Source: Bacteroidetes bacterium B1(2017)
GTDB taxonomy: Bacteria > Bacteroidota > Bacteroidia > UKL13-3
NCBI GenBank assembly: GCA_002256395.1
Contig: NKJG01000003.1
Span: 1-64,000 of the forward strand
DNA length: 64,000 bases
Reading direction: 5' to 3'
Part shown: piece by piece, positions 1 through 64,000 of the stretch
Numbering within the stretch: position 1 is the stretch's first letter
Layout: the number at the start of each line of letters is the position of its first letter
Translations under genes and position numbers: made by a program
Notes under the pieces: generated by a model
Told to the model about the DNA's origin: nothing
Databases searched by the model: none
What the model saw: only the letters and a program-made list of their open reading frames with translations

Positions 1-68
1 CGCTTATTCAACCCGCTTTGTTCCCATTGCGAAAAATGTTGCAACATAGATTCCTTTGTGTTTTTCAT
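1..68 (-). CDS. Partial IS66 TnpA-like accessory protein (N-terminus only)
   Basis: An ATG at position 68 on the minus strand opens a frame that is still open at the window edge. About 22 residues are visible, including HFSQWEQSGLNK. This resembles the start of IS66 TnpA-type accessory proteins, where a tryptophan and an SGL(S/N) motif precede a helix-turn-helix. The IS-like end at 126 supports the reading. The fragment is too short for certainty; it could be another transposon-linked HTH protein. Confidence 0.4.
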   Translation of the reverse strand, partial: MKNTKESMLQHFSQWEQSGLNK

Positions 69-126
69 GCGCCAAAGGTCTTGCTTGACTTCCTCTACAC
101 AAATATGTACTTTAGCGGGTGCTTAC
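1..126 (-). mobile_element. Edge of a probable IS66-family insertion sequence
   Basis: Read on the minus strand from position 126 inward, the sequence begins GTAAGCACCCGCTAAAGTAC. IS66-family terminal repeats characteristically begin with GTAA. A short reading frame starts 58 bases inside this end and runs off the window, as expected for the first IS66 gene (tnpA). The bases outside the end (127-134, GTTGCTAT) would be one copy of the 8-bp target duplication typical of the family. The other end lies outside the window, so neither the inverted repeat nor the duplication can be confirmed. Confidence 0.5.
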
Positions 127-239
127 GTTGCTATTAGACTATTTTGCCGAAAGTAGAGGGAAAATATACCTTGACTATTTGCATTCGATATTATAAGTGT
201 CCATATACGATAAAATAGTGTTTTTGATATAGAGATTTT

Positions 240-1070
240 ATGACAGAATATTTATCTTATACGTTTAATGATTCTGAAGAGTTCATTCAAACCTTTGATG
301 AAGCACCCTTATGGAGTGCATCCTTCGGGCTTTTATTGCTTAAACATTTAGAGTTAAAGCCGAACCTAAGGGTTATTGATATGGGTTCAGGTGCTGGTTT
401 TCCATTAATGGAATTAGCAGGTCGCATGGGTAATACATGTAAGTTGTTTGGTATAGACCCTTGGAAAAATGCATCGGTTCGAGCCAAACAAAAAATTAAA
501 AATTATGGCTTGACAAATGTTGAACTAATTGAAAGTTCTGCCGAGCAAATTCCTTTTGCTGATAATACTATTGACCTTATTGTATCTAATTTAGGAATTA
601 ATAATTTTGATAAACCAGATATCGTATTTAAGGAATGTAATAGGGTTTTGAAGCCCAATGGTAAATTGGCACTTACCTCAAACCTAAATGGACATTGGAA
701 AGAGTTTTATGCCATTTTTTACTCCACACTGAAACAATTGGGTAAAGAAAATTTAATTGCCATACTTAAGAACGACGAAGAGCATAGAGGAACGGTTGAA
801 AGTGTTTCAAAATTATTTACGGATACTGGTTTTACTATTACCAGGTATTATGAAGAAAGTTTTGAAATGAAATTTGTGGATGGGAGTACATTTCTTAATC
901 ATTACTTCGTAAAGTTAGGTTGGCTTACAACGTGGATGAGCATTTTACCTAAGGAAGATTTACAAGAAATATTTTCTGCTTTAGAACAAAACTTAAATGA
1001 ATATTCAAAAATAAATGTTGGATTAAGTTTGACTGTTCCTATGTTGTTTATTGAAGGAGAAAAAGTATAG
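240..1070 (+). CDS. Class I SAM-dependent methyltransferase
   Basis: This 276-residue protein has a Rossmann-type methyltransferase fold. Motif I, VIDMGSGAGFP, lies at residues 45-55 and would bind S-adenosylmethionine. GIDP at 71-74 is the acidic loop after strand 2. IDLIVSNLGINNF (111-123) corresponds to motif IV, and NRVLKPNGKLALTS (134-147) to the post-motif III region of Methyltransf_11/25 proteins. The substrate cannot be read from sequence. It is the first gene of a same-strand series of small accessory genes next to an IS edge, so horizontal arrival is plausible. The ATG at 240 follows an AT-rich leader. Confidence 0.88.
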   Translation: MTEYLSYTFNDSEEFIQTFDEAPLWSASFGLLLLKHLELKPNLRVIDMGSGAGFPLMELAGRMGNTCKLFGIDPWKNASVRAKQKIKNYGLTNVELIESSAEQIPFADNTIDLIVSNLGINNFDKPDIVFKECNRVLKPNGKLALTSNLNGHWKEFYAIFYSTLKQLGKENLIAILKNDEEHRGTVESVSKLFTDTGFTITRYYEESFEMKFVDGSTFLNHYFVKLGWLTTWMSILPKEDLQEIFSALEQNLNEYSKINVGLSLTVPMLFIEGEKV

Positions 1071-1105
1071 TATTTTCTAAGACAATACCTAAATAAGCCT
1101 TTCGA

Positions 1106-1684
1106 ATGAGACAAATACTAATTTTATTATCACTATTAATTTTAGGCTGTTCGACACAACAATCTGAAAATAATATTGACCAAAAAGAAATAAGTGATAT
1201 AAAAAAAGCCTTTGAGTCATGGACAAAATCAGAAATTAGTAAAGGTAATTTTTTTGCAATGGATAGTTGCAATGGGGACTATTATATGAGAAAGGATTCT
1301 TTGGGTCTTGAATCTGTTTTTGGATATGCTGTTCCAGACGACAGTTCTGAAATTAACTATTATTATGCAAACCTAAATGGTGATACTAAGAAAGACGCGC
1401 TCATAACATTTACTCCCTATCAGTGCGACGGTGGAAATGCATCTATGTGGGTTCAATATCAGGTGCTCGTATTATCGCAAGGTGATAGCTATCTTGTAGA
1501 TGACAGTTATTTTGAAAGGTTTGATACTGCCCCAGGGTTATTTCAACTCGACAGCGTTGCACCCAAGGCGGTTTTTGGGACGTATTTTGAGTTTGCAGAA
1601 AAAGATGGCCGGTGTTGCCCAAGTATAACTAAACCAATAAAAATTGACTTAGAAAAAAATGAGTTTACTTATTCTAACAGATAG
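1106..1684 (+). CDS. Hypothetical lipoprotein
   Basis: This 192-residue protein starts with a type II signal peptide. A hydrophobic stretch (residues 3-14) leads into the lipobox LILGC, with the lipidated cysteine at position 15, so it should be anchored in a membrane. The mature part is acidic. It contains NLNGDTKKDALITF near residue 90, which resembles the Asp/Asn-rich loops of FG-GAP or VCBS-type proteins, and several cysteines near the C-terminus. I recognise no family. It lies 35 bases after the methyltransferase and may share its transcript. Confidence 0.75.
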   Translation: MRQILILLSLLILGCSTQQSENNIDQKEISDIKKAFESWTKSEISKGNFFAMDSCNGDYYMRKDSLGLESVFGYAVPDDSSEINYYYANLNGDTKKDALITFTPYQCDGGNASMWVQYQVLVLSQGDSYLVDDSYFERFDTAPGLFQLDSVAPKAVFGTYFEFAEKDGRCCPSITKPIKIDLEKNEFTYSNR

Positions 1685-1732
1685 GGCAGCAAATGAAATC
1701 ACAATAAATAACAGACTCTAAATAAAACCAAT

Positions 1733-2344
1733 ATGACTGAAATTAAGGCTCTAATATTTGACTTAGGAAAGGTTGTTTTTGACCTTTCATTCGACAGAGT
1801 TTTTCAATCTTGGGCGAGCTCTTCGGGCCTAGCTTTCGATGAAATTAAGAGTAGATTTGCCTTCGATGAAGCATTTAGTCAGTTTGAAAGAAACGAACTC
1901 ACGCCTAACCAATTTAGAGGTTATGTGATGAATAAGCTGGGTATTAAGCTTTCTGATGAAGATTTTGATAGAGGTTGGTGCGATTTATATCTGGATGTAT
2001 ACGATGAAATGGACAGGCTTTTGATGAATCTAAAACCTAACTATAGGCTTATTGGCTTAACAAATACCAATGCAATTCATAATACCGTTTGGCCTTTAAA
2101 GTATGCTGAAACTTTGCAATACTTTGAGAAAATATTTTCTTCCCATGAGTTGCTAACCCGGAAGCCTGAAAGGAAAATATTTGAAATTGCTCTCGATTAC
2201 CTGAATATGAAACCAGAGCAAACATTGTTTCTGGATGATAATAGTGATAATATAAACGGAGCAAAGGATATGGGTTTGAACACACTTTTGGTAACGTCAA
2301 ATGTTCAAATGAGGATTGACTTAGAAAAGATTTTGAAAGGGTAA
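1733..2344 (+). CDS. HAD-superfamily hydrolase, YihX-like phosphatase
   Basis: The 203-residue protein shows the HAD core. Nucleophile Asp10 sits in FDLGKVVFD, Thr110 in LTNTN (motif II), Lys144 in RKPE (motif III) and Asp168-Asp169 in LDDN (motif IV). The second Asp of motif I is replaced by Gly, as in the HAD-IA FDLGxV subgroup. The stretches around NTNAIHNTVWP and LDDNSDNINGA closely follow E. coli YihX (alpha-D-glucose-1-phosphate phosphatase). A small-molecule sugar-phosphate phosphatase is the best guess, but the substrate is inferred from family resemblance only. Confidence 0.88.
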   Translation: MTEIKALIFDLGKVVFDLSFDRVFQSWASSSGLAFDEIKSRFAFDEAFSQFERNELTPNQFRGYVMNKLGIKLSDEDFDRGWCDLYLDVYDEMDRLLMNLKPNYRLIGLTNTNAIHNTVWPLKYAETLQYFEKIFSSHELLTRKPERKIFEIALDYLNMKPEQTLFLDDNSDNINGAKDMGLNTLLVTSNVQMRIDLEKILKG

Positions 2345-2359
2345 TAAAGAAAAAGTACA

Positions 2360-2830
2360 ATGTCGGCTATTGACCAATATAAACATACACATTTAGGATT
2401 TATTGAATGTCCTTCCAGCTTTGATTTTGTGTATTCTAATGCAACAAGAAAAATTGCCATTTATGAATTGCTAGAAAATATACCTAACGGCGAAACTGAA
2501 TTTGACGGTAAGGAGGGAGATATTTTAATAGGTGGTGGAAGTGGAGAGGCTCCAGCTTTTAGGATTTCTTTGCCTGAATCTTTATTGTTTTTTACTGGTG
2601 ATAAAGTAGAAGACTTTGACAATTATGAAGATTTATTTAAAGCCTTTTGGACCCCAACGCAAGCGTATATTTTGTGTGAAGGTTTTTCTAAAGTTGGCTG
2701 GACACCTGCAATACCAATTGAGTTTTGGTTGGCGGAGAATAGTTGTTTATTGCTTATTGATTCTGTTGAACGTTTCTTGGGATTCAAAATACCTTCTTTA
2801 CCAAAAAGTGCATTAAATTTCATAAATTAG
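2360..2830 (+). CDS. Hypothetical protein, unrecognised family
   Basis: This 156-residue protein starts 15 bases after the phosphatase gene. It has no signal peptide or membrane segment, is acidic and aromatic-rich, and contains a Gly/Ser turn (GGGSGEAP, around residues 57-64). The pattern fits a small cytosolic alpha/beta protein. Size, charge and position before an Imm63-like gene are compatible with an immunity or SMI1-like protein, but I recognise no motif that proves it. Coding status rests on an uninterrupted frame, tight spacing and ordinary composition. Confidence 0.65.
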   Translation: MSAIDQYKHTHLGFIECPSSFDFVYSNATRKIAIYELLENIPNGETEFDGKEGDILIGGGSGEAPAFRISLPESLLFFTGDKVEDFDNYEDLFKAFWTPTQAYILCEGFSKVGWTPAIPIEFWLAENSCLLLIDSVERFLGFKIPSLPKSALNFIN

Positions 2831-2849
2831 AGTAACATAAATAATTATA

Positions 2850-3311
2850 ATGACTAACTATTCTCTTGTTGATATAAAGAATAAAGTAGAGGAACTTGCT
2901 CAAGTAATTGGATCTGCCCCAACTATTTTACCTGCATTTGGACAACAAAATTTAGATGCACATCCCTATATTGAAGTAGATGACTTAGGAAATATGTTTT
3001 ATATATTCTCAGAACGTGGGCGAGAATTGGAAAGATTTAGAACAGATAAATTGGATGAACTACTTTTTAGAATATTTTCAAGCGTGACTTTTACAATGGC
3101 ATGTGAGTTTGAACTTAATAACAGAATTGAAGAGAAGGATTGCAGACGAATTATATTTGATAAGCAGCTAGAATTATTAAGGCAGCTTAACAAAGATTGG
3201 CAACAAAGAGAAAATATAGAACACCAACGTATTTTAATAGAGCATCCATTTCAAGACAATGCAAGTATTCATGGTAATTACAAAGCACTAAGGTTTAGTT
3301 TTGGAAAATAA
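2850..3311 (+). CDS. Imm63-like immunity protein
   Basis: This 153-residue protein resembles the Imm63 family of polymorphic-toxin immunity proteins. The visible matches are YIFSERGRELERFRTDKLDE (about 51-70), a MACEFELNNRIE segment and the LLRQLNKDW...HPFQD region near the C-terminus. Such proteins are cytosolic and neutralise a cognate secreted toxin domain. No polymorphic toxin is encoded nearby, so this would be an orphan copy kept against toxins from neighbours or left by rearrangement. The family call comes from remembered pattern, not a profile search. Confidence 0.7.
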   Translation: MTNYSLVDIKNKVEELAQVIGSAPTILPAFGQQNLDAHPYIEVDDLGNMFYIFSERGRELERFRTDKLDELLFRIFSSVTFTMACEFELNNRIEEKDCRRIIFDKQLELLRQLNKDWQQRENIEHQRILIEHPFQDNASIHGNYKALRFSFGK

Positions 3312-3419
3312 AATATAACACCCGCACTAAAACATTTTTTGACCTAAGTATTAATGGAGAGGCTTGAACCTAAGATTGGGAAAGATTTACAACAAAACAG
3401 TAGAAAGTAAATTGTAAAA

Positions 3420-3866
3420 ATGGAAGTAAGAATACTACAACAAAATGAAGATATAACTGATAAGTTATTTGAATCGGAAGAGTGCCAAACTTTATTGGAA
3501 ATTTATAAGGATTATTATCCAAAAATGGGTTTCAAAATACCATGGGTGGCTTATCTCCTTATTGAGCAAAATCAAGTGCTAGGGTCATGTGGTTTCGTTG
3601 GTCAACCTCAAGATGATAAAGTTGAAATAGCCTATTGGACATTTAAGGAATTTGAAGGGCAAGGTGTAGCTTCTTTTGCTTGTAAAGCGTTAGTTTCTAT
3701 AGCTCATACTACTGATCCAAAAGTAATTGTTACGGCGAAGACTGCTCCTGAAAACAATGCTTCAACAAGAATATTAGAGAAACACAATTTTGTTTTCTCT
3801 GAAATTGTTCAGGATGAAGAGATAGGTGATGCTTGGCTGTGGAAATTACAACCTAGGACAAATTAA
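3420..3866 (+). CDS. GNAT-family N-acetyltransferase
   Basis: The 148-residue protein has a GNAT core. The strand-turn-helix VEIAYWTFKEFEGQGVAS (around residues 70-87) carries a GQGVAS pyrophosphate-binding loop for acetyl-CoA. NNASTRILEKHNFVF (about 115-129) is the conserved motif B region. The acceptor is unknown; candidates include protein N-termini, small amines and antibiotics. A second GNAT gene starts four bases after its stop, suggesting co-transcription. About 108 bases with no recognisable feature separate it from the Imm63-like gene. Confidence 0.87.
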   Translation: MEVRILQQNEDITDKLFESEECQTLLEIYKDYYPKMGFKIPWVAYLLIEQNQVLGSCGFVGQPQDDKVEIAYWTFKEFEGQGVASFACKALVSIAHTTDPKVIVTAKTAPENNASTRILEKHNFVFSEIVQDEEIGDAWLWKLQPRTN

Positions 3867-3870
3867 ATCC

Positions 3871-4383
3871 ATGATACTTCTAGAAACCAAAAGAACTTAC
3901 CTGAGAGAAATTACTGCAGATGATGCTGAAAAGGCCTATTTGCTTAATTTAGACTCAGAGGTAATTAAATATACAGGTGATAGTTCGTTTGAAAGTATTG
4001 ATAAGGCGAGAGAGTTTCTTGAAGATTATGACCATTACAAAAAATATGGTTTCGGGCGCTGGGGGGTAATTGATAAAACCGAAAATGAGTTTCTTGGATG
4101 GTGCGGACTTAAATACACCAAAGAGCTAGATGAATTTGATATTGGATTTAGGTTCTTTAAAAAATATTGGAACATGGGCTATGCCACCGAAACGGCTAAA
4201 GCTTGTATTGATTTGGGTTTTGAAAAATTGGGTATAACAGAAATTGTTGGTCGCGCTAGGAAAGAAAATATAGGCTCGATAAGAGTTTTGGAAAAAATAG
4301 GCTTAGTATATTCTAAACACTTTAACTTCGATGGGCAGGAGGGTGTGATTTATAAAATAGAAAAAAATAAATGGAAGGGATAA
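3871..4383 (+). CDS. GNAT-family acetyltransferase, RimJ/RimL-like
   Basis: This 170-residue protein belongs to the Acetyltransf_3 group. It has the N-terminal strand LETKRTYLREIT, a central FDIGFRFFKKYWNMGYATE acetyl-CoA-binding motif, and NIGSIRVLEKIGLV near the C-terminus. The ATG at 3871 gives the usual RimJ/RimL-type start (MILLETKR). An upstream ATG in frame would overlap the preceding gene by 41 bases and add an unconserved tail. The end overlaps the Crp/Fnr regulator gene by 13 bases, which suggests translational coupling. Substrate unknown. Confidence 0.88.
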   Translation: MILLETKRTYLREITADDAEKAYLLNLDSEVIKYTGDSSFESIDKAREFLEDYDHYKKYGFGRWGVIDKTENEFLGWCGLKYTKELDEFDIGFRFFKKYWNMGYATETAKACIDLGFEKLGITEIVGRARKENIGSIRVLEKIGLVYSKHFNFDGQEGVIYKIEKNKWKG

Positions 4384-4970
4384 CCAAAGAGGATGCGCAT
4401 TTTTTTAAGGAAGAAATTCGGAAGAGGATTGCTATTGGGGAAGGGGAGTTTGAAAAGTTTTTAGAACTTTGGGAATTCAAAAAATACGCTCGAAATGAAC
4501 TTATTTTAGAGTCAAATGAGATTCCCAAATTTTCTATTTTTGTTTTAAGGGGCTGTCTCAGGCAATTCCTTGTAAATGAAAAAGGAGAAGAATCTATTGT
4601 GTATTTTGCAGAAGAAAAACATTTTATTGGCGACCTAGCAGCTTTAAGAAGTAAAACCAAATCTATCTATACTTTTCAGGCTATTGAAGAATGCGACTTG
4701 CTAACCATAAGTGCAGATAATTGGGAGCAAGCATTTATTAAATTTCCTTGGTGGGCCGAGGCACATCTAAAAGGCTACCAAAATTGGGTCATTCAATTGC
4801 AACAGCAAATGGTCGACCTACAATCTCTAACTGGCGAGACACGTTACTTAAACTTGCTAAAAGCAAAACCCAACTTGTTCCAACGCGTTCCGCAACATTA
4901 TATCGCATCGTATTTGGGCATTAGTCCTGAGACATTAAGTCGTATTAGAAAAAAAATAACCAGTACCTAA
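4371..4970 (+). CDS. Crp/Fnr-family transcriptional regulator
   Basis: This 199-residue protein has an N-terminal cyclic-nucleotide-binding-type beta-roll (about 25-115, with FSIFVLRGCLRQF) and a long dimerisation helix. The C-terminal winged helix includes YIASYLGISPETLSRIRKK (about 178-196), where SPETLSR is the recognition helix. There is no N-terminal Cys cluster, so it is not an oxygen-sensing Fnr. The cNMP phosphate-binding RxA/S signature is not obvious, so the ligand is unknown, as in many Bacteroidota members. Six bases after its stop is a TTGAC-N4-GTCAA palindrome that fits this family's operator, which suggests it controls the next gene. Confidence 0.9.
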   Translation: MEGITKEDAHFFKEEIRKRIAIGEGEFEKFLELWEFKKYARNELILESNEIPKFSIFVLRGCLRQFLVNEKGEESIVYFAEEKHFIGDLAALRSKTKSIYTFQAIEECDLLTISADNWEQAFIKFPWWAEAHLKGYQNWVIQLQQQMVDLQSLTGETRYLNLLKAKPNLFQRVPQHYIASYLGISPETLSRIRKKITST

Positions 4971-4975
4971 ATTTA

Positions 4976-4989
4976 TTGACTTTAGTCAA
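4976..4989. promoter_or_regulatory. Crp/Fnr-type operator TTGAC-N4-GTCAA
   Basis: The sequence TTGACTTTAGTCAA is a perfect 5+5-bp inverted repeat with a 4-bp centre, matching the geometry of CRP/FNR half-sites (TTGAT-N4-ATCAA and variants). It lies just after the Crp/Fnr gene and about 55 bases before the next start codon. With the TAGGTTTG element at 5013-5020 the palindrome would be centred roughly 40-45 bp upstream of transcription start, the usual class II activator position. Confidence 0.65.
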
Positions 4990-5012
4990 GGGTTTGCAGG
5001 AGTGCCATGGTT

Positions 5013-5020
5013 TAGGTTTG
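5013..5020 (+). promoter_or_regulatory. Bacteroidota -7 box (TAGGTTTG)
   Basis: TAGGTTTG matches the TAnnTTTG -7 consensus of Bacteroidota sigma factor promoters. No TTTG lies at the expected 19-bp spacing; one lies 16 bp upstream. A weak -33 next to an activator palindrome fits an activator-dependent promoter for the gene starting at 5045. This is inference from spacing only. Confidence 0.4.
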
Positions 5021-5044
5021 TTCCATACTAAACACATAAACATT

Positions 5045-5440
5045 ATGGCAACTAAAAAAACAGTTTTACTTTTGGGCATCGACCCAGCAATTATTGATTT
5101 TACCTCTCCCGAATTTGCCTCTATGCCTGGCCTTACTGCCGAAAAGGTTGCTATGGGAATTCATGGTTCAATAAACCAGCTTAACGAAATTGGGTACGCG
5201 GCACATTTATGCTGGACAGATTTTGGCGAAACGGCCATTGAGGTAATTAAAAAACATTTACAAGAGCAACATTTCGATTGTGTTCTTATTGGAGCTGGAA
5301 TTAGAAAGCCTGATTCTAATTTTATGTATTTTGAAAGAGCCATTAATGTTATTCTGGAATACTCTCCCAAATCAAAAATCTGTTTCAATACAAATCCCAT
5401 GGATACGGTGGCAGCCTTGCAACGCTGGGTAAGTATTTAA
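5045..5440 (+). CDS. Conserved hypothetical protein downstream of Crp/Fnr regulator
   Basis: The 131-residue protein begins MATKKTVLLLGIDP. I chose the ATG at 5045 because an upstream TTG start would overlap the operator palindrome. It looks like a compact alpha/beta protein: a hydrophobic first strand ending in GIDP, a middle strand FDCVLIGAGIRKPD (about 78-91), and a later strand KICFNTNP. Cytosolic, with no signal peptide. I know similar small proteins of unassigned function but no activity. The position behind a Crp/Fnr gene and box suggests it is that regulator's target. Confidence 0.78.
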   Translation: MATKKTVLLLGIDPAIIDFTSPEFASMPGLTAEKVAMGIHGSINQLNEIGYAAHLCWTDFGETAIEVIKKHLQEQHFDCVLIGAGIRKPDSNFMYFERAINVILEYSPKSKICFNTNPMDTVAALQRWVSI

Positions 5441-5557
5441 ATTCAAAGAAAATCCCCTCGCTTTTTCGCTACTATTTATTGGTAAATAGAGGATGAATAA
5501 ATACATTCGTTAAGCCTTAATTTTTTGAAAGGTTTAATTATGGAGCCAATAACTAAG

Positions 5558-8410
5558 ATGAAAAAGATTCTTGCATTTTGCTCGCTATTTTTATTTGTAG
5601 GGTCAAGATTAATTGCTCAAATGCCCAACCCTGCTTTAGTGGGTTATTGGCATAATTGGAGCGATGTTAACGCGCCCTATATTCAATTAGATTCTATTGA
5701 TGCGAGGTATAATGTAATTGAAGTTGCTTTTGCTGTGCCTACATCAACAAGCAATATGACGATGGTATTTACACCCGATGTGGTTTCTCAATCGGTGTTT
5801 ATTGCCAAGGTTCAAGCCTTAAAACTGCAAGGACGAAAAGTTTTGATTAGCATTGGTGGTGCTACTTCTAGTATTGATTTAACTACAACAACTAATAAAA
5901 ATGCTTTCATTAGCTCCATGACAAGCATCATTAATACCTATGGATTTGATGGAATAGATTTAGATATAGAAAATGGAAACTCCATTCTGATTACTGGTGG
6001 AACTATTGCACTACCTACTAATACAGCACAAATAAATTTAATTGATGCGGTTAAGCAAATAATGGCAAATTACAGAGCTACGCATCCTCAAAAGCTTTTG
6101 CTTACTATTACTCCCGAAACAGCTTATGTGCAGGGTGGAATGTCGGGTTTTGGAAGTATTTGGGGCGGTTATTTACCTTTAATAAATGCATTAAGAGATT
6201 CACTTGATATTCTTCAAGTTCAATTATACAATAGTGGCTCTATGAATGGGATAGATAACAAAAGCTATATCCAAGGCACTGCCGATTTTGTATTAGCATT
6301 AACGGATGCCGTAATTCATGGGTTTACTACCACAGGTGGAACCTTTGCTGGTTTGCCTGCGAGTAAAGTAGCTGTAGGTTTGCCAGCCTGTAGCAGTGCG
6401 GCCGGAGGGGGCTTTGTTGATTCGTCAACACTTATTTCGGCCATGAATTATTTAATAGGAAAGGGGCCTAAACCTAGCACCTATGTACTGTCGCAAACAG
6501 GTGGATATCCAACCTTAAGAGGAATGATGACCTGGTCTGTTAATTGGGATGCAGTGAGTACCTGTGCAAACAAATATCAATTTGCCAATACCTACCAAAG
6601 TGTTTTTGGTTCGACCCTAAATGTTCAAGTGCCAAAATATGTTGCTACAAACGGACTAGTAGCTTGGTGGCCATTTACAGGCAATGCTAGCGACTCAAGT
6701 GGTTATGGTTTGAATGGTGTAGTAAGTGGAGCAACTCTTGCAACAGATAGATTTGGAAACCCTAATAAGGCCTATAGTTTTAATGGCACTACTTCAAAAA
6801 TTACAGCAAGCCCTAGCGCACTGCTGAACCTTTTGCATAACAGAACGGTATCTGTTTGGGTAAAAAGCACCGATAGCACATCTGATGCAGGAATTGTTGG
6901 CAATCTTTCAAACGGACATACTGGCTATCAAATCTTGCTACGATCCTCGGGTAAACTAGCTTCTATGGAAGATAACTGGACAGGAGGAGCAAATACTCCC
7001 CCAACTAACGGATGGGATTTTGCGAATAGTACAACTAGTACATATTTAAATGATAAAACTTGGCACCATGTAGTGAGTGTTAGATCAAATGATAGTACCC
7101 GATTGTATATTGATGGCGTTTTACAAACTACTAGTTTTACAACTCTTGTTCCTAGCTTTACAAGTTCATCTATCATCATTGGATCTACTACTGGGGCAAG
7201 TCAGTTTTTTAAAGGTATAATTGATGAAATAGGTATCTGGAACCGAGCCTTAACACCGCAAGAAATTGCTAGTTTAAATTATGGTTGCCCGTATACTATT
7301 ACAAGTCAGCCCTCCAATCAAAATGCAGTAATTGGCGATACCAAGAGTTTTACTTTAGTTCATTCTGGTTCGGGTATAAATTACCAATGGCAAACAAATC
7401 CTTTAACCTGTGGGTGGCAAAATTTGCAAAATGGCACTCCATACTCAGGAGCACAAAGCCCTGTTTTAGCCGTTTCGGGCATATCATATCCAAATCATAA
7501 TCAATCTTTCAGAGTTATTTCAAGTTATGGTGAATGCGCAGATACCTCTAATACGGTAAAGTTGATCCTTTCAACTATTGCAAACGATTCGGCGCACTTG
7601 GCTCAATTAAAAAATGATTCGATAGCAAAGGCTGCCACTATTAATTCTTTGCTTAGCGACACAACGAGTAAAGGAATAACTATAAGAGCTTTGATAAATG
7701 ATACCACAAGTAAGAGCGCAATAATAAATGCTTTCATTAGCGATACTACAAGTAGAGGTATAAGTATAAGAACCTTAATAAGTGATACAAGTAACAAAGC
7801 CAAAACCATAAGCGATTTAAGAAGTGATACTACAAGTAAAGGAATCACAATAAATACTTTATTAAGTGATACTAGCAGCAAATCCAAAACCATAAGCGAT
7901 TTAAGAAGCGATACTACTAGTAAAGGCATGCTCATTAGTGTTTTAATTAGCGATACAAGCAATAAAGGAAAGACAATTGTTACTTTAATAGGCGATACTA
8001 TTTTTAAAGCAAAACTTATAAGCGATTTAAGATCTGATACCACTAGTAAAGGTATTCGCATTCGACAGCTTGAAGCAGATTTAGCAAATAAACACGATAC
8101 CGTTTATGTAGCAAGCGTACTTACAAATGATACCTTGAAAATTTCCATTCATACAGGTATTGCGCCCACATCGCCAAGGATAAATTCATTGAAAGTTTAT
8201 CCAAACCCGGCATCAAGTTATTTAATTATTGAATTAGAAAACCCAGGCTACTTTGTGGCTAAACTTACAGGACTATCGGGGCAAACAGCAGTGTACCAAA
8301 AGAACACAAGCATAGATATTTCTGGCTTAGCTAATGGTGTATATATTTTAAGCATCTTTGATTCGGAGAATAAGTTATTGTCTACGAATAAGGTTGCTAT
8401 TATAAGATAG
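5558..8410 (+). CDS. GH18 chitinase-like T9SS protein with LamG and 14-residue repeats
   Basis: This secreted protein is about 950 residues long. The signal peptide ends near residue 20 (GSRLIA). A GH18 domain spans about 25-365, with the catalytic motif DGIDLDIE at 131-138 (Glu138 the proton donor). A LamG/concanavalin-like domain follows at about 365-576 (AWWPFTGNASDSSG; IGIWNRALTPQE), then an Ig-like segment to about 675. Eleven 14-residue repeats occupy 687-840. A type A T9SS sorting domain starts at LKVYPNPASS, about 877. It should hydrolyse chitin or a related beta-1,4-GlcNAc polymer at the cell surface. ATG 5540 in the same frame is an alternative start; 5558 places the signal peptide at the N-terminus. 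Confidence 0.93.
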   Translation: MKKILAFCSLFLFVGSRLIAQMPNPALVGYWHNWSDVNAPYIQLDSIDARYNVIEVAFAVPTSTSNMTMVFTPDVVSQSVFIAKVQALKLQGRKVLISIGGATSSIDLTTTTNKNAFISSMTSIINTYGFDGIDLDIENGNSILITGGTIALPTNTAQINLIDAVKQIMANYRATHPQKLLLTITPETAYVQGGMSGFGSIWGGYLPLINALRDSLDILQVQLYNSGSMNGIDNKSYIQGTADFVLALTDAVIHGFTTTGGTFAGLPASKVAVGLPACSSAAGGGFVDSSTLISAMNYLIGKGPKPSTYVLSQTGGYPTLRGMMTWSVNWDAVSTCANKYQFANTYQSVFGSTLNVQVPKYVATNGLVAWWPFTGNASDSSGYGLNGVVSGATLATDRFGNPNKAYSFNGTTSKITASPSALLNLLHNRTVSVWVKSTDSTSDAGIVGNLSNGHTGYQILLRSSGKLASMEDNWTGGANTPPTNGWDFANSTTSTYLNDKTWHHVVSVRSNDSTRLYIDGVLQTTSFTTLVPSFTSSSIIIGSTTGASQFFKGIIDEIGIWNRALTPQEIASLNYGCPYTITSQPSNQNAVIGDTKSFTLVHSGSGINYQWQTNPLTCGWQNLQNGTPYSGAQSPVLAVSGISYPNHNQSFRVISSYGECADTSNTVKLILSTIANDSAHLAQLKNDSIAKAATINSLLSDTTSKGITIRALINDTTSKSAIINAFISDTTSRGISIRTLISDTSNKAKTISDLRSDTTSKGITINTLLSDTSSKSKTISDLRSDTTSKGMLISVLISDTSNKGKTIVTLIGDTIFKAKLISDLRSDTTSKGIRIRQLEADLANKHDTVYVASVLTNDTLKISIHTGIAPTSPRINSLKVYPNPASSYLIIELENPGYFVAKLTGLSGQTAVYQKNTSIDISGLANGVYILSIFDSENKLLSTNKVAIIR
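7616..8077 (+). repeat. Eleven tandem 42-bp (14-residue) repeats inside the GH18 gene
   Basis: Eleven consecutive 14-residue units follow the pattern D-T/S-T/S-S/N-K-x-x-x-I-x-x-L-I/R-S, for example DTTSKGITIRALIN and DTSNKAKTISDLRS. Two unit types alternate irregularly: DTTSKGITI types and the KTISDLRS types. Fourteen residues equal two heptads with hydrophobic residues at regular spacing, consistent with a coiled-coil or fibrous stalk between the binding domains and the T9SS anchor. The final partial unit is DLANKHD. Confidence 0.9.
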
Positions 8411-8444
8411 GTTTCTAGAAATAAAAAAAATAAAAACATAAAGT

Positions 8445-8948
8445 ATGGGAATGGTTGGTAATTATCTTCGTGTATCTAAAAGTGACCTAGAAGAATATCT
8501 TGCAGACAGCAGTAAACTTGAAGATAGAGTGTATAATGAAGAAACAGATTCAGACGATAATTTAGTGTACATTGATAAATCTTGGGAAGGAATATTTTTT
8601 TTACTTACCGGAACAGGAATTGGAAATTCTGTTAAAGCTACAGCACCTTTGCGATGGATTTTAATTGCCCCTCAAGAAATAGATCCTGATCAAGATTTGG
8701 GATATGGACCAGCATGCTATACAAGTATTGAGCAAACAAAAGAAATTCATAATGCCTTGAACAAAATCACCCTTGATGAGTTAAAGAACAGATATAATAG
8801 CGAAGCAATGATGGAATTGAGTGTTTACCCTGAAATTTGGAACGACTTGGATGCCTTAGAATATTTGCTTGATAATTATATTGTTTTAAAAGAATTTTAT
8901 GAGAAAGCGGCATTAGAAAATCAAGCAGTTATTATATTTTTAAATTAA
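8445..8948 (+). CDS. DUF1877 family protein (YfbM-like)
   Basis: This 167-residue cytosolic protein begins MGMVGNYLRVS, the characteristic start of DUF1877 proteins. The internal YIDKSWEGIFFLLTG segment (about 42-56) is also typical, where the family usually has DKaWhgihyLLTG. The C-terminal LDALEYLLDNYIVLKEFYEKAA helix matches as well. The biochemical role of the family is unknown. It is flanked by the chitinase-like gene and a convergent outer-membrane gene and does not appear to be in an operon. Confidence 0.9.
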   Translation: MGMVGNYLRVSKSDLEEYLADSSKLEDRVYNEETDSDDNLVYIDKSWEGIFFLLTGTGIGNSVKATAPLRWILIAPQEIDPDQDLGYGPACYTSIEQTKEIHNALNKITLDELKNRYNSEAMMELSVYPEIWNDLDALEYLLDNYIVLKEFYEKAALENQAVIIFLN

Positions 8949-9021
8949 AGGACTACACTATCCTTAGCTAAAGCCCGTAACCAGCGACTAGCGACTTTCT
9001 TTCTTACCCGCGACATTTCCC

Positions 9022-9849
9022 CTACCTCCCTCCAAAATAATACCCCATCCTTAATCCTCCCGACCAAAGGTGTTCGCTTATAGGTGCATCTATTGTTTTA
9101 AGAACGCCATATTGAAAGGTTGGTTCGAGCCGAATGTTGCTAGTAGGAGTTAATTTATAACAGAAGCCAACTCCTAAACTTGGGAATAGATTTAGTGCAT
9201 TAAAGTCTTTGGTAACCACAACACGTACCCTATCCCTTGAGCCATCATCATATTTTGTGCGCATGGTGTTAATTTGGTCTATCAAAAAACTTGGATTTAT
9301 ACCTGCGCTTACACTATAACTAAGCTTGTTTTTACCCCAAGCATAATTTACTACAATAGGAATGTTTAAATAATGGTAATAATATCTAATTACTAACTTA
9401 GTAATATTTGGTCCCATTTGAGCAGGTAATATTGGATTTCTGTTTGGGTCAATTGGATCCTCAAATATAATTTCTGGAGTGTGTTTATATCCCATATTAA
9501 AATACCCAATACCCGTTTCAATAGATAGATGTTTGCTTGCAAGGAAAACAAGGTTAATACTAGCAGAATACCCTAGTTTTGGCTTCTCTGCCTCATCGTA
9601 AATTTGCATAACCAGTTCATTATTGTACCCAGGGTAGTTGCTAAATAAAGTGCGGTACGCAATATTAGTAGAAGCACTTACACCCAATTGTAGTTTATGT
9701 TTTTGAAGGTAAAACGAAAGACTATCTAATTTACTTGCCTGCGCTTGGTTCAGCATAAAAAACAAAACTATACTTACTATACTATACCTATAAATTTTAG
9801 GAAAGGGTAGGAGTATAATTAATTTAGATTGGAGCTGTTTCATATCCAT
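9022..9849 (-). CDS. Outer-membrane beta-barrel protein (PorT-like)
   Basis: The 275-residue protein starts with a hydrophobic export signal ending near QAQAS. Alternating aromatic/polar strands follow, typical of the eight-stranded barrels common in Bacteroidota, such as LSIETGIGYFNMGYKHTP, YYYHYLNIPIVVNYAW and the terminal GLRMGYYFGGR. The penultimate strand NIRLEPTFQYGVLK is a common barrel feature. I chose the ATG at 9849 because upstream residues in the frame would precede the signal sequence; ATG 9843 is also possible. It faces the DUF1877 gene and diverges from the TonB-like gene. Ligand unknown. Confidence 0.82.
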   Translation of the reverse strand: MDMKQLQSKLIILLPFPKIYRYSIVSIVLFFMLNQAQASKLDSLSFYLQKHKLQLGVSASTNIAYRTLFSNYPGYNNELVMQIYDEAEKPKLGYSASINLVFLASKHLSIETGIGYFNMGYKHTPEIIFEDPIDPNRNPILPAQMGPNITKLVIRYYYHYLNIPIVVNYAWGKNKLSYSVSAGINPSFLIDQINTMRTKYDDGSRDRVRVVVTKDFNALNLFPSLGVGFCYKLTPTSNIRLEPTFQYGVLKTIDAPISEHLWSGGLRMGYYFGGR

Positions 9850-9964
9850 TGATTCTAAAGCAAGGTATAAAAAGTTTGGGATTATTGTCATAAGAATGTC
9901 AGGAGTTTTTGGGCATACAACTCCCAAGATTGTTTTGGTGATTACTAAGTAAATCCACTATAGT

Positions 9965-10786
9965 ATGAACCTGTTTAACCCTTCAAACAACAACCTAGAT
10001 GAGGTTGTATTTGAGCAACGCAACAAGGCTTACGGAGCTTATGCCATTAGAAAAGCTTACCCAACTACTATTAACAAAAGCATGGCCTTAACTATTGGTC
10101 CAATGCTTTTTGTTTTACTTGGCGGTATTATTTGGAACCAATTTAGGCCCCTGCCTCCATTGCCTCCAATGACTGCTATAGAAAAAGGAAATAAGCCAAC
10201 TATCCATCCAATTACCGAAGTTCTTACCACCGTGACTGGCTTTACTTTTATTTTAGATAACCCTCTAAATTTTGAAATAGTAATTGATAAAAAAGTAGCT
10301 CAAGCAAAAAAGAAAGTGGAAATAATGAAACCTATTGAGACTGTAATTTCAAGTGGTTTAAGTACTGGCTTAACTGGTACTCCAAATATTGGATCAATTG
10401 GTTTGCCCGGCGGTATTGGTGGTGGCAGTCCCGGTGGAATAGGCACTGCAGGTGGCGATGGTCCTTCTATAATTGAGCTGGTTGCAGAGGTTATGCCTCT
10501 ATATCCTGGTGGTGCAGATGCGATGTACGAATACATTCGCAAGAATTTAAATTACCCTCGCTTGGCTATTGATAATTCTATTTCGGGCAAGGTTGTTATT
10601 TCATTTGTTATTATGCCCGATGGTTCGGTTCAAATGCCAAATGTAGAACGTGGAATTGGCTTTGGTTGTGACGATGAGGCATTAAGAGTAGTAAGTAATA
10701 TGCCTAATTGGGAACCTGCTCGTCAAAATGGAAGAAAAGTACCTATCAGAATGTATTTGCCTGTGGTGTTTCAAACCGTTAATTAG
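9965..10786 (+). CDS. TonB-like energy transducer
   Basis: This 273-residue protein begins with a short cytoplasmic segment (EQRNKAYGAYAIRKAYP, residues 17-33) typical of Bacteroidota TonB proteins. A single membrane span follows at about 40-58, then Pro-rich and Gly-rich periplasmic linkers (GGIGGGSPGGIGTAGG, about 147-162). The C-terminal TonB domain (about 175-273) includes YPGGADAMYEYI, a variant of the usual FPGGxxAL motif, and the GKVVISFVIMPDGSV strand pair. It would pass proton-motive energy from ExbBD to TonB-dependent receptors. No exbB/exbD genes are adjacent. The gene ends 12 bases before polA. Confidence 0.92.
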   Translation: MNLFNPSNNNLDEVVFEQRNKAYGAYAIRKAYPTTINKSMALTIGPMLFVLLGGIIWNQFRPLPPLPPMTAIEKGNKPTIHPITEVLTTVTGFTFILDNPLNFEIVIDKKVAQAKKKVEIMKPIETVISSGLSTGLTGTPNIGSIGLPGGIGGGSPGGIGTAGGDGPSIIELVAEVMPLYPGGADAMYEYIRKNLNYPRLAIDNSISGKVVISFVIMPDGSVQMPNVERGIGFGCDDEALRVVSNMPNWEPARQNGRKVPIRMYLPVVFQTVN

Positions 10787-10798
10787 TATCTTGCAGCC

Positions 10799-13651
10799 AT
10801 GCAGGAAAAGAAATTATTTTTGTTGGATGGAATGGCATTGGTATATAGAGCGTATTTTGCTTTTAGTCAGAACCCACGTGTTACTAGCTACGGCTTTAAT
10901 ACCTCTGCCATTTTTGGATATGTAACAACCTTATTAGATTTATTAAAACGCGAGAAACCAACCCATATTGGTGTTTCGTTTGATACGGCCGAACCAACAG
11001 CCCGACATATAGAGTTTGAAGCTTATAAAGCCCATAGAGAAGAGATGCCCGAAGGTATTTCTGCTGCCTTGCCGTATATACGCCAAATAACAGAAGCGCT
11101 TAAAATTCCTTTATTAATTATGCCCGGCTATGAAGCCGATGATATTATTGGAACCCTAGCTAAGAAAGCAAGCAAAGAGGGTTATAAAGTGTATATGATG
11201 ACACCCGATAAAGACTTTGCGCAATTGGTAGAAGAAAATGTGTTTATCTACAAACCTGCCAGGTTAGGAAATGATATTGAAATAATGGGTATTCCGGAGG
11301 TGTTGAAGAAGTGGGAAATTTCGAACGTGAATCAGGTGATAGACATTTTGGGCTTATGGGGCGATGCAGTAGATAATATTCCTGGAGTGCCGGGCGTGGG
11401 CGAAAAAACAGCTAAGTTGTTGGTTCAGAAATATGGCAGCATGGAAGGTTTGTACGAAAACACCCATGAGCTAAAAGGCAAACAAAAAGAGAATGTAGAA
11501 AATAATAGAGAGCAAGCATTCTTATCAAAACGCTTAGCCACCATTGATATTAATGTGCCAATTGAATTTGATGAGCATGCTTTGTTATTAGAAGAGCCAG
11601 ATAAAGAGGCTACCGAAAAGCTATTTGCCGAATTAGAATTTAGAACCTTATTAAAGCGTGTGTTTGCTGATCCAAACTCTCCAGGGCAAGCAAGTGCAAT
11701 ACAAACGCCTCAAGCGGCTTCGGGTGGTTTTGATTTGTTTAACCAAGGATCGGTTCAAACCAAAACCAGTGAAGAGAAAATAAAAGAGTTGAACCAAGAT
11801 TTAAAGGTAGAGTTGGAGAATGTAGTGAAGAGAAATACCATAGCAGAGGTAGAACATACGTATGAAGTTGTAGAAGGGAAAGAAGCTTGTGAGGCCTTGC
11901 TGAACCTATTGTTGCAGCAAAAAGAAGTTTGTTTTGATACAGAAACGTCGCAATTAGAAAGTACCGAGGCAGAAATTGTTGGACTATCGTTTTCGTTTAA
12001 AGCGCATGCCGCGTATTATATTCCATTTGCACCAAATTTTGAAGAAGCCAAAGCAATTTTGCAGGTGTTTGAACCTTTATTTACACACCCAAGTATTGTT
12101 AAGATTGGGCAAAATGTGAAGTACGATTTAAACATTCTAAAGCGTTATGGATTTACTTTAAAAGGTCCTGTTTTTGATACCATGTTGGCGCATTATTTAA
12201 TAGAGCCAGATTTAAGGCATGGCATGGATTTCCTTTCGGGAGTGTATTTAAATTATGAGCCTGTTAGTATAGAAGAGTTAATTGGCAAAAAAGGCAAGAA
12301 CCAACTAAGCATGCGCGATGTTAGTATAGAAAAGATTAAAGAATACGCCGCCGAAGATGCCGATATTACCTACCAGTTAAAAGAAAAACTAGCACCCGAA
12401 TTAAGTACGCAAGGAGCCGAAAAATTATTTTATGAATTAGAGCTTCCTTTAATTGATGTGCTAAGTGATATGGAAATTGAGGGCATAAAAATTAATGAGA
12501 GTTTCCTAAACGATTATTCAAAAGAACTAGAGATTGAATTAACTCAATTAGAGAAAGATATTTTAGCTATTGCTGGAGTACCATTTAATATTTCTTCGCC
12601 AAAGCAATTGGGAGAGGTTTTGTTTGATCATTTAAAATTAGATCCTAAGGCTAAGAAAACAAAAACAGGTCAGTACCAAACAGGGGAGGATGTGTTGCAA
12701 GGTTTAGCCGAACACGAGATTATACAAAAGATTTTATTGGTAAGGCAGTTTCAGAAATTAAAGTCAACGTATGTAGATGCCTTGCCCACTATGATAAACC
12801 CACTTACAGGCAGGGTTCATACCAGCTTTAACCAAGCGGTGGCAGCAACTGGTAGATTAAGTTCTACCAATCCTAATTTGCAGAATATTCCTATTAAAAC
12901 AGATAAAGGCAAGGAAGTACGTAAAGCCTTTATTCCGCGCAATGATGAGTATGTATTATTAAGTGCAGATTACTCGCAAATTGAATTACGCATTATTGCT
13001 TCAGTGGCTAAAGAAGAAGCCATGATAGAGGCCTTTAAAAACAAATTAGATATTCACCAAGCTACTGCAGCAAGGGTGTTTGGCAAGGCCATAGAAGAAG
13101 TAACATCTGATGAACGCCGCAGGGCTAAGGCTGTAAACTTTGGTATTATTTACGGGCAATCGGCTTTTGGATTGAGCCAAAATTTGGGTATAGGAAGAAA
13201 AGAAGCGGCACAAATTATTGAAGAATATTTTAAGGCCTATCCAGGTATAAAAACCTATATGGATACTACTATTAATTTTGCCAAAGAGCATGGCTATGTA
13301 GAAACGCTGTTGGGTAGAAGAAGATATTTACGGGATATAAATTCGGGTAATTTTACGGTAAGAGGTTTTGCAGAACGAAATGCCATAAACGCACCTATAC
13401 AAGGTAGTGCGGCAGATATGATAAAAATGGCAATGATAAAAATTCATGCTGCTTTAAAAGATCCTGCCAACGGAATTATAAAATCGAAAATGATTTTGCA
13501 GGTGCATGACGAATTGGTTTTTGATGCTCATAAAGATGAGATAGAACTCCTAAAACCTTTGGTAGTAAAAAACATGGAAAGTGCCATGGAATTATTAACT
13601 CCTGTAGTGGCCGAAGTAGGTGTTGGAAATAATTGGTTGGAAGCTCATTAG
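10799..13651 (+). CDS. polA: DNA polymerase I
   Basis: The 950-residue protein contains all three activities. The 5'-3' exonuclease domain (about 1-290) carries PGYEADDIIGT and a GVPGVGEKTA helix-hairpin-helix. The 3'-5' proofreading domain (about 350-545) keeps its metal ligands in FDTETSQLE, FDTMLAHYL and YAAEDADIT. The polymerase domain has motif A SADYSQIELR (about 720), motif B RRRAKAVNFGIIYGQ and motif C QVHDELVFD (about 900). It fills gaps and removes Okazaki primers. The length fits Bacteroidota PolA. It starts directly after the TonB-like gene and ends ahead of a repeat-rich stretch and a bidirectional terminator. Confidence 0.98.
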   Translation: MQEKKLFLLDGMALVYRAYFAFSQNPRVTSYGFNTSAIFGYVTTLLDLLKREKPTHIGVSFDTAEPTARHIEFEAYKAHREEMPEGISAALPYIRQITEALKIPLLIMPGYEADDIIGTLAKKASKEGYKVYMMTPDKDFAQLVEENVFIYKPARLGNDIEIMGIPEVLKKWEISNVNQVIDILGLWGDAVDNIPGVPGVGEKTAKLLVQKYGSMEGLYENTHELKGKQKENVENNREQAFLSKRLATIDINVPIEFDEHALLLEEPDKEATEKLFAELEFRTLLKRVFADPNSPGQASAIQTPQAASGGFDLFNQGSVQTKTSEEKIKELNQDLKVELENVVKRNTIAEVEHTYEVVEGKEACEALLNLLLQQKEVCFDTETSQLESTEAEIVGLSFSFKAHAAYYIPFAPNFEEAKAILQVFEPLFTHPSIVKIGQNVKYDLNILKRYGFTLKGPVFDTMLAHYLIEPDLRHGMDFLSGVYLNYEPVSIEELIGKKGKNQLSMRDVSIEKIKEYAAEDADITYQLKEKLAPELSTQGAEKLFYELELPLIDVLSDMEIEGIKINESFLNDYSKELEIELTQLEKDILAIAGVPFNISSPKQLGEVLFDHLKLDPKAKKTKTGQYQTGEDVLQGLAEHEIIQKILLVRQFQKLKSTYVDALPTMINPLTGRVHTSFNQAVAATGRLSSTNPNLQNIPIKTDKGKEVRKAFIPRNDEYVLLSADYSQIELRIIASVAKEEAMIEAFKNKLDIHQATAARVFGKAIEEVTSDERRRAKAVNFGIIYGQSAFGLSQNLGIGRKEAAQIIEEYFKAYPGIKTYMDTTINFAKEHGYVETLLGRRRYLRDINSGNFTVRGFAERNAINAPIQGSAADMIKMAMIKIHAALKDPANGIIKSKMILQVHDELVFDAHKDEIELLKPLVVKNMESAMELLTPVVAEVGVGNNWLEAH

Positions 13652-13812
13652 GGAAAGCATGGTGTTGCCTGCCTTCGCCTAAGCTTTGGCAGACAACGCA
13701 TGGCGTGGCATGGACGGTCGCTGTGCTTCCTTGGGCATGGTAAGACCTGCGGAGTGAAAATAGGATGTAATGACAGGTCGAGACCTGTCAGATTTGTGAA
13801 AGTATAACGAAT
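13652..13812. other. GC-rich intergenic stretch with palindromic repeat
   Basis: This stretch after polA is more GC-rich than its surroundings. It holds an imperfect inverted repeat CTGCC...GGCAG around AAGCTT (about 13668-13693), several GCATGG words, and the palindrome TGACAGGTC-GA-GACCTGTCA at 13771-13790. The same core occurs twice after ftsZ. No frame in it looks coding. Confidence 0.6.
13771..13790. repeat. Dispersed palindrome, copy 1 (GACAGGTC core)
   Basis: Nine-base arms TGACAGGTC and GACCTGTCA flank a GA centre. The same ACAGGTC/GACCTGT core recurs at 40337-40356 and 40397-40416, always intergenic and downstream of a plus-strand gene end. This behaves like a small REP-type dispersed element. 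Confidence 0.7.
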
Positions 13813-13850
13813 AAAAAAAGCCCGCTCAAATGATTGATCGGGCTTTTTTT
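13813..13850. terminator. Bidirectional terminator, degraded copy
   Basis: An A-run, GCCCG...CGGGC stem and T-run form a Rho-independent terminator usable from both strands, serving polA (plus) and the toxin gene (minus). One inner position is mismatched compared with the near-identical terminator at 14518-14553. Confidence 0.85.
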
Positions 13851-13872
13851 TCTATGGTCTATCGTATTTTTT

Positions 13873-14197
13873 CTATTTTTCTAGAAGATAGGCTTTGTTC
13901 TTTTCAAATGAACTAATTTGACTTTTGAAAATAGGTATAAAACTTTCTAACTCTTCTATTTTGCTAGTTTTAGAATTGAAAACAACAATAGAAACTGGGT
14001 ATCTATCTAGATTTTGTTGAAACATCTAAGTTTTTATCAATGGTAAGTAAAATGTCAAAACCGTTTTCGGTACAATAGGTCATTAATTTACCATTCTTAA
14101 TTCCACTTAAATTTAATTCATTTACAGTATAAACATCAAATTCATTTAAGTGAATTTTCAAACGTTTAGTCACACATTCGTCAAGCAAAATTTTCAT
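13873..14197 (-). pseudogene. DUF5615 PIN-like toxin, frameshifted
   Basis: The frame starts MKILLDECVTKRLKIHL, the standard beginning of DUF5615 PIN-like toxins with the catalytic-type Asp in LLDEC. It continues through GIKNGKLMTY to LLTIDKNL at residues 51-58, then runs into a stop at 14003. Shifting by one base at about 14022-14026 restores the family continuation FQQNLDRYPVSIVVFNSKTS and a full C-terminal helix, ending at a TAG at 13873-13875. The span of 325 bases is 108 codons plus one base, so a single inserted base breaks the gene. It overlaps the DUF433 gene by 17 bases. Either a real inactivating mutation or a sequencing error. Confidence 0.85.
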
Positions 14198-14414
14198 TTA
14201 GGATGTTTGAAGAGGTTTCAATTAATTTCTGTGACATTTCAAGAACCTTTATTACCTGTTCTTTTTTTACACCTTCAAAATCGCTCAGAAAGACTTCAAT
14301 AGAGTCTCCAGATTCTAAATAATCGAACAAGTTTTTTATTGGAACTCTTGTGCCATTAAATACGGGTGTTCCACCCAGTATTTCAGAATCAATATTTATC
14401 ACTTTTGCGTCCAT
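14181..14414 (-). CDS. DUF433 antitoxin
   Basis: This 77-residue protein has the DUF433 signature: DSEILGGTPVFNGTRVPIKNLFDYLESGDS (residues 9-38), where the usual family pattern is GKPvI.GTRvpV..l..yl..G. It folds as a small helix-turn-helix domain and is the normal partner of DUF5615 PIN-like proteins in type II toxin-antitoxin modules. It probably binds both the toxin and its own promoter. The upstream position and 17-base overlap with the DUF5615 frame are typical. With the toxin frameshifted it may now act alone. Confidence 0.9.
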   Translation of the reverse strand: MDAKVINIDSEILGGTPVFNGTRVPIKNLFDYLESGDSIEVFLSDFEGVKKEQVIKVLEMSQKLIETSSNILNENFA

Positions 14415-14517
14415 CTTTTTTATTCTTACTCAAATTTAATGATTTCAGTTTAAACAATTTAATTATTTTGGGGCAATATAAAACTCTATTAGCCTTTCCT
14501 ATAAAACTTAACGAATA

Positions 14518-14553
14518 AAAAAAGCCCGCTCAAGTGATTGAGCGGGCTTTTTT
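14518..14553. terminator. Bidirectional terminator downstream of rny
   Basis: A perfect stem GCCCGCTCAA / TTGAGCGGGC with a GTGA loop is flanked by seven A and six T residues. It ends the minus-strand pheT-zapA-rny transcript. The flanking bases from ACGAATAAAA onward match the copy at 13807-13859, so this is one half of a direct duplication around the DUF433/DUF5615 pair. Confidence 0.9.
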
Positions 14554-14576
14554 ACTATGGACTATGGTCCATGGTC

Positions 14577-16118
14577 TTACTTAGCGAAATTAACGCTGCG
14601 TTTTTCTCTGATAACGGTAATTTTGATTTGGCCTGGGTAGGTCATTTCTTTTTGGATGCGTTGCGATAAATCAATCGATAATAAATCTGCTTGATCATCG
14701 GTAACCTTTTCGCTTTCTACCATTACACGTAATTCTCTACCTGCTTGGATGGCAAATGCTTTTTCTACACCAGGATAGCTAAGAGCAATGTTCTCAAGCG
14801 TTTTAAGACGCTTCATATAATTTTCGGTGTCTTCTCTTCTAGCGCCAGGACGAGAGCCGCTAATAGCATCACAGGCTTGAATAATTGGAGAAAGAATAGA
14901 AGTCATCTCTATTTCATCGTGGTGAGCTCCAATGGCGTTCACTACTTCTGGATGTTCTTTATATTTCTCGGCCAATTTCATACCCAATAATGCATGTGGA
15001 GTTTCTGCATCATCATCTGGCACTTTGCCAATATCGTGCAATAATCCGGCACGTTTAGCCAATTTTACATTTAAGCCAAACTCTGCAGCCATGGTAGCAC
15101 AAAGGTTTGCAACCTCTCTACTGTGCATCAATAAATTTTGGCCGTAGCTACTTCTGTATCTCATTCTACCCACCATGCGAATAAGCTCTGGGTGTAGACC
15201 ATGAATTTGTAAATCAATACACGTACGTTCGCCTATCTCTACAATTTCTTCTTCAATTTGCTTTTTAGTTTTAGCAACTACCTCTTCAATGCGCGCTGGG
15301 TGAATACGGCCATCTGTAACCAAACGGTGCATAGCTAAACGAGCAACTTCTCTTCTAATTGGGTCGAAACAAGAAAGAATAATAGCCTCAGGGGTATCAT
15401 CCACAATAAATTCAACACCTGTTGCGGCTTCAAGGGCACGAATATTTCTACCTTCTCTACCAATAATTCTACCTTTTAATTCATCGCTTTCAATATTAAA
15501 AACGCTCACCGCATTTTCAATGGCCTGCTCTGCAGCAGTGCGTTGAATAGTGCTTAGAATAATTTTCTTTGCTTCTTTTGAGGCAGTTAATTTAGCCTCA
15601 TCGGTAATGTCTTTAATTTTAGAAAGAGCTTCAGATCTAGCTTCGTCATGCAAAGCTTCCACCAATTGTTTTTTTGCTTCTTCGGCAGTAAGGCCAGCAA
15701 TTTTCTCCAATTGTTTTACTTGGTTGTTAAGGGCTTTGTCGGCCTCTTCGCGCTTAAGTGCAACGGCAGCTAATTGTTTTTCTAAAGACTGTTTAATAGA
15801 ATCAAGTTCAGAATCTTTGCGCTGAGTTTGTTCCATTTTTTGCTTTAGGCTTTGTTCCTGTTGCTTAATTTTGTTTTCTTCTTTTTGGATGTTCGAGTTG
15901 CGTGAATTTACTTCCTTCTCGTGTTCGGCCTTTAGTTGTAAAAACTTTTCTTTGGCTTCAAGCAACTTGTCTTTCTTCATTATCTCGGCCTTTTCTTCGG
16001 CTTCTTTAATGATTTGTTGCGATTTTGATTTCGAGAGGTTGTTATTCACTACCCACATCACTGCCGCGCCTGCCCCTAAAGACAGCATGACAATAATAAT
16101 TACTAAATAGATTTCCAT
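14577..16118 (-). CDS. rny: Ribonuclease Y
   Basis: The 513-residue membrane-anchored endoribonuclease has an N-terminal transmembrane helix (about 3-24) and a long charged coiled coil (about 30-200). A KH RNA-binding domain starts at [20 protein letters not shown]. The HD phosphohydrolase domain has its catalytic pair at His361-Asp362 (LLHDIGK) and further metal ligands in GAHHDE. It initiates mRNA decay. Length and domain order match the family. It is last in the minus-strand order pheT, coiled-coil gene, zapA, rny, common in Bacteroidota, and is followed by the terminator at 14518-14553. Confidence 0.97.
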
Positions 16119-16119
16119 T

Positions 16120-16149
16120 GGTTTAACATTATTTGGTTGGCGTTAAACC
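16120..16149. other. Inverted repeat between zapA and rny
   Basis: GGTTTAAC and GTTAAACC (8 bp each) flank a 14-base loop in the 39-base gap between zapA and rny. There is no T-run after it, so it is more likely an mRNA hairpin near the rny start (ATG at 16118) than a terminator. Confidence 0.45.
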
Positions 16150-16157
16150 CATTCCGT

Positions 16158-16445
16158 TTACAATTGAATGTGTTTGAGCAACTGAACAACATGGTCCAGT
16201 TCATGTTCCGTTTCTACGGCTTGCTCATGCAGTTTCTGCTTGAGAGCCAAGTTCTCATTCGCAATCTCAATGGCAAACATAGCCAAAGCATCTTGTTGAT
16301 CGCGAAGGTTAAACTGTTTGCTATATAGCTGCAGTTTATCCTGTATGAGTTTACCGGCAGTTCTCAAATTCTCTTCATCATTTGAGTTAACAGTAAGGGG
16401 GTAAACCCTTCCGGCTATATGGATATTGATTGAAAGCTCGTTCAA
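16158..16445 (-). CDS. zapA: Cell division protein ZapA
   Basis: The 95-residue protein matches ZapA: an N-terminal globular part (LSINIHIAGRVYPLTVNSNDEENLRTAGKLI, about 4-34) followed by a long helix for tetramer formation (DALAMFAIEIANENLALKQ). ZapA bundles FtsZ filaments at the Z-ring. The start codon is TTG, and it overlaps the stop of the upstream coiled-coil gene as TTGA, a translational-coupling arrangement. This start reproduces the normal ZapA N-terminus, and no ATG is available before the conserved part. Confidence 0.93.
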   Translation of the reverse strand: MNELSINIHIAGRVYPLTVNSNDEENLRTAGKLIQDKLQLYSKQFNLRDQQDALAMFAIEIANENLALKQKLHEQAVETEHELDHVVQLLKHIQL

Positions 16446-16744
16446 TTGTTGTTAGGTAATTGGTTTAACAACTTTAGGCATTCATCTATTTCGCGTACAT
16501 ATCGGTTAATGGCTAATTTCACTTCCCGTATGTCTTGCTTCCCTAGTTGAATTCCATCAGCAAGTTTACTAATTTTATTCTTATCTTCTAATATTTCTAT
16601 TCTTTTTGTTTGATCGCTAAGTGTTTCTGCCTGTTTTTTGTTGATTTGGCGCTGGTTTTCAAGTTCTGCCTCCAAGCTTTTTACCTGGTTTAGGAGCTTT
16701 TGAACCTTTAAGCCAATGACAGAAACTTTTTCTTTTGCGTTCAT
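16442..16744 (-). CDS. Coiled-coil protein coupled to zapA (ZapB-like candidate)
   Basis: This 100-residue protein is almost entirely predicted coiled coil. It is rich in Lys, Glu and Gln with Leu/Ile/Val at heptad spacing (VIGLKVQKLLNQVKSLEAEL, about 9-28) and has no signal peptide. Its stop overlaps the zapA start by four bases. Small coiled-coil partners such as ZapB bridge ZapA and the Z-ring in other bacteria. Position and architecture suggest a comparable role, but coiled coils look alike and sequence identity with ZapB is not claimed. It lies three bases after pheT. Confidence 0.85.
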   Translation of the reverse strand: MNAKEKVSVIGLKVQKLLNQVKSLEAELENQRQINKKQAETLSDQTKRIEILEDKNKISKLADGIQLGKQDIREVKLAINRYVREIDECLKLLNQLPNNN

Positions 16745-16747
16745 TCT

Positions 16748-19162
16748 CTAGCCTCTTAAAACTGCTCCGGCTTCTTTGGTAAAGTTGCTAATAAGCTTTT
16801 GCATTACTTCCTCAATCTCTTGGTCGGTAAGGGTTTTAGTATCGTCTTGCAATACAAAACTTAGGGCATATGATTTTTTACCTTGCTCTATTTTATCGCC
16901 GGTATACACATCAAAGGCTCCCATTTGTTTTAGCAAGTTGGGTTCTGTTTTAGCAGCTATTTTTTCTAATTGTTGGTAGCTAATGCTCTCATCCAACAAT
17001 AAGGCTAAATCTCTGCGAACCGAAGGGAATACAGAAACAGGCTTCAACTTAAACTTAACATCTTGAGCCAAGGTGGTAAGTACGTCTAGGTTAATATCGG
17101 CATATAGCAAGCCTTTATCAAGGTCGTATTTCTTACATAATTTTGAGTTTACACTTCCAAATACGGCAACCACTTTCTTCTTAATCAAAATTTGAGTAGC
17201 ATCTTCAAAACGTTCATCGGCTTCAAAACTCATACTTAATTGGTTCAAACCGGCCCTTTTAAATACTTGCTCCAAAACTGCTTTTAAACCAAAATAAGAA
17301 AACTCTGTTTTGGCATTGTTCCAACTTTCTGGTTGTTTACGACCCAATACAGCAAGAACCAAATGCTTTTGCTCGGTATAGCTACTGAGTGAATTAGCTT
17401 CTCCCGCTCTGCTATATGTTTTGGCAATTTCAAAAAACCTGAGGTCGTTGCTCTTGCGATTATTATTAAATTGAACGGCTTCTAAAACACTATGCAACAT
17501 ATCTATGCGCATAATATCTAAGTCTTGGCTCAAAGGATTTAATAAGGTAACGGCATTTTTTAATTGCTCCTCGGTATAGTTAGAAGAGCGAGTAAGTGAA
17601 TTGCTAGCCATTTCAAAAAAGCCAGTAGAGCTAAGGTAATTGGCTAGTTTGTTTTTTAGGTTCAGGGCAAACTCATCTTTGCTAAAGGTCATGGCCGATT
17701 TAATTTCGGTACCCATTTCAATATTATTGAGTCCGTAAATGCGCAAAATTTCTTCCGTAATATCTATTGGTCTTTCAATATCTACACGGTAAGGTGGCAC
17801 AGTAAGTTCCCAATCTGTAACACTGTTTTCGTGGATTAGAATTTGTAAATCGGTGAGTATTTTCTTTTGGGTTTCAAGTGCAATATCTTTTCCAATTAGC
17901 TCATTCGATTTTTTAGGGTTGAAATGAATGGTTCTATCTTCAATTGGGTTCGGGTAAATATCTACAATCTGACTTGGAAGATAACCACCTGCAATATCTA
18001 AGATAAGTGCTGCCACATCATGCAAGGCTTCAAAGGTTATATTTGGGTCGGTACCGCGTTCAAATCTAAAGCTAGCATCGGTATTTAGGCCATGTGCTTT
18101 AGCCGATTTACGCACCGTCGCGCTATCAAAATAGGCACTTTCAATAAAAATATTTTTTGTTTCGGCGCTAATTCCAGAATGCAAACCACCAAAAACACCG
18201 GCAATGGCCAATGGTCTAACGGCATCACAAATAAGGCATTCATGGCCTTTCATGCGGCGTTCTACATTGTCTAAAGTTACCATGCGTTCGGCTTCTTTGG
18301 CAGTGCGCACGTTTATTTGATGTCCAGCAATTTCGGTTGCATCAAAGGCGTGCAAAGGCTGGCCAATGCTATGCATGATATAATTGGTAGCATCCACAAT
18401 ATTGTTAATGGGAGATAAACCAATAGCTTTCAATCTATTTTGCAACCATTCTGGCGAAGGCTTAACCGATATATTGTTAATTTCTAAACCGCTATAACGC
18501 AAGCAGCCACTGTCTTTTTGCAGTGTAACTACGTAAGGGTTTTCGGCCTGACCCAAAATTAGACGAGGTAAAACAGTACGTCTTTTTTTAACTCCTAATG
18601 CATATAAATCTCTGGCCACACCATAATGACTAGTGGCATCACCTCTATTGGCAGTTAAGCCAATTTCTAAAATTTGATCTTGGTAAACAGGGAAATAATC
18701 GCTGGCTGGTTTTCCAACCTCGTAGGTATCAGGCAAAACTAAAATGCCATCATGACTTTCGCCTAAGCTTAATTCGTCTTCGGCACAAATCATTCCTTCG
18801 CTCACTTCGCCTCTAATTTTTGCTTTGTTAATGGTAAATGGTTCGCCTTTGCTAGGGTGAACCGTGCATCCAACCGTGGCAACTAACACTTTTTGTCCGG
18901 CCGCAACATTTGGGGCACCGCATACAATTTGTTTTTGAACCGAACCAAGGTTTACTTGGCAAACTCTTAATTTATCGGCATTGGGGTGTTTTTCTGCCGA
19001 CAACACTTCGCCAATAAGAATGCCTTCTAGGCCTCCAGGAATGGAGTTGTAGGGAGTTATATCTTCTACTTCAAGTCCGCAACCTGTAAGTAAAGCGCCA
19101 ATTTCTTCGGCCTTGGCAGTAGTATCAATAAAGTCTTTGAGCCACTCGTAACTAATTTTCAT
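16748..19162 (-). CDS. pheT: Phenylalanine-tRNA ligase beta subunit
   Basis: The 804-residue protein charges tRNA-Phe as part of the alpha2-beta2 synthetase. It starts MKISYEWLKDFID, the usual beta-subunit start, so I place the start at ATG 19162 rather than 34 codons upstream. The tRNA-binding (EMAP/OB) domain follows at about 40-150 (GEVLSAEKHPNADKLRVCQV). Next come the B3/B4 editing domain, the B5 domain and the catalytic-like domain. The C-terminal FDX-ACB anticodon-binding domain carries FPSVRRDLALLLDESISY. pheS is not in the window. First gene of the zapA-rny operon. Confidence 0.97.
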   Translation of the reverse strand: MKISYEWLKDFIDTTAKAEEIGALLTGCGLEVEDITPYNSIPGGLEGILIGEVLSAEKHPNADKLRVCQVNLGSVQKQIVCGAPNVAAGQKVLVATVGCTVHPSKGEPFTINKAKIRGEVSEGMICAEDELSLGESHDGILVLPDTYEVGKPASDYFPVYQDQILEIGLTANRGDATSHYGVARDLYALGVKKRRTVLPRLILGQAENPYVVTLQKDSGCLRYSGLEINNISVKPSPEWLQNRLKAIGLSPINNIVDATNYIMHSIGQPLHAFDATEIAGHQINVRTAKEAERMVTLDNVERRMKGHECLICDAVRPLAIAGVFGGLHSGISAETKNIFIESAYFDSATVRKSAKAHGLNTDASFRFERGTDPNITFEALHDVAALILDIAGGYLPSQIVDIYPNPIEDRTIHFNPKKSNELIGKDIALETQKKILTDLQILIHENSVTDWELTVPPYRVDIERPIDITEEILRIYGLNNIEMGTEIKSAMTFSKDEFALNLKNKLANYLSSTGFFEMASNSLTRSSNYTEEQLKNAVTLLNPLSQDLDIMRIDMLHSVLEAVQFNNNRKSNDLRFFEIAKTYSRAGEANSLSSYTEQKHLVLAVLGRKQPESWNNAKTEFSYFGLKAVLEQVFKRAGLNQLSMSFEADERFEDATQILIKKKVVAVFGSVNSKLCKKYDLDKGLLYADINLDVLTTLAQDVKFKLKPVSVFPSVRRDLALLLDESISYQQLEKIAAKTEPNLLKQMGAFDVYTGDKIEQGKKSYALSFVLQDDTKTLTDQEIEEVMQKLISNFTKEAGAVLRG

Positions 19163-19298
19163 GAATAATTTCCTCGCTGAAATAAGGTGCGAAAATAAGA
19201 ATAAAAAGTCTTTTCTATTCGTATTATATTTGTTCCAATAAACTAAAGTATAGTTTAAATTCAACCTGTATAGCGCTACGCATTAATTAATTCAGATT

Positions 19299-19505
19299 AT
19301 GAAAGTATTATTAGATATTCCCGATAATAAAGCTGCTTCCTTAATGGATGTCCTTCGAAGCATTTCCTATGTAAGGGCCAAAACCATTACAGATGAAAAA
19401 GCTTTGTTGATGGAAGAGATAAAGGAAGCTGTTGAGGAAATGAAGTTGGTTAGGAATGGCAAGAAAAAGGCTAGAAATGCCGAAGATTTTTTGAATGAGT
19501 TATAA
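19299..19505 (+). CDS. Putative antitoxin of a RelE/ParE-type pair
   Basis: This 68-residue protein is mostly helical and charged. A short strand (MKVLLDIPDN) is followed by helices rich in Lys and Glu. The size, the position directly upstream of a RelE/ParE-like toxin, and the 11-base overlap all fit the antitoxin of a type II module. The N-terminus resembles short Bacteroidota antitoxin-like proteins that begin MKvLLdipD and extend into an unstructured Lys-rich tail. No classic RHH or HTH motif is obvious. Confidence 0.75.
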   Translation: MKVLLDIPDNKAASLMDVLRSISYVRAKTITDEKALLMEEIKEAVEEMKLVRNGKKKARNAEDFLNEL

Positions 19506-19824
19506 GGTTAAAACGATTGGTGTTTTTGAGAAGCAGGCCAAAAGGCTTATCAAAAAATATGCTTCCCTAAAAGAAGAACTTAGGCAGTTAGTTAATGAGT
19601 TAAAAGAAAACCCCGAACAGGGAACTTCAATTGGGAAAAGTTGTTATAAAATTCGAATTTCAATAGCCTCTAAAGGAAAAGGTAAAAGCGGAGGGGCGAG
19701 AATAATTTCCACAATTGTGGTTACAGAAGCCACAGTTTATCTGCTCTCTATATACGATAAATCTGAAAAGGAAAACTTAACAGATAAAGAACTTGAAGAA
19801 TTGCTAAAAGGGATTTCTGATTAA
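19495..19824 (+). CDS. RelE/ParE-family toxin
   Basis: The 109-residue basic protein has the RelE/ParE layout: two N-terminal helices (FEKQAKRLIKKYASLKEELRQLVNEL, about 11-36), then strands including YKIRISIAS and a final TVYLLSIYDKSEKENLT strand-turn. The long basic loop KGKGKSGGARIIS is typical of RelE-like proteins that cleave mRNA on the ribosome. In ParE-like members the target is gyrase; the sequence does not decide between these. It overlaps the antitoxin gene. Both genes look intact, so the module may be functional. Confidence 0.87.
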   Translation: MSYKVKTIGVFEKQAKRLIKKYASLKEELRQLVNELKENPEQGTSIGKSCYKIRISIASKGKGKSGGARIISTIVVTEATVYLLSIYDKSEKENLTDKELEELLKGISD

Positions 19825-19894
19825 GAAGCTAATAGTAAGCTAAATTAATAAGTCAATTTAAATCTGATTTTATCAAAATTTTGTAAGAACAAAA

Positions 19895-20254
19895 ATGAAA
19901 CGAACATTAGTGATTGGGGCTTCAGAAAAGCCAGAGAGATATGCCTATAAGGCAAGTGTAATGCTAAATGAATATAAGCACGATGTGTATCCGTTTGGAC
20001 AAAAAGCAGGTTCTATTGAAGGAATGCCTATTGAAACCAATTGGCCAAAAGATCAAAGCTTTGATACCGTAACACTTTATGTTGGTCCGCAAAACCAAGA
20101 TTCCTATTATGAACCCATTTTGGCCTTAAAGCCTAAGCGTGTGGTGTTTAACCCAGGAACGGAAAATCCTGCTTTTGAGGCCAGATTAGAAGCTGCGGGA
20201 ATTAAGGCTTTAGAAGCGTGTACCTTAGTCTTATTAAGAACGGGTCAGTATTAA
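19895..20254 (+). CDS. CoA-binding domain protein
   Basis: This 119-residue protein is a single Rossmann-type CoA_binding_2 domain. It opens TLVIGASEKPERYAYKA (4-20), with the GAS nucleotide-binding loop. The pattern VYPFGQK, IEGMPIETNW and the later PKRVVFNPGTENP are conserved in the YccU-like family. The cofactor is expected to be CoA or a nucleotide; the cellular role is not established. It stands alone between the TA pair and the TPR lipoprotein. Confidence 0.9.
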   Translation: MKRTLVIGASEKPERYAYKASVMLNEYKHDVYPFGQKAGSIEGMPIETNWPKDQSFDTVTLYVGPQNQDSYYEPILALKPKRVVFNPGTENPAFEARLEAAGIKALEACTLVLLRTGQY

Positions 20255-20389
20255 TACTTTTTGTTTCTACTTCTTGTAAAAAATTTGAGCAGCGAAAAAA
20301 ATCAAAAAGATTTCGTGTTATTTGCAACACATTAATTAACTAATTATTAGCAATGGCCCGCGAATACGGGTATATGCACTCACACAACC

Positions 20390-20878
20390 ATGCGTAAATT
20401 ATTCTTATTTTTATTCGGTATTGTAGCTTTAGCTGCTTGTCAATCGCCAAAAGAAAAAGCTATTAAACATATTAAAGAGTTGGAAGGCAACGATAGTGCT
20501 TTTTCAAATCAATTAATGACCGAGCTTAAAACAGCGTATCTAGATTTTGCAAAGACCTATCCCGATGATGAGCAAGCTCCTGAGTATTTGTTTAAGGGTG
20601 CTCAACGTGCTATTGTGTTGGAGCAAGCAAATGAAGCTGTTGAGTTGTTAGCAGAGTTAATTCAAAAATATCCAAAATCTAAAAATGTAGAAGATGCTTT
20701 GTTTTTAGAGGCATATACCTATGAAAATAACTTGCAAGATTTAAATAAAGCACAAGCCATTTACCAAGAGTTTATTAAGAAATATCCAAAAGGCGAATTG
20801 GCCGAAGATGCAAAATTTGCCTTGGATAATTTGGGTAAAAGTCCTGAAGAAATTATTGGTAACGACGACGCAGAATAA
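20390..20878 (+). CDS. TPR-containing lipoprotein
   Basis: The 162-residue protein has a lipoprotein signal (LFLFLFGIVALAACQ, lipidated Cys at 17). TPR-like helical pairs follow: a hydrophobic/aromatic repeat around YLDFAKTYPDDEQAPEYLFK, then LLAELIQKYPKSKNVEDALF, then IYQEFIKKYPKGELAEDAKF. The ..YP.......A.F/L spacing is that of BamD/YbgF-type tetratricopeptides. It is probably periplasmic and membrane-anchored, acting as a scaffold. It is shorter than BamD and lacks other Bam features, so I do not call it BamD. Confidence 0.87.
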   Translation: MRKLFLFLFGIVALAACQSPKEKAIKHIKELEGNDSAFSNQLMTELKTAYLDFAKTYPDDEQAPEYLFKGAQRAIVLEQANEAVELLAELIQKYPKSKNVEDALFLEAYTYENNLQDLNKAQAIYQEFIKKYPKGELAEDAKFALDNLGKSPEEIIGNDDAE

Positions 20879-20904
20879 TTGGTTCAGCCCAACTTTTTAG
20901 GTAC

Positions 20905-21324
20905 TTAAACTTTTAGCTTAAGGCTAAGAGTTTTCTTTTCTAAATTAATAACAGCCTTAAGCAGTACTAAAATATCGCTGCCCAAAACGCCAGCTATTTC
21001 TGGTATTCCCATCATTTGATATGCTTGGTTTACATGACTAATATCTAATACGGCCACTTCTACATGCTGTAATTTTAGCTCGCCAAAACGCATAGAATTA
21101 AGTTTTTTGAGTTGCGTTTCAACATGGCTCGAACCTAGTCCAACCGAATGCATTTCTTGCACATCGGGATGAGTTGAATGGATGAGTTTTTGCATTTGGG
21201 TGCTATCAAAGGCCGTTTTACTGGCTCCTGTATCAAGTAGCAAACGCACTTTGTTACGACCTACTTTTACGTAAATAAAAATATGATAATTGCCTGCCTC
21301 AATTTGATGAAGCTCTAACGGCAT
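20905..21324 (-). CDS. Retropepsin-like aspartic protease domain protein
   Basis: This 139-residue protein carries one aspartic protease motif, LLLDTGASKTAFD (about 28-40), with a matching downstream strand GVLGSDIL that corresponds to the second half of the clan AA fold. Like retropepsins it would act as a dimer, because each chain has only one DTG. ATG 21324 is chosen over an in-frame TTG upstream at 21342. No signal peptide is seen, so it is probably cytosolic. It lies 29 bases after the stop of the T9SS protein gene on the same strand. Confidence 0.86.
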   Translation of the reverse strand: MPLELHQIEAGNYHIFIYVKVGRNKVRLLLDTGASKTAFDSTQMQKLIHSTHPDVQEMHSVGLGSSHVETQLKKLNSMRFGELKLQHVEVAVLDISHVNQAYQMMGIPEIAGVLGSDILVLLKAVINLEKKTLSLKLKV

Positions 21325-21353
21325 AACTACTTTTTGTATCAAGATGGTGAGGC

Positions 21354-22583
21354 TTATTGAATCACTATTTTTTGGTAGAATACACCCTTATTGGTGGTAA
21401 TTCGTATTAAAACATATTGGTTTTGTAGCAGAAAATCGGATACAGAAACTTGAATTTCTGAATGAGGCTTTTCAGGTGTTTCGGTTTGAACCAAGCGGCC
21501 TTGTATATCTATCACGTCAACTTTTTCAATATTCTGTTCCTTCGTTTCAATGGTAATTTTGCCTTTAGTTGGGTTTGGATAAACCTTCATGTCATTAGCA
21601 GCATGTGATATTTTTGATAAACCAACTGGCCATGTTACCTCAAACGATTTTTTCATTCGATGAAAATCAATTCCATTAGAGAAGCTAATATCATAAAGAT
21701 CTCTTTTACAAGTTGCGGAAATGGCTATTTGAAGTGAAAAATTACTATCATTATCTATTTGAATACTTTCAACACTAATATCATTTGTTGATGTGGCAGA
21801 ATTATAGAAAACAATTGTTGGACTGCCTTGAGTGAATTTGGTTCTAGTGCCTGTTATACTAACCGTTAGTTTTTGATTTTGATGGGCAATGCTAGGGGTA
21901 ACCTTTACCATTTTAGCCATATTTCCCAAGGATACTGTTATGGCATTCTTAAAAATAAGAGTGCCATCTATTGGGCTTTCTAAACGTAAATCATAACTAC
22001 CCATAGTTCCTCCTGGAAGTGTAGAGGCAGTAAAAATAGCATGTGTATCATCTATAACCTTATATTTTGAGGCATAGACCATGCCTGGGTTATTATCTTT
22101 TTCAAAATAGGCTATAAGGAAGTTGCCTCCTTGAGTAAAATGAGTGTTTGTGCCCGTAATAAGGATGTTTATATAGGCATCTGGCTCAATGTTATTTGGA
22201 GCCACAGAAAGAATTTTAGCCGTTCCCGTATCTAGGTTTACATAAAATGGGTTTATTGAATTTACAATACCATCTGCCGGGGTATATATATTATAGGTGT
22301 AGGCACCTACTGTGGCAGAGCCTTGTATAAACAAATGCGCAATTTGAGAATTTGGAGTTTGATACTCTAATTTATCAACTGTAATGGCATTTGTTGGCGA
22401 ACCTTGTTTGTAAAACTGTAAGGTGTTTGAAGCAGAACTAAAATTAGTTTTTATGCCCGTAATGCTAACAGCCAAATGCTCTCCTTGTCTGCCATTATTA
22501 GGCAGAATATCAATTGATTTTTGGGCAAAAAGAGAGTTGCAAATGCTTATTAAGAAAAGTATGTTGAGTATTTTTTTAGTCAT
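21354..22583 (-). CDS. T9SS-sorted protein with repeated TIG/IPT-like domains
   Basis: The 409-residue protein has a signal peptide (ILNILFLISICNSLFAQ). Three repeats of about 100 residues follow, each opening with a pattern like N-x-G/I-x-x-x-x-x-L-x-V-x-I-T-G-x-x-T-x-F. Examples are LAVSITGIKTNF, INILITGTNTHF and LTVSITGTRTKF. These look like IPT/TIG or Ig-type beta sandwiches. A T9SS sorting domain ends the protein (MKVYPNPTKGKITIE ... VFYQKIVIQ). It should be exported and surface-attached. The ATG at 22583 overlaps the upstream O-antigen-ligase-like gene by 8 bases. Confidence 0.88.
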   Translation of the reverse strand: MTKKILNILFLISICNSLFAQKSIDILPNNGRQGEHLAVSITGIKTNFSSASNTLQFYKQGSPTNAITVDKLEYQTPNSQIAHLFIQGSATVGAYTYNIYTPADGIVNSINPFYVNLDTGTAKILSVAPNNIEPDAYINILITGTNTHFTQGGNFLIAYFEKDNNPGMVYASKYKVIDDTHAIFTASTLPGGTMGSYDLRLESPIDGTLIFKNAITVSLGNMAKMVKVTPSIAHQNQKLTVSITGTRTKFTQGSPTIVFYNSATSTNDISVESIQIDNDSNFSLQIAISATCKRDLYDISFSNGIDFHRMKKSFEVTWPVGLSKISHAANDMKVYPNPTKGKITIETKEQNIEKVDVIDIQGRLVQTETPEKPHSEIQVSVSDFLLQNQYVLIRITTNKGVFYQKIVIQ

Positions 22584-24528
22584 GTTGAATTGTTTCAAGG
22601 TTTTCAAAAGTATGTTTTTTTTCTTGATTCAGGCGGAAATAGCTCTTAATATAGTCTTGATTTTCTAAGATTTTTGGAGGCGTCTGTTTGTTTTTTAAAT
22701 AAGGCAATTCTAAATAACTCCTGCCTATTAGGTGGAGGTATTGCAAAAATTGTGTGTTGGTTTCATCATATTTAAATTGATAAATACATCTCATGGCTTC
22801 CTCAATTTTACCCATATTAAATAGTACAGCACTTTTATTAAGAATAGCATCGGGCTGTTTGGGTGAAATGGCCAATAGTAAATTGTAATAGGTAATGGCT
22901 TCCTCATGCTTGCCTTCAAACTCGTAAAGGCCTGCTAAATTATTAAGCACATGAACCTGGTACGGGTTTACTTCATATGCCTCCAGAAATAGTTTTTTTG
23001 CAAGAACTGTATTGCCTAAAGAGAAATGTGCCACTCCCAAATACCAGGCAATTGGAATGGAGAAATTATCGATGGAATATACCTCGCGATCAATTTTGTT
23101 TGCTATGGCAATCATGCCCGTAAAGTTGCCGCTGGCATGGGCTTGAATGAGTTTTTTTGCCTCTTTTTCTTGTGGTAGTCTAACAACTGAATTATAAAGC
23201 GAAAAGGAAAATAGTACTCCTGATAGGGTAATAATCCAATAGGCGTTTTTTCTTTTTTCTGTTTTACTAATTTGGTTCGAACCAAAAACAATTGCAAGTA
23301 GTATTGCTACTAAAACTTGATGTTCATTTCGCTCTAATGGAAAATCTACAAGGGCAACAAAAATATAGCCAATAAGGGTAAATAAACATAGAATTAAAAG
23401 CAATTTTTGATGAACTGAGTTGGCTATCTTTAGGTTTTTAAATGCCATGAATAGTGCGCTAATAAATAGCATTAAATAACCCACAAAGCCAATAATGCCA
23501 AGCTCGCTCGCTATCCATAAAAAATCATTATGTGGGCGTTGAAAGGTGGTATATCCATCACTAACCAGGTAATTTGTTTTAAGGAAAGCTTCAAGTCCAT
23601 ACTTAGGAAAATAAATTTGCCAATTGCCAGCGCCTACTCCCATAAAACCATTTTCCTTTATCATTTCAAGAGTATTATTCCATAATAGAATTCGTTCTTG
23701 AATAGTATCGTTATTTAAGATAAGCGTAAATTTTTGAGGGAATTGTAGTACAACAAAAACACATGCTAGGAGGCCTAATAAGTATAAAAACAGAAGAATA
23801 AGAATTTGTTTTTTAGAAGCATTTAAGAGGTGTTTGGCCGCAATGGGTAGGCAAATCATACTTGCTATAATTAATGCTATTAACACCGCCTTGGTTTGTA
23901 TAAGTATTAATGAGCCTAGCATTGCCAGCAGTAGTATACTTGCTACTATTTTTTGGTAGTTTTTTAAATAGGAATAACTGTAAAGCCAAAAAGGAAGGCA
24001 AAGCATTTGAAAAGAAGAGTATAAGTTTTTGTGTCCAAATACAGTTTTAATAGCATACAAATTTTTTTGGTCCCAAAGTTTTATGCCTAAGGAAAGGTTT
24101 TTGTTTACCTCCATGCTAAAATAGATTAGCCCAACAATGCTTGCCAATACTACGCCAATGCTAAGATGTTTTATTGAAAGTAAGCCCGATTGAATGCCTG
24201 TGCTTACTGATAGTAATAGTCCAACATATAAGCATGTTTTACTGAACGAATAATAGGCTTCTTGTTGGTTGTAGGCATACGTAATACTAAGTGCCGAACC
24301 TAAAAGCCAAACAAGTGCAAAGTATACGGGCCATTTGTTTATAGGTAAAAGGATCTGTTTATAATTAAGAGCTAAAATAAGGCACAATAATAGTCCGCCA
24401 AAACACGCAGCCATTTGCCTACTCAGCAGCGTAGGATCAGCCAAAGAACTAATTTGAATAAATGGAATTAAAGCCAATAGGAGGGCTAAAACATAATTGA
24501 AATAAAGAAGGCTTTTGCTTTGTTCCAT
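22576..24528 (-). CDS. O-antigen ligase-like membrane protein with TPR tail
   Basis: The 650-residue protein has about twelve hydrophobic spans over its first 430 residues. The large periplasmic loop contains NGFMGVGAGNWQIYFPKYG and FQRPHNDFLWIASELGIIG, which match the Wzy_C/O-antigen ligase (WaaL-like) signature, including the RPHNDFL motif. The C-terminal third is soluble and TPR-like (LNNLAGLYEFEGKHEEAITYYN). Such proteins ligate or polymerise glycans on the periplasmic face; a glycosyltransferase for O-glycosylation is also possible. ATG 24528 is chosen because a -7 box TATTTTTG (24542-24535) lies just upstream of it. Confidence 0.87.
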   Translation of the reverse strand: MEQSKSLLYFNYVLALLLALIPFIQISSLADPTLLSRQMAACFGGLLLCLILALNYKQILLPINKWPVYFALVWLLGSALSITYAYNQQEAYYSFSKTCLYVGLLLSVSTGIQSGLLSIKHLSIGVVLASIVGLIYFSMEVNKNLSLGIKLWDQKNLYAIKTVFGHKNLYSSFQMLCLPFWLYSYSYLKNYQKIVASILLLAMLGSLILIQTKAVLIALIIASMICLPIAAKHLLNASKKQILILLFLYLLGLLACVFVVLQFPQKFTLILNNDTIQERILLWNNTLEMIKENGFMGVGAGNWQIYFPKYGLEAFLKTNYLVSDGYTTFQRPHNDFLWIASELGIIGFVGYLMLFISALFMAFKNLKIANSVHQKLLLILCLFTLIGYIFVALVDFPLERNEHQVLVAILLAIVFGSNQISKTEKRKNAYWIITLSGVLFSFSLYNSVVRLPQEKEAKKLIQAHASGNFTGMIAIANKIDREVYSIDNFSIPIAWYLGVAHFSLGNTVLAKKLFLEAYEVNPYQVHVLNNLAGLYEFEGKHEEAITYYNLLLAISPKQPDAILNKSAVLFNMGKIEEAMRCIYQFKYDETNTQFLQYLHLIGRSYLELPYLKNKQTPPKILENQDYIKSYFRLNQEKKHTFENLETIQHD

Positions 24529-24841
24529 AAAGGCCAAAAATACGCATTCGTTTTTGCTAAAAAAGTCCCCCACAATTAACCACCAGCCCGAACCCTTTTT
24601 ATGAAAATCAATTAGTTAGCTTTTTGGGAATGTCGCAATTGGGCCTCCAAAGTTCTTCACACCCCCATTTTTTGAAAAGTCGCATTTGAGCGCAAAAATG
24701 CCCTTGAAGGCCAAGTAAATAAACGCTTTTCCCAAAAAACTGGAAATGTGTAAAAGTTGGATTTTTCCACAAAAGTGGGAGAAAGTGGTGAAAAGTGGAA
24801 AATTGTTTCTATTTTTACGCTGTAATCGCTCAACACTAGTA
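24529..24841. other. Divergent intergenic region upstream of mraZ
   Basis: This 313-base stretch separates the O-antigen-ligase-like gene from mraZ. It holds a minus-strand -7 box (24535-24542) for the ligase-like gene and the MraZ-box repeats (24771-24800) for the dcw cluster. An open frame runs antisense through part of it, but its composition and lack of recognisable product argue that it is not a gene. Confidence 0.6.
24771..24800 (+). promoter_or_regulatory. MraZ-box direct repeats upstream of mraZ
   Basis: Three perfectly phased 10-bp repeats lie 42 bases upstream of mraZ: AAAAGTGGGA, GAAAGTGGTG and AAAAGTGGAA. A fourth degenerate unit (AAAAGTTGG) lies at 24752-24760, also in 10-bp phase. 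Known MraZ operators are sets of short direct repeats, TGGGN in E. coli and AAAGTG-type in Mycoplasma, spaced by one helical turn. Autoregulation of the dcw cluster by MraZ is therefore likely. Confidence 0.78.
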
Positions 24842-25312
24842 ATGACGCAACTCAACGGAGAATTCGAATGTAAAATGGACGCCAAGGGAAGGTTAATGAT
24901 TCCCTCTGCTTTAAAAAAGCAGTTGCCGGAAGCGGCAAAGGATTCGTTTTTCATTAACCGTGGTTTTGAAAAATGCTGTGTGATGTACCCAAGCAATGAA
25001 TGGAAATTGATTGCTGCCGAAATAGATAAGTTGAGTGATTACATTCAAAAGGAACGCACCTTTAAAAGATACTTTTTAAGAGGAGCTAGCAAATTAGAAA
25101 TGGATGCTGCTTCACGTGTGTTAATTCCAAAACAACTTCAAGAGTTTGCCGATTTAAAAGGAGAGCTCGTTTTATTAGCTTATGGCAATAAAGTAGAAAT
25201 CTGGAATAAGGCAGAGTATGATAAAATGCTTAGCGAAGAGCCTTCAGATTTTAGTGCCTTGGCAGAAGAGGTAATGAGCAAACGTAAAAAGGAGGATGAA
25301 GATGGAAAATAA
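24842..25312 (+). CDS. mraZ: Transcriptional regulator MraZ
   Basis: The 156-residue protein consists of two SpoVT/AbrB-like half-domains with the characteristic signatures DAKGRLMIP (about 14-22) and DAASRVLIPKQL (about 88-99). MraZ forms a ring-shaped oligomer and represses its own dcw operon. I chose ATG 24842 (MTQLNGEFECKMDAKGR) because the upstream extension would read through the operator repeats. First gene of the dcw cluster; the end overlaps rsmH by 11 bases. Confidence 0.96.
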   Translation: MTQLNGEFECKMDAKGRLMIPSALKKQLPEAAKDSFFINRGFEKCCVMYPSNEWKLIAAEIDKLSDYIQKERTFKRYFLRGASKLEMDAASRVLIPKQLQEFADLKGELVLLAYGNKVEIWNKAEYDKMLSEEPSDFSALAEEVMSKRKKEDEDGK

Positions 25313-26219
25313 ATACCATGCTCCTGTTTTATTGGCCGAGTGTTTAGAGGGTTTACATATTCACCCAAATGGTAGATATGTAGATGTAACCTTTGGTGGT
25401 GGTGGGCATTCAAAAGCCATCCTGAACCAATTAAATGAAAAGGGTGTATTAATAGCGTTCGACCAGGATGAAGATGCGAAAGCAAATTTGCCTGAAGATG
25501 GTCGTATTGTTTTTATAGATCAAAATTTTGAGTTTATAAAGAACCATTTGGCCTACCAAAAGTTATTGCCTGTTGATGGAATCTTAGCCGATTTAGGTGT
25601 GTCGTCGCATCAGTTTGATGAAGCTGATAGAGGTTTCTCGTTTAGGTTTGATGATGCTGATTTGGATATGCGCATGTATACGGAAGCAGGTATGTCTGCT
25701 AGTGAAGTTTTAAATACTTATAGCGAACAACAATTGGCGGATGTGTTTTATCAATACGGTGAGCTAAATAATGCGAAATCATTATCTAGAGAGATAGTTC
25801 AGTTTCGTGCAGCTAGGCCTATTCGTAAGGTAAAAGATATTAAAGAAGCTCTTTTAAAATATACACCCAAGTTTGGTGATTATAAATTTTTTGCTCAGGT
25901 GTTTCAAGCCTTGCGAATAGAGGTGAACCGCGAGATGGAAGTATTAAAAAACTTTCTAATGCAGGTGCCAGAAGTATTAAAACCAAACGGACGATTAGTG
26001 GTAATGAGTTACCATTCTTTAGAAGACCGATTGGTGAAAAATTTTATTGCCAGCGGAAATTTCAATGGCGATGTAGATAAAGATTTTTATGGGAATGTGA
26101 ATAAGCCTTTAGAGGCTTTGAACAGAAAAGTAATTACTGCCTCAGCCGAAGAGCTGGAGCGGAATCCGAGATCGAGAAGTGCAAAATTAAGAATAGCTGA
26201 AAAGCGCTCAGATAAGTAA
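25302..26219 (+). CDS. rsmH: 16S rRNA (cytosine-1402-N4)-methyltransferase RsmH
   Basis: The 305-residue protein starts MENKYHAPVLLAECLEGL. It contains the SAM-binding VDVTFGGGGHSKAIL, the LADLGVSSHQFDEADRGFSFR block and RLVVMSYHSLEDRLVKNF, all diagnostic of RsmH (MraW). It methylates C1402 of 16S rRNA at the P-site. The ATG at 25302 is preceded by a GGAGG Shine-Dalgarno (25291-25295), unusual for this genome and a good reason to prefer it over ATG 25296. Stop and ftsL start overlap by one base. Confidence 0.97.
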   Translation: MENKYHAPVLLAECLEGLHIHPNGRYVDVTFGGGGHSKAILNQLNEKGVLIAFDQDEDAKANLPEDGRIVFIDQNFEFIKNHLAYQKLLPVDGILADLGVSSHQFDEADRGFSFRFDDADLDMRMYTEAGMSASEVLNTYSEQQLADVFYQYGELNNAKSLSREIVQFRAARPIRKVKDIKEALLKYTPKFGDYKFFAQVFQALRIEVNREMEVLKNFLMQVPEVLKPNGRLVVMSYHSLEDRLVKNFIASGNFNGDVDKDFYGNVNKPLEALNRKVITASAEELERNPRSRSAKLRIAEKRSDK

Positions 26220-26605
26220 TGAATAGGATTGTTACAGAAGAAGAATCAAGTGCCAAAAAAGCGCCTGATCAGGATAGTCGCAATTTTACCGAAACGGTGA
26301 AGCGCTTTGCCGACTTCGACTTTAGTATTAATCCTGAGCAAATTCTTACGCAATTGCCTTTTGTTATATATCTGTGTGTGTTGGTAATACTCTTTATTTA
26401 TAACAGTCACCGCTCTGAAAAATTAGTGCGCGATACAGATAAATTAAACAAGGAAGTAAAGGATTTAAGAAGCGAATATATAAGTGAATTAAGTGAGTTA
26501 ATGGGAGAGAGCAGACAATCAAATGTTGCTAAAAAATTGGCTCCTTTTGGAATAAAAGAATTAAAAACACCACCAAGCAAAATTACCTACAGTGGCAAAC
26601 AATAG
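26219..26605 (+). CDS. ftsL: FtsL-like cell division protein
   Basis: This 128-residue bitopic protein has a cytoplasmic N-terminus, one transmembrane helix (about 45-61, LPFVIYLCVLVILFIYN) and a periplasmic coiled coil (RDTDKLNKEVKDLRSEYISELSEL as the visible heptad run). It corresponds to FtsL/DivIC proteins, which join FtsB and FtsQ in activating FtsWI. FtsL is poorly conserved, so the call rests on topology and on its fixed place between rsmH and ftsI. It overlaps rsmH by one base and ftsI by 14. Confidence 0.88.
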   Translation: MNRIVTEEESSAKKAPDQDSRNFTETVKRFADFDFSINPEQILTQLPFVIYLCVLVILFIYNSHRSEKLVRDTDKLNKEVKDLRSEYISELSELMGESRQSNVAKKLAPFGIKELKTPPSKITYSGKQ

Positions 26606-28742
26606 TAGTACAACAAATACCAGAAAGGCAATCTTGATCCGAATGACACTTGTGTTTTCGGGCATGTTTGTTTTTGCAGTTATGGTACTCTATACTGTTT
26701 TTAAAATTCAAGTTTTTGAAGGTAAGCATTGGCGCAGTATGGCCGATAGCTTGAGTACACGAGTTTTTGAAATTGAAGCAGTGCGTGGAAATATTTTTGA
26801 TTGCAAAGGAAATTTATTGGCTACCTCCATGCCCATTTATGATGTGCGCATAGATGCCAAAGCTCCTGCTTTTATGGATGAAGAGTTGTTTCAAAATAGC
26901 ATCGATTCTTTAGCCAATCAATTATCAAGTTTATTTAATGATCAACCTGCTTTAGCGTATAAAAAAAGTTTGGTTCGAGCCAAAAAAGAAGGAAGCAGAT
27001 ACCTGCTTTTTAAACGCAGAATTACCTACCACCAAATGCGTGCGCTTACCAAGATGCCTTTGTTTAGAATGGGGAAATACAAAGGTGGCTTATTGCTTAC
27101 AGAGCGCACCAGACGCGAGAAGCCATTTGGTTTGTTAGCCGAACGCACCATTGGATTTAAGCAAGAAATAGGTGGAATTAAAGTAGGTTTGGAGGGTTTC
27201 TTTGATGATAATTTAAGTGGTAAAAGCGGCAAGCATGTAATGCAACGTATTGCGGGCGGTACATGGATTCCAATTGATGATGAGTTAATGATTGATGCGC
27301 AACAAGGCAGAGATATAGTAACCACATTAGATATTAATTTACAAGATGTAGCAGAAAATGCATTATTAAATACCTTAATAGAAAACGATGCCGAGTATGG
27401 CACGGCTATTTTAATGGAAGTGGCAACTGGAGAGTTAAAGGCTGTAGCCAATCTTACTCGCGAATCGGAAGGGGTTTATGCCGAGAAATATAATTATGCT
27501 GTTGGCGAAAGTGTAGAGCCAGGCTCTACGTTTAAATTGGTTTCTACTATGGCTTTATTAGAAGATGGTTTTATGAAGCCAACAGACCATGTAGATGCAG
27601 AGGGCGGAGAAAAAAGATTTTGTAATGTAACTATGAAGGACTCTCATTTGGGTACGGGTGTAATTACGTTACAAGAGGCTTTTGAACATTCATCAAATGT
27701 TGCTTTTGGAAAGTTAATGCAAAAGTTCTATGCTAAAAATCCCAACAAAGTATACAGTCATTATAAAGATTTAGGATTAACAGAGAAATTAAACTTGCAG
27801 CTTGCAGGTGTTGGTGCGCCTATAGTTAAGAGTCCTAGCAATAAATCTTGGAGCTGTACCAGTTTGCCTTATATGGCTATTGGTTATGAGCTTCAAATTA
27901 CTCCGCTGCAATTATTAACGGTTTATAATACCATTGCTAATAATGGAGTTTTGGTTAAACCTCTTTTAGTAAAAACTATTGAGCAAAATGGTAAAGTAAT
28001 AAAGAATTATCCAACTGTTGTGTTGAACCAACAGGTTTGCAAACCAGAAGTTGTAAAACAATTACGTGGGATGATGGAAGGTGTTGTGTTACGTGGTACT
28101 GCCTCTTTATTAAAAAGCGATTTTTACACGTATGCTGGTAAAACCGGAACAGCTGTTGTTGCCAATAATAAAAGGGGTTACAAGGCTGGTGGTGGTAAAA
28201 GTTACCGCGCTTCTTTCTGTGGTTATTTCCCTGCCGAAAATCCAAAGTACTCGTGCTTTGTAATGATTAGCCAGCCACGTAAAGAAAATTATTATGCTGC
28301 AAAAGTTGCCTTGCCTGTATTTAAAGAAATAGCAGATAAGGTATATGCAAGCGCGCTGAACCTACACCGCGAATTAAAGTTTACCAATCCTTATAACACA
28401 ACTGATTTACCAGTGATAGCGATGGCTGATAAGCAAGATGTAAAAGAGATTTTAAACCAGGTAAAACTTTCTTCTCATTTTCATAACGATTCTATTCATC
28501 AAGATGAAACGGATTGGGTAAGTGGTGAGGTGCAAGATAATTCGGTGGCTATGCAACCACGTATTGTAGTGGCTGGCAAAATGCCCGATGTACGCGGCAT
28601 GGGAGCTAAAGATGCGTTATACCTTTTGGAACGCAAAGGGGTTCGCGTGGAATTAAAGGGCATGGGAAAAGTTAAAAAACAAAGCATTGCTCCAGGTTCA
28701 CTTTTAAGAAAATTTCAAACCATTCAATTACAATTAAGTTAA
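26592..28742 (+). CDS. ftsI: Division-specific penicillin-binding protein (FtsI/PBP3)
   Basis: The 716-residue class B transpeptidase has one membrane anchor (about 15-38), a PBP dimerisation domain and a transpeptidase domain. Its active-site motifs are intact: SxxK at Ser312 (STFK), SxN at 367-369 (SSN) and KTGT at 517-520. A single C-terminal PASTA domain (MPDVRGMGAKDALYLLERKG) precedes the end. It cross-links septal peptidoglycan with FtsW. The start is GTG at 26592, overlapping ftsL; the next in-frame ATG would remove residues before the membrane helix. Confidence 0.95.
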   Translation: MANNSSTTNTRKAILIRMTLVFSGMFVFAVMVLYTVFKIQVFEGKHWRSMADSLSTRVFEIEAVRGNIFDCKGNLLATSMPIYDVRIDAKAPAFMDEELFQNSIDSLANQLSSLFNDQPALAYKKSLVRAKKEGSRYLLFKRRITYHQMRALTKMPLFRMGKYKGGLLLTERTRREKPFGLLAERTIGFKQEIGGIKVGLEGFFDDNLSGKSGKHVMQRIAGGTWIPIDDELMIDAQQGRDIVTTLDINLQDVAENALLNTLIENDAEYGTAILMEVATGELKAVANLTRESEGVYAEKYNYAVGESVEPGSTFKLVSTMALLEDGFMKPTDHVDAEGGEKRFCNVTMKDSHLGTGVITLQEAFEHSSNVAFGKLMQKFYAKNPNKVYSHYKDLGLTEKLNLQLAGVGAPIVKSPSNKSWSCTSLPYMAIGYELQITPLQLLTVYNTIANNGVLVKPLLVKTIEQNGKVIKNYPTVVLNQQVCKPEVVKQLRGMMEGVVLRGTASLLKSDFYTYAGKTGTAVVANNKRGYKAGGGKSYRASFCGYFPAENPKYSCFVMISQPRKENYYAAKVALPVFKEIADKVYASALNLHRELKFTNPYNTTDLPVIAMADKQDVKEILNQVKLSSHFHNDSIHQDETDWVSGEVQDNSVAMQPRIVVAGKMPDVRGMGAKDALYLLERKGVRVELKGMGKVKKQSIAPGSLLRKFQTIQLQLS

Positions 28743-28744
28743 GC

Positions 28745-30208
28745 ATGCATTTACTTGAACATATACTTTCGGGCATAGATACAAAGAGTATCCAGGGCCC
28801 ACGTATGCAAGAGATTTCTTTGCTAACATTCGACTCTCGCGAGGCAAGTGCTGGAAGTTTGTTCTTTGCCATTAAAGGTAGTGCTGCCGATGGTCATGCC
28901 TATATTCAACAGGTTATTGATAAAGGTTGTACCGTTGTTGTTTGCGAAGATTTACCTGCTCAATTAAGTGCTTCGGTTTGTTATATAGAGGTTGCCAATA
29001 CAAGTGCTTGCATGGGTATGGCAGCTGCAAATTTTTATGAGCATCCTAGTTCTGAGTTGAAATTAGTGGCCATTACAGGTACAAACGGAAAAACTACCGT
29101 GGCTACTTTGTTATTCAATTTGTTTCGTTCTTTTGGTCATTCATGTGGTTTGCTTTCTACGGTTCAAAATCAAATTAATGAAGAGGTAATTCCTTCCACC
29201 CATACTACCCCCGATTCTATTAGAATTAACGCTTTGTTGCGCACTATGGTAGATAGTGGTTGTGAGTATTGTTTTATGGAGGCTAGCTCACATGCTATCC
29301 ATCAAAATAGAATTAAAGGATTACACTTTGCTGGGGTAGCATTTACCAATATTACACACGATCATTTAGATTATCACAAAACGTTTGACGAGTATATTAA
29401 AGCTAAGAAAAAGTTGTTTGATGAGGTTAATGAAGATGCTTTTGCCTTAACCAATAAAGATGATAAAAATGGTTTAGTGATGTTGCAAAATACCCGCGCA
29501 ACCCGCTATTCATATGGTATTAGGATGATGGCCGATTTTAAAGCCAAGATTCTTGAAAGCGATTTCAATGGCATGTTGCTAAACCTAGATGGCGAAGAGG
29601 CTTGGTTTAGATTGGTTGGCAATTTTAATGCCTATAACCTTTTATTAGTGTATGGTGCTGCTTATTTATTGGGTAAAGAAAAGCATGAAATTATTACTCA
29701 TTTAAGCAGCCTAAATTCTGTAAAGGGAAGATTTGATTATGTACGTTCTACCAATGGCATTATTGGTATTGTAGATTATGCGCATACTCCTGATGCTTTG
29801 TTAAATGTGCTCGAAACTATTAATGAGGTTAGAAATGGCAACGAGGAATTGGTAACTGTTATTGGTTGTGGTGGAAATAGGGATGCCGCCAAACGTCCTG
29901 TAATGGCAGAGGTTGCTTGTAACTTAAGTACTCGTGTTATACTTACTTCTGATAATCCTCGTAACGAAGAGCCTGAGGCAATTTTAGATGAAATGAGCAA
30001 GGGTATTCCTGCTATTCATTATAAGAAATCGCTGCGTATTACCGACCGTAAGGAGGCTATTAAAACGGCGGTGAGTATGGCTAAGCCGGGCGATATTATT
30101 CTAGTGGCTGGTAAAGGTCATGAGAATTACCAAGAGATAAAAGGTGTTAAACATCCTTTTGATGATAAAGCACTATTGCAAGAATTTTTTGAATTATTCC
30201 AAATCTGA
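28745..30208 (+). CDS. murE: UDP-MurNAc-L-Ala-D-Glu:diaminopimelate ligase
   Basis: The 487-residue Mur ligase adds the third residue of the peptidoglycan stem peptide. The ATP-binding motif [11 protein letters not shown] lies near residue 112. The DNPR motif at 403-406, followed by NEEP, indicates meso-diaminopimelate rather than lysine, so this organism should have DAP-type peptidoglycan. The C-terminal domain carries [12 protein letters not shown]. It lies two bases after ftsI. Confidence 0.97.
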
Positions 30209-30219
30209 ATTTAATTAAT

Positions 30220-31476
30220 ATGCTATACTACTTTTTTAATTATTTAAACGATCAGTACAATTTTCCTGGAGCAGGGATGTTTCAATACATCTCGTTTAGA
30301 GCTGCCATGGCAATTATGATGTCGCTCTTTATCTCTTTGGTGTATGGAAAAACACTGATTAATAAATTGCGTGATTTGCAGGTAAGCGATGAAATACGCA
30401 ACCTAGGTTTAGAAGGTGAGCAACAAAAGAAGGGTACTCCTACTATGGGTGGACTCATTATTTTGGCGGCTATTTTAATCCCTACCTTTCTATTTGCTCG
30501 TATCAATAATGTATATATCATTTTAATTATGGTATCTACCATTTGGCTAGGATTAATAGGTTTCTTAGACGATTATATTAAAGTATTTAAGAAAAATAAA
30601 GAAGGCCTTGCAGGTAGATTTAAAATATTGGGTCAGGTTGGTTTAGGATTTATTGTAGCTACTACTTTATACTTTAACCAGCATGTAAAAACAAAAGAGT
30701 TTTACCACCCAAATGAGGTAACAGAAGAGTTTATTAAAGAACAAAATTTAATGCCTCAGGTAATTAGTGGCGAGTTAATGTTGGTTAAAGATCATAAGGC
30801 AACAACCACTACAATTCCTTTCTTTAAATCCAGCGAATTTGATTATGCCGATATGCTAAAGTTTATCGGTTCAAGCTATAAAGATTATAACTATCTCATT
30901 TATTTATTGGTGGTAATCTTCATTATCACCGCAGTTTCAAATGGGGCTAATATTACCGATGGTATTGATGGTTTAGCTGCTGGTACCTCGGCTATAATCT
31001 CCTTTGTACTGGGCATATTTGCCTATATAAGTGGGAATATAATTTTCTCTAAATACCTTAATATAATGTATATCCCGCACCTAGAGGAAATGGTAATTTT
31101 TGCGGGTGCCCTAGTTGGAGCATGTATTGGTTTCTTATGGTATAATGCCTTCCCTGCTCAAGTGTTTATGGGCGATACCGGAAGTTTAGCTTTAGGTGGA
31201 ATTATTGCTGCCTTTTCTATTATGGTTCGTAAAGAACTTTTAATACCTATTCTATGTGGAATATTTTTAGTAGAGAATTTATCTGTAATGATGCAGGTAA
31301 GCTACTTTAAATATACCAAGCGAAAGTATGGCGAGGGTCGAAGAATATTTAAAATGTCGCCACTTCACCATCATTACCAAAAGAGCGGTTTTCATGAGTC
31401 TAAAATTGTAACTCGCTTTTGGATTATTGGAATTCTGTTGGCTATTGTAACCATTATAACCCTTAAAGTTAGATAA
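30220..31476 (+). CDS. mraY: Phospho-MurNAc-pentapeptide transferase MraY
   Basis: The 418-residue polytopic membrane protein makes lipid I from UDP-MurNAc-pentapeptide and undecaprenyl phosphate. The signatures are [11 protein letters not shown] (about 68-78), [11 protein letters not shown] with catalytic Asp pair, [15 protein letters not shown], and [12 protein letters not shown]. The histidine-rich [13 protein letters not shown] is the cytoplasmic loop typical of MraY. An extra soluble stretch around residues 155-215 makes it longer than the E. coli enzyme, as is usual in Bacteroidota. Confidence 0.97.
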
Positions 31477-31478
31477 GC

Positions 31479-32825
31479 ATGAGCCAACGAATAGTAATAT
31501 TAGGAAGCGGCGAAAGCGGAACAGGTGCTGCACTTCTAGCCAAGCAAAAAGGCTTTGATGTGTTTGTTTCTGATAAGGGAAGCATCGCTCAAAAGTATAA
31601 AGATGAGTTGCTTGAAATGGGTGTTGCTTTTGAAGAGGGCATGCACACCGAGGAGCTTATTTTAAATGCCACTGAGGTAATTAAAAGCCCAGGTATACCA
31701 GAAAAAAACGATTTGGTAAAAGCCATTCGTAAAGCGGGTATTCCTATTATAAATGAATTAGAGTTTGCTGCGAGATATACTTCTGCCTATAAAATATGTA
31801 TCACTGGTACCAACGGAAAAACTACCACTACTTCCTTGGTGTATCATTTACTACAAAAGGCAGGCTTAAATGTTGCTGTTGCGGGCAATATTGGAATTAG
31901 CATGTGCCGCATGGTTGCTACAGGTTCATACGAATATTATGTATTGGAGATTAGCAGTTTTCAATTAGATGATATGTATGATTTTAAAGCCGATATGGCC
32001 ATTATCTGCAATATCACTCCCGATCATTTAGATCGCTACGAGTATGAGTTGCAAAACTATGTGAAATCTAAGTTTCGCATTACTCGCAACCAAGATGAGA
32101 AGTGTTTATTGGTTTACTGCGCCGATGATGAGTTAACCATAAACAACCTTTCCTTAATTGAAGGAAACGCAAAACGTCTTCCATTTTCACACGATGTAGA
32201 AACCATTCCTGGTGCCTATATCAAAGACCAACAAATTGTAATCAACTTAAACGAAAATCAATCAAATCAATTCACCATGTATACTTCAGAACTAACACTT
32301 AGAGGCCGTCACAACGCCTACAACTCCATGGCTGCAGCCATTATCGCTAATGCATTGGAGATTCGCAAAGATGTGATCCGCGAAGGATTAATGGATTTCC
32401 AAAATGTAGAACATCGCTTAGAGTACGTTGCCACCGTACGCGGCGTTGATTTTATTAACGATTCAAAAGCAACCAATGTAAACTCTGCTTGGTATGCTCT
32501 AGAAAGTATGGATAAGCCAGTAATCTGGGTAGTGGGTGGTGTAGATAAAGGAAATGATTACAACATGTTAAAAGAACTTGTGAAATCTAAAGTGCGCATT
32601 ATTGTTTGCCTTGGTGTAGACAATGCTCGTATTCACGAAGCTTTTTCAACAGATGTAGACATGATTCTAAATACCTCTAGTGCGCAAGAAGCAGTACATG
32701 TGGCAGCAAAAATGAGCAAGCCTGGCGAAACCGTTTTATTATCGCCAGCATGTGCATCATTTGATTTATTTAAAAACTACGAAGATAGAGGTCGCCAATT
32801 TAAGGCAGCCGTTAGATCTTTGTAA
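31479..32825 (+). CDS. murD: UDP-MurNAc-L-alanine:D-glutamate ligase
   Basis: The 448-residue ligase adds D-Glu to UDP-MurNAc-L-Ala. It has an N-terminal Rossmann-like UDP-binding domain (VILGSGESGTGAALLA, about 5-20), the ATP-binding [14 protein letters not shown] (about 108-121), and a C-terminal domain with LSPACASFDLFKNYEDRG, a MurD-specific sequence. It starts two bases after the mraY stop (tightly coupled). Its stop is followed by the hairpin at 32831-32866. Confidence 0.97.
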   Translation: MSQRIVILGSGESGTGAALLAKQKGFDVFVSDKGSIAQKYKDELLEMGVAFEEGMHTEELILNATEVIKSPGIPEKNDLVKAIRKAGIPIINELEFAARYTSAYKICITGTNGKTTTTSLVYHLLQKAGLNVAVAGNIGISMCRMVATGSYEYYVLEISSFQLDDMYDFKADMAIICNITPDHLDRYEYELQNYVKSKFRITRNQDEKCLLVYCADDELTINNLSLIEGNAKRLPFSHDVETIPGAYIKDQQIVINLNENQSNQFTMYTSELTLRGRHNAYNSMAAAIIANALEIRKDVIREGLMDFQNVEHRLEYVATVRGVDFINDSKATNVNSAWYALESMDKPVIWVVGGVDKGNDYNMLKELVKSKVRIIVCLGVDNARIHEAFSTDVDMILNTSSAQEAVHVAAKMSKPGETVLLSPACASFDLFKNYEDRGRQFKAAVRSL

Positions 32826-32830
32826 AATAC

Positions 32831-32866
32831 AGCTAGGCTGCTTGTTTACCACCTGGCAGCCTAGCT
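32831..32866 (+). other. Stable intra-operon hairpin between murD and ftsW
   Basis: An 11-bp perfect inverted repeat, AGCTAGGCTGC and GCAGCCTAGCT, encloses a 14-base loop. It lies in the 57-base gap between murD and ftsW, the largest gap in the dcw cluster. The following TTATTAAAACAATTTTT is only a weak U-tract. It could be a partial terminator that lowers ftsW expression, or a 3' stabiliser of the upstream mRNA. Confidence 0.65.
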
Positions 32867-32882
32867 TATTAAAACAATTTTT

Positions 32883-34097
32883 GTGAACTGGTTTAGTTGG
32901 GAAAATATTAGGCCGCGAGGCGATAAGTTTATGTGGGGCATTATTGTTATGCTGTCCATTTGGGGCTTGTTTGCGGTATACAGTTCAACAGGAGCATTGG
33001 CCTATCAAAAGCAAAGTGGAAGAGCAGAAGTATACTTGGTTCAGCAATTTGCCTTCTTATTTATTGGCTTTTTTATCATGCTTATCACCCATGCCGTTCA
33101 CTATAAATATTATTTAAAGTTATCGCGTATTATTCTCTATGGATCCTATGTGCTCTTGGTATTAACCATGGCATTTGGCTCAAGCTATAATGATGCAGCT
33201 CGTTGGCTGCGCATTCCGTTTATAGGTATCACGTTTCAAACATCAGATATTGCTAAAGTGGCGTTAATACTATATGTAGCGCGCGAGTTGGCCTTGAGGC
33301 AAGATGATATAAAAGATTTTAAAAAGGGTTTTGCACCTATTATTTCGCATGTGGCAATTACGTGTTTGTTAATTGCCCCTGCGAACCTTTCTACTGCCTT
33401 GGTTTTGTTTAGCACCTGCATGGTAATTATGTTTATTGGTAGAGTAAGTGTGAAACATATTATTTATGTAGGTGCTCCAACTTTAGCAGTGCTTACCATT
33501 GCCATCATTATTGCCTTTAATACGCCCGACAAGTATCTTAAAAACTTTGGTCGCGCGCTTACGTGGAAGCACCGTATCGAAAACTTTAATAAGCCTTCTG
33601 ACGACCCTAATGATTCGTATCAAAATGATCATGCCAAGATTGCCATTGCCAATGGAGGTGTTACGGGTGTGGGCCCTGGTGGTAGCACCGAACGTAATTT
33701 TTTACCTCAGGCCTATAGCGATTTTATCTTTGCCATTATCACAGAAGAGTATGGTATGATAGGTGCATTTGCCATGATGTTTCTGTACCTCTTATTTATG
33801 TATCGGGCTTTTCGAATTGTGTTTAAAAGCCCCAAAGCATTTGGTGCTTTATTGGCTGTTGGTCTTTCTTTTGCCTTAGTTATTCAGGCCATATTAAATA
33901 TGGCCATTGCGGTAAATTTGGTGCCTAATACGGGTTTAACATTGCCTCTAGTAAGTAAGGGTGGTACGTCTATTATTATTACCAGTTTTGCGTTTGGGTT
34001 AATTATGAGTGTAAGCAGGTATGTTGAAACAGAGGAGCCTAATGAACCAAATGAGCCCGAAAATAAAATTCAAGACAATCAGGTTTTAGCTAGTTAA
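32883..34097 (+). CDS. ftsW: SEDS peptidoglycan polymerase FtsW
   Basis: The 404-residue membrane protein has about ten spans and the SEDS family signatures YSSTGALAYQ (about 34-43), GVTGVGPGGSTERNFLPQAYSDFIFA (as the loop around 258-283) and NTGLTLPLVSKGGTS. It polymerises lipid II at the septum together with FtsI. The start codon is GTG; the next ATG (residue 17) falls at the edge of the first span, so GTG 32883 is favoured. The C-terminus is a Glu/Pro/Asn-rich cytoplasmic tail. Confidence 0.96.
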   Translation: MNWFSWENIRPRGDKFMWGIIVMLSIWGLFAVYSSTGALAYQKQSGRAEVYLVQQFAFLFIGFFIMLITHAVHYKYYLKLSRIILYGSYVLLVLTMAFGSSYNDAARWLRIPFIGITFQTSDIAKVALILYVARELALRQDDIKDFKKGFAPIISHVAITCLLIAPANLSTALVLFSTCMVIMFIGRVSVKHIIYVGAPTLAVLTIAIIIAFNTPDKYLKNFGRALTWKHRIENFNKPSDDPNDSYQNDHAKIAIANGGVTGVGPGGSTERNFLPQAYSDFIFAIITEEYGMIGAFAMMFLYLLFMYRAFRIVFKSPKAFGALLAVGLSFALVIQAILNMAIAVNLVPNTGLTLPLVSKGGTSIIITSFAFGLIMSVSRYVETEEPNEPNEPENKIQDNQVLAS

Positions 34098-34105
34098 ATA
34101 GTACT

Positions 34106-35209
34106 ATGACAAAAACTAAATTAAAAGTAATTATTAGCGGTGGTGGAACGGGTGGACATATTTACCCAGCCATAGCTGTTGCACAAACCCTTCAAAAACG
34201 CTTGAATAATGAGGTAGAGTTTTTGTTTGTGGGGGCAAGTGATAGAATGGAAATGGAAAAAGTGCCAAAGGTGGGGTATGCCATAGAAGGCCTTTGGATT
34301 AGTGGCTTACAACGTAGTTTGAGCCTAAAGAATTTGCTCTTTCCTGTAAAAGTAATTTCTAGTGTGCTCAAATCTTTTGGTATCATCAATAGGTTCAAAC
34401 CAGATGTAGCAATTGGTTTTGGTGGCTATGCCAGCGGTGCCATGATGTATGCGGCTACTTTAAAAGGCATTCCATCTATGATACATGAGCAAAATTCGTA
34501 TGCAGGTATAACCAATAAAATACTCAAAAATAGAGTTCAAAAAATTGCGGTTGCTTATGATACTATGCAACGCTTTTTTCCTGCCAATAAAATTGTTAAA
34601 ACAGGCAACCCAGTTAGGCTAGATATCTGCCAAGCGGTTTCTAAAAGGGCAGAGGCCATTGCTTTTTTTGGTCTGAACCCAAATAGAAAAACAGTATTGA
34701 TAATTGGTGGTAGCCTTGGTGCTAGAACCATTAACCAAAGTATTGAAAAGGATTTGGAGCTGCTAAACCTAGCAGAGGTAAATGTTATTTGGCAAATGGG
34801 TAAGAACTTTGTGAGCGAGAAAGCAGCTCAACAAGATGCCCAATTTTGCTTAAAGGTATCGCCGTTTATTTATGAAATGGATTTGGCTTATGCGGCTTCT
34901 GATGTGGTTATATCACGCGCTGGGGCATTGTCTATTGCCGAATTAGCAATTGTGGCAAAGCCCACTATTTTGGTGCCTTCGCCTAATGTAAGCGAAGACC
35001 ATCAAACCAAAAATGCGATGGCTTTAGTAGAAAAAGGTGCAGCCATTTTAATTACCGATGCCAATGCCAAGGAAGAATTGGTGCCTGCCACTTTGCAGTT
35101 ATTATTAGATAGCGTTCAGCAAAAACAATTAAGCACAAATATTCATGCCATGGCAATAGAAAATGCAGCCGAACGTATTGTAGATGAGTTATTGGCTTTA
35201 AGAAAATAA
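34106..35209 (+). CDS. murG: Lipid II synthase MurG
   Basis: The 367-residue GT28 glycosyltransferase transfers GlcNAc from UDP-GlcNAc to lipid I. The N-terminal loop SGGGTGGHIYPAIAVA (about 11-26) is the defining glycine-rich motif. IGFGGYASGAMMYAA and HEQNSYAGITNK are typical acceptor-side motifs. The donor-site segment includes SRAGALSIAELA and PSPNVSEDHQTKNAMAL. It is peripheral to the inner membrane face and sits between ftsW and murC, 2-8 bases from each. Confidence 0.97.
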   Translation: MTKTKLKVIISGGGTGGHIYPAIAVAQTLQKRLNNEVEFLFVGASDRMEMEKVPKVGYAIEGLWISGLQRSLSLKNLLFPVKVISSVLKSFGIINRFKPDVAIGFGGYASGAMMYAATLKGIPSMIHEQNSYAGITNKILKNRVQKIAVAYDTMQRFFPANKIVKTGNPVRLDICQAVSKRAEAIAFFGLNPNRKTVLIIGGSLGARTINQSIEKDLELLNLAEVNVIWQMGKNFVSEKAAQQDAQFCLKVSPFIYEMDLAYAASDVVISRAGALSIAELAIVAKPTILVPSPNVSEDHQTKNAMALVEKGAAILITDANAKEELVPATLQLLLDSVQQKQLSTNIHAMAIENAAERIVDELLALRK

Positions 35210-35211
35210 GT

Positions 35212-36600
35212 ATGAACTTAAGTGAAATAAAAACAGCGTATTTTCTAGGTATCGGTGGTATTGGTATGAGCGCCATTGCTAGGTATTTTAATCATGTAGG
35301 TATACAGGTAATTGGCTATGATAAAACCGAAACCCCGCTTACTAAAAAGTTATGCGAAGAGGGGATGCACATTCATTATGTAGATGATGTAAACTATGTA
35401 ACATCATTGTCCTTAGTAAGTGCTACTACTTTGGTTGTATTAACCCCAGCCATTCCAAAAGATCATAAAGAGTGGGCCTGGTTTAAAGAGAATATGTTTC
35501 TTATTCAAAAGCGCTCGGAGGTATTGGGTTTATTAAGTAAAGCCTATGCAACTATTGGTGTGGCGGGTACCCATGGCAAAACAACTACTTCTACTATGGT
35601 GGCGCATATACTTACTTCTAGCGCTGTAAAATGCAATGCATTTTTAGGTGGTATTTCGTCAAACTATCAAAGCAATTTGCTCTTGCATCCTGCGGCAGAT
35701 ACCTTGCCTGCAAGCCAACAATACACCGTAGTTGAGGCCGATGAATTTGATCGCTCGTTCTTAACCTTGCATCCTATTTATTCTGTTATTACGTCTACCG
35801 ATGCCGATCATTTGGATATTTATGGCGACCATTCAAGTATGCAAGAATCGTTTTTGGCCTATGCTAATAGGTTGGTTGAGGGCGGTATTTTATTTCTTAA
35901 ATACGGTTTGAACCTAGCCAATGAGCTGAGTGTAAATTTTAAAACATACGGCATAGTACTCGAGGCGCAAATTCATGCGTTTAATATTCGTATTAAAGAA
36001 GCGGAGCATATTTTTGATTTGAATGTAGAGGGTAGAATTATAAAAGACTTAGAATTAGGAATACCTGGTTTGCACAATATAGAAAATGCGGTTGCAGCAT
36101 CGGCAGTGGCCTTGCAGGCGGGTGTTACAGAAGACGAATTACGTGTGGCTTTAAAAAGTTTTAGAGGGGTAAAGCGTAGGTTTGAGTATATTATTAAAGA
36201 ATCCAACTGCATTTTTATCGACGATTATGCGCACCATCCCGAGGAGCTCAGAGCTATTTTAAGTTCGGTAAAACGTATGTATCCAAACCACGAGTTAGTG
36301 GCAGCTTTTCAACCCCATTTGTTTACTAGAACCAGAGATTTTGCAGAGGGCTTTGCCGAAACTTTATCGATGGTAGATAATTTGTTTTTGCTTGATATTT
36401 ACCCTGCACGTGAATTGCCAATAGAGGGTGTGAGCTCTGGTATGTTGCTAGAAAACATCACTTCGGCAAAAAAGCAAGTGATAGGCAAACAAGAGTTGGT
36501 TCAGGCCATAACCACTTTAAAGCCTAGCCTGTTTTTAACCTTAGGCGCGGGCGATATTGATGCTTTGGTGGAACCTATTAAACAAGGATTATTGAGCTAA
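35212..36600 (+). CDS. murC: UDP-MurNAc:L-alanine ligase
   Basis: The 462-residue ligase adds the first amino acid of the stem peptide. Features are the N-terminal FLGIGGIGMSAIARYF (about 11-26), the ATP-binding GVAGTHGKTTTSTMVAHIL (about 117-135), the central FDRSFLTLHP and FIDDYAHHPEELRAIL, and a C-terminal AAFQPHLFTRTRDF. All are standard MurC motifs. The stop overlaps the ftsQ start by one base. Confidence 0.97.
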   Translation: MNLSEIKTAYFLGIGGIGMSAIARYFNHVGIQVIGYDKTETPLTKKLCEEGMHIHYVDDVNYVTSLSLVSATTLVVLTPAIPKDHKEWAWFKENMFLIQKRSEVLGLLSKAYATIGVAGTHGKTTTSTMVAHILTSSAVKCNAFLGGISSNYQSNLLLHPAADTLPASQQYTVVEADEFDRSFLTLHPIYSVITSTDADHLDIYGDHSSMQESFLAYANRLVEGGILFLKYGLNLANELSVNFKTYGIVLEAQIHAFNIRIKEAEHIFDLNVEGRIIKDLELGIPGLHNIENAVAASAVALQAGVTEDELRVALKSFRGVKRRFEYIIKESNCIFIDDYAHHPEELRAILSSVKRMYPNHELVAAFQPHLFTRTRDFAEGFAETLSMVDNLFLLDIYPARELPIEGVSSGMLLENITSAKKQVIGKQELVQAITTLKPSLFLTLGAGDIDALVEPIKQGLLS

Positions 36601-37394
36601 TGGACGATAAAAATCAAAAGTGGAAGCGTGTGTTGCGCAAGGTTGTAACCTTGGTGCTATGGATAAGCATGCTCTCTTTTGTGGTGGTAATTTTAGCATT
36701 TTCGGATAAACAACTCGATGAGGTGAAATGCAAAAAGGTAGATGTGTTTATTTACCCAATCGACTTGCATTTTTATAATCGGCAGGCTGTTTTAGAGTGC
36801 ATGCGCAATGCCATGCCGGCGCATAAAAAATTGCTCGATATGCAAATGGGCGAAATAAACGTTTCTAAACTGGAGCAAACGTTAAAGAAGGAATACCTGA
36901 TTGAAGACGCCGAAGTGTATGCAGAAATGGACGGCTCAATAAACGTAAAAGTGCAGCAAAGACGGCCAATCTTAAGGGTAATTCGCTACGATGGAACGCA
37001 GTATTACATAGATCAATTTGGGTTAAAATTGCCTCTTTCTGAGCGCTATACTTGCAGAGTGCCCTTGGCAAATGGGAATATATTTGAGCGTTTTGAGAAA
37101 GGCGATTCAGTGTACTCTTTTGTAGGAAACCAACTGTTTAAAATGGCCTCATATGTTGATAAACATCCGTTCTATAAGGCACTAATAGATCAGATATTTG
37201 TAAGAGCCGATAATGAACTAATACTGGTGCCTAAAATGGGTAGCCAATATATTGTTTTTGGCGATGCAAACGAACCCGAAAAGAAGTTTAGGAAGTTGCT
37301 AGTTTTCTATAGAGAAGGATTGAATAGAATAGGCTGGAACCACTACCGAAGCATCGATTTAAGGTTTGAAGGTCAGGTGATTTGTAAAAAGTAA
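36600..37394 (+). CDS. ftsQ: Cell division protein FtsQ/DivIB
   Basis: This 264-residue bitopic protein has a short basic cytoplasmic tail and one membrane span (about 12-31, VVTLVLWISMLSFVVVILAF). A periplasmic POTRA-like region follows, with KLLDMQMGEINVSKLEQTLK and YLIEDAEVYAEMDGSINVKV, then the IRYDGTQYYIDQFG strand pair. FtsQ links FtsB/FtsL to the Z-ring. The family diverges fast, so position between murC and ftsA supports the call. Confidence 0.92.
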   Translation: MDDKNQKWKRVLRKVVTLVLWISMLSFVVVILAFSDKQLDEVKCKKVDVFIYPIDLHFYNRQAVLECMRNAMPAHKKLLDMQMGEINVSKLEQTLKKEYLIEDAEVYAEMDGSINVKVQQRRPILRVIRYDGTQYYIDQFGLKLPLSERYTCRVPLANGNIFERFEKGDSVYSFVGNQLFKMASYVDKHPFYKALIDQIFVRADNELILVPKMGSQYIVFGDANEPEKKFRKLLVFYREGLNRIGWNHYRSIDLRFEGQVICKK

Positions 37395-37406
37395 AAAAGA
37401 AAAATA

Positions 37407-38723
37407 ATGTCGGCAGAATCTAAAGTTATTGTAGGTCTTGATATTGGCACCACCAAGGTTTGTGCCATTGTTGGCAGGCGCAATGAGCATGGCAAGATAG
37501 AAGTGTTGGGTATGGGCAAGGCCGAAAGCTTAGGCGTTATTAGAGGTGAGGTGCGCAATATTGAAAAAACCGTTAAGGCCATTAACGAGGCCATTGAAAA
37601 GGCCAAACAATCTTTGCTAAAAGGAAATATTAAACTTGAAATACACAGCGTTCATGTGGGTATTGCAGGTCAACATATTAAGAGTTTGCAACATAGAAAT
37701 AGCATTAGCCTTGGCAATACCGATGAAGAAATTAGCAAGGAAGATGTTGCTCGCTTAATTAAAGACACCTACAAACTAGCTTTGGCTCCTGGCGATGAAA
37801 TTATTCACGTATTGCCGCAAGAATATACCGTGGATGATATTGGCGATGTATACGAGCCTATTGGTATGTCGGGTGTGCGCTTATCTAGTAACTTCCATAT
37901 TATTACAGGTAATGTAGATGCTATTAAAAACATCTACAAGAGCGTTGATAGAGCTGGTTTAGAGGTGGCCGATTTAATACTTGAGCCTCTTTCTTCTTCG
38001 GATGCGGTATTAACTTCTGAGGAGTTAGAAGCGGGTGTTTGTTTAGTAGATATTGGTGGTGGTACTACGGATGTGGCTATCTTCAAAAACGGAATTATTA
38101 GACATACTGCCGTTATTCCTTTTGGTGGAAATATTATTACCAAAGATGTAGAAGAGGGCTGTAATGTATTGAAAAATCAGGCAGAGGCATTGAAGGTTAA
38201 ATTTGGTTCGGCTCTAGCCGATGAAAACAAAGAGAACGAAATTGTTTGTATTCCTAGTTTCCATGGTCGCCCTCCAAAAGAAGTTTCTGTTAAAAACTTA
38301 GCTATGGTTATTCAAGCTAGGGTAGAAGAAATTTTTGAGTCAGTTTTATATGAAATAAAATCTTCTGGCTTAGAGAAAAAATTAAATGCAGGTATTGTTA
38401 TTACAGGTGGTGGATCGCAACTAAAACACTTAGATAAATTGGTAGAATATGTAACCAGTTTAGATACGCGTATTGGTTATGCAAATGAGCATTTGGGTAA
38501 AACTGCGGTAGAAGAAATTAAGAGCCCAATTTACGCTACTGGCGTGGGTTTGGTGCTTAAAGGCTTTAAGAGTTTGGAAGAACTTGAGAAGATAAATTTG
38601 ATAGTAAACGAAAAGGAAAGAAAGCAAGCTAAAGAAGAAGTGAAACAAAGCAACTTGCTTTCGCGTTGGTTTAACCAAGGTAAGAAATGGTTATACGACG
38701 ATGAAGACCTAAACGATTTTTAA
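37407..38723 (+). CDS. ftsA: Cell division protein FtsA
   Basis: The 438-residue actin-like ATPase tethers FtsZ to the membrane. It shows the phosphate-1 loop VGLDIGTTKVCAIVG (9-23), the SHS2 region with HVLPQEYTVDD, the phosphate-2 loop VCLVDIGGGTTDVAIF, and GIVITGGGSQLKHL. The C-terminus (NLLSRWFNQGKKWLYDDEDL) contains the amphipathic membrane-targeting helix. It starts 12 bases after ftsQ. Confidence 0.97.
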   Translation: MSAESKVIVGLDIGTTKVCAIVGRRNEHGKIEVLGMGKAESLGVIRGEVRNIEKTVKAINEAIEKAKQSLLKGNIKLEIHSVHVGIAGQHIKSLQHRNSISLGNTDEEISKEDVARLIKDTYKLALAPGDEIIHVLPQEYTVDDIGDVYEPIGMSGVRLSSNFHIITGNVDAIKNIYKSVDRAGLEVADLILEPLSSSDAVLTSEELEAGVCLVDIGGGTTDVAIFKNGIIRHTAVIPFGGNIITKDVEEGCNVLKNQAEALKVKFGSALADENKENEIVCIPSFHGRPPKEVSVKNLAMVIQARVEEIFESVLYEIKSSGLEKKLNAGIVITGGGSQLKHLDKLVEYVTSLDTRIGYANEHLGKTAVEEIKSPIYATGVGLVLKGFKSLEELEKINLIVNEKERKQAKEEVKQSNLLSRWFNQGKKWLYDDEDLNDF

Positions 38724-38734
38724 AATGATACACT

Positions 38735-40333
38735 ATGGAAAGCTCATTTAAATTTAACATGCCTAAAGAAAAATCATCCATTATTAAAGTATTGGGTGTG
38801 GGTGGTGGCGGCGGAAACGCAGTAAACTATATGTTCTCCAAGGGCATTAAGGGAGTAGACTTTATAATTTGCAATACCGATTTGCAAGCCTTAGAGGCAA
38901 GTCCTATTCCTAATAAAATTCAATTAGGTGCCAGCCTTACACAAGGTTTGGGTGCTGGTTCGAACCCAGAAGTGGGCAAGAACTCGGCCATGGAAGCCAT
39001 TGAAGATATTATTGATACCCTTGGCGTAAATACCAAAATGCTTTTTATTACGGCGGGTATGGGTGGTGGAACCGGTACGGGTGCTGCGCCTATTATTGCC
39101 AAAACTGCTAGAGAAATGGATATCTTAACGGTAGGTATTGTTACCACGCCGTTTTCTTTTGAAGGCAAGCGCAGAAAAGATTTTGCTTACGAAGGTATTG
39201 AGGCATTAAAAAACTCAGTTGATTGTTTGCTTATAATTAGCAACGATAAAATTAAAGAAATGTATGGCAACCTTACCATGCGTGCAGCGTTTGGACATGC
39301 CAACGAAATTTTAAATACTGCAGCCAAAGGTATTGCCGAAGTAATTACCTACCCAGGTGAAATAAACGTAGATTTTGAAGACGTTAAAACCGTGATGAAA
39401 TCAAGCGGTGTGGCTTTAATGGGATCGGCACAAGCAAGTGGTCCAAACCGTGCAATTGATGCGGTTACAGCTGCTTTATCTTCTCCTTTATTAAACGAAA
39501 GTAAGATTCAAGGTGCTAAGAATATCTTGTTAAACGTAAGTTCGGCAAGTGGCGAGCACGAGTTATTGATGAGTGAGTTTGGCGAGATTAATAATTATAT
39601 TCAAGAAGAAAGTGGCTTTACTGCCGAGATGATTATTGGTACCAGTTACGATGAAACGTTGGGTGATAATATTTCGGTAACGCTTATCGCTACGGGTTTT
39701 GAATCGATACCAAAAGAGAATAAGATTATAATTGGCAATGTAGAAACCAAGCAAAGTTATGTGCCACCAGTGGCCGAACCTAAAGCGCCTGCAGTTGCTC
39801 CGATAGCTCCTAAATCAATTGCTCCAGAGCCTACAAAATACAGTCTCGAGGAGGAGATGTTTGAGCCAAAAAAGCCTGAAGTTAATCCCAATGAAATTGA
39901 ATTGAATTTGAGGATTGAAGAAGAGCAAATAGAGGACGAATATGAAGTAGATATTCCTGCCAATTTTTTTGACGATGAAGCCGAGATAGATCAAACGATT
40001 GAAGAACGAGTGTTTGATAAATTGCCAGAAGCGATAACCCAACAACCTATTTTTAATTTAATGAATGATCAAAAGGTAGAAGATCAAGAAAAGAAAATTG
40101 AGAAGCATATACAACGTATTAAAACCTTAAAAGACCTAAATATAAGTATTAATACGCCACAAGGTTTGCGCGATTTAGAGAAGGAGCCAGCTTATAAAAG
40201 AAAATTAAAGCGTTTAGATGATATTCCGCATTCATCGGCCACGCAAGTAAGCAGGTTGAGCCTTTTTGACGATAGCACAGGCAAACCCGAAATAAAAACA
40301 AACAATTCATTTTTACACGATAACGTCGACTAG
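38735..40333 (+). CDS. ftsZ: Cell division GTPase FtsZ
   Basis: The 532-residue tubulin homologue forms the Z-ring. The GTP-binding core carries GVGGGGGNAVNYMF, the tubulin signature AGMGGGTGTGAAP (about 106-118) and a synergy-loop segment NVDFEDVKTVM. It is followed by a Pro/Glu-rich linker of about 150 residues. The C-terminal conserved peptide has the form EPAYKRKLKR, and a further tail ends SFLHDNVD, as usual in Bacteroidota FtsZ. Last gene of the cluster, followed by repeats and a terminator. Confidence 0.98.
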   Translation: MESSFKFNMPKEKSSIIKVLGVGGGGGNAVNYMFSKGIKGVDFIICNTDLQALEASPIPNKIQLGASLTQGLGAGSNPEVGKNSAMEAIEDIIDTLGVNTKMLFITAGMGGGTGTGAAPIIAKTAREMDILTVGIVTTPFSFEGKRRKDFAYEGIEALKNSVDCLLIISNDKIKEMYGNLTMRAAFGHANEILNTAAKGIAEVITYPGEINVDFEDVKTVMKSSGVALMGSAQASGPNRAIDAVTAALSSPLLNESKIQGAKNILLNVSSASGEHELLMSEFGEINNYIQEESGFTAEMIIGTSYDETLGDNISVTLIATGFESIPKENKIIIGNVETKQSYVPPVAEPKAPAVAPIAPKSIAPEPTKYSLEEEMFEPKKPEVNPNEIELNLRIEEEQIEDEYEVDIPANFFDDEAEIDQTIEERVFDKLPEAITQQPIFNLMNDQKVEDQEKKIEKHIQRIKTLKDLNISINTPQGLRDLEKEPAYKRKLKRLDDIPHSSATQVSRLSLFDDSTGKPEIKTNNSFLHDNVD

Positions 40334-40336
40334 AAG

Positions 40337-40356
40337 GGACAGGTCGAGACCTGTCC
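40337..40356. repeat. Dispersed palindrome, copy 2
   Basis: Arms GGACAGGTC and GACCTGTCC surround a GA centre. It starts three bases after the ftsZ stop. Copy 3 lies 60 bases downstream; copy 1 is after polA. Confidence 0.75.
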
Positions 40357-40396
40357 TATTTAGGTATGAAAATCGCCACCCGTCTTATTGGTATGT

Positions 40397-40416
40397 GGAC
40401 AGGTCGCGACCTGTCC
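40397..40416. repeat. Dispersed palindrome, copy 3
   Basis: Arms GGACAGGTC and GACCTGTCC surround a GC centre, so it is fully self-complementary, unlike copies 1 and 2 with a GA centre. Confidence 0.75.
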
Positions 40417-40441
40417 TTACGATACATCTGTTTATAAAATC

Positions 40442-40474
40442 AAAAAAAAAGCACCTTCGGGTGCTTTTTTTTTT
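40442..40474. terminator. Rho-independent terminator of the dcw cluster
   Basis: A nine-base A-run, stem GCACC / GGTGC with a TTCG tetraloop and a ten-base T-run. This is the strongest terminator in the window and lies about 110 bases after ftsZ. Confidence 0.92.
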
Positions 40475-40502
40475 GATTAGAAGAGTAGGTGACCAAAGGG
40501 CC

Positions 40503-40608
40503 CTTCGACAGGCTCAGGGACCTGAGTCATTTATTAAATGAGCATGTCTCAAGGTGGCTGACCTTTTAAAGGTGGCTGAGAATGTAAAGGTGGCTGAGCT
40601 TGTCGAAG
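40503..40608. repeat. Inverted repeat enclosing three 18-bp tandem repeats
   Basis: CTTCGACAGGCTCAG (40503-40517) and CTGAGCTTGTCGAAG (40594-40608) are complementary at 14 of 15 positions. Between and into the right arm, AAGGTGGCTGA occurs at 40551, 40569 and 40587, an exact 18-bp period. The left arm resembles the CCTTCGACAGGCTCAGG elements widespread in bacterial intergenic DNA. Confidence 0.75.
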
Positions 40609-40729
40609 CCAATGAATAGGTTGAGTAAGAAAATTGTTTTTTGTATCAGCTTGTATTTTAATATTTAGGTAGCTATGGTATTTCTTTTCTCCCCCAAAAT
40701 GTTACCTTTAAACCTATGATTATGTTGCA

Positions 40730-42112
40730 ATGAGATTATCAATTATCCTGCTTTTCCTATTAGCTTTTATTACCCATTCCTATGCGCAAATATGTTTTTC
40801 GCCGGCCCAAGAAATATACCCTCAGGCCTATGGGAATATGGTTGCTAAAACTGATTTTAACTCAGATGGTCGACTTGATTTGGCTCTTGGTGTTTCGAAC
40901 AAAATCTATTTCTTAACTGGACAAGGCAACGGGCAATTTGACACCCTATCTCAAACTCTCCTTAGCGGAATCCCAAACAAGCTAGCTTTTGGCGATTTTA
41001 ACCATGATTCGAAACCCGATTTAGCTTATGGATTTAAAAGTGGTGCAATTGAAGGTGTAGCAATTGCTTGGGGTAGTTCAAGCAATCGTTACGATTCACT
41101 TACCGAAGTGTTTCATAGTTCTATAAACTGCGCCTTTTGTATTATAGATGTAAATAAGGATAGTTCTGCCGATGTTGCTATTACCAACTACTCTTCCACT
41201 GTTTGGATTTTTTACGGATCCACACAAGGTGCCTTTAAAACCTTTGATACCTATAACAAGGCTACCCCGGGCTATTCTGTTGCCATTGAATCGGGTGATT
41301 TAAACAAGGATGGCTGGGACGATTTAGTAATTGGAAATGGTGCACTTAAAGGTTCTACATTTGAGGGAAAGGATTCTATAACTGCCTTAATAAATAAAAA
41401 AGATGGTCACTTTTTGCCATCGGTGTCCTCTTGGTGCAAAGGCAAAATCTCAGAAATGTATATTGGCGATTTCAATGGAGATCATAACCCTGATGTGTTA
41501 GCAGCAAATTATAATTCGAAAAGTACTACTGTTTTATGGGGTTCAGGAGGGCCTGCCTTTTTTGTTGCTGAGCCCATTGGTCAATTAACACAGTATTATA
41601 ATTATGCAAACATTGCCGATTTTAATTTGGATGGAATAGATGACATTGCTTTCAAAAGAGGCGATACTAGCACCATACAAGTTATAGTAATGGGAGGAAC
41701 CAAAGATGGAAAGTTTGCAGATGCCCAAACCTATCCCGTTTCTGGAGGGGCTTTTTTTTCTGGTACTATTAATTCTGATAGTCTCCCAGATTTGGGTTTA
41801 ACAACTGGTTCTAAAATGCAGGTTTTGTATAACTGTTCTGCTACCGGTTTAGAAACACAAACTGTAAATGCCTTTAAGTTCTTCCCAAATCCGAGTGCAG
41901 GAAGGATATTTATTCAAACCAATGCTAGAATTAAAGATCCTTCTTTTGAAGTTTATTCTTGTAACGGATTATTGCTTGGCAAGCCTCAAATAGAGAGAAA
42001 TTCGCCTGGTGATTTTACGCTAAACCTAAATTATTCTCCTGGATTATATTTTGTGCATGTTTATGATGCAGAAAATTTAGTGTTTATACAAAAGTTGGTA
42101 ATAGGATATTAG
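40730..42112 (+). CDS. FG-GAP/VCBS repeat T9SS-sorted protein
   Basis: The 460-residue protein has a signal peptide (IILLFLLAFITHSYAQ). A beta-propeller follows, built of repeats with Asp-rich calcium-binding loops: DFNSDGRLDLALG, DFNHDSKPDLAYG, DLNKDGWDDLVIG, DFNGDHNPDVLAA and DFNLDGIDDIAFK. The C-terminus is a T9SS sorting domain (FKFFPNPSAGRIFIQ ... FIQKLVIGY). It is probably a surface protein for adhesion or ligand binding; no enzyme domain is visible. Isolated between two repeat-rich intergenic regions. Confidence 0.92.
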   Translation: MRLSIILLFLLAFITHSYAQICFSPAQEIYPQAYGNMVAKTDFNSDGRLDLALGVSNKIYFLTGQGNGQFDTLSQTLLSGIPNKLAFGDFNHDSKPDLAYGFKSGAIEGVAIAWGSSSNRYDSLTEVFHSSINCAFCIIDVNKDSSADVAITNYSSTVWIFYGSTQGAFKTFDTYNKATPGYSVAIESGDLNKDGWDDLVIGNGALKGSTFEGKDSITALINKKDGHFLPSVSSWCKGKISEMYIGDFNGDHNPDVLAANYNSKSTTVLWGSGGPAFFVAEPIGQLTQYYNYANIADFNLDGIDDIAFKRGDTSTIQVIVMGGTKDGKFADAQTYPVSGGAFFSGTINSDSLPDLGLTTGSKMQVLYNCSATGLETQTVNAFKFFPNPSAGRIFIQTNARIKDPSFEVYSCNGLLLGKPQIERNSPGDFTLNLNYSPGLYFVHVYDAENLVFIQKLVIGY

Positions 42113-42157
42113 AATAATTTTTTTAATAAGTAATTCTAAGAAAAGGAAAAAAAATAG

Positions 42158-42177
42158 CCCGGGCGTTTACGCCCGGG
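42158..42177. other. GC-rich hairpin CCCGGGCG-TTTA-CGCCCGGG
   Basis: A perfect 8-bp stem with a TTTA loop follows an eight-base A-run, 45 bases after the FG-GAP gene. There is no T-run after the stem on the plus strand, so it is a weak terminator at best on that strand. Confidence 0.65.
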
Positions 42178-42205
42178 AATAGAATAGAATAAATAAATTA
42201 GAGCA

Positions 42206-42330
42206 GGCCTTTAGGCCTTTTCTTTAGCATACGCTTTTCCTCTAAATAAATGTACTCCCAAAAAAAAAGGTAAAGGCCTAAAGGCCTCCAAATAGAATAT
42301 ACGTATCATTTTACCCTAGGCCTAAAGGCC
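42206..42330. repeat. Three GGCCT-N2-AGGCC near-palindromes
   Basis: GGCCTTTAGGCC at 42206-42217, then GGCCTAAAGGCC at 42275-42286 and 42319-42330. The first is the reverse complement of the other two, so pairs can fold on each other or individually. Confidence 0.75.
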
Positions 42331-42543
42331 AGGGCTAGTATCTACTATAGAAAACGACGAAAGGGACAATAGGGACATAAAGGACCAGATTTCCCAACAA
42401 CTTCCCAGCGCCCACTTCCCAACACCCATTTCCCATCTCCATTCCTCACGCCCTCCGCTTCACGCCTTCACGCCATGCCTTCTATATTATTCTAAAAAAA
42501 TCTCCCGCAAAACCGCTAATATGCAAGCTGTTTTAAACCCCGC

Positions 42544-43563
42544 ATGAATAGGAACCTAACAGATGGCCTCAACTTCTTTTCTAAGCTTAACGCGCCTAGG
42601 ATCGGCAATGCCATAAAATTATATACCAGCTACTTATTAAGCCGTGCTATGCGCAAACCCATCCATTGGGGTATGCCCATGGTAATGGAAATTGAACCTA
42701 CCACCAGTTGTAATTTGCGTTGCCCTCAATGTCCTAGCGGACTTAGAGAATTCTCTAGAAATACGGGTATGTTGGATTTGCCTTTGTATAAAAAAATGAT
42801 TGAAGAGTTGCACCCTGAGTTGGTGTATTTAATTCTTTATTTTCAGGGTGAACCGTTCTTAAATAAGCAGTTTTTAGAGTTTGTAAGAATTGCAGCAGCT
42901 AAAAATATTTATACCGCAACCTCTAGCAACGCCCATTATTTTACAGATGAAATGGCTAAGGCTACCATCCATTCTGGCCTCGATAGGTTAATTATTTCGG
43001 TGGATGGTATTACACAAGAAACCTATCAGAAATATAGAATTGGTGGTACACTAGATAAGGTATTAGAGGGAACCAAGAATTTGGTGAAGTGGAAGAAAGA
43101 ACTAGGTTCGAGCACCCCCCATATTATTTGGCAGTTTATAGCTTTTAAGCATAATGAACACCAAATACCCGAGTTAAAGAAATTGGCCAAAGAAATTGGA
43201 GTTGATGAACTTGGTATTAAGACGGCCCAAATCTACGATTACCAAAATACCGATGAGTTAATTCCCGAAAACGAAAGTTTGAGTAGGTATAAGAAAACAG
43301 ATAAAGGCTACGAAATTAAAAACGATTTGCTGAACCAATGCTGGCGTTTATGGCGTGGAAGCGTAATAACCTGGGATGGTTTAGTGGTGCCTTGTTGTTT
43401 TGATAAAGACGCTACTCATCGCTTTGGCGATGTAAGCCAAGATAGTTTTGAGCAGGTATGGCATGGCGAGAAATACCAAGGCTTTAGAGGCGCAATCTTA
43501 AAATCGAGAAAGGAAATAGATATCTGTACCAATTGCACAGAAGGAACCAAAGTTTGGGCTTAA
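42544..43563 (+). CDS. Radical SAM/SPASM domain protein
   Basis: The 339-residue protein binds a [4Fe-4S] cluster through CNLRCPQC (Cys56, Cys60, Cys63), preceded by the MEIEPTT lead-in. The TIM-barrel follows, including LILYFQGEPFLNK and LIISVDGITQETYQKYR. The SPASM-type C-terminus has a CWRLWRGSVITWDG...CC pattern and a final CTNC pair, which would hold auxiliary clusters. SPASM enzymes modify peptides, proteins or small molecules. No precursor peptide gene is seen nearby, so the substrate is unknown. It converges with the Nfu/Mrp Fe-S genes. Confidence 0.92.
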   Translation: MNRNLTDGLNFFSKLNAPRIGNAIKLYTSYLLSRAMRKPIHWGMPMVMEIEPTTSCNLRCPQCPSGLREFSRNTGMLDLPLYKKMIEELHPELVYLILYFQGEPFLNKQFLEFVRIAAAKNIYTATSSNAHYFTDEMAKATIHSGLDRLIISVDGITQETYQKYRIGGTLDKVLEGTKNLVKWKKELGSSTPHIIWQFIAFKHNEHQIPELKKLAKEIGVDELGIKTAQIYDYQNTDELIPENESLSRYKKTDKGYEIKNDLLNQCWRLWRGSVITWDGLVVPCCFDKDATHRFGDVSQDSFEQVWHGEKYQGFRGAILKSRKEIDICTNCTEGTKVWA

Positions 43564-43575
43564 AAAATTAAACTC

Positions 43576-43815
43576 CTATTCTGTTACGGCCGTTACTTTT
43601 AATATTTGAGGTAAGGCGTTTCTAATTCCGCTTTCAATTCCAGCTTTCATAGTCATGCTACTCATGCTGCAATTGCTGCAGTTTCCTACTAAACGTAATT
43701 TTACTTCCATATCCTCGGTAAGCTCTACCAACTCCACATCGCCACCATCTGCTTGCAAAAAGGGACGCATGCCGTTTAAGGCAATTTCAATTTTCTCTAT
43801 AATCTCCGTATTCAT
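43576..43815 (-). CDS. NifU-like (Nfu) Fe-S scaffold domain protein
   Basis: This 79-residue protein is a single NifU C-terminal domain: FLQADGGDVELVEL (19-32) followed by VKLRLVGNCSNCSMSSMTMK (38-57), with the cluster-binding pair Cys46/Cys49. It carries or transfers [4Fe-4S] clusters to apoproteins. It sits downstream of mrp on the same strand, 57 bases apart, consistent with a shared Fe-S role. Confidence 0.93.
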   Translation of the reverse strand: MNTEIIEKIEIALNGMRPFLQADGGDVELVELTEDMEVKLRLVGNCSNCSMSSMTMKAGIESGIRNALPQILKVTAVTE

Positions 43816-43872
43816 GTAGGGTCGAATGTAGTATTTTTTGAGTCTTTCAAATGTAAAATTCAGCGTAGCTGC

Positions 43873-44955
43873 CTAAGCAGTTTGTGTTTCTACTTTTGGC
43901 TGAGCGTTTAATACCGCAATTTGTTGGGCAACTTTTTCGGCAATTTGGAAAAATACTTTCTGAACCGGTGAGTTGTCAAGTGTTGCGGCAGGTTTACCTT
44001 CATCGCCACCTTCTCTTACGCTCATAAATATTGGCACTTCGCCTAAGAAGGGTACTTCCAATTCGTTCGACATAGTTTTACCGCCACCGTATCCAAAAAT
44101 ATGGTATTTGTTATTTGGTAATTCTTCTGGAGTAAAGTAAGCCATGTTTTCTACAATACCCAAAATTGGCACCTTCACGCCGGTCATGCCAAACATTGTA
44201 GCTGCTTTATAGGCATCTGCTAATGCTATAGCCTGCGGGGTGGTAACCATTACTACGCCTGTTAAAGGTACTATCTGAACCATGGTTAAATGCACATCGC
44301 CTGTTCCTGGAGGTAAATCCAAAATTAGGTAATCTAATTCGCCCCAATCGGTATCGTTTACAAACTGGCGTAAGGCCGACGAAACCATTGGTCCGCGCCA
44401 AACAACTGCTTGTTCTGGTTTAATTAAAAAGCCTATAGAAAGTAATTTAACACCGTATTTTTCAATCGGTACCATTAAATCTTTACCATCTACATTACGC
44501 ATTAAAGGTTGTTCTTGCATCACGCCAAACATCATTGGCACAGAAGGGCCATGAATATCGGCATCTAACAAACCAACTTTTGCTCCCTTAGCAGCAAGCG
44601 CAATGGCTAGGTTCGAGGCTACACTTGATTTACCTACCCCACCTTTACCACTGGCAACGGCAATAATATTTTTTACATTTGGTAAGGTTAATTTATCGCT
44701 GCGGTTACTAGTAACATTGGCGGTCATTTCTATTTTAACAATAGCCTCGGCCGAAACCAATTTAAGGATGGCATTGATACAATCTTTTTCAATTTTCTCC
44801 TTCAATGGGCAAGCAGGTGTGGTAAGTACCACCTTAAAGCTCACTACATTTCCATCAATTTCTATGTCCTGAATCATGTTCAGGGTTACTAAGTCTTTTC
44901 TAAGATCTGGCTCTTGAACGGTGCTCAAGGCTTTTAAAATATCGCTTTTTTCCAT
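43873..44955 (-). CDS. Mrp/NBP35-family P-loop ATPase (Fe-S carrier)
   Basis: The 360-residue protein has an N-terminal DUF59/MIP18 domain (about 1-80; VQEPDLRKDLVTLNMI) and a ParA/MinD-type ATPase domain. The deviant Walker A is SGKGGVGKSSVASNLA (about 102-117), and LLDADIHGPSVPMMFG and DYLILDLPPGTGDVHLT follow. The family delivers Fe-S clusters. The C-terminal region after ENMAYFTPEELPNNK lacks the CxxC pair that bridges the dimer in E. coli Mrp. ATG 44955 starts the DUF59 domain; an upstream alternative start is less likely. Confidence 0.94.
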   Translation of the reverse strand: MEKSDILKALSTVQEPDLRKDLVTLNMIQDIEIDGNVVSFKVVLTTPACPLKEKIEKDCINAILKLVSAEAIVKIEMTANVTSNRSDKLTLPNVKNIIAVASGKGGVGKSSVASNLAIALAAKGAKVGLLDADIHGPSVPMMFGVMQEQPLMRNVDGKDLMVPIEKYGVKLLSIGFLIKPEQAVVWRGPMVSSALRQFVNDTDWGELDYLILDLPPGTGDVHLTMVQIVPLTGVVMVTTPQAIALADAYKAATMFGMTGVKVPILGIVENMAYFTPEELPNNKYHIFGYGGGKTMSNELEVPFLGEVPIFMSVREGGDEGKPAATLDNSPVQKVFFQIAEKVAQQIAVLNAQPKVETQTA

Positions 44956-45142
44956 GTGTACGTCTAAACTAGGTGACAAATATGAGGCTTTCTTGGGTAA
45001 TTCTAAACCTTCCTAATAAAAATCAGGAATAGCTTCAGAATTATTTTTTTTCACTTCGGCATTCAAATATGACGATTCATCGGGACATACTTTATAGAAG
45101 AGTTTTTTGAAACCACCTTTGTTGCATAATTTTACACACAAA

Positions 45143-47515
45143 ATGAAACGAATTCTATTCAGCAGCTTATTTCTACTTTTGGCCTTTTTGGGTCAGGCAC
45201 AAGACTATACCCAAATTGTGCGCGGTACCGTAATTGATAAAGACACCAAACAGCCCTTAATAGGGGCCACCGTTATGGTTATTAACGATACCAAAAACTA
45301 TGGCGCCACCACCGATGAAAACGGTAAATTTAAAATTGAGAAAGTTCATTTGGGGCGCAAAACAGTTAAGGTTACGTATTTGGGTTACGAAGACCGAGTA
45401 TTATCGGATGTAATTGTGAACTCGGCCAAAGAGGTAATTTTAAATATTGAATTGCTTGAAAAAGTAATGCAGGCCCAAGAAGTAGTTGTTAGCGCCAAAA
45501 GCAATAAAGCTCAAGCCAATAATGATTTAATTTTAGTCAGCGGCCGCTCCTTTACCATTGACCAGGCGCAGCGTTATGCGGGTGGTTTTGGTGATCCTAG
45601 CAGGATGGCCTCAAGCTTTGCAGGTGTTGCAGGTGGTGGCAATGATCAGCGTAATGATATTATCATTCGTGGTAACTCGCCCATGGGTTTATTATGGCGT
45701 TTTGAGGGTGCCGATATTCCTAATCCAAATCACTTTGGCAGTCAAGGCGCCAATGGTGGTCCGGTAAGTATTTTAAATAGTAATATGTTGGCCAATTCAG
45801 ATTTTATGACGGGTGCATTTCCATCCGAATATGGTAATGCCAACTCGGGTGTGTTCGATTTAAAAATGCGTGCAGGAAATAATGAGAAGAGAGAGTTTAT
45901 TGGTCAGATAGGTTTTTCTGGTTTAGAGCTTTTAGCCGAAGGTCCAATTAACAAAAGCAAAGGCTCGTCGTATATTGCTAGCTACAGATATTCTACTTTA
46001 AGTTTCTTTGATGCCATGGGGATAAAATTTGGCGCTTCGGGTATTCCTGCTTATCAAGATTTGTCGTTTAAATTTAATTTTCCTCAAACCAAATTGGGTG
46101 CCATTAGCTTCTTTGGAATGGGAGGTATAAGCGCCACTAAATTATTGGATAGCAAAAAAGATGCAACTGAATTCAATAAATTAAGCTGGCCTTTAGATGT
46201 TGATTATGCCAGTAAAATGGGCGTGTTAGGCTTAAGTCATTCGGTTATGATGGGTAAAAAATCGTATATCAAAACGGTATTAAGTGCCTCGGGCGAATCA
46301 AACACTGCAAGGGTTGATACCTTAGATTATAATAAGAATAGTTTCTATTATATAAACCGCTATACAGGCAATACGCGTTTGAGTTTGCATAGTTATTATA
46401 ACAAGAAATTTAATGCCCAACATGCCTTAAAAATTGGGATTATTGAAAGTCGTTTAGGGGGCAATATGAATGATAGTATGTATGTAAACGAATTAGGCAG
46501 ATACTTTACCAGATTAGATTTTGATAAGAGTACTTACCTTTCTCAAACCTATGTAAACTATAATTACCGTGTGACCGAAAATTTAACGTTGAATGGTGGT
46601 TTACATTTTAATTATTTAGTTTTAAACAATACCACTTCGCTTGATCCAAGAGCCAGTATTAGGTATCAAATAAACCCTAAGCAAGCTATTAGTTTTGGAT
46701 ATGGTAAACATGGTCAAACACAACCTTTAATTACCTATTACACGCAAACATTAGTAGATACCTTAAACCAAGTATATGCCGAAACCAATAAGAAATTGGG
46801 CATGAGTCAAGCGCATCATTTTGTAGTAGGATATGATTTTATGGTAACAGAGAATACACGTATTAAAGCCGAGGCATATTACCAAAACCTAAGCAAGTTG
46901 CCTGTATCCATTAATCCATCTTACTTCTCAACCATTAATTTTGGTGCTGATTTTATTCCAGTGTATCAAGATAGTTTAGTGAATAAAGGCAAAGGATATA
47001 ATTACGGATTAGAGTTAACCGTAGAGCGTTTCTTTAATAAAGGATATTACTATTTAGCTACTGCCTCTTTATACCAAAGTAAATACCAAGGTAGCGATAT
47101 GGTTTGGCGCAATACAGCCTTTAATGGCAATTTTGTTTTAAATGGTTTAGCAGGCAAAGAATGGAAAGTGGGAGGCAATAAAAACAATGTATTGGCCTTT
47201 AGCTTAAAGGTTACCTATAGCGGTGGCCGCAGGTTTATACCTATTGATGAAACAGCCTCTAAACAAAATGGCTATGCCGTTTACGATGAAAAGAATGCCT
47301 ATAAAGATCGTCAGCAAGATTATTTTAGAACGGATATTAAAATTAGTTTCAAGAAAAACAGCAAGCGCTTTACTCAGGAGTGGGCATTAGATATTCAGAA
47401 TGTATTTAATACCCAAAATATCTTGAACCAAACTTGGAATACCAAAACCTTAAGCATGGATACAAACTATCAAATTGGTTTATTTCCTGTACCTTTCTAT
47501 CGTATTTATTTTTAA
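45143..47515 (+). CDS. TonB-dependent receptor with carboxypeptidase-regulatory-like N-domain
   Basis: The 790-residue outer-membrane protein starts with a signal peptide (LFSSLFLLLAFLGQAQ). A CarboxypepD_reg-like domain follows (about 20-105; TVIDKDTKQPLIGATVMV), then a plug domain (SFAGVAGGGNDQRNDIIIRG) and a 22-strand-type barrel ending YQIGLFPVPFYRIYF with a terminal aromatic. It imports a ligand using TonB energy. No SusD partner follows, so glycan uptake of the SusCD type is less likely. It is upstream of, and may be co-expressed with, the LytS/LytTR pair. Confidence 0.94.
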   Translation: MKRILFSSLFLLLAFLGQAQDYTQIVRGTVIDKDTKQPLIGATVMVINDTKNYGATTDENGKFKIEKVHLGRKTVKVTYLGYEDRVLSDVIVNSAKEVILNIELLEKVMQAQEVVVSAKSNKAQANNDLILVSGRSFTIDQAQRYAGGFGDPSRMASSFAGVAGGGNDQRNDIIIRGNSPMGLLWRFEGADIPNPNHFGSQGANGGPVSILNSNMLANSDFMTGAFPSEYGNANSGVFDLKMRAGNNEKREFIGQIGFSGLELLAEGPINKSKGSSYIASYRYSTLSFFDAMGIKFGASGIPAYQDLSFKFNFPQTKLGAISFFGMGGISATKLLDSKKDATEFNKLSWPLDVDYASKMGVLGLSHSVMMGKKSYIKTVLSASGESNTARVDTLDYNKNSFYYINRYTGNTRLSLHSYYNKKFNAQHALKIGIIESRLGGNMNDSMYVNELGRYFTRLDFDKSTYLSQTYVNYNYRVTENLTLNGGLHFNYLVLNNTTSLDPRASIRYQINPKQAISFGYGKHGQTQPLITYYTQTLVDTLNQVYAETNKKLGMSQAHHFVVGYDFMVTENTRIKAEAYYQNLSKLPVSINPSYFSTINFGADFIPVYQDSLVNKGKGYNYGLELTVERFFNKGYYYLATASLYQSKYQGSDMVWRNTAFNGNFVLNGLAGKEWKVGGNKNNVLAFSLKVTYSGGRRFIPIDETASKQNGYAVYDEKNAYKDRQQDYFRTDIKISFKKNSKRFTQEWALDIQNVFNTQNILNQTWNTKTLSMDTNYQIGLFPVPFYRIYF

Positions 47516-47533
47516 TCTTATACCCAAGCATCC

Positions 47534-48577
47534 ATGCCAACTTTATTTCAAAAACGCGATTTCATTATCAGGCATTTAATTATTGCTTTGATGTCGTTCT
47601 TCTTTGCTTACACCGCAAGTAAAGGCGCTATGGTGGAGCAGGTAATAGAAATATTTGGCGCAGATTACTGGCGCATGTATGCTTGGAACTTTTTGTTTAT
47701 AGCCACTATTTGGAATGGAAATATTGCCCTTATACAATACTCGCCATACGATAGGTGGAATTGGGAAACTCAGGCATTTAAAAAGATTGTTTATGTGAGC
47801 AGTGTGGCCATATTTTGGCCCATAGGTGTGAACTACTTTTATAATTTGGTAGTTTATCCTTGGGTGATGCATAAGCCGTGTGAGTTGGCTTCTAAAGAGA
47901 ATATTGTTTTTCTAATTCTTTCTGTTGCCATCACCCTTTTTATTAATGCCGTATTTGTGGCCTTAGAGTTTTTTAGTCATTGGCGTAAATCCTTAACAGA
48001 GCGCGAGGCCCTTAAGCGCAGCACTATTACTGCCGAGTTCGAGAGTTTAAAGAATCAGGTAAATCCACATTTCTTATTTAATGCCTTAAATACATTAAGT
48101 AGTTTAATTGAAGAAGAGCCCAAAATTGCTACTGAATTTGTGCAACAATTGGCCAGTGTGTATCGCTATTTACTTTCGCAAAACGATAAAGAAACAGTAA
48201 GTCTAGGAGAGGAGTTAGCCTTTATGCGTAGTTATGTGTTTCTGAACCAAATTAGGTTCGGCCAAAATTTAAAAGTAGAGGTACATGTACCCGATAATTT
48301 ATTGAATAAAGAAATCATAACCTTAACCCTGCAAATACTTTTAGAGAATGCCATTAAGCATAATGTAATTAGTTTGGATAAGCCTCTAAGCATTGTAATA
48401 GAAGGCAATGCCGACAGTTTATGTGTGCGAAATAACTTGCAAGAAAAGGTACATCTAACACCCAGCAATGGAATTGGTTTAGCTAATATTAGCAGCAGAT
48501 ACAAGTTTTTTGGAACAAGAGAAGTTAGCATTTGTAAAACAGCCACATCGTTTGAAGTATGTGTACCTTTAATGTAA
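47534..48577 (+). CDS. LytS/YehU-type sensor histidine kinase
   Basis: The 347-residue protein has four membrane spans in its first ~150 residues. A short coiled linker leads to the His_kinase domain (PF06580 type): EFESLKNQVNPHFLFNALNTLSSL, in which the phospho-accepting His is in NPHFLFN. LTLQILLENAIKHNV is the N-box and GIGLANISSRYKFFG the G-box. It autophosphorylates and passes phosphate to the adjacent LytTR regulator, 7 bases downstream. The sensed signal is unknown; the upstream TonB-dependent receptor is a natural candidate partner. Confidence 0.95.
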   Translation: MPTLFQKRDFIIRHLIIALMSFFFAYTASKGAMVEQVIEIFGADYWRMYAWNFLFIATIWNGNIALIQYSPYDRWNWETQAFKKIVYVSSVAIFWPIGVNYFYNLVVYPWVMHKPCELASKENIVFLILSVAITLFINAVFVALEFFSHWRKSLTEREALKRSTITAEFESLKNQVNPHFLFNALNTLSSLIEEEPKIATEFVQQLASVYRYLLSQNDKETVSLGEELAFMRSYVFLNQIRFGQNLKVEVHVPDNLLNKEIITLTLQILLENAIKHNVISLDKPLSIVIEGNADSLCVRNNLQEKVHLTPSNGIGLANISSRYKFFGTREVSICKTATSFEVCVPLM

Positions 48578-48584
48578 TTGAGTT

Positions 48585-49343
48585 ATGAGAATTATTATCG
48601 TAGAAGATGAATTACCAGCCTTTAATCGCATCAAAAAACTAATCCTAGAAATACATCCCGATACCGAAATACTTGGTCATGCCGATAGTATTACAAGTGC
48701 GGTGAGCCTTTTCAATACATACCCGGATGTGGAGTTAGCCTTATTGGATATTGAATTGGCAGATGGACAAAGTTTTGAAATATTTAATCAGGTGAAGGTA
48801 ACATGCCCCATTATTTTTACCACCGCCTATGATGAGTTTGCACTTAAAGCATTTAAGGTAAATAGCATAGATTACTTGCTCAAGCCTATTGATCCCAATG
48901 AGCTTAAGCAAGCTCTTGATAAATTTAAACAGCTTCAAAACAAGAAGGCAGATATAGATTTGAACCAATTATTAAGAGCTTTTCAGCCTGCTGCCACAAG
49001 CGCCTATAAGCAACGCTTTTTGGTAAAGTTGGGTCAGAAGTTAATAAGCATAGCGGCTCAAGATATCGCCTATTTTATGGCCGCAGATAAGGTTGTTTAC
49101 CTGGTGGCAAAAGATCAGCGTAAGTTTATTGTAGACCATTCAATAGAAGAGCTAGCTAACCTTATGAACCCAACGAGCTTCTATCATTTAAACAGGCAGT
49201 TTTTGGCCAATTTAGATTCTATTGAATCGGTAAGTTCTTATTTCAATGGAAAGTTAAAGATAAGTTTGCGTCCCTCTGTTGCCGAAGAAGTGCTTGTGAG
49301 TAGGGAGAAAGCCTCCGATTTTAAGTTGTGGCTTAATACATAA
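48585..49343 (+). CDS. LytTR-family response regulator
   Basis: The 252-residue protein has a receiver domain (about 1-120) with acidic pocket EDE (7-9), phospho-acceptor Asp55 in LALLDIELAD and conserved Lys in LLKPIDPNEL. The LytTR DNA-binding domain (about 145-252) includes IAYFMAADKVVYLV and FYHLNRQFLANLDSI. It is paired with the LytS-type kinase directly upstream. LytTR proteins bind paired direct repeats in promoters; targets are not apparent here. Confidence 0.95.
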   Translation: MRIIIVEDELPAFNRIKKLILEIHPDTEILGHADSITSAVSLFNTYPDVELALLDIELADGQSFEIFNQVKVTCPIIFTTAYDEFALKAFKVNSIDYLLKPIDPNELKQALDKFKQLQNKKADIDLNQLLRAFQPAATSAYKQRFLVKLGQKLISIAAQDIAYFMAADKVVYLVAKDQRKFIVDHSIEELANLMNPTSFYHLNRQFLANLDSIESVSSYFNGKLKISLRPSVAEEVLVSREKASDFKLWLNT

Positions 49344-49396
49344 ATCCTGACCCTTTTTTTTTGTTTCCTAGCGCCTATTTGCTTACTTGCAAATAA

Positions 49397-49990
49397 ATGG
49401 AGCTAATAGGTTTAAAGGATTTGGAGTATGTAAAAACTAGGTGGGAGGGTGGCACTAGCACTCAACTACTTATCTTGCCTGTAAACGCCAGCTATGCTCA
49501 ACGTAACTTTCAAATTAGAATTAGCAAAGCCACTATTAAAGGTGGAGAATCGAATTTCACCTTGCTACCTGGCATTAAAAGAAATTTAGTTTTACTAGAG
49601 GGAGCCGTATTATTAAGTCTCAAAGGCAAAGGCAAACGCTTGATGTTGCCGGGTGATGAAATGAATTTTAGTGGCAATCAAGAAATCTCTAGCTTAGGCA
49701 AAGCCACCGATTTTAATGTGATGATGCAGGGTAAGGGAAGAGCCTCTACTCAGTTGTTAAATTTGGCAAAAGAAGAGTCCGTTTCGGTTGATATGAGTAC
49801 TGCTGGTCAATTGGTTTTCTTTCATGTGCACATGGGTTCAGTTAAAATAAAAGTGGGTACTAAAACAATTTTATTAGGTTCGAACCAAAGCTTTTATATA
49901 CCTAAATTTACTGCGCAAACGGCTATAGAGCTTTATGCCAATAAGGCAAGTACTATTGTTTTGGCCGAAGTGTTGATGGAGTTAAGCTAA
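49397..49990 (+). CDS. HutD/Ves-family protein
   Basis: This 197-residue cytosolic protein has a cupin-like fold of the HutD/Ves family: W-x-G-G-T-S-T-Q-L near residues 16-24, FQIRISKATIKGGESNFTLLPG, the LVLLEGAVLLSL turn, and FNVMMQGKGRAS. HutD proteins accompany histidine-utilisation genes elsewhere, but no other hut genes are present, so the role here is open. It starts 54 bases after the response regulator and ends two bases before the SprT-like gene. Confidence 0.88.
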   Translation: MELIGLKDLEYVKTRWEGGTSTQLLILPVNASYAQRNFQIRISKATIKGGESNFTLLPGIKRNLVLLEGAVLLSLKGKGKRLMLPGDEMNFSGNQEISSLGKATDFNVMMQGKGRASTQLLNLAKEESVSVDMSTAGQLVFFHVHMGSVKIKVGTKTILLGSNQSFYIPKFTAQTAIELYANKASTIVLAEVLMELS

Positions 49991-49992
49991 GG

Positions 49993-50655
49993 ATGAGTAC
50001 ACGTGTTTTTGAATCGCTTACGCCGCAACAGCAGCTGCATAAAGACAAATTAATTTCTGCTCTTAAGGAATATATTCCCGAGCAAGCGCTTAGTTTATGT
50101 GCAGAGCTTATTATGTTTCATCGTTTACATTTGCATATAGAAGTAGAGCGCAAAGGCCGTTATGGCGATTATACACCGCATAGCGGTAAAGGCTCTCGTA
50201 TTTCTATCAATCATAATTTAAGTCCCTTTGAATTTCTGATAACGTTTATTCATGAGCTGGCGCATCACACGGCTTTTGTCAAACATGGTCATCATCATGA
50301 TCCGCATGGTGCCGAATGGAAAGATGAGTTTAAGAAGTGTATGCGCCCTTTTTTTGAGCTCGAAATGTTTCCATACGATTTAAAAGCAATCTTGGCTAAG
50401 CATATGCAAAACCCAAAATACTCGCAATCGGCCGATGTTAAGTTATTGCAAGTATTGCGCAAGTATGATAGTCGTAAAAAGGATGTGCTTACTCTTTCGC
50501 AATTACCAGATGGGGCGGTTTTTAGAATGAAATCAGACGCCACTTGGATGCGTAGAATAAATAAACTACGTACCTATATCTTATGCGAAAGCCTAGATGG
50601 TCGATATAAATACCGCGTTCATACAATGGTAGAAGTGGTAGAAAAAGAAGCTTAA
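49993..50655 (+). CDS. SprT-like zinc-binding domain protein
   Basis: The 220-residue protein contains the SprT-like metallopeptidase signature HELAHHTAF (HExxH-type zinc motif with the third ligand in HDPHGAEWKDEF). It is preceded by YGDYTPHSGKGSRISINHNL. SprT-like proteins are related to the DNA-protein crosslink protease SPRTN, but the bacterial role is unknown. It starts two bases after the HutD-like gene and ends convergent to the M28 peptidase gene, with two bases between the stops. Confidence 0.9.
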   Translation: MSTRVFESLTPQQQLHKDKLISALKEYIPEQALSLCAELIMFHRLHLHIEVERKGRYGDYTPHSGKGSRISINHNLSPFEFLITFIHELAHHTAFVKHGHHHDPHGAEWKDEFKKCMRPFFELEMFPYDLKAILAKHMQNPKYSQSADVKLLQVLRKYDSRKKDVLTLSQLPDGAVFRMKSDATWMRRINKLRTYILCESLDGRYKYRVHTMVEVVEKEA

Positions 50656-50657
50656 AT

Positions 50658-52376
50658 TTAAAGTGTAATATCTAGAACAAGCTCTTTTCCTTCACGCAAA
50701 ATCTTCACGGTAGTTTTCATTCCCTTTTCTAATTTACCTAAGGTTTGCATATAGTCTTCCATACCACCTATTGTATATTTATCTAATTGAATTATAATGT
50801 CACTACGCTTTAAACCTGCCACTGCTGCTGGTTTTCCATCGGTTGTGCCATCTACTTTTAATCCTTTGCCGTCGTATAAATAATCGGGCATAATGCCAAG
50901 TGTCACTTTAAAATCAGATTTACCTGTGGTGGTTTCTTTGGTTTTAGTAAAGCTAAGTTTAGGCTGTTTATCAAGCTTACCAACCAAGGTATAAATGTAT
51001 TTAATAATTTGTAGGGAGCCTTTAAAATTAATCAATTCCCAATCGTCGCTAGGCTTATGGTAATCGTAATGGTTGCCACTAAAGAAATGCAAAACAGGAA
51101 TACCTAAATTATAAAAACTAGTATGATCGCTAGCGCCTGTTCCACTGGCATCGTATTTCACTTTTAATTGATCTATTTGTATGCTTGGTAAAATGCTATC
51201 CCAACGTGGCGAAGTTCCGGTACCACTAATTGAAAACGAATTTTTCACCGTATCAATTCTACCCACCATATCCATGTTAATCATGTAATCCACTTGTTTT
51301 AAGTTAATGGTAGGATGGTCAACAAAATAATGTGAACCTAAAAGACCTTCCTCTTCACCACTAAAGGCAATAAATAAATAGTTATGGTTGCGGTATGGCG
51401 ATTTTTGAAACAACTCGGCAATTTCTAATAAGGCAGCAGTACCACTTGCATTATCATCGGCCCCATTATGTATTTGAGGCTTTTCGTTTTGTTGTTTTCT
51501 ATAGGTTGAACCACCTAGTTCGTTATATCCTAAATGATCGTAATGCGCACCCACTACAACAGTATTTGCAGCTTTATTATTAATGTATCCAATTACATTA
51601 TGACCCTCTAATTGAATGGTGCTAGTATCTACTTGAATGGTGGCTTTGGCACCTACAAAGTTTATAGAATCTAACCCGCTTTGGCGGCCTAAGAAATATA
51701 CTGGCACCGATTTAAAAGGAGCTTTAACAATAGGCTTAAAATCTGGTTCAAGAATACCCTCGTGGGTATTAATAAGTATCACACCAGATGCTCCCATGTG
51801 TATGGCTGTATCCACTTTTGCATCCAAAGTGGCATATGCTCCAAGTTTCGAATGAGGGTTTTCAAAATCGGGGTGACCTAATCGCATCACCACTATTTTT
51901 CCTTTCACACTTTTTATGGTGGCATAATCATTTATGCCTAATTCTGGAGCTTGAATTCCGTATCCAACCCACACACATTTATCCTCTACTTTGCCTGGCA
52001 TTCCATTGGCAATAGGGAAGTTCATGCTTGGGATGATTTTCTCGTAGCGCTTTTCGCCACTCTTGTTTTCTAACACAAATACGGCATTTCTGCAGGCAAT
52101 TTTCTTAAGGTTAAAGGTTTGAATATATCCTTGTTCGCCTTTGGCTAAGATGTTTAAAGATTGAAAATTTTCAACAATAAATTCATAGGCAAGTTTTTCG
52201 CCTCTGCTTCCAATTAAGCGTCCCTCTAAATGGTCGTCTGCCAAATACGATAAATTATGCTCTAAGGATTGCATAATATCTGCATCTGTTTTAGGAAGTG
52301 TTTGAGCGTTTACACCAAGTATGCCAACGGTTAAAAAGAGTACACTTAAAAGTGATTTACTTGTAAAAAATTTCAT
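50658..52376 (-). CDS. M28 family metallopeptidase with PDZ domain
   Basis: The 572-residue protein has a signal peptide (LLSVLFLTVGILGVNAQ) and a PA-domain insert (about 140-245). The M28 zinc peptidase core includes GAHYDHLG (zinc His near residue 278), the DDNASGTAALLEIA ligand motif, FSGEEEGLLGS with the catalytic Glu, and a late HKPSDDWE region. A C-terminal PDZ domain (about 475-572; VAGLKRSDIIIQLD) follows. It should be a periplasmic or exported aminopeptidase. The start overlaps the end of the TauE/SafE gene by 20 bases. Confidence 0.94.
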   Translation of the reverse strand: MKFFTSKSLLSVLFLTVGILGVNAQTLPKTDADIMQSLEHNLSYLADDHLEGRLIGSRGEKLAYEFIVENFQSLNILAKGEQGYIQTFNLKKIACRNAVFVLENKSGEKRYEKIIPSMNFPIANGMPGKVEDKCVWVGYGIQAPELGINDYATIKSVKGKIVVMRLGHPDFENPHSKLGAYATLDAKVDTAIHMGASGVILINTHEGILEPDFKPIVKAPFKSVPVYFLGRQSGLDSINFVGAKATIQVDTSTIQLEGHNVIGYINNKAANTVVVGAHYDHLGYNELGGSTYRKQQNEKPQIHNGADDNASGTAALLEIAELFQKSPYRNHNYLFIAFSGEEEGLLGSHYFVDHPTINLKQVDYMINMDMVGRIDTVKNSFSISGTGTSPRWDSILPSIQIDQLKVKYDASGTGASDHTSFYNLGIPVLHFFSGNHYDYHKPSDDWELINFKGSLQIIKYIYTLVGKLDKQPKLSFTKTKETTTGKSDFKVTLGIMPDYLYDGKGLKVDGTTDGKPAAVAGLKRSDIIIQLDKYTIGGMEDYMQTLGKLEKGMKTTVKILREGKELVLDITL

Positions 52377-53175
52377 ACATCAATTTTATAAAAACTAAAC
52401 TCGCAAAGGAAGCAAAAACAAATCTAATAATATGTTGGGGAGTTTTCTGAGAAGTTTTTACTCCTAAGGGAGCAAAAAGGAAGGTGCTTAAAATTAAGGG
52501 AAACACAATCGGTAAAACAATAAATCCAACTTGGTAATCACTTATATACTGACTAGGAGTATCGGCTAAATTATAAATGCCCAAAACGATGGCAAACAAA
52601 GGAATGACACCATTTGAAATAGAACTAGCCTTCTTAATTGATTGTCCCATCGCATCTGTAAACACTGGGGTCATAACAACTCCGCCGCCTAAGCCAGAAA
52701 AGGCTGTAACAATTCCTGCAAAAAAACCAGTTAAACGATATTGCCAAGCGGGTGCTTCGGTATTGCTTATATTAGGCTTGGCTTTAGTGGCAAACATGCG
52801 AATAATAATAATAAAGAGCATGGTGGCAAACACATAATTAAAGGTTGTTTTTGAATACCAGCTTCCTTGTTTAATTAAGAAGGTTATAATAAAAGCTGTA
52901 ATCATCCCTGGCAAAGCGGTTTGAAGGATTTGCTTTGGGAAAAAGTTTCCATGCTTATATTGGTTATAACTAGAAACGCTACCCGAAAAAATGATGGTAA
53001 ATAATGAGTTGGCTAATATTCCTTTTACCAACACATCATTATTCATTCCAGCCTTGCTAAGAAAAAAGTCGAGTACAGGGATATAAATAATACCACCCCC
53101 AACACCTAAAAATCCAGAAATAAATGCTCCCAGTGAACCAAAGAGAGCCAAAAGAAGATAGTCTGTTAGTTCCAA
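52357..53175 (-). CDS. TauE/SafE-family permease
   Basis: The 272-residue inner-membrane protein has eight hydrophobic spans in two homologous halves, each opening with a Gly/Ala-rich motif: GAFISGFLGVGGGIIYIPVL and GIVTAFSGLGGGVVMTPVF. It is expected to export sulfite, sulfoacetate or other organosulfur anions. The start is TTG at 53175, because an in-frame stop lies just upstream and the next Met is inside the first repeat. It lies between the S41 protease and M28 peptidase genes, five bases after the former. Confidence 0.93.
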   Translation of the reverse strand: MELTDYLLLALFGSLGAFISGFLGVGGGIIYIPVLDFFLSKAGMNNDVLVKGILANSLFTIIFSGSVSSYNQYKHGNFFPKQILQTALPGMITAFIITFLIKQGSWYSKTTFNYVFATMLFIIIIRMFATKAKPNISNTEAPAWQYRLTGFFAGIVTAFSGLGGGVVMTPVFTDAMGQSIKKASSISNGVIPLFAIVLGIYNLADTPSQYISDYQVGFIVLPIVFPLILSTFLFAPLGVKTSQKTPQHIIRFVFASFASLVFIKLMYEIFYK

Positions 53176-53180
53176 TGAGT

Positions 53181-54842
53181 TTATTTTTTAGCGCTCACAG
53201 GAGCCAATGTTTTCTGATAGCGAGTAGGGTCGGCAAAAATTGATAGAGCTTCTTTTATATCTTCATCATGTGCAAACGAAGCCTCTGTTCTTCCTTTTTG
53301 GTAATAATAACGACGCACAATTTCTTCCTCAATTAGCGAAATGATTTCGTTTTTGTTCTTATCCAAATCGGCTTGCTTATCATGCTTCAATTGAGTTTTC
53401 ATGGCCTCATAACTCGATTTAATAGCCTCGAAATATTTTTCTTGTTCTGCTTTTTTCTTCAACTCTTCCAATTCCTTTTCGGTTTGTGTGCTATAATCCA
53501 CATCTTTTGCATCCACAAATTTCTTGAACTCCATAAAGTCGGCCTCATTAAGTTTAAAACTTTTGGCATCGCCAATGCTTTCATGAGTATTGCGGTAGTT
53601 AGTAGCAAAATCAAAGATCACTAATTTGCCCAATAAGCTTTGGGTTAACTGCGCATACGGTTTAATTTCTACTTTAATATCTGGTTCAATTCCGCCACCA
53701 TCAAATACTTTACGACCATTCTTAGTTTTAAATTCTTTTTTTAATGAATCGGGTACAGAGCCAACGCTGCCATCTTCGTTGCGGTGACTATAATCTAAGG
53801 CCTGTATACAGCGGCCACTTGGCGTGTGGTATTTAGCGGTGGTAATTTTAATTTGGGTATTATAGTTAAGTGGTCTGGTGCTCTGAACCAAGCCTTTTCC
53901 AAAACTTCTTTGGCCAATTACAATTCCTCTATCCAAATCTTGTATGGTTCCAGAAACAATTTCAGAAGCAGATGCTGAGCCTCTATTAACTAAAACTACT
54001 AAGGGAATGTTGGCATCAGTGGCACCCATTGAGGTTTCATAGCTTTTATCCCATTCGCTTACTTTTCCTTTAGTAAAAACTACTTGTTGGCCTTGTGGCA
54101 CAAATACGTTTACGATATTTACCGCCTCATTTAACAAACCACCTGGGTTGCCACGTAGGTCTAAAACCAATTGTTTAATATTCTTTTTCTTTAACTCAAT
54201 CAATGCCTCACGAACTTCTTTGCTCGCATCGTTGGTAAATCCGGTCAATTTAATATACCCTGTTTCGGCATTTATTAAACCAGAATAAGGTACGTTTTTT
54301 ACCTTTATTTCTTCTCTCAACAAGGTTTTATTTAACTCTTGCCCGTTTCTCTTAATAACAATTTTTACACTGGTTCCAGGCTGACCTTTTAATAGTTTAC
54401 TTACATCCTGTGTTGATTTGCCTTTAATATCTTTCCCCTCTACATTAATTAAGATATCACCTGCACGTAAATCTGCTTTTTGCGCTGGGTAACCCTCATA
54501 CGGGTCGGTAATTACAACATAATCGTCTTTAGGTGCTATTTGTGAACCAACGCCACCGTATTGGCCTGTCATTTGGTATCTAAAATCCTCGGCTTCCGAT
54601 TCGCTAATAAAATTAGTGTAAGGGTCTAAGGTTTTAAGCATTTCATCAATGGCCTTTTTGTTTAGCTTACCTGCGTCAATATCATCCACGTAATAGGTAT
54701 TAATTTCTCTAAACACCGATGCATATAGTTCGAGGTTCTTTGATATTTCAAAATAGTTATCGGCCGCCTTAAAAGAGAAGAAGCCAATACCAGCAATTAT
54801 AAGAAGGTAATACCAGCGGAATGTTTGTTTGATCATTTTCAT
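53181..54842 (-). CDS. S41 C-terminal processing protease
   Basis: The 553-residue protein has an N-terminal membrane anchor or uncleaved signal (WYYLLIIAGIGFFSFKA). A PDZ domain follows (about 75-165; GSQIAPKDDYVVITDPYEG), then the S41 protease domain with LDLRGNPGGLLNEAV, VNRGSASASEIVSG (catalytic Ser) and GQRSFGKGLVQS (catalytic Lys). A charged, coiled C-terminal extension (about 420-553) completes it. CtpA-type proteases trim periplasmic substrates. ATG 54836 is an alternative start two codons on. Likely operon with the downstream permease and peptidase genes. Confidence 0.94.
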   Translation of the reverse strand: MKMIKQTFRWYYLLIIAGIGFFSFKAADNYFEISKNLELYASVFREINTYYVDDIDAGKLNKKAIDEMLKTLDPYTNFISESEAEDFRYQMTGQYGGVGSQIAPKDDYVVITDPYEGYPAQKADLRAGDILINVEGKDIKGKSTQDVSKLLKGQPGTSVKIVIKRNGQELNKTLLREEIKVKNVPYSGLINAETGYIKLTGFTNDASKEVREALIELKKKNIKQLVLDLRGNPGGLLNEAVNIVNVFVPQGQQVVFTKGKVSEWDKSYETSMGATDANIPLVVLVNRGSASASEIVSGTIQDLDRGIVIGQRSFGKGLVQSTRPLNYNTQIKITTAKYHTPSGRCIQALDYSHRNEDGSVGSVPDSLKKEFKTKNGRKVFDGGGIEPDIKVEIKPYAQLTQSLLGKLVIFDFATNYRNTHESIGDAKSFKLNEADFMEFKKFVDAKDVDYSTQTEKELEELKKKAEQEKYFEAIKSSYEAMKTQLKHDKQADLDKNKNEIISLIEEEIVRRYYYQKGRTEASFAHDEDIKEALSIFADPTRYQKTLAPVSAKK

Positions 54843-54918
54843 TTTGGTCGAATTTAGGAGATACTACTTAAAACGCCGCAACCATCTATAAAATTTTGCG
54901 GAAAACAGATTGTTTGTG

Positions 54919-55146
54919 TTAAGGGACAGGATCGTGACCATGGCCGCCCCAAGGATGGCACCTGCCAATACGTTTGGCACCTAAGAAAATTCCTTTTATC
55001 ACACCATGTTTTTGAATGGCCTCAATTGCATAGGCGCTACAAGTAGGTGTGTATCGGCAAGCATTAGGCAGCATAGGCGATAAAACCAATTGGTATACCC
55101 TAATGAGCAGGATGAAGGGAGCTTGTATTATTTTTTTTAAGTTCAA
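54919..55146 (-). CDS. yidD: Membrane protein insertion efficiency factor YidD
   Basis: The 75-residue protein has the YidD signature: [30 protein letters not shown] (about 15-44), with its conserved cysteines, and a C-terminal [17 protein letters not shown]. It lies on the cytoplasmic membrane face and assists YidC. The start is TTG and the gene overlaps rnpA by 47 bases. This order (rpmH, rnpA, yidD) is widely conserved. yidC is not next in the window. Confidence 0.92.
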
Positions 55147-55516
55147 GGCTTAGTTTGCTAAGAGCTTTACTAAAATTTGATTGATGTGTATGAAACTCTA
55201 AAGGCTCGGCGCCCACATAATTAATAGAAAGGGCAATGCATTGGGCGTTTGCCTGGAGCGAATCTACTAAAGAAGATTTATTTAAGCGATATAATTCTCT
55301 CAAAAGTCGTTTTCTGCGGTTGCGTTCAACGGCTGTTTTCAATTTCTTTTTCGAACTTATAAATAAAACTGCACAAGGGTTTGGTGTAGGTTCAAGCATT
55401 ACCCACGAAAACCTAAACGAATAGGCCACCATAGAGCGACTACTTTTTCCAAATAGAGAATCAATAAGCTTTTGAGCTCGTACGATTTCTGATTTTTGGA
55501 GGCTAAAGTTTGCCAT
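55100..55516 (-). CDS. rnpA: Ribonuclease P protein component
   Basis: The 138-residue basic protein binds the catalytic RNase P RNA and tRNA precursors. It carries the RNR-type motif [19 protein letters not shown] (about 66-84), the diagnostic RNase P signature. N-terminal features are [19 protein letters not shown]. The ATG at 55516 is preceded by the palindrome TGGTTCGAACCA at 55544-55555. It overlaps yidD. Confidence 0.95.
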
Positions 55517-55543
55517 GCGTTTGCGCTGTGAGTTATTAGTTTT

Positions 55544-55555
55544 TGGTTCGAACCA
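55544..55555. other. TGGTTCGAACCA palindrome upstream of rnpA
   Basis: A perfect 12-bp palindrome 28 bases upstream of the rnpA start. The core GGTTCGAACC occurs four more times in the window (23274, 38957, 49877, 61555), all within genes. Confidence 0.6.
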
Positions 55556-55561
55556 CTATAA

Positions 55562-55588
55562 ATAAAAAAATCCCGCAAACTGCGGGAT
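55562..55588 (-). terminator. Terminator between rpmH and rnpA
   Basis: On the minus strand, ATCCCGCA-GTT-TGCGGGAT is followed by a seven-base U-run. It lies after the rpmH stop and before the rnpA palindrome, so it may reduce read-through from the strong rpmH promoter into rnpA. Confidence 0.82.
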
Positions 55589-55678
55589 TCAATATCTTGC
55601 TTTTATTGAATAGGTAATTCAAATTTAAGATACAGGTATTAAGCTATATCTAAATAAAGAAACCTAAACTAAATAAGC

Positions 55679-55840
55679 CTAGTGCTTGTGACGTTTTTCG
55701 TCAGAAACAGTTAATTTCTTACGACCACGAGCTCTGCGTGCTTTAATTACTTTTCTGCCAGATACGCTAGCCATTCTCTCGCGAAAACCATGTTTGTTTT
55801 TGCGCTTTTTTATTGATGGGTTAAATGTTGGTTGAGCCAT
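55679..55840 (-). CDS. rpmH: 50S ribosomal protein L34
   Basis: A 53-residue protein starting at ATG 55840: [19 protein letters not shown], then [20 protein letters not shown] and [14 protein letters not shown]. The block [12 protein letters not shown] followed by GRKV and [10 protein letters not shown] is the universal L34 sequence. The C-terminal SDEKRHKH extends it slightly beyond the 44-46 residues of E. coli L34, as usual in Bacteroidota. A TTTG-N19-TATTTTCG promoter lies just upstream, and a terminator follows. Confidence 0.97.
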
Positions 55841-55861
55841 TGCCTTAAATTTTTAGGACTG

Positions 55862-55892
55862 CGAAAATATGTATAATTTTCCGGATGCCAAA
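55862..55892 (-). promoter_or_regulatory. rpmH promoter (TTTG-N19-TATTTTCG)
   Basis: On the minus strand, TTTG (55892-55889) and TATTTTCG (55869-55862) are separated by exactly 19 bases, matching the Bacteroidota -33/-7 arrangement with one mismatch in the -7 box. The expected start of transcription is about 55855, giving a leader of about 15 bases. Confidence 0.7.
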
Positions 55893-55911
55893 TATTTTTT
55901 GTTAAAAAGTA

Positions 55912-55950
55912 TAAAAAAAAAGAGTCCCGATATAATCGGAACTCTTTTTA
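55912..55950 (-). terminator. Terminator of the small lipoprotein gene
   Basis: A-run, AGAGT-C-CCGAT / ATCGG-A-ACTCT imperfect stem and T-run. It lies 23 bases after the lipoprotein stop and could work in both directions. Confidence 0.82.
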
Positions 55951-55972
55951 AGTTGATTCTGACCACTAAAGA

Positions 55973-56197
55973 TTAGTGAGCAGCTTCAGTTGAAGCAGCA
56001 GCAGTGTCAGCAGAAGCTGAATCAGCAGGCAACATAGAAGCTTCTAAAGCAGCTAAAGAATCAGCGTTACGCTGAGCAGCTTCGATAGAATCTTGAATTC
56101 TTTTTTCTTCAGCTTTCTTTTTTTCTTCAGCAGAAGGACCACAAGCTACGATAGCCAACATAGCAGAAGCGGCAACGATTGATAATACTTTTTTCAT
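55973..56197 (-). CDS. Small Ala/Glu-rich lipoprotein
   Basis: This 74-residue protein has a lipoprotein signal (VLSIVAASAMLAIVACG, lipidated Cys at 19). A short helical, strongly charged segment (EEKKKAEEKRIQDSIEAAQR) follows, then an Ala/Ser/Asp-rich low-complexity tail. It resembles the abundant short Lpp-like or osmotic lipoproteins of Gram-negative bacteria by layout only. A consensus promoter and a good terminator make it a single-gene, probably highly expressed unit. Function unknown. Confidence 0.88.
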   Translation of the reverse strand: MKKVLSIVAASAMLAIVACGPSAEEKKKAEEKRIQDSIEAAQRNADSLAALEASMLPADSASADTAAASTEAAH

Positions 56198-56231
56198 TTT
56201 ACTTGGTTTAATTTGTTTTCTAAAATCGGTG

Positions 56232-56262
56232 CAAAGATATGAACGGTTTTGAATTCTCCAAA
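56232..56262 (-). promoter_or_regulatory. Consensus promoter of the small lipoprotein gene
   Basis: On the minus strand, TTTG (56262-56259), 19 bases, then TATCTTTG (56239-56232). This is a full match to TTTG-N19-TAnnTTTG. Transcription should begin near 56225, leaving a leader of about 28 bases. Confidence 0.85.
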
Positions 56263-56269
56263 TCTTTTC

Positions 56270-57583
56270 TTATTTTTTTCTAAAATAAATTGTAATTGGT
56301 ACTCCAGAGAAGTCGTATTCTTCGCGCATTTTGTTCTCTAAGTAGCGTTTGTAGCTATCTGTAACATATTGCGGTAAGTTGCAGAAAAAGACAAACTTAG
56401 GACTTCTTCCTGGCAATTGAGTAACATATTTAATGCTAATAAATTTACCTTTTATAGAAGGAGGAGGGTAGGCATCAATAATGCGTTCAATAAATTCATT
56501 TAATTTTGAGGTGGTAATGCGGCGAGTTCTGTTTTCAAACACCTGCATTGATACTTCTACAGCCTTATGTATACGTTGTTTCTCAATGGCAGAAGTGAAA
56601 ATAATAGGAACATCATCAAAAGGTTTTAGTTTCTCTTTAATTTCTAGTTCAAAATTACGAGCGGTATTGGTTTCTTTGGTCATTAAATCCCATTTATTTA
56701 CCAATATTACCAAGCCTTTTCCGTTTTTAATGGCTAATGAAACTAGGTTCAAGTCTTGCTGATCCAAACCTAGTTGTGCATCTAACACTAAAATAACGAT
56801 ATCGCAATTTTCTAGAGCTCTCAATGAGCGCATAACTGAATAAAACTCTATGTCTTCGCTTACATTTTTCTTCCTTCTAATACCAGCGGTATCTACCAAT
56901 AAAAATTCTTTTCCAAAGAGTTGGTAGTGCGAGTTAATTGTATCGCGAGTAGTTCCAGCTACATCGGTAACAATGTTTCTATCTTCGCCCAAAAGCGCAT
57001 TTACTAAAGAAGACTTACCTACGTTTGGACGGCCAACTACGGCAATTTTAGGGATTTGTTCTTCCTCTTCGGTAATCACTAAATCTTCTTCTGGAATTAA
57101 AGAAATAATTTCATCTAATAACTCCCCAGTTCCAGCGCCGCTGCCCGATGAGATACAGAAAAGCTTATCAAAACCCAAACTATAAAATTCATAAGAATCG
57201 TGATTTTTTTCGAAGGTATCGCACTTGTTTACTACTACAAGCACAGGCTTTTTGGTTCGGCGCAAAAGACTAGCAAAGGCCGAATCTAAATCTGTAATGC
57301 CCACTTGAACGTCTACCATAAATAAAAGCACATCGGCTTCATTCATGGCAATTTTTACTTGATCGCGAATGGCTGATTCAAAAATATCGGTGCTATTGTG
57401 CACGTAACCACCCGTATCAATTAGCGTAAACTCCTTGTTTTGCCATTCTGCTTTTCCATAATGACGGTCGCGAGTAACGCCGCTAAAGTCATCCACAATG
57501 GCTTTAAACTCCCCCAATAACCTATTAAATAGGGTTGATTTCCCTACGTTTGGCCTTCCTACTATTGCAACTATATTACCCAT
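56270..57583 (-). CDS. der: Ribosome-associated GTPase Der (EngA)
   Basis: The 437-residue protein carries two GTPase domains in tandem, each with a P-loop GRPNVGKS: the first at residues 8-15, the second near 185. Other G-motifs are DTGG and NKCD in domain 1, and DTAGIRRK and NKWD in domain 2. A C-terminal KH-like domain (SIKYVTQLPGRSPKFVFFCN) follows. Der is essential for 50S subunit assembly. A -7 box TACCTTTG (57611-57604) lies 20 bases upstream of the start. Confidence 0.97.
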   Translation of the reverse strand: MGNIVAIVGRPNVGKSTLFNRLLGEFKAIVDDFSGVTRDRHYGKAEWQNKEFTLIDTGGYVHNSTDIFESAIRDQVKIAMNEADVLLFMVDVQVGITDLDSAFASLLRRTKKPVLVVVNKCDTFEKNHDSYEFYSLGFDKLFCISSGSGAGTGELLDEIISLIPEEDLVITEEEEQIPKIAVVGRPNVGKSSLVNALLGEDRNIVTDVAGTTRDTINSHYQLFGKEFLLVDTAGIRRKKNVSEDIEFYSVMRSLRALENCDIVILVLDAQLGLDQQDLNLVSLAIKNGKGLVILVNKWDLMTKETNTARNFELEIKEKLKPFDDVPIIFTSAIEKQRIHKAVEVSMQVFENRTRRITTSKLNEFIERIIDAYPPPSIKGKFISIKYVTQLPGRSPKFVFFCNLPQYVTDSYKRYLENKMREEYDFSGVPITIYFRKK

Positions 57584-57603
57584 TGTTTTTCTTTTTGAAC
57601 CCG

Positions 57604-57611
57604 CAAAGGTA
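57604..57611 (-). promoter_or_regulatory. Candidate -7 box of der (TACCTTTG)
   Basis: TACCTTTG on the minus strand fits TAnnTTTG and lies 20 bases before the der start. There is no clear TTTG at 19 bp upstream. Confidence 0.5.
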
Positions 57612-57713
57612 GTAAAATTTTGCTCTTAGCCATTGACTTTTAGCAATTAGAGTTGCTTATTTCCTTAATTAATAAGGGAATCTAATTTAAATATCGTTTT
57701 AACGAATCAAAAC

Positions 57714-59144
57714 TTAGTTTTTATTAATTTTATAGTAAGTTGTTTTTTGATCCGAACCAAAAAAGGAAATAATATAGGTTCCTGGAGTAAGATTGGCTAC
57801 ATCAATAGTGGTGGTTTCAAGTTCTGAGAGGCTGCCCGAGAGTATTTCTATTCCTATTAAGTTACTTATTTTATAGGATTCGAAAGGTAGTGCGTTTTGT
57901 ACGGTAAGCTTGCTGGATACGGGGTTCGGGAATACCATGATAGATTCCTTTTTCATCTTTTCTTTGGCAAGTGCCGTTGATCCCGATTTTTTTACTAGAT
58001 TTAAAATGGTTGTACAACTAGTATCATAAATAGCATAACTAATTAATCCTTTTGTAATATCATCATAGCCATCTAATAATTTACGTTCAATTTCTACCGA
58101 ATCGGGTGTGCAGAAGCAATTGGTGGGAATATAAATATTCAGATCTGTGCGATTGTCGATATTGTAATCATCATTATTGCAAATACTGTTGTTTTCTATA
58201 ATTGGCATAGGTTGTCCAAAGTTTATGGGTCCTACAGCCACCCCTGTTTTGTTTAATGTAATTTCACATTCTTTCACGGTTGAGCCAAATCCAACTTGAA
58301 GCGCTGTAGCATTATTATCGAACCCACAGTTTCTAATGTTAAGGTAAGTACAGTTTTTAATAGCTTCTTCATTATACGAGAACAAAGATGAGTCTATGGT
58401 GCCATTATTGGCATTATCGATTCCCGATTTATTTCCACTAAAAAAGCAATTCTTAATAGTAACCCCATTAACAACACCCGAATTAATGGAGAGTGCCATT
58501 TGGTTTCCTTTGAATTGGCAATTGCTAATAAACAAACTGCTAGGGTAAATAGACATGGCAGCAGTATTGCTGTCAAAAATACAATTGGTGAGTTTAAAGG
58601 TACTCCAGCCCCTCATAGCAATTTGGTTTCCAGTAAAACTGCAATTTTCGGCTTCCAACTCCGTACCAACGTTTACAGCAGTAAAGTTGTAATTGAAAAT
58701 AGAATTGTGTAATTTAATTAAGGCAGGTATTAGGGCATCATAAGCAATCGTATAGATGGCATTTGAAATATTTACGTAATCATAGTTTACCGTTCCACCT
58801 TGAGAATTTTTCACCACAATTCCTTTCCAGGCACCCACCATTTTTGGTGCGGTTTCAGATTTAAAAGTAATGAGCGCACTAGGAGTTCCAATCATATTAA
58901 TGGTTCCACGTGTTTCAAGGTAATATTCACCCCCTGAGTTGCCATTTTCTTTTACGTTAACTACCACGCCTGGCTCAATGGTAAGAGTTGCTCCAGGAAA
59001 AACAACTACGTTTCCTGTCATACGGTAGGGGCTATTGGCGAGTGTCCAGGTGGTGTTTGAGTAAATTCCACCACCCACATTGGTTTGAGCAGAGCTTAGT
59101 TGAATTACAAATAAGGTTAAAATGCTTGTCAAAAATAATTTCAT
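57714..59144 (-). CDS. Right-handed beta-helix T9SS-sorted protein
   Basis: The 476-residue protein has a signal peptide (SILTLFVIQLSSAQ) and an N-terminal beta-sandwich (YRMTGNVVVFPGATLTIEPG). A parallel beta-helix region follows (about 105-330), with repeating N-C/S-x-F units such as HNSIFNYN, ENCSFTGNQ, TNCIFDSNT, SNCQFKGNQ and KNCFFSGNK. The C-terminal T9SS sorting domain (MVFPNPVSSKLTVQN) is clear. The fold is that of pectate-lyase-like carbohydrate-binding or adhesion proteins; no catalytic residues can be assigned. Confidence 0.9.
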   Translation of the reverse strand: MKLFLTSILTLFVIQLSSAQTNVGGGIYSNTTWTLANSPYRMTGNVVVFPGATLTIEPGVVVNVKENGNSGGEYYLETRGTINMIGTPSALITFKSETAPKMVGAWKGIVVKNSQGGTVNYDYVNISNAIYTIAYDALIPALIKLHNSIFNYNFTAVNVGTELEAENCSFTGNQIAMRGWSTFKLTNCIFDSNTAAMSIYPSSLFISNCQFKGNQMALSINSGVVNGVTIKNCFFSGNKSGIDNANNGTIDSSLFSYNEEAIKNCTYLNIRNCGFDNNATALQVGFGSTVKECEITLNKTGVAVGPINFGQPMPIIENNSICNNDDYNIDNRTDLNIYIPTNCFCTPDSVEIERKLLDGYDDITKGLISYAIYDTSCTTILNLVKKSGSTALAKEKMKKESIMVFPNPVSSKLTVQNALPFESYKISNLIGIEILSGSLSELETTTIDVANLTPGTYIISFFGSDQKTTYYKINKN

Positions 59145-59158
59145 AGAAAATGCTATTT

Positions 59159-59181
59159 AACCCATGAACAATTCATGGGTT
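59159..59181. other. Hairpin between era and the beta-helix gene
   Basis: Perfect 10-bp arms AACCCATGAA / TTCATGGGTT with a 3-base loop. It lies 66 bases after the era stop and 14 before the beta-helix gene start. There is no U-run, so transcription attenuation is possible but unproven. Confidence 0.6.
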
Positions 59182-59246
59182 ATTTAGTTCTTCAAATTAA
59201 TTTTTATGACAAAAAGCTTTCAGGAAGCTAAAGCTTGATTCAATAC

Positions 59247-60128
59247 TTATTCAGAGTCATATCCAAACTCCTTAAGGGTTTTGGAATTATCGCGCCAGTC
59301 TTCTTTCACCTTTACAAAGGTTTTTAGGAATATTTTCTTTTTAAAGAAAAGCTCTAAATCTCTTCGAGCAGCAATACCAACATTTTTAAGGGCAGAGCCA
59401 CCTTTGCCAATAAGTATTACTTTTTGACTATCCCGCATCACATAAATAAGTGCGTGAATATGGATAATGTCTTTTTCCTCTTTAAACAATTCAATTTCTA
59501 CCTGAACGCTATAGGGAATTTCTTCCTTGTAACGCACCATGATTTTTTCGCGAATAATTTCAGAAGCCACAAAGCGTTCGCTTTTATCTGTTAGTTGGTC
59601 TTGGTCGTAATAAGGCGCGCCTTCTGGTAAATAGCTCAATATGCTTTTAAGAAGAACATCTATATTAAATTTATTAAGAGCCGAAACGGGGATAATTTCT
59701 TTAAAGAGTTTCATCTCATTCCAGAAATTAACTTTAGCGAGCAATTGGTCTTGGTTCACACCATCAATTTTATTTAGGATACAGATCATTGGTATCTTGA
59801 TGAGCTTCAGTCTTTCAAAAAGTTCTTCCTCTTCATTTCGCGGGTCAAAATCGCACATAAAAATTACCAGGTCTGAATCTTGTAAGCTTTCGTTTACAAA
59901 CTTCATCATATTTCCTTGTAATTTATATTTAGGGTTAATAATTCCGGGAGTATCCGAAAATACAATTTGATAGCTAGGATTATTAAGTATACCCTTGATT
60001 CTGTGCCGGGTAGTTTGCACCTTCTCGCTAATTATAGAAAGTTTTTCTCCGAGGAGGGCATTTAGCAAGGTAGATTTGCCCACATTGGGTTTACCTATAA
60101 TCGACACAAAACCAGATTGGAAAGACAT
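59247..60128 (-). CDS. era: GTPase Era
   Basis: The 293-residue protein has one GTPase domain with P-loop GKPNVGKS (12-19), SDTPG (about 57-61) and NKID (about 122-125). A C-terminal KH domain (about 205-285) contains VILIGKGGSALKNVGIAARRDLELFF. Era binds 16S rRNA near its 3' end and is needed for 30S maturation. It is transcribed divergently from the initiator tRNA gene, with overlapping promoter elements at 60144-60184. Confidence 0.97.
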   Translation of the reverse strand: MSFQSGFVSIIGKPNVGKSTLLNALLGEKLSIISEKVQTTRHRIKGILNNPSYQIVFSDTPGIINPKYKLQGNMMKFVNESLQDSDLVIFMCDFDPRNEEEELFERLKLIKIPMICILNKIDGVNQDQLLAKVNFWNEMKLFKEIIPVSALNKFNIDVLLKSILSYLPEGAPYYDQDQLTDKSERFVASEIIREKIMVRYKEEIPYSVQVEIELFKEEKDIIHIHALIYVMRDSQKVILIGKGGSALKNVGIAARRDLELFFKKKIFLKTFVKVKEDWRDNSKTLKEFGYDSE

Positions 60129-60143
60129 TTAGTTAATAATTTA

Positions 60144-60174
60144 TTTGCACAGCAAAGAAACAATAATATCTTTG
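60144..60174 (+). promoter_or_regulatory. Consensus promoter for initiator tRNA (TTTG-N19-TATCTTTG)
   Basis: TTTG at 60144-60147 and TATCTTTG at 60167-60174 are exactly 19 bases apart, a full consensus match. Transcription would start near 60180, about 60 bases before the tRNA. The element is embedded in a 10-bp perfect inverted repeat, ACAGCAAAGA (60149-60158) and TCTTTGCTGT (60169-60178). That repeat also gives a minus-strand near-match (TTTG at 60184-60181, 20 bases, TTTCTTTG at 60160-60153) toward era. Confidence 0.8.
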
Positions 60175-60241
60175 CTGTCCCAAAAAGATAGAGAATATCT
60201 TTCTTTAGGGCAAAAAAGAATACCACAAGTATAAGATATAT

Positions 60242-60313
<72 letters not shown>

Positions 60314-60318
60314 CTAAT

Positions 60319-60343
60319 AAAAGCCCCTTCATGGGGCTTTTTC
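60319..60343 (+). terminator. Terminator after initiator tRNA
   Basis: AAAAGCCCC-TTCAT-GGGGCTTTT, immediately downstream of the tRNA. An identical copy lies at 60700-60724. Confidence 0.88.
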
Positions 60344-60356
60344 ATTTATACCCTAA

Positions 60357-60614
60357 ATGGAAAAGTATTATACCTATGTTTTGTATTCCAAAACACATGA
60401 GAAAATCTATATCGGTTACTCATCGGATATAGATTCAAGAATAAAATCACACAATGAACTTTCTAATAAGGGGTATACTTTTAAATTTAGACCTTGGGAA
60501 TTAATTCATTTAGAAGAATTTTCAACTAAAGCAGATGCAATGAAAAGAGAGAAGCAATTAAAATCAGCAAATGGACGAATGTTTATTTGGGACATGATTT
60601 CGAAATTAAAGTAA
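60357..60614 (+). CDS. Single-domain GIY-YIG nuclease, copy 1
   Basis: This 85-residue protein is a bare GIY-YIG domain of the YhbQ/UPF0213 type. It has YTYVLYS (5-11, the GIY strand), IYIGYSS (17-23, the YIG strand), the active-site Arg in SRIKSHN, and a helix with Glu in LEEFSTKADAMKREKQLK. All expected catalytic positions look intact. Single-domain members are common in Bacteroidota; their biological role is unknown, and structure-specific nuclease activity is assumed. It lies in a 381-bp unit between the initiator tRNA and a tRNA remnant. Confidence 0.92.
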   Translation: MEKYYTYVLYSKTHEKIYIGYSSDIDSRIKSHNELSNKGYTFKFRPWELIHLEEFSTKADAMKREKQLKSANGRMFIWDMISKLK

Positions 60615-60695
60615 GCAGTGTTAGCTCATTGGGCTCATATCCGCTAGCCAGCGGACGTAGGTTCATCCCGATAGCTATCGGGATGCCTCTGCAAC
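60615..60695 (+). pseudogene. Degenerate tRNA-fMet copy 1
   Basis: Eighty-one bases resemble the initiator tRNA from the D-arm to the 3' end: GCAGTGTTAGCTCATTGGGC, then CGTAGGTTC, and the final CTGCAAC. The 5' acceptor strand is absent. Two stretches are replaced: the anticodon/variable region by TCCGCT-AGCC-AGCGGA (60640-60655), and the T-loop region by the 20-bp palindrome at 60665-60684. It cannot fold as a tRNA. Confidence 0.8.
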
Positions 60696-60699
60696 TAAT

Positions 60700-60724
60700 A
60701 AAAGCCCCTTCATGGGGCTTTTTC
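60700..60724 (+). terminator. Terminator copy 2, upstream of second GIY-YIG gene
   Basis: Identical to the terminator at 60319-60343, shifted by the 381-bp repeat period. Confidence 0.88.
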
Positions 60725-60737
60725 ATTTATACCCTAA

Positions 60738-60995
60738 ATGGAAAAGTATTATACCTATGTTTTGTATTCCAAAACACATGACAAAATCTATATCGGTTAC
60801 TCATCGGATATAGATTCAAGAATAAAATCACACAATGAACTTTCTAATAAGGGTTATACCTTTAAATTTAGACCTTGGGAATTAATTCATCTAGAAGAAT
60901 ATACAACTAAAGCTGATGCCATGAAAAGAGAGAAGCAATTAAAATCAGCAAATGGACGAATGTTTATTTGGGACATGATTTCGAAATTAAAGTAA
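60738..60995 (+). CDS. Single-domain GIY-YIG nuclease, copy 2
   Basis: This 85-residue near-identical duplicate of the gene at 60357 has only three amino-acid changes (Glu14 to Asp, and Phe-Ser to Tyr-Thr in LEEYTTKAD). All GIY-YIG motifs are retained. The remaining base differences are largely silent, which suggests both copies have stayed under protein-level selection since the duplication, or that conversion keeps them alike. Confidence 0.92.
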   Translation: MEKYYTYVLYSKTHDKIYIGYSSDIDSRIKSHNELSNKGYTFKFRPWELIHLEEYTTKADAMKREKQLKSANGRMFIWDMISKLK

Positions 60996-61076
60996 GCAGA
61001 GGTAGTTCGTTGGGCTCCTATCCGCTAGCCAGCGGACGTAGGTTCGTCCCGATAGCTATCGGGATGCCTCCGCAAC
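60996..61076 (+). pseudogene. Degenerate tRNA-fMet copy 2
   Basis: Eighty-one bases aligned without gaps to remnant 1. They carry the same hairpin (61021-61036) and the palindrome TCCCGATAGCTATCGGGA (61047-61064). The anticodon-equivalent triplet is CCT rather than CAT. It ends CCGCAAC, closer to the true tRNA than remnant 1. Confidence 0.8.
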
Positions 61077-61082
61077 ATTAGG

Positions 61083-61108
61083 AAAATCCTGCTTCGGCGG
61101 GATTTTTT
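61083..61108. terminator. Terminator after the second tRNA remnant
   Basis: AAAATCCTGC-TTCG-GCGGGATTTT with a further T-run. It closes the tandem array and may also serve the minus-strand gene ending at 61168. Confidence 0.87.
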
Positions 61109-61167
61109 GTTTTGGAAGCGTTTCGATTTTTTTTATAACTCTGCCAAAAGTCTGCCAGGAAAGTTTT

Positions 61168-64000
61168 TTAATGTCCTTTCAAAACCTTCTTTGAAATAGT
61201 TTCACCGTTTGCGGGGCTAAGGTGAAGAATATAAATTCCTTCGGGCAGGTGGCTTATGTCGAGTGAACAAGGAAGTAAATTGCTGCTGCCCTTTAAAACA
61301 GGTTTGCCTTCTGAGTTATAGAGTTCAAACCTAAATTCATTTGTTACAGATTGGTTGATTTGAGTTTTGGAAATAGTTAGTATGTTGCTAACGGGTTGAG
61401 GGTAAACCATCCATTTGTCTTCTAGTTCTGTTTCAATAGATTTTATTTCCGAAAACGTACTGGACCCATCTTGGTCTTTTTGTTTTAATCTATAGTAAAT
61501 AGTTTTTGGATTGGTTTCTGTTAACAGGATGTTTGGGTCTTGCATGCTATAGTTGGTTCGAACCGAACTAGTGCCTTTACCTTTTACAAAACCTATGCTT
61601 GCCCATGTAGATAGATCATATGAACGTTGAACCTCAAAGCCTAAATTATTATGTTCTGAGGCAGTACTCCATTTTAAAACTACATTTTCTTTTTGCGCAA
61701 ATACATCAAAATAGAGTAAGTCGACAGGTAAGATAATAGCATTTGCACCCATGGCAAAACCACCAAAACTACCTGTAAATGTAGCGCTAATTACAGAGTC
61801 GTTTGTGCTAGCGAAAACTTGCTTTATTGGGCTGGTGCCATACACTCCATTTGTTAAGGTTCCTGAGGCAATGTTTAGCGGACATTTTAAAATATTGGCA
61901 CTTGCAAAAGTGTTTGTACTTGCGGCTTTCCAAGCACTTAATTCAGTTGCTGTGTAAAATAATTTGATTGTATAGTTTCCAGTTGTGGAAGTGTTTGTTG
62001 AGCTTACAGTGAATGTTTTTGAAGCAATTTTTTTGTTTGCTTGAGTGTTACTTGAATAATTAATTGCACCTGCACCAGCATTGTCTATGTTTACGGTAGT
62101 TAGGCCATAATTAAAGTTGGTGTTATTTATTAAAACGGCCATTATTTTTCCTGCTGGCGAGTAAAATGTATCCGTTTCAAACGGTCCAAAATTCTGTGAA
62201 CTTCCATTAATAACTGTTTCTATACTTAGTTTGTTGGTATCAATTAATATCGCATAATCTTCACTTTCGCCATAGCTTAATAAGCCACATGGAGGTGTGG
62301 CAGAAGTGCCAAAATTTGTAACCACTCTTAATCTTAAAAACTGATTGGCAATGGGTGGAGTTGCCAAAACACTGAAGGTACATGAACGTCGGCCCATGCC
62401 TGAAGCCGTTATGCTTCCAAGCAATTCATTGGCATCTGTAAATACACCATTGTTGTTGTAGTCAATATATATTTTTTGATTTTCACCATTGGTTGTACCT
62501 GTGGTAATATAAGCGGTATAGCTGGTGCCTGACTTTAAAACTGTGTTTGCTTTGCAGGTGAAATCTGTATTGCTTGCCACTCCAATGGAGGAAGGGTTGT
62601 CGAGTGTATTGAGTTCGAAACGTTGAATGCCCATTCCATAACCACTTATGTTTGTAGTGGTTGTTACACAAGATGGAGCAGCTAAAGGAGTGTAATTAAA
62701 GGTGTTTGTTTTTATAGATGTTCCAATACTGTTTGTTACCATTAAAGAAACAGAGTAAGAGCCAGGAGTTACGAATTGTATTTCGGCACGAACCGATGAT
62801 GAATCTGTGCCATTTATATAGTTCCAGCCTGTGTTTGGGCTAATACTCCATTTTCTACTTTGAGGGTTGTTGGTTGAATGGTCAACCAACATATAATGCG
62901 TTGGACATGCACTTGGAGTACTAGCTTGAAGAGTAAAATCTGCCTCTGGTTTTAAAGAAGTATTTTGATATAAATTACTTTGCCAAATTCCTCTTCCATA
63001 GGTTGAAATGTATAAGCGACTATTGTTAGTTCCATCGCTCATAATTTCCATATCACTAATTTGTGCAACTATTGGTAGGCCTTGCGAAAATGGTATCCAA
63101 TTGCCTAAGGTGCTGTTTCTGTAATACACGCCAAAGGCTGTACACAGGTACATGCTAGAGTCGCGTGTTTGTTGATCGAAGGCGAATTTAATAAAGTTAC
63201 TGGCCGGCAAGTTTTTATTTATCTGAACCCATGTAAGCCCTTTGTTCGACGATTTAAATAAGCGAGTTTGATTGGTAACTACATACACCATATTTGAATC
63301 GTAATCGCAGGTTTCTATTTGTTTAATAGCCTCGCTTGCATTAAATGGAAAGCTTGTAAGTTGTGTAAACACAGGAGCTGCATCATTTGCATTGGTGCTT
63401 ACATAAAATTTTTGAGTTGAAAAATACACATATAATGTTCCTGAACTGGCTTTTGAGTAAGCACCACATTTTGTTCCACTAACGGAGCTGCCAGGTATGT
63501 TGCCAATGCTTATCCAACTAACACTGCTACTAGGATTAGCCTTTAAATTGTCGGTTCGGCGTACAAAGGTGTCGAGTTCAAACAATTGATTGCCATTGTT
63601 CGGATGCGAAATATATATTCCACCATGGCCGTTGATAGAAGAACTTACATTGGTAACAAGATTTCTTTTAAGTCCACCATTTTCATATATCATGGCGCTA
63701 TCTGTTATGTCTGAAGCAAAATCTCCACCCCAATCTCCGCCCCTTACGGTTGAAAAAACTTTATTCACGGCAATGTCCATTCCATTGTCTTGTAGGCCAC
63801 CAATTATCAAATCTTTTTTAGAGCTGCTTGAACCCATTTTATAAAATTCAGAAGCACTAAGTCCGTCTTCATATGTTATCCATGTACTGCCACCGTTTGT
63901 GGTTCGATCCAAACCTCCATCATGGCAAATAAATAGTTTGTTTGGGTTGAAAGGTGAAAATAGGAAATTATGTTTATCGGCATGTACGCCAAAAGCCCAA
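61168..64000 (-). CDS. Large T9SS-sorted surface protein, 5' end outside the window
   Basis: The frame is open to the right edge without a start, continuing upstream of residue 1 of any internal candidate as FSPFNPNKLFICHDGGLDRT, so the protein is N-terminally truncated by the window. From N to C: BNR/sortilin-like repeats (GGSTWITYEDGLS, SSNKGLTWVQINKNLP, STYGRGIWQSNLY), a PKD-like domain (PGSYSVSLMVTNSIG), a GEVED-type domain (IYIDYNNNGVFTDANELLGS, GESEDYAI) and a T9SS sorting domain (WMVYPQPVSNILTIS). It is likely a large adhesin or glycan-interacting protein. At least 940 residues are visible. Confidence 0.9.
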   Translation of the reverse strand, partial: WAFGVHADKHNFLFSPFNPNKLFICHDGGLDRTTNGGSTWITYEDGLSASEFYKMGSSSSKKDLIIGGLQDNGMDIAVNKVFSTVRGGDWGGDFASDITDSAMIYENGGLKRNLVTNVSSSINGHGGIYISHPNNGNQLFELDTFVRRTDNLKANPSSSVSWISIGNIPGSSVSGTKCGAYSKASSGTLYVYFSTQKFYVSTNANDAAPVFTQLTSFPFNASEAIKQIETCDYDSNMVYVVTNQTRLFKSSNKGLTWVQINKNLPASNFIKFAFDQQTRDSSMYLCTAFGVYYRNSTLGNWIPFSQGLPIVAQISDMEIMSDGTNNSRLYISTYGRGIWQSNLYQNTSLKPEADFTLQASTPSACPTHYMLVDHSTNNPQSRKWSISPNTGWNYINGTDSSSVRAEIQFVTPGSYSVSLMVTNSIGTSIKTNTFNYTPLAAPSCVTTTTNISGYGMGIQRFELNTLDNPSSIGVASNTDFTCKANTVLKSGTSYTAYITTGTTNGENQKIYIDYNNNGVFTDANELLGSITASGMGRRSCTFSVLATPPIANQFLRLRVVTNFGTSATPPCGLLSYGESEDYAILIDTNKLSIETVINGSSQNFGPFETDTFYSPAGKIMAVLINNTNFNYGLTTVNIDNAGAGAINYSSNTQANKKIASKTFTVSSTNTSTTGNYTIKLFYTATELSAWKAASTNTFASANILKCPLNIASGTLTNGVYGTSPIKQVFASTNDSVISATFTGSFGGFAMGANAIILPVDLLYFDVFAQKENVVLKWSTASEHNNLGFEVQRSYDLSTWASIGFVKGKGTSSVRTNYSMQDPNILLTETNPKTIYYRLKQKDQDGSSTFSEIKSIETELEDKWMVYPQPVSNILTISKTQINQSVTNEFRFELYNSEGKPVLKGSSNLLPCSLDISHLPEGIYILHLSPANGETISKKVLKGH

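Follow-up and report, generated by a model that had tools for sequence, protein, structure and literature searches.

The question raised by positions 60615-61076 of the window, i.e. the whole stretch of 64,000 nucleotides analysed here, is why two remnants of a tRNA-fMet gene carry the same two palindromic replacements. The initial annotation had described both remnants exactly, with either palindrome in its place. We consider the chances about even that the region belongs to an array of GIY-YIG cassettes, linked to a tRNA and repeated in tandem, in which the palindrome represents a nuclease-linked site.

All features of the array are encoded on the plus strand. It lies behind an intact tRNA-fMet gene (60242-60314; ARAGORN, and Rfam RF00005 with 66.4 bits), which is the source gene of the pseudo-copies and which, read directly from the sequence, is of the initiator type (CAT anticodon, C1:A72 mismatch). 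The gene is followed by two tandem units of 381 bp (60315-60695 and 60696-61076), of which 366 positions are identical in the alignment. Unit 1 consists of a terminator-like hairpin 3' of the tRNA (AAAAGCCCCTTCATGGGGCTTTTT, 60319-60342), which according to repeat analysis and sequence recurs after the first pseudo-tRNA copy, a GIY-YIG nuclease ORF of 85 aa (60357-60614; Pfam PF01541, E=1.2e-20) and a pseudo-tRNA of 81 nt without the 5' acceptor strand (60615-60695). The corresponding nuclease ORF of unit 2, likewise of 85 aa, is located at 60738-60995 (PF01541, E=4.8e-20) and its 81-nt pseudo-tRNA at 60996-61076. Both copies were delimited by repeat comparison and sequence, and each follows an intact GIY-YIG ORF, with no base between the stop codon and the copy. 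A further terminator-like hairpin (AAATCCTGCTTCGGCGGGATTT, 61084-61105), seen by direct reading, stands at the end of the array. The initial annotation had covered both copies but missed the two ORFs, which make up most of each unit.

In both copies the anticodon-arm palindrome TCCGCT-AGCC-AGCGGA (TCCGCTAGCCAGCGGA; sequence matches at 60640-60655 and 61021-61036) is found in place of ACCCAAAGGT directly 3' of CATA, and the T-arm palindrome TCCCGATAGCTATCGGGA (sequence matches at 60666-60683 and 61047-61064) in place of GAGTCC 3' of GGTTC, which corrects the earlier account in detail. Allowing up to 3 mismatches, 0.01 matches to the 18-mer were expected in the window and 2 were found, and for the 16-mer 0.15 were expected, the 4 matches representing 2 sites on both strands. 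Neither 81-nt copy was called a tRNA by ARAGORN or Rfam, which recognised the intact gene at 60242-60314 alone. Of the 81 positions, 7 differ between the two copies, and all 7 lie outside the 34 bases of the palindromes (P = 0.018, a modest hint of slower change there). From this we conclude, as had been proposed before, that the palindromes are older than the tandem duplication. Moreover, an identical anticodon palindrome is located at the same place in a genome of the same genus (G005, L216), and the T-arm palindrome recurs in the corresponding position in G010 and G012 (L210, L211), so that both palindromes also predate those species splits.

The two window ORFs score 74.0 and 72.1 bits against PF01541, whose curated cut-off is 22.6, and therefore belong to the GIY-YIG superfamily. 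Across 20 aligned proteins of the family, Y7, Y18, G20, R28, H32 and E65 are invariant, which we take to be the residues of the GIY-YIG catalytic motif. A search of NCBIfam returned no family for the window nuclease; the closest solved structures by sequence profile are those of UPF0213 proteins (1ywl, 1zg2) and SLX1, two families that to our knowledge are not defined by a linkage to tRNA genes or palindromes. The nuclease ORF is under purifying selection and selectively maintained, with a dN of 0.015 and a dS of 0.117 between ORF 1 and ORF 2 of the window and a median dN/dS of 0.15 between nuclease copies within arrays.

The same arrangement recurs in the window's own genome, where a second, independent array is located beside an intact tRNA-Val(tac) (G000:C9:489.2-490.1 kb, L017). 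It consists of two 358-bp units, each with a GIY-YIG ORF and a pseudo-tRNA-Val, in which the entire anticodon arm is swapped for TCCCGACTTAAGTCGGGA and the T arm harbors another hairpin; these palindromes are unlike those of the window, and its nucleases are distantly related to the window nucleases. In this array the stop codon of the nuclease ORF (TAA) falls within TCCCGACTTAAGTCGGGA.

Using a profile built from 20 such nucleases (threshold E <= 1e-12), matches were obtained in 216 of 395 sampled Bacteroidota genomes, representing 117 of 171 genera. The matches are often arranged in tandem with a spacing of about 315-400 bp, also in single-contig genomes, which is why we reject an assembly artefact as the source of the arrays. 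From loci read in many of the profile-positive genomes, 212 distinct nuclease copies were obtained, and 133 of these have a same-strand tRNA upstream within 3.5 kb; the linked types include fMet/Met, Asn, Cys, Ser, Asp, Val, Ala, Arg, Gly, Gln, Leu, Phe and Pro. A recognisable tRNA copy follows the nuclease in 103 cases, 89 of which contain a GC-rich palindrome (arms >= 6), compared to 19 of 103 control stretches of the same length ending in an intact tRNA. The remnants in the window are thus, other than the initial annotation implied, no local oddity but an example of a nuclease-plus-pseudo-tRNA cassette that recurs. A phage or plasmid origin of the cassette was considered and rejected, the best phage matches covering the tRNA only and plasmids yielding two weak matches.

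The position of the palindrome is fixed for each tRNA type, i.e. after CATA in Met, at 50-58 in Asp and at 23-33 or 57-60 in Asn. Typically, ACCCAAAGGT is replaced by TCCGCC-n-GGCGGA in Met, CGAGTTCG by TCCCGA-n-TCGGGA in Asp, and the 10 nt 5' of the anticodon by TCCGTCAACCGACGGA in Asn and Val(gac). Pseudo-tRNA-Ser carries insertions within the anticodon, variable and T loops; at three of these loci (L152, L153, L171) long hairpins occupy all three loops at once, with tRNA stem sequence on either side.

The anticodon palindrome is conserved among Met-linked copies. Without any palindrome filter, 36 of 42 distinct copies contain the canonical TA-TCCGYY-n-RRCGGA; of the remaining six, two have TCCG in the T arm, two have TCCC, one deviates through one wobble change and the last resembles none of the others. 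In an alignment of 34 distinct sequences (A2), each of the 204 pair cells contains a standard pair and the loops comprise 2-4 free bases, whereby the invariance of the outer three pairs is partly built in, since TCC...GGA was required for selection. Compensatory double changes are present at pairs 5 and 6, together with two wobble states, and the covariation score was reached in 0 of 500 shuffles, so that the covariation proposed as a check on the window copies was indeed found. Slower change of the palindrome arms inside arrays was also considered and rejected: an alignment-based count showed no difference (17/200 in the arms, 105/1172 in the rest), and a pattern-based count (0/264 vs 117/858) is biased, half of the letters in the arms having been prescribed by the pattern itself. 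Of the 395 genomes, 15 show the fMet palindrome signature; 14 of these contain the nuclease at E <= 1e-12 (p = 0.002), and the fifteenth contains weaker nuclease relatives only, the best at 5e-11.

Palindrome and tRNA type were further compared with a tree of 120 nucleases, which is based on few alignment columns and contains many open forks. The tRNA type requires 26 changes on this tree, compared to a shuffled mean of 67, whereas the host family requires 50 on the same rows, and the main Met clade covers many host families; nuclease clades thus track tRNA identity better than host family. Grouping the 5'-most palindrome of each cassette as TCCG, CCC or other, the palindrome class requires 10 changes, which is matched by 1 of 500 shuffles within tRNA type (mean 14.3) and by 0 of 500 within host family (mean 20.8). 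The class also stays with the nuclease where the tRNA differs: two Val(gac) cassettes (L023, L029) and one Phe cassette (L091) are nested among the nucleases of the Met clade and have retained TCCG palindromes, which in both Val cases are flanked by Val tRNA sequence on either side, and the palindromes of two Met cassettes outside the main Met clade (L105, L111) are of the TCCC type, as are those of the nucleases next to them on the tree. An exception is L130, a Val(tac) cassette with TCCGATTTTTAATCGGA. Part of this coupling may be due to linked inheritance, which leaves unexplained that the palindrome class was kept with the nuclease while the surrounding tRNA changed. Architecture, recurrence, purifying selection on the nuclease, the tracking of tRNA type and the coupling of palindrome and nuclease are observed; architecture and coupling are well supported, the mechanism outlined below moderately to weakly.

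The cassette unit comprises a free-standing GIY-YIG nuclease and a disabled copy of the neighbouring tRNA, with a palindrome replacing part of an arm. We propose that the nuclease would be dedicated to one type of tRNA gene, generating a DNA break in or close to this gene or its copy. Recombination via the flanking tRNA homology could then result in tandem amplification and in the seeding of other tRNA genes, in a SegB-like manner. The anticodon palindrome (TCCG class) would be functionally tied to the nuclease, either as a dyad that is bound or cut or as a cruciform resolved by the UPF0213/SLX1-like domain, and the T-arm palindrome would have been inserted later, from a dispersed REP-like family. 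Cleavage, mobility and the role of the palindrome are what we infer here; a cruciform or dyad substrate is plausible in view of the UPF0213/SLX1 fold family. That we are dealing with widespread chromosomal selfish cassettes, each directed at one tRNA type with a matched nuclease and cognate palindrome, and with ORF-less arrays as non-autonomous forms, is a more tentative extension, which we rate at somewhat less than even.

The closest known parallel is SegB, a free-standing GIY-YIG homing endonuclease of T-even phages, whose activity amplifies the tRNA-segB segment in tandem via homologous recombination (PMC13096335). Both systems combine a small free-standing GIY-YIG nuclease near tRNA genes with a tandem segment of nuclease and tRNA (PMC13096335), but the Bacteroidota cassettes are chromosomal and their nuclease clades track tRNA type. 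Furthermore, SegB amplification results in full-length tRNA genes, whereas the Bacteroidota copies are disabled and palindrome-bearing, palindromes being unmentioned in the SegB study (PMC13096335). In the open-access literature, most subscription papers being outside the search, there was no description of a system of GIY-YIG nuclease, tRNA and palindrome in Bacteroidetes and nothing on the 16-mer CCCGATAGCTATCGGG or on UPF0213 linked to tRNA. That the layout recurs with many tRNA types, and that the kind of palindrome goes with the nuclease, suggests a tRNA-targeted mobile nuclease system. If the proposal holds, more than half of the sampled Bacteroidota genomes carry this nuclease family, in many cases in cassettes that shadow single tRNA genes, and each nuclease subfamily has its own short DNA dyad, which would provide natural enzyme-site pairs for the study of GIY-YIG specificity. 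It would likewise explain why Bacteroidota genomes contain a class of tRNA-like pseudogenes along with short palindromes, and would mean that nuclease-driven segmental amplification reaches beyond phages to bacterial chromosomes.

Several other explanations have to be weighed against a nuclease-linked site. The palindrome could confer self-immunity by destroying the nuclease target in the downstream tRNA copy and thereby sparing the cassette, for which a position fixed per tRNA type, as expected of a target site, would speak. Nothing, though, protects the intact upstream tRNA, whose sequence is the same, and point changes would protect equally well. As an intact tRNA has been kept next to the nuclease, a simple model of homing-site disruption fails and simple immunity is disfavoured; likewise, should the target be the tRNA gene itself, the protection of the carrier allele that characterises homing endonucleases would be absent, an intact tRNA-fMet being located directly upstream. 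We consider self-immunity quite improbable. Somewhat better, albeit still poor, are the prospects of a functional structured RNA, either as the 3' part of the nuclease mRNA or as a small tRNA-like RNA, in which the hairpins keep the fold and abolish tRNA function. The compensatory and wobble changes described above could indeed stem from an RNA hairpin, although they are also expected from a DNA dyad, and whole anticodon hairpins have been exchanged for hairpins in Val(tac), Gly, Gln and Ala. Compared to shuffled sequences, the two 81-nt copies fold more stably (z -3.1 and -2.7), a check that the initial annotation had suggested, but low folding energy is expected of any palindrome and the two folds differ in detail. 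An RNA function is further disfavoured by the 5' part of the tRNA copy, which ranges from near-complete to almost nothing depending on the genome, by a conservation of arm sequence that exceeds pairing alone, and by the different positions of the palindrome in different tRNA types. Ordinary dead tRNA duplicates with chance palindromes would agree with copies that are unrecognised as tRNAs, but recurrence in dozens of genomes and with about a dozen tRNA types makes this hardly credible, and it is contradicted by the excess of palindromes over intact tRNAs, by the link of palindrome class to nuclease clade and by the canonical form of most Met-linked copies.

The most serious competitor, which we nevertheless regard as unlikely for the pattern as a whole, is that REP-like palindromes, moved by Y1/RAYT or another enzyme, enter tolerant DNA, with tRNA remnants as tolerant hot spots rich in targets (TTC|GA) and the GIY-YIG gene as a passenger. 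For the T-arm palindrome, a later invasion by such a dispersed family is the simplest reading. Consistent with the suggestion that the palindromes might be found elsewhere, they are present at many other loci: TCCCGATAGCTATCGGGA itself occupies five sites in the window's genome, two of them in the array, and the wider class TCCCGA-n-TCGGGA occurs there in 11 copies vs 1 in the control, in 70 vs 0 in G190, in 111 vs 0 in G031 and in 1120 vs 42 across 54 nuclease-carrying genomes. On two contigs of the window's assembly (G000:C184 and C224; L015, L016) the same sequence surrounds a TCCCGATAGCTATCGGGA in opposite orientation, and since the assembly has an estimated contamination of 7%, these contigs may represent a repeat or another organism. 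Copy numbers of 50-111 are seen in some Bacteroidota, and in G190 the palindrome is located inside another repeat (CCCTGAGCGAAGTCGAAGGG / GGCTTCGACTACGCTCAG) with a few bases replaced (L239, L240, L245, L246). As in the tRNA copies, dispersed palindromes replace a few bases, and TTC, the T-loop context, precedes 6 of 40 compared to a background of 2.7%. Their abundance is higher in genomes with the nuclease (median 14 vs 3, p 1.6e-9), a comparison in which phylogeny, genome size and Y1 transposases act as confounders; it also tracks Y1, with the top counts where nuclease and Y1 are both present, and the nuclease-positive genomes G192 and G062, which are without any Y1 match, contain 1 and 2 copies only. 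Among Met cassettes, T-arm palindromes are sporadic, varied and lineage-specific.

Rickettsia palindromic elements, which are mentioned in PMC3733652, are small palindromes inserted in genes and intergenic DNA. They are longer than the window palindromes, often lie in frame inside ORFs, and are not known to come with a nuclease-tRNA cassette. The likeness to REP/RAYT systems (REPtrons) lies in the short dispersed palindromes (TCCCGA class) and their correlation with Y1 transposases; the differences are that the gene adjacent in the cassette encodes a GIY-YIG and not a Y1 (HUH) transposase and that cassette palindromes occupy fixed positions within tRNA copies. REP palindromes are classified by GTAG or CGTC tags at their foot (PMC3733652), which are absent from the palindromes of the window, as these start with TCC and end with GGA. 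Against an invasion of the anticodon arm, the TCCG class is near control level in most relatives and not clearly enriched in the genus (11 vs 6 in the window's genome), yet it is located at one site in nearly every Met copy. Moreover, palindrome class tracks nuclease clade within host family, and the window's genome holds two cassettes of different classes. The initial idea of small palindromes invading a tRNA copy thus fits the T-arm palindrome as a member of a dispersed family but is incomplete as an overall reading; the alternative of a nuclease recognition site, also raised there, comes near to what we propose the palindrome may be, and the initial interpretation as a whole is partly supported.

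Palindromic pseudo-tRNAs that lack the ORF do exist, which indicates that the ORF is locally dispensable and means that invading palindromes still compete as an explanation of some of what is seen. The syntenic era-tRNA-fMet site within the genus contains no cassette in six genomes (L204, L206, L209, L213, L214, L215), a truncated ORF in two (L207, L208), a solo degenerate copy in one (L212) and ORF-less repeats of the T-arm palindrome in two (L210, L211). From these empty, truncated and solo states at one site we conclude that cassettes have been gained and lost. ORF-less palindromic copies at this site or upstream of it were found in two genomes (L205, L219), and others are located beside fMet (G073, G190, G387, G166, G069, G234), His (G418) and Gly (G419). 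Such loci, e.g. L274 (G073:C31), L278 (G190), L277 (G418, tRNA-His), L286 (G419) and L287/L288 (G002, G006), are in many cases tandem with units of 105-146 bp, and lie upstream of the intact tRNA in some cases and downstream in others. At L219 and L287 (G002:C245), the D arm and the anticodon arm of a pseudo-tRNA-fMet are both replaced by TCCGCT..AGCGGA, and this arrangement is repeated at the contig end.
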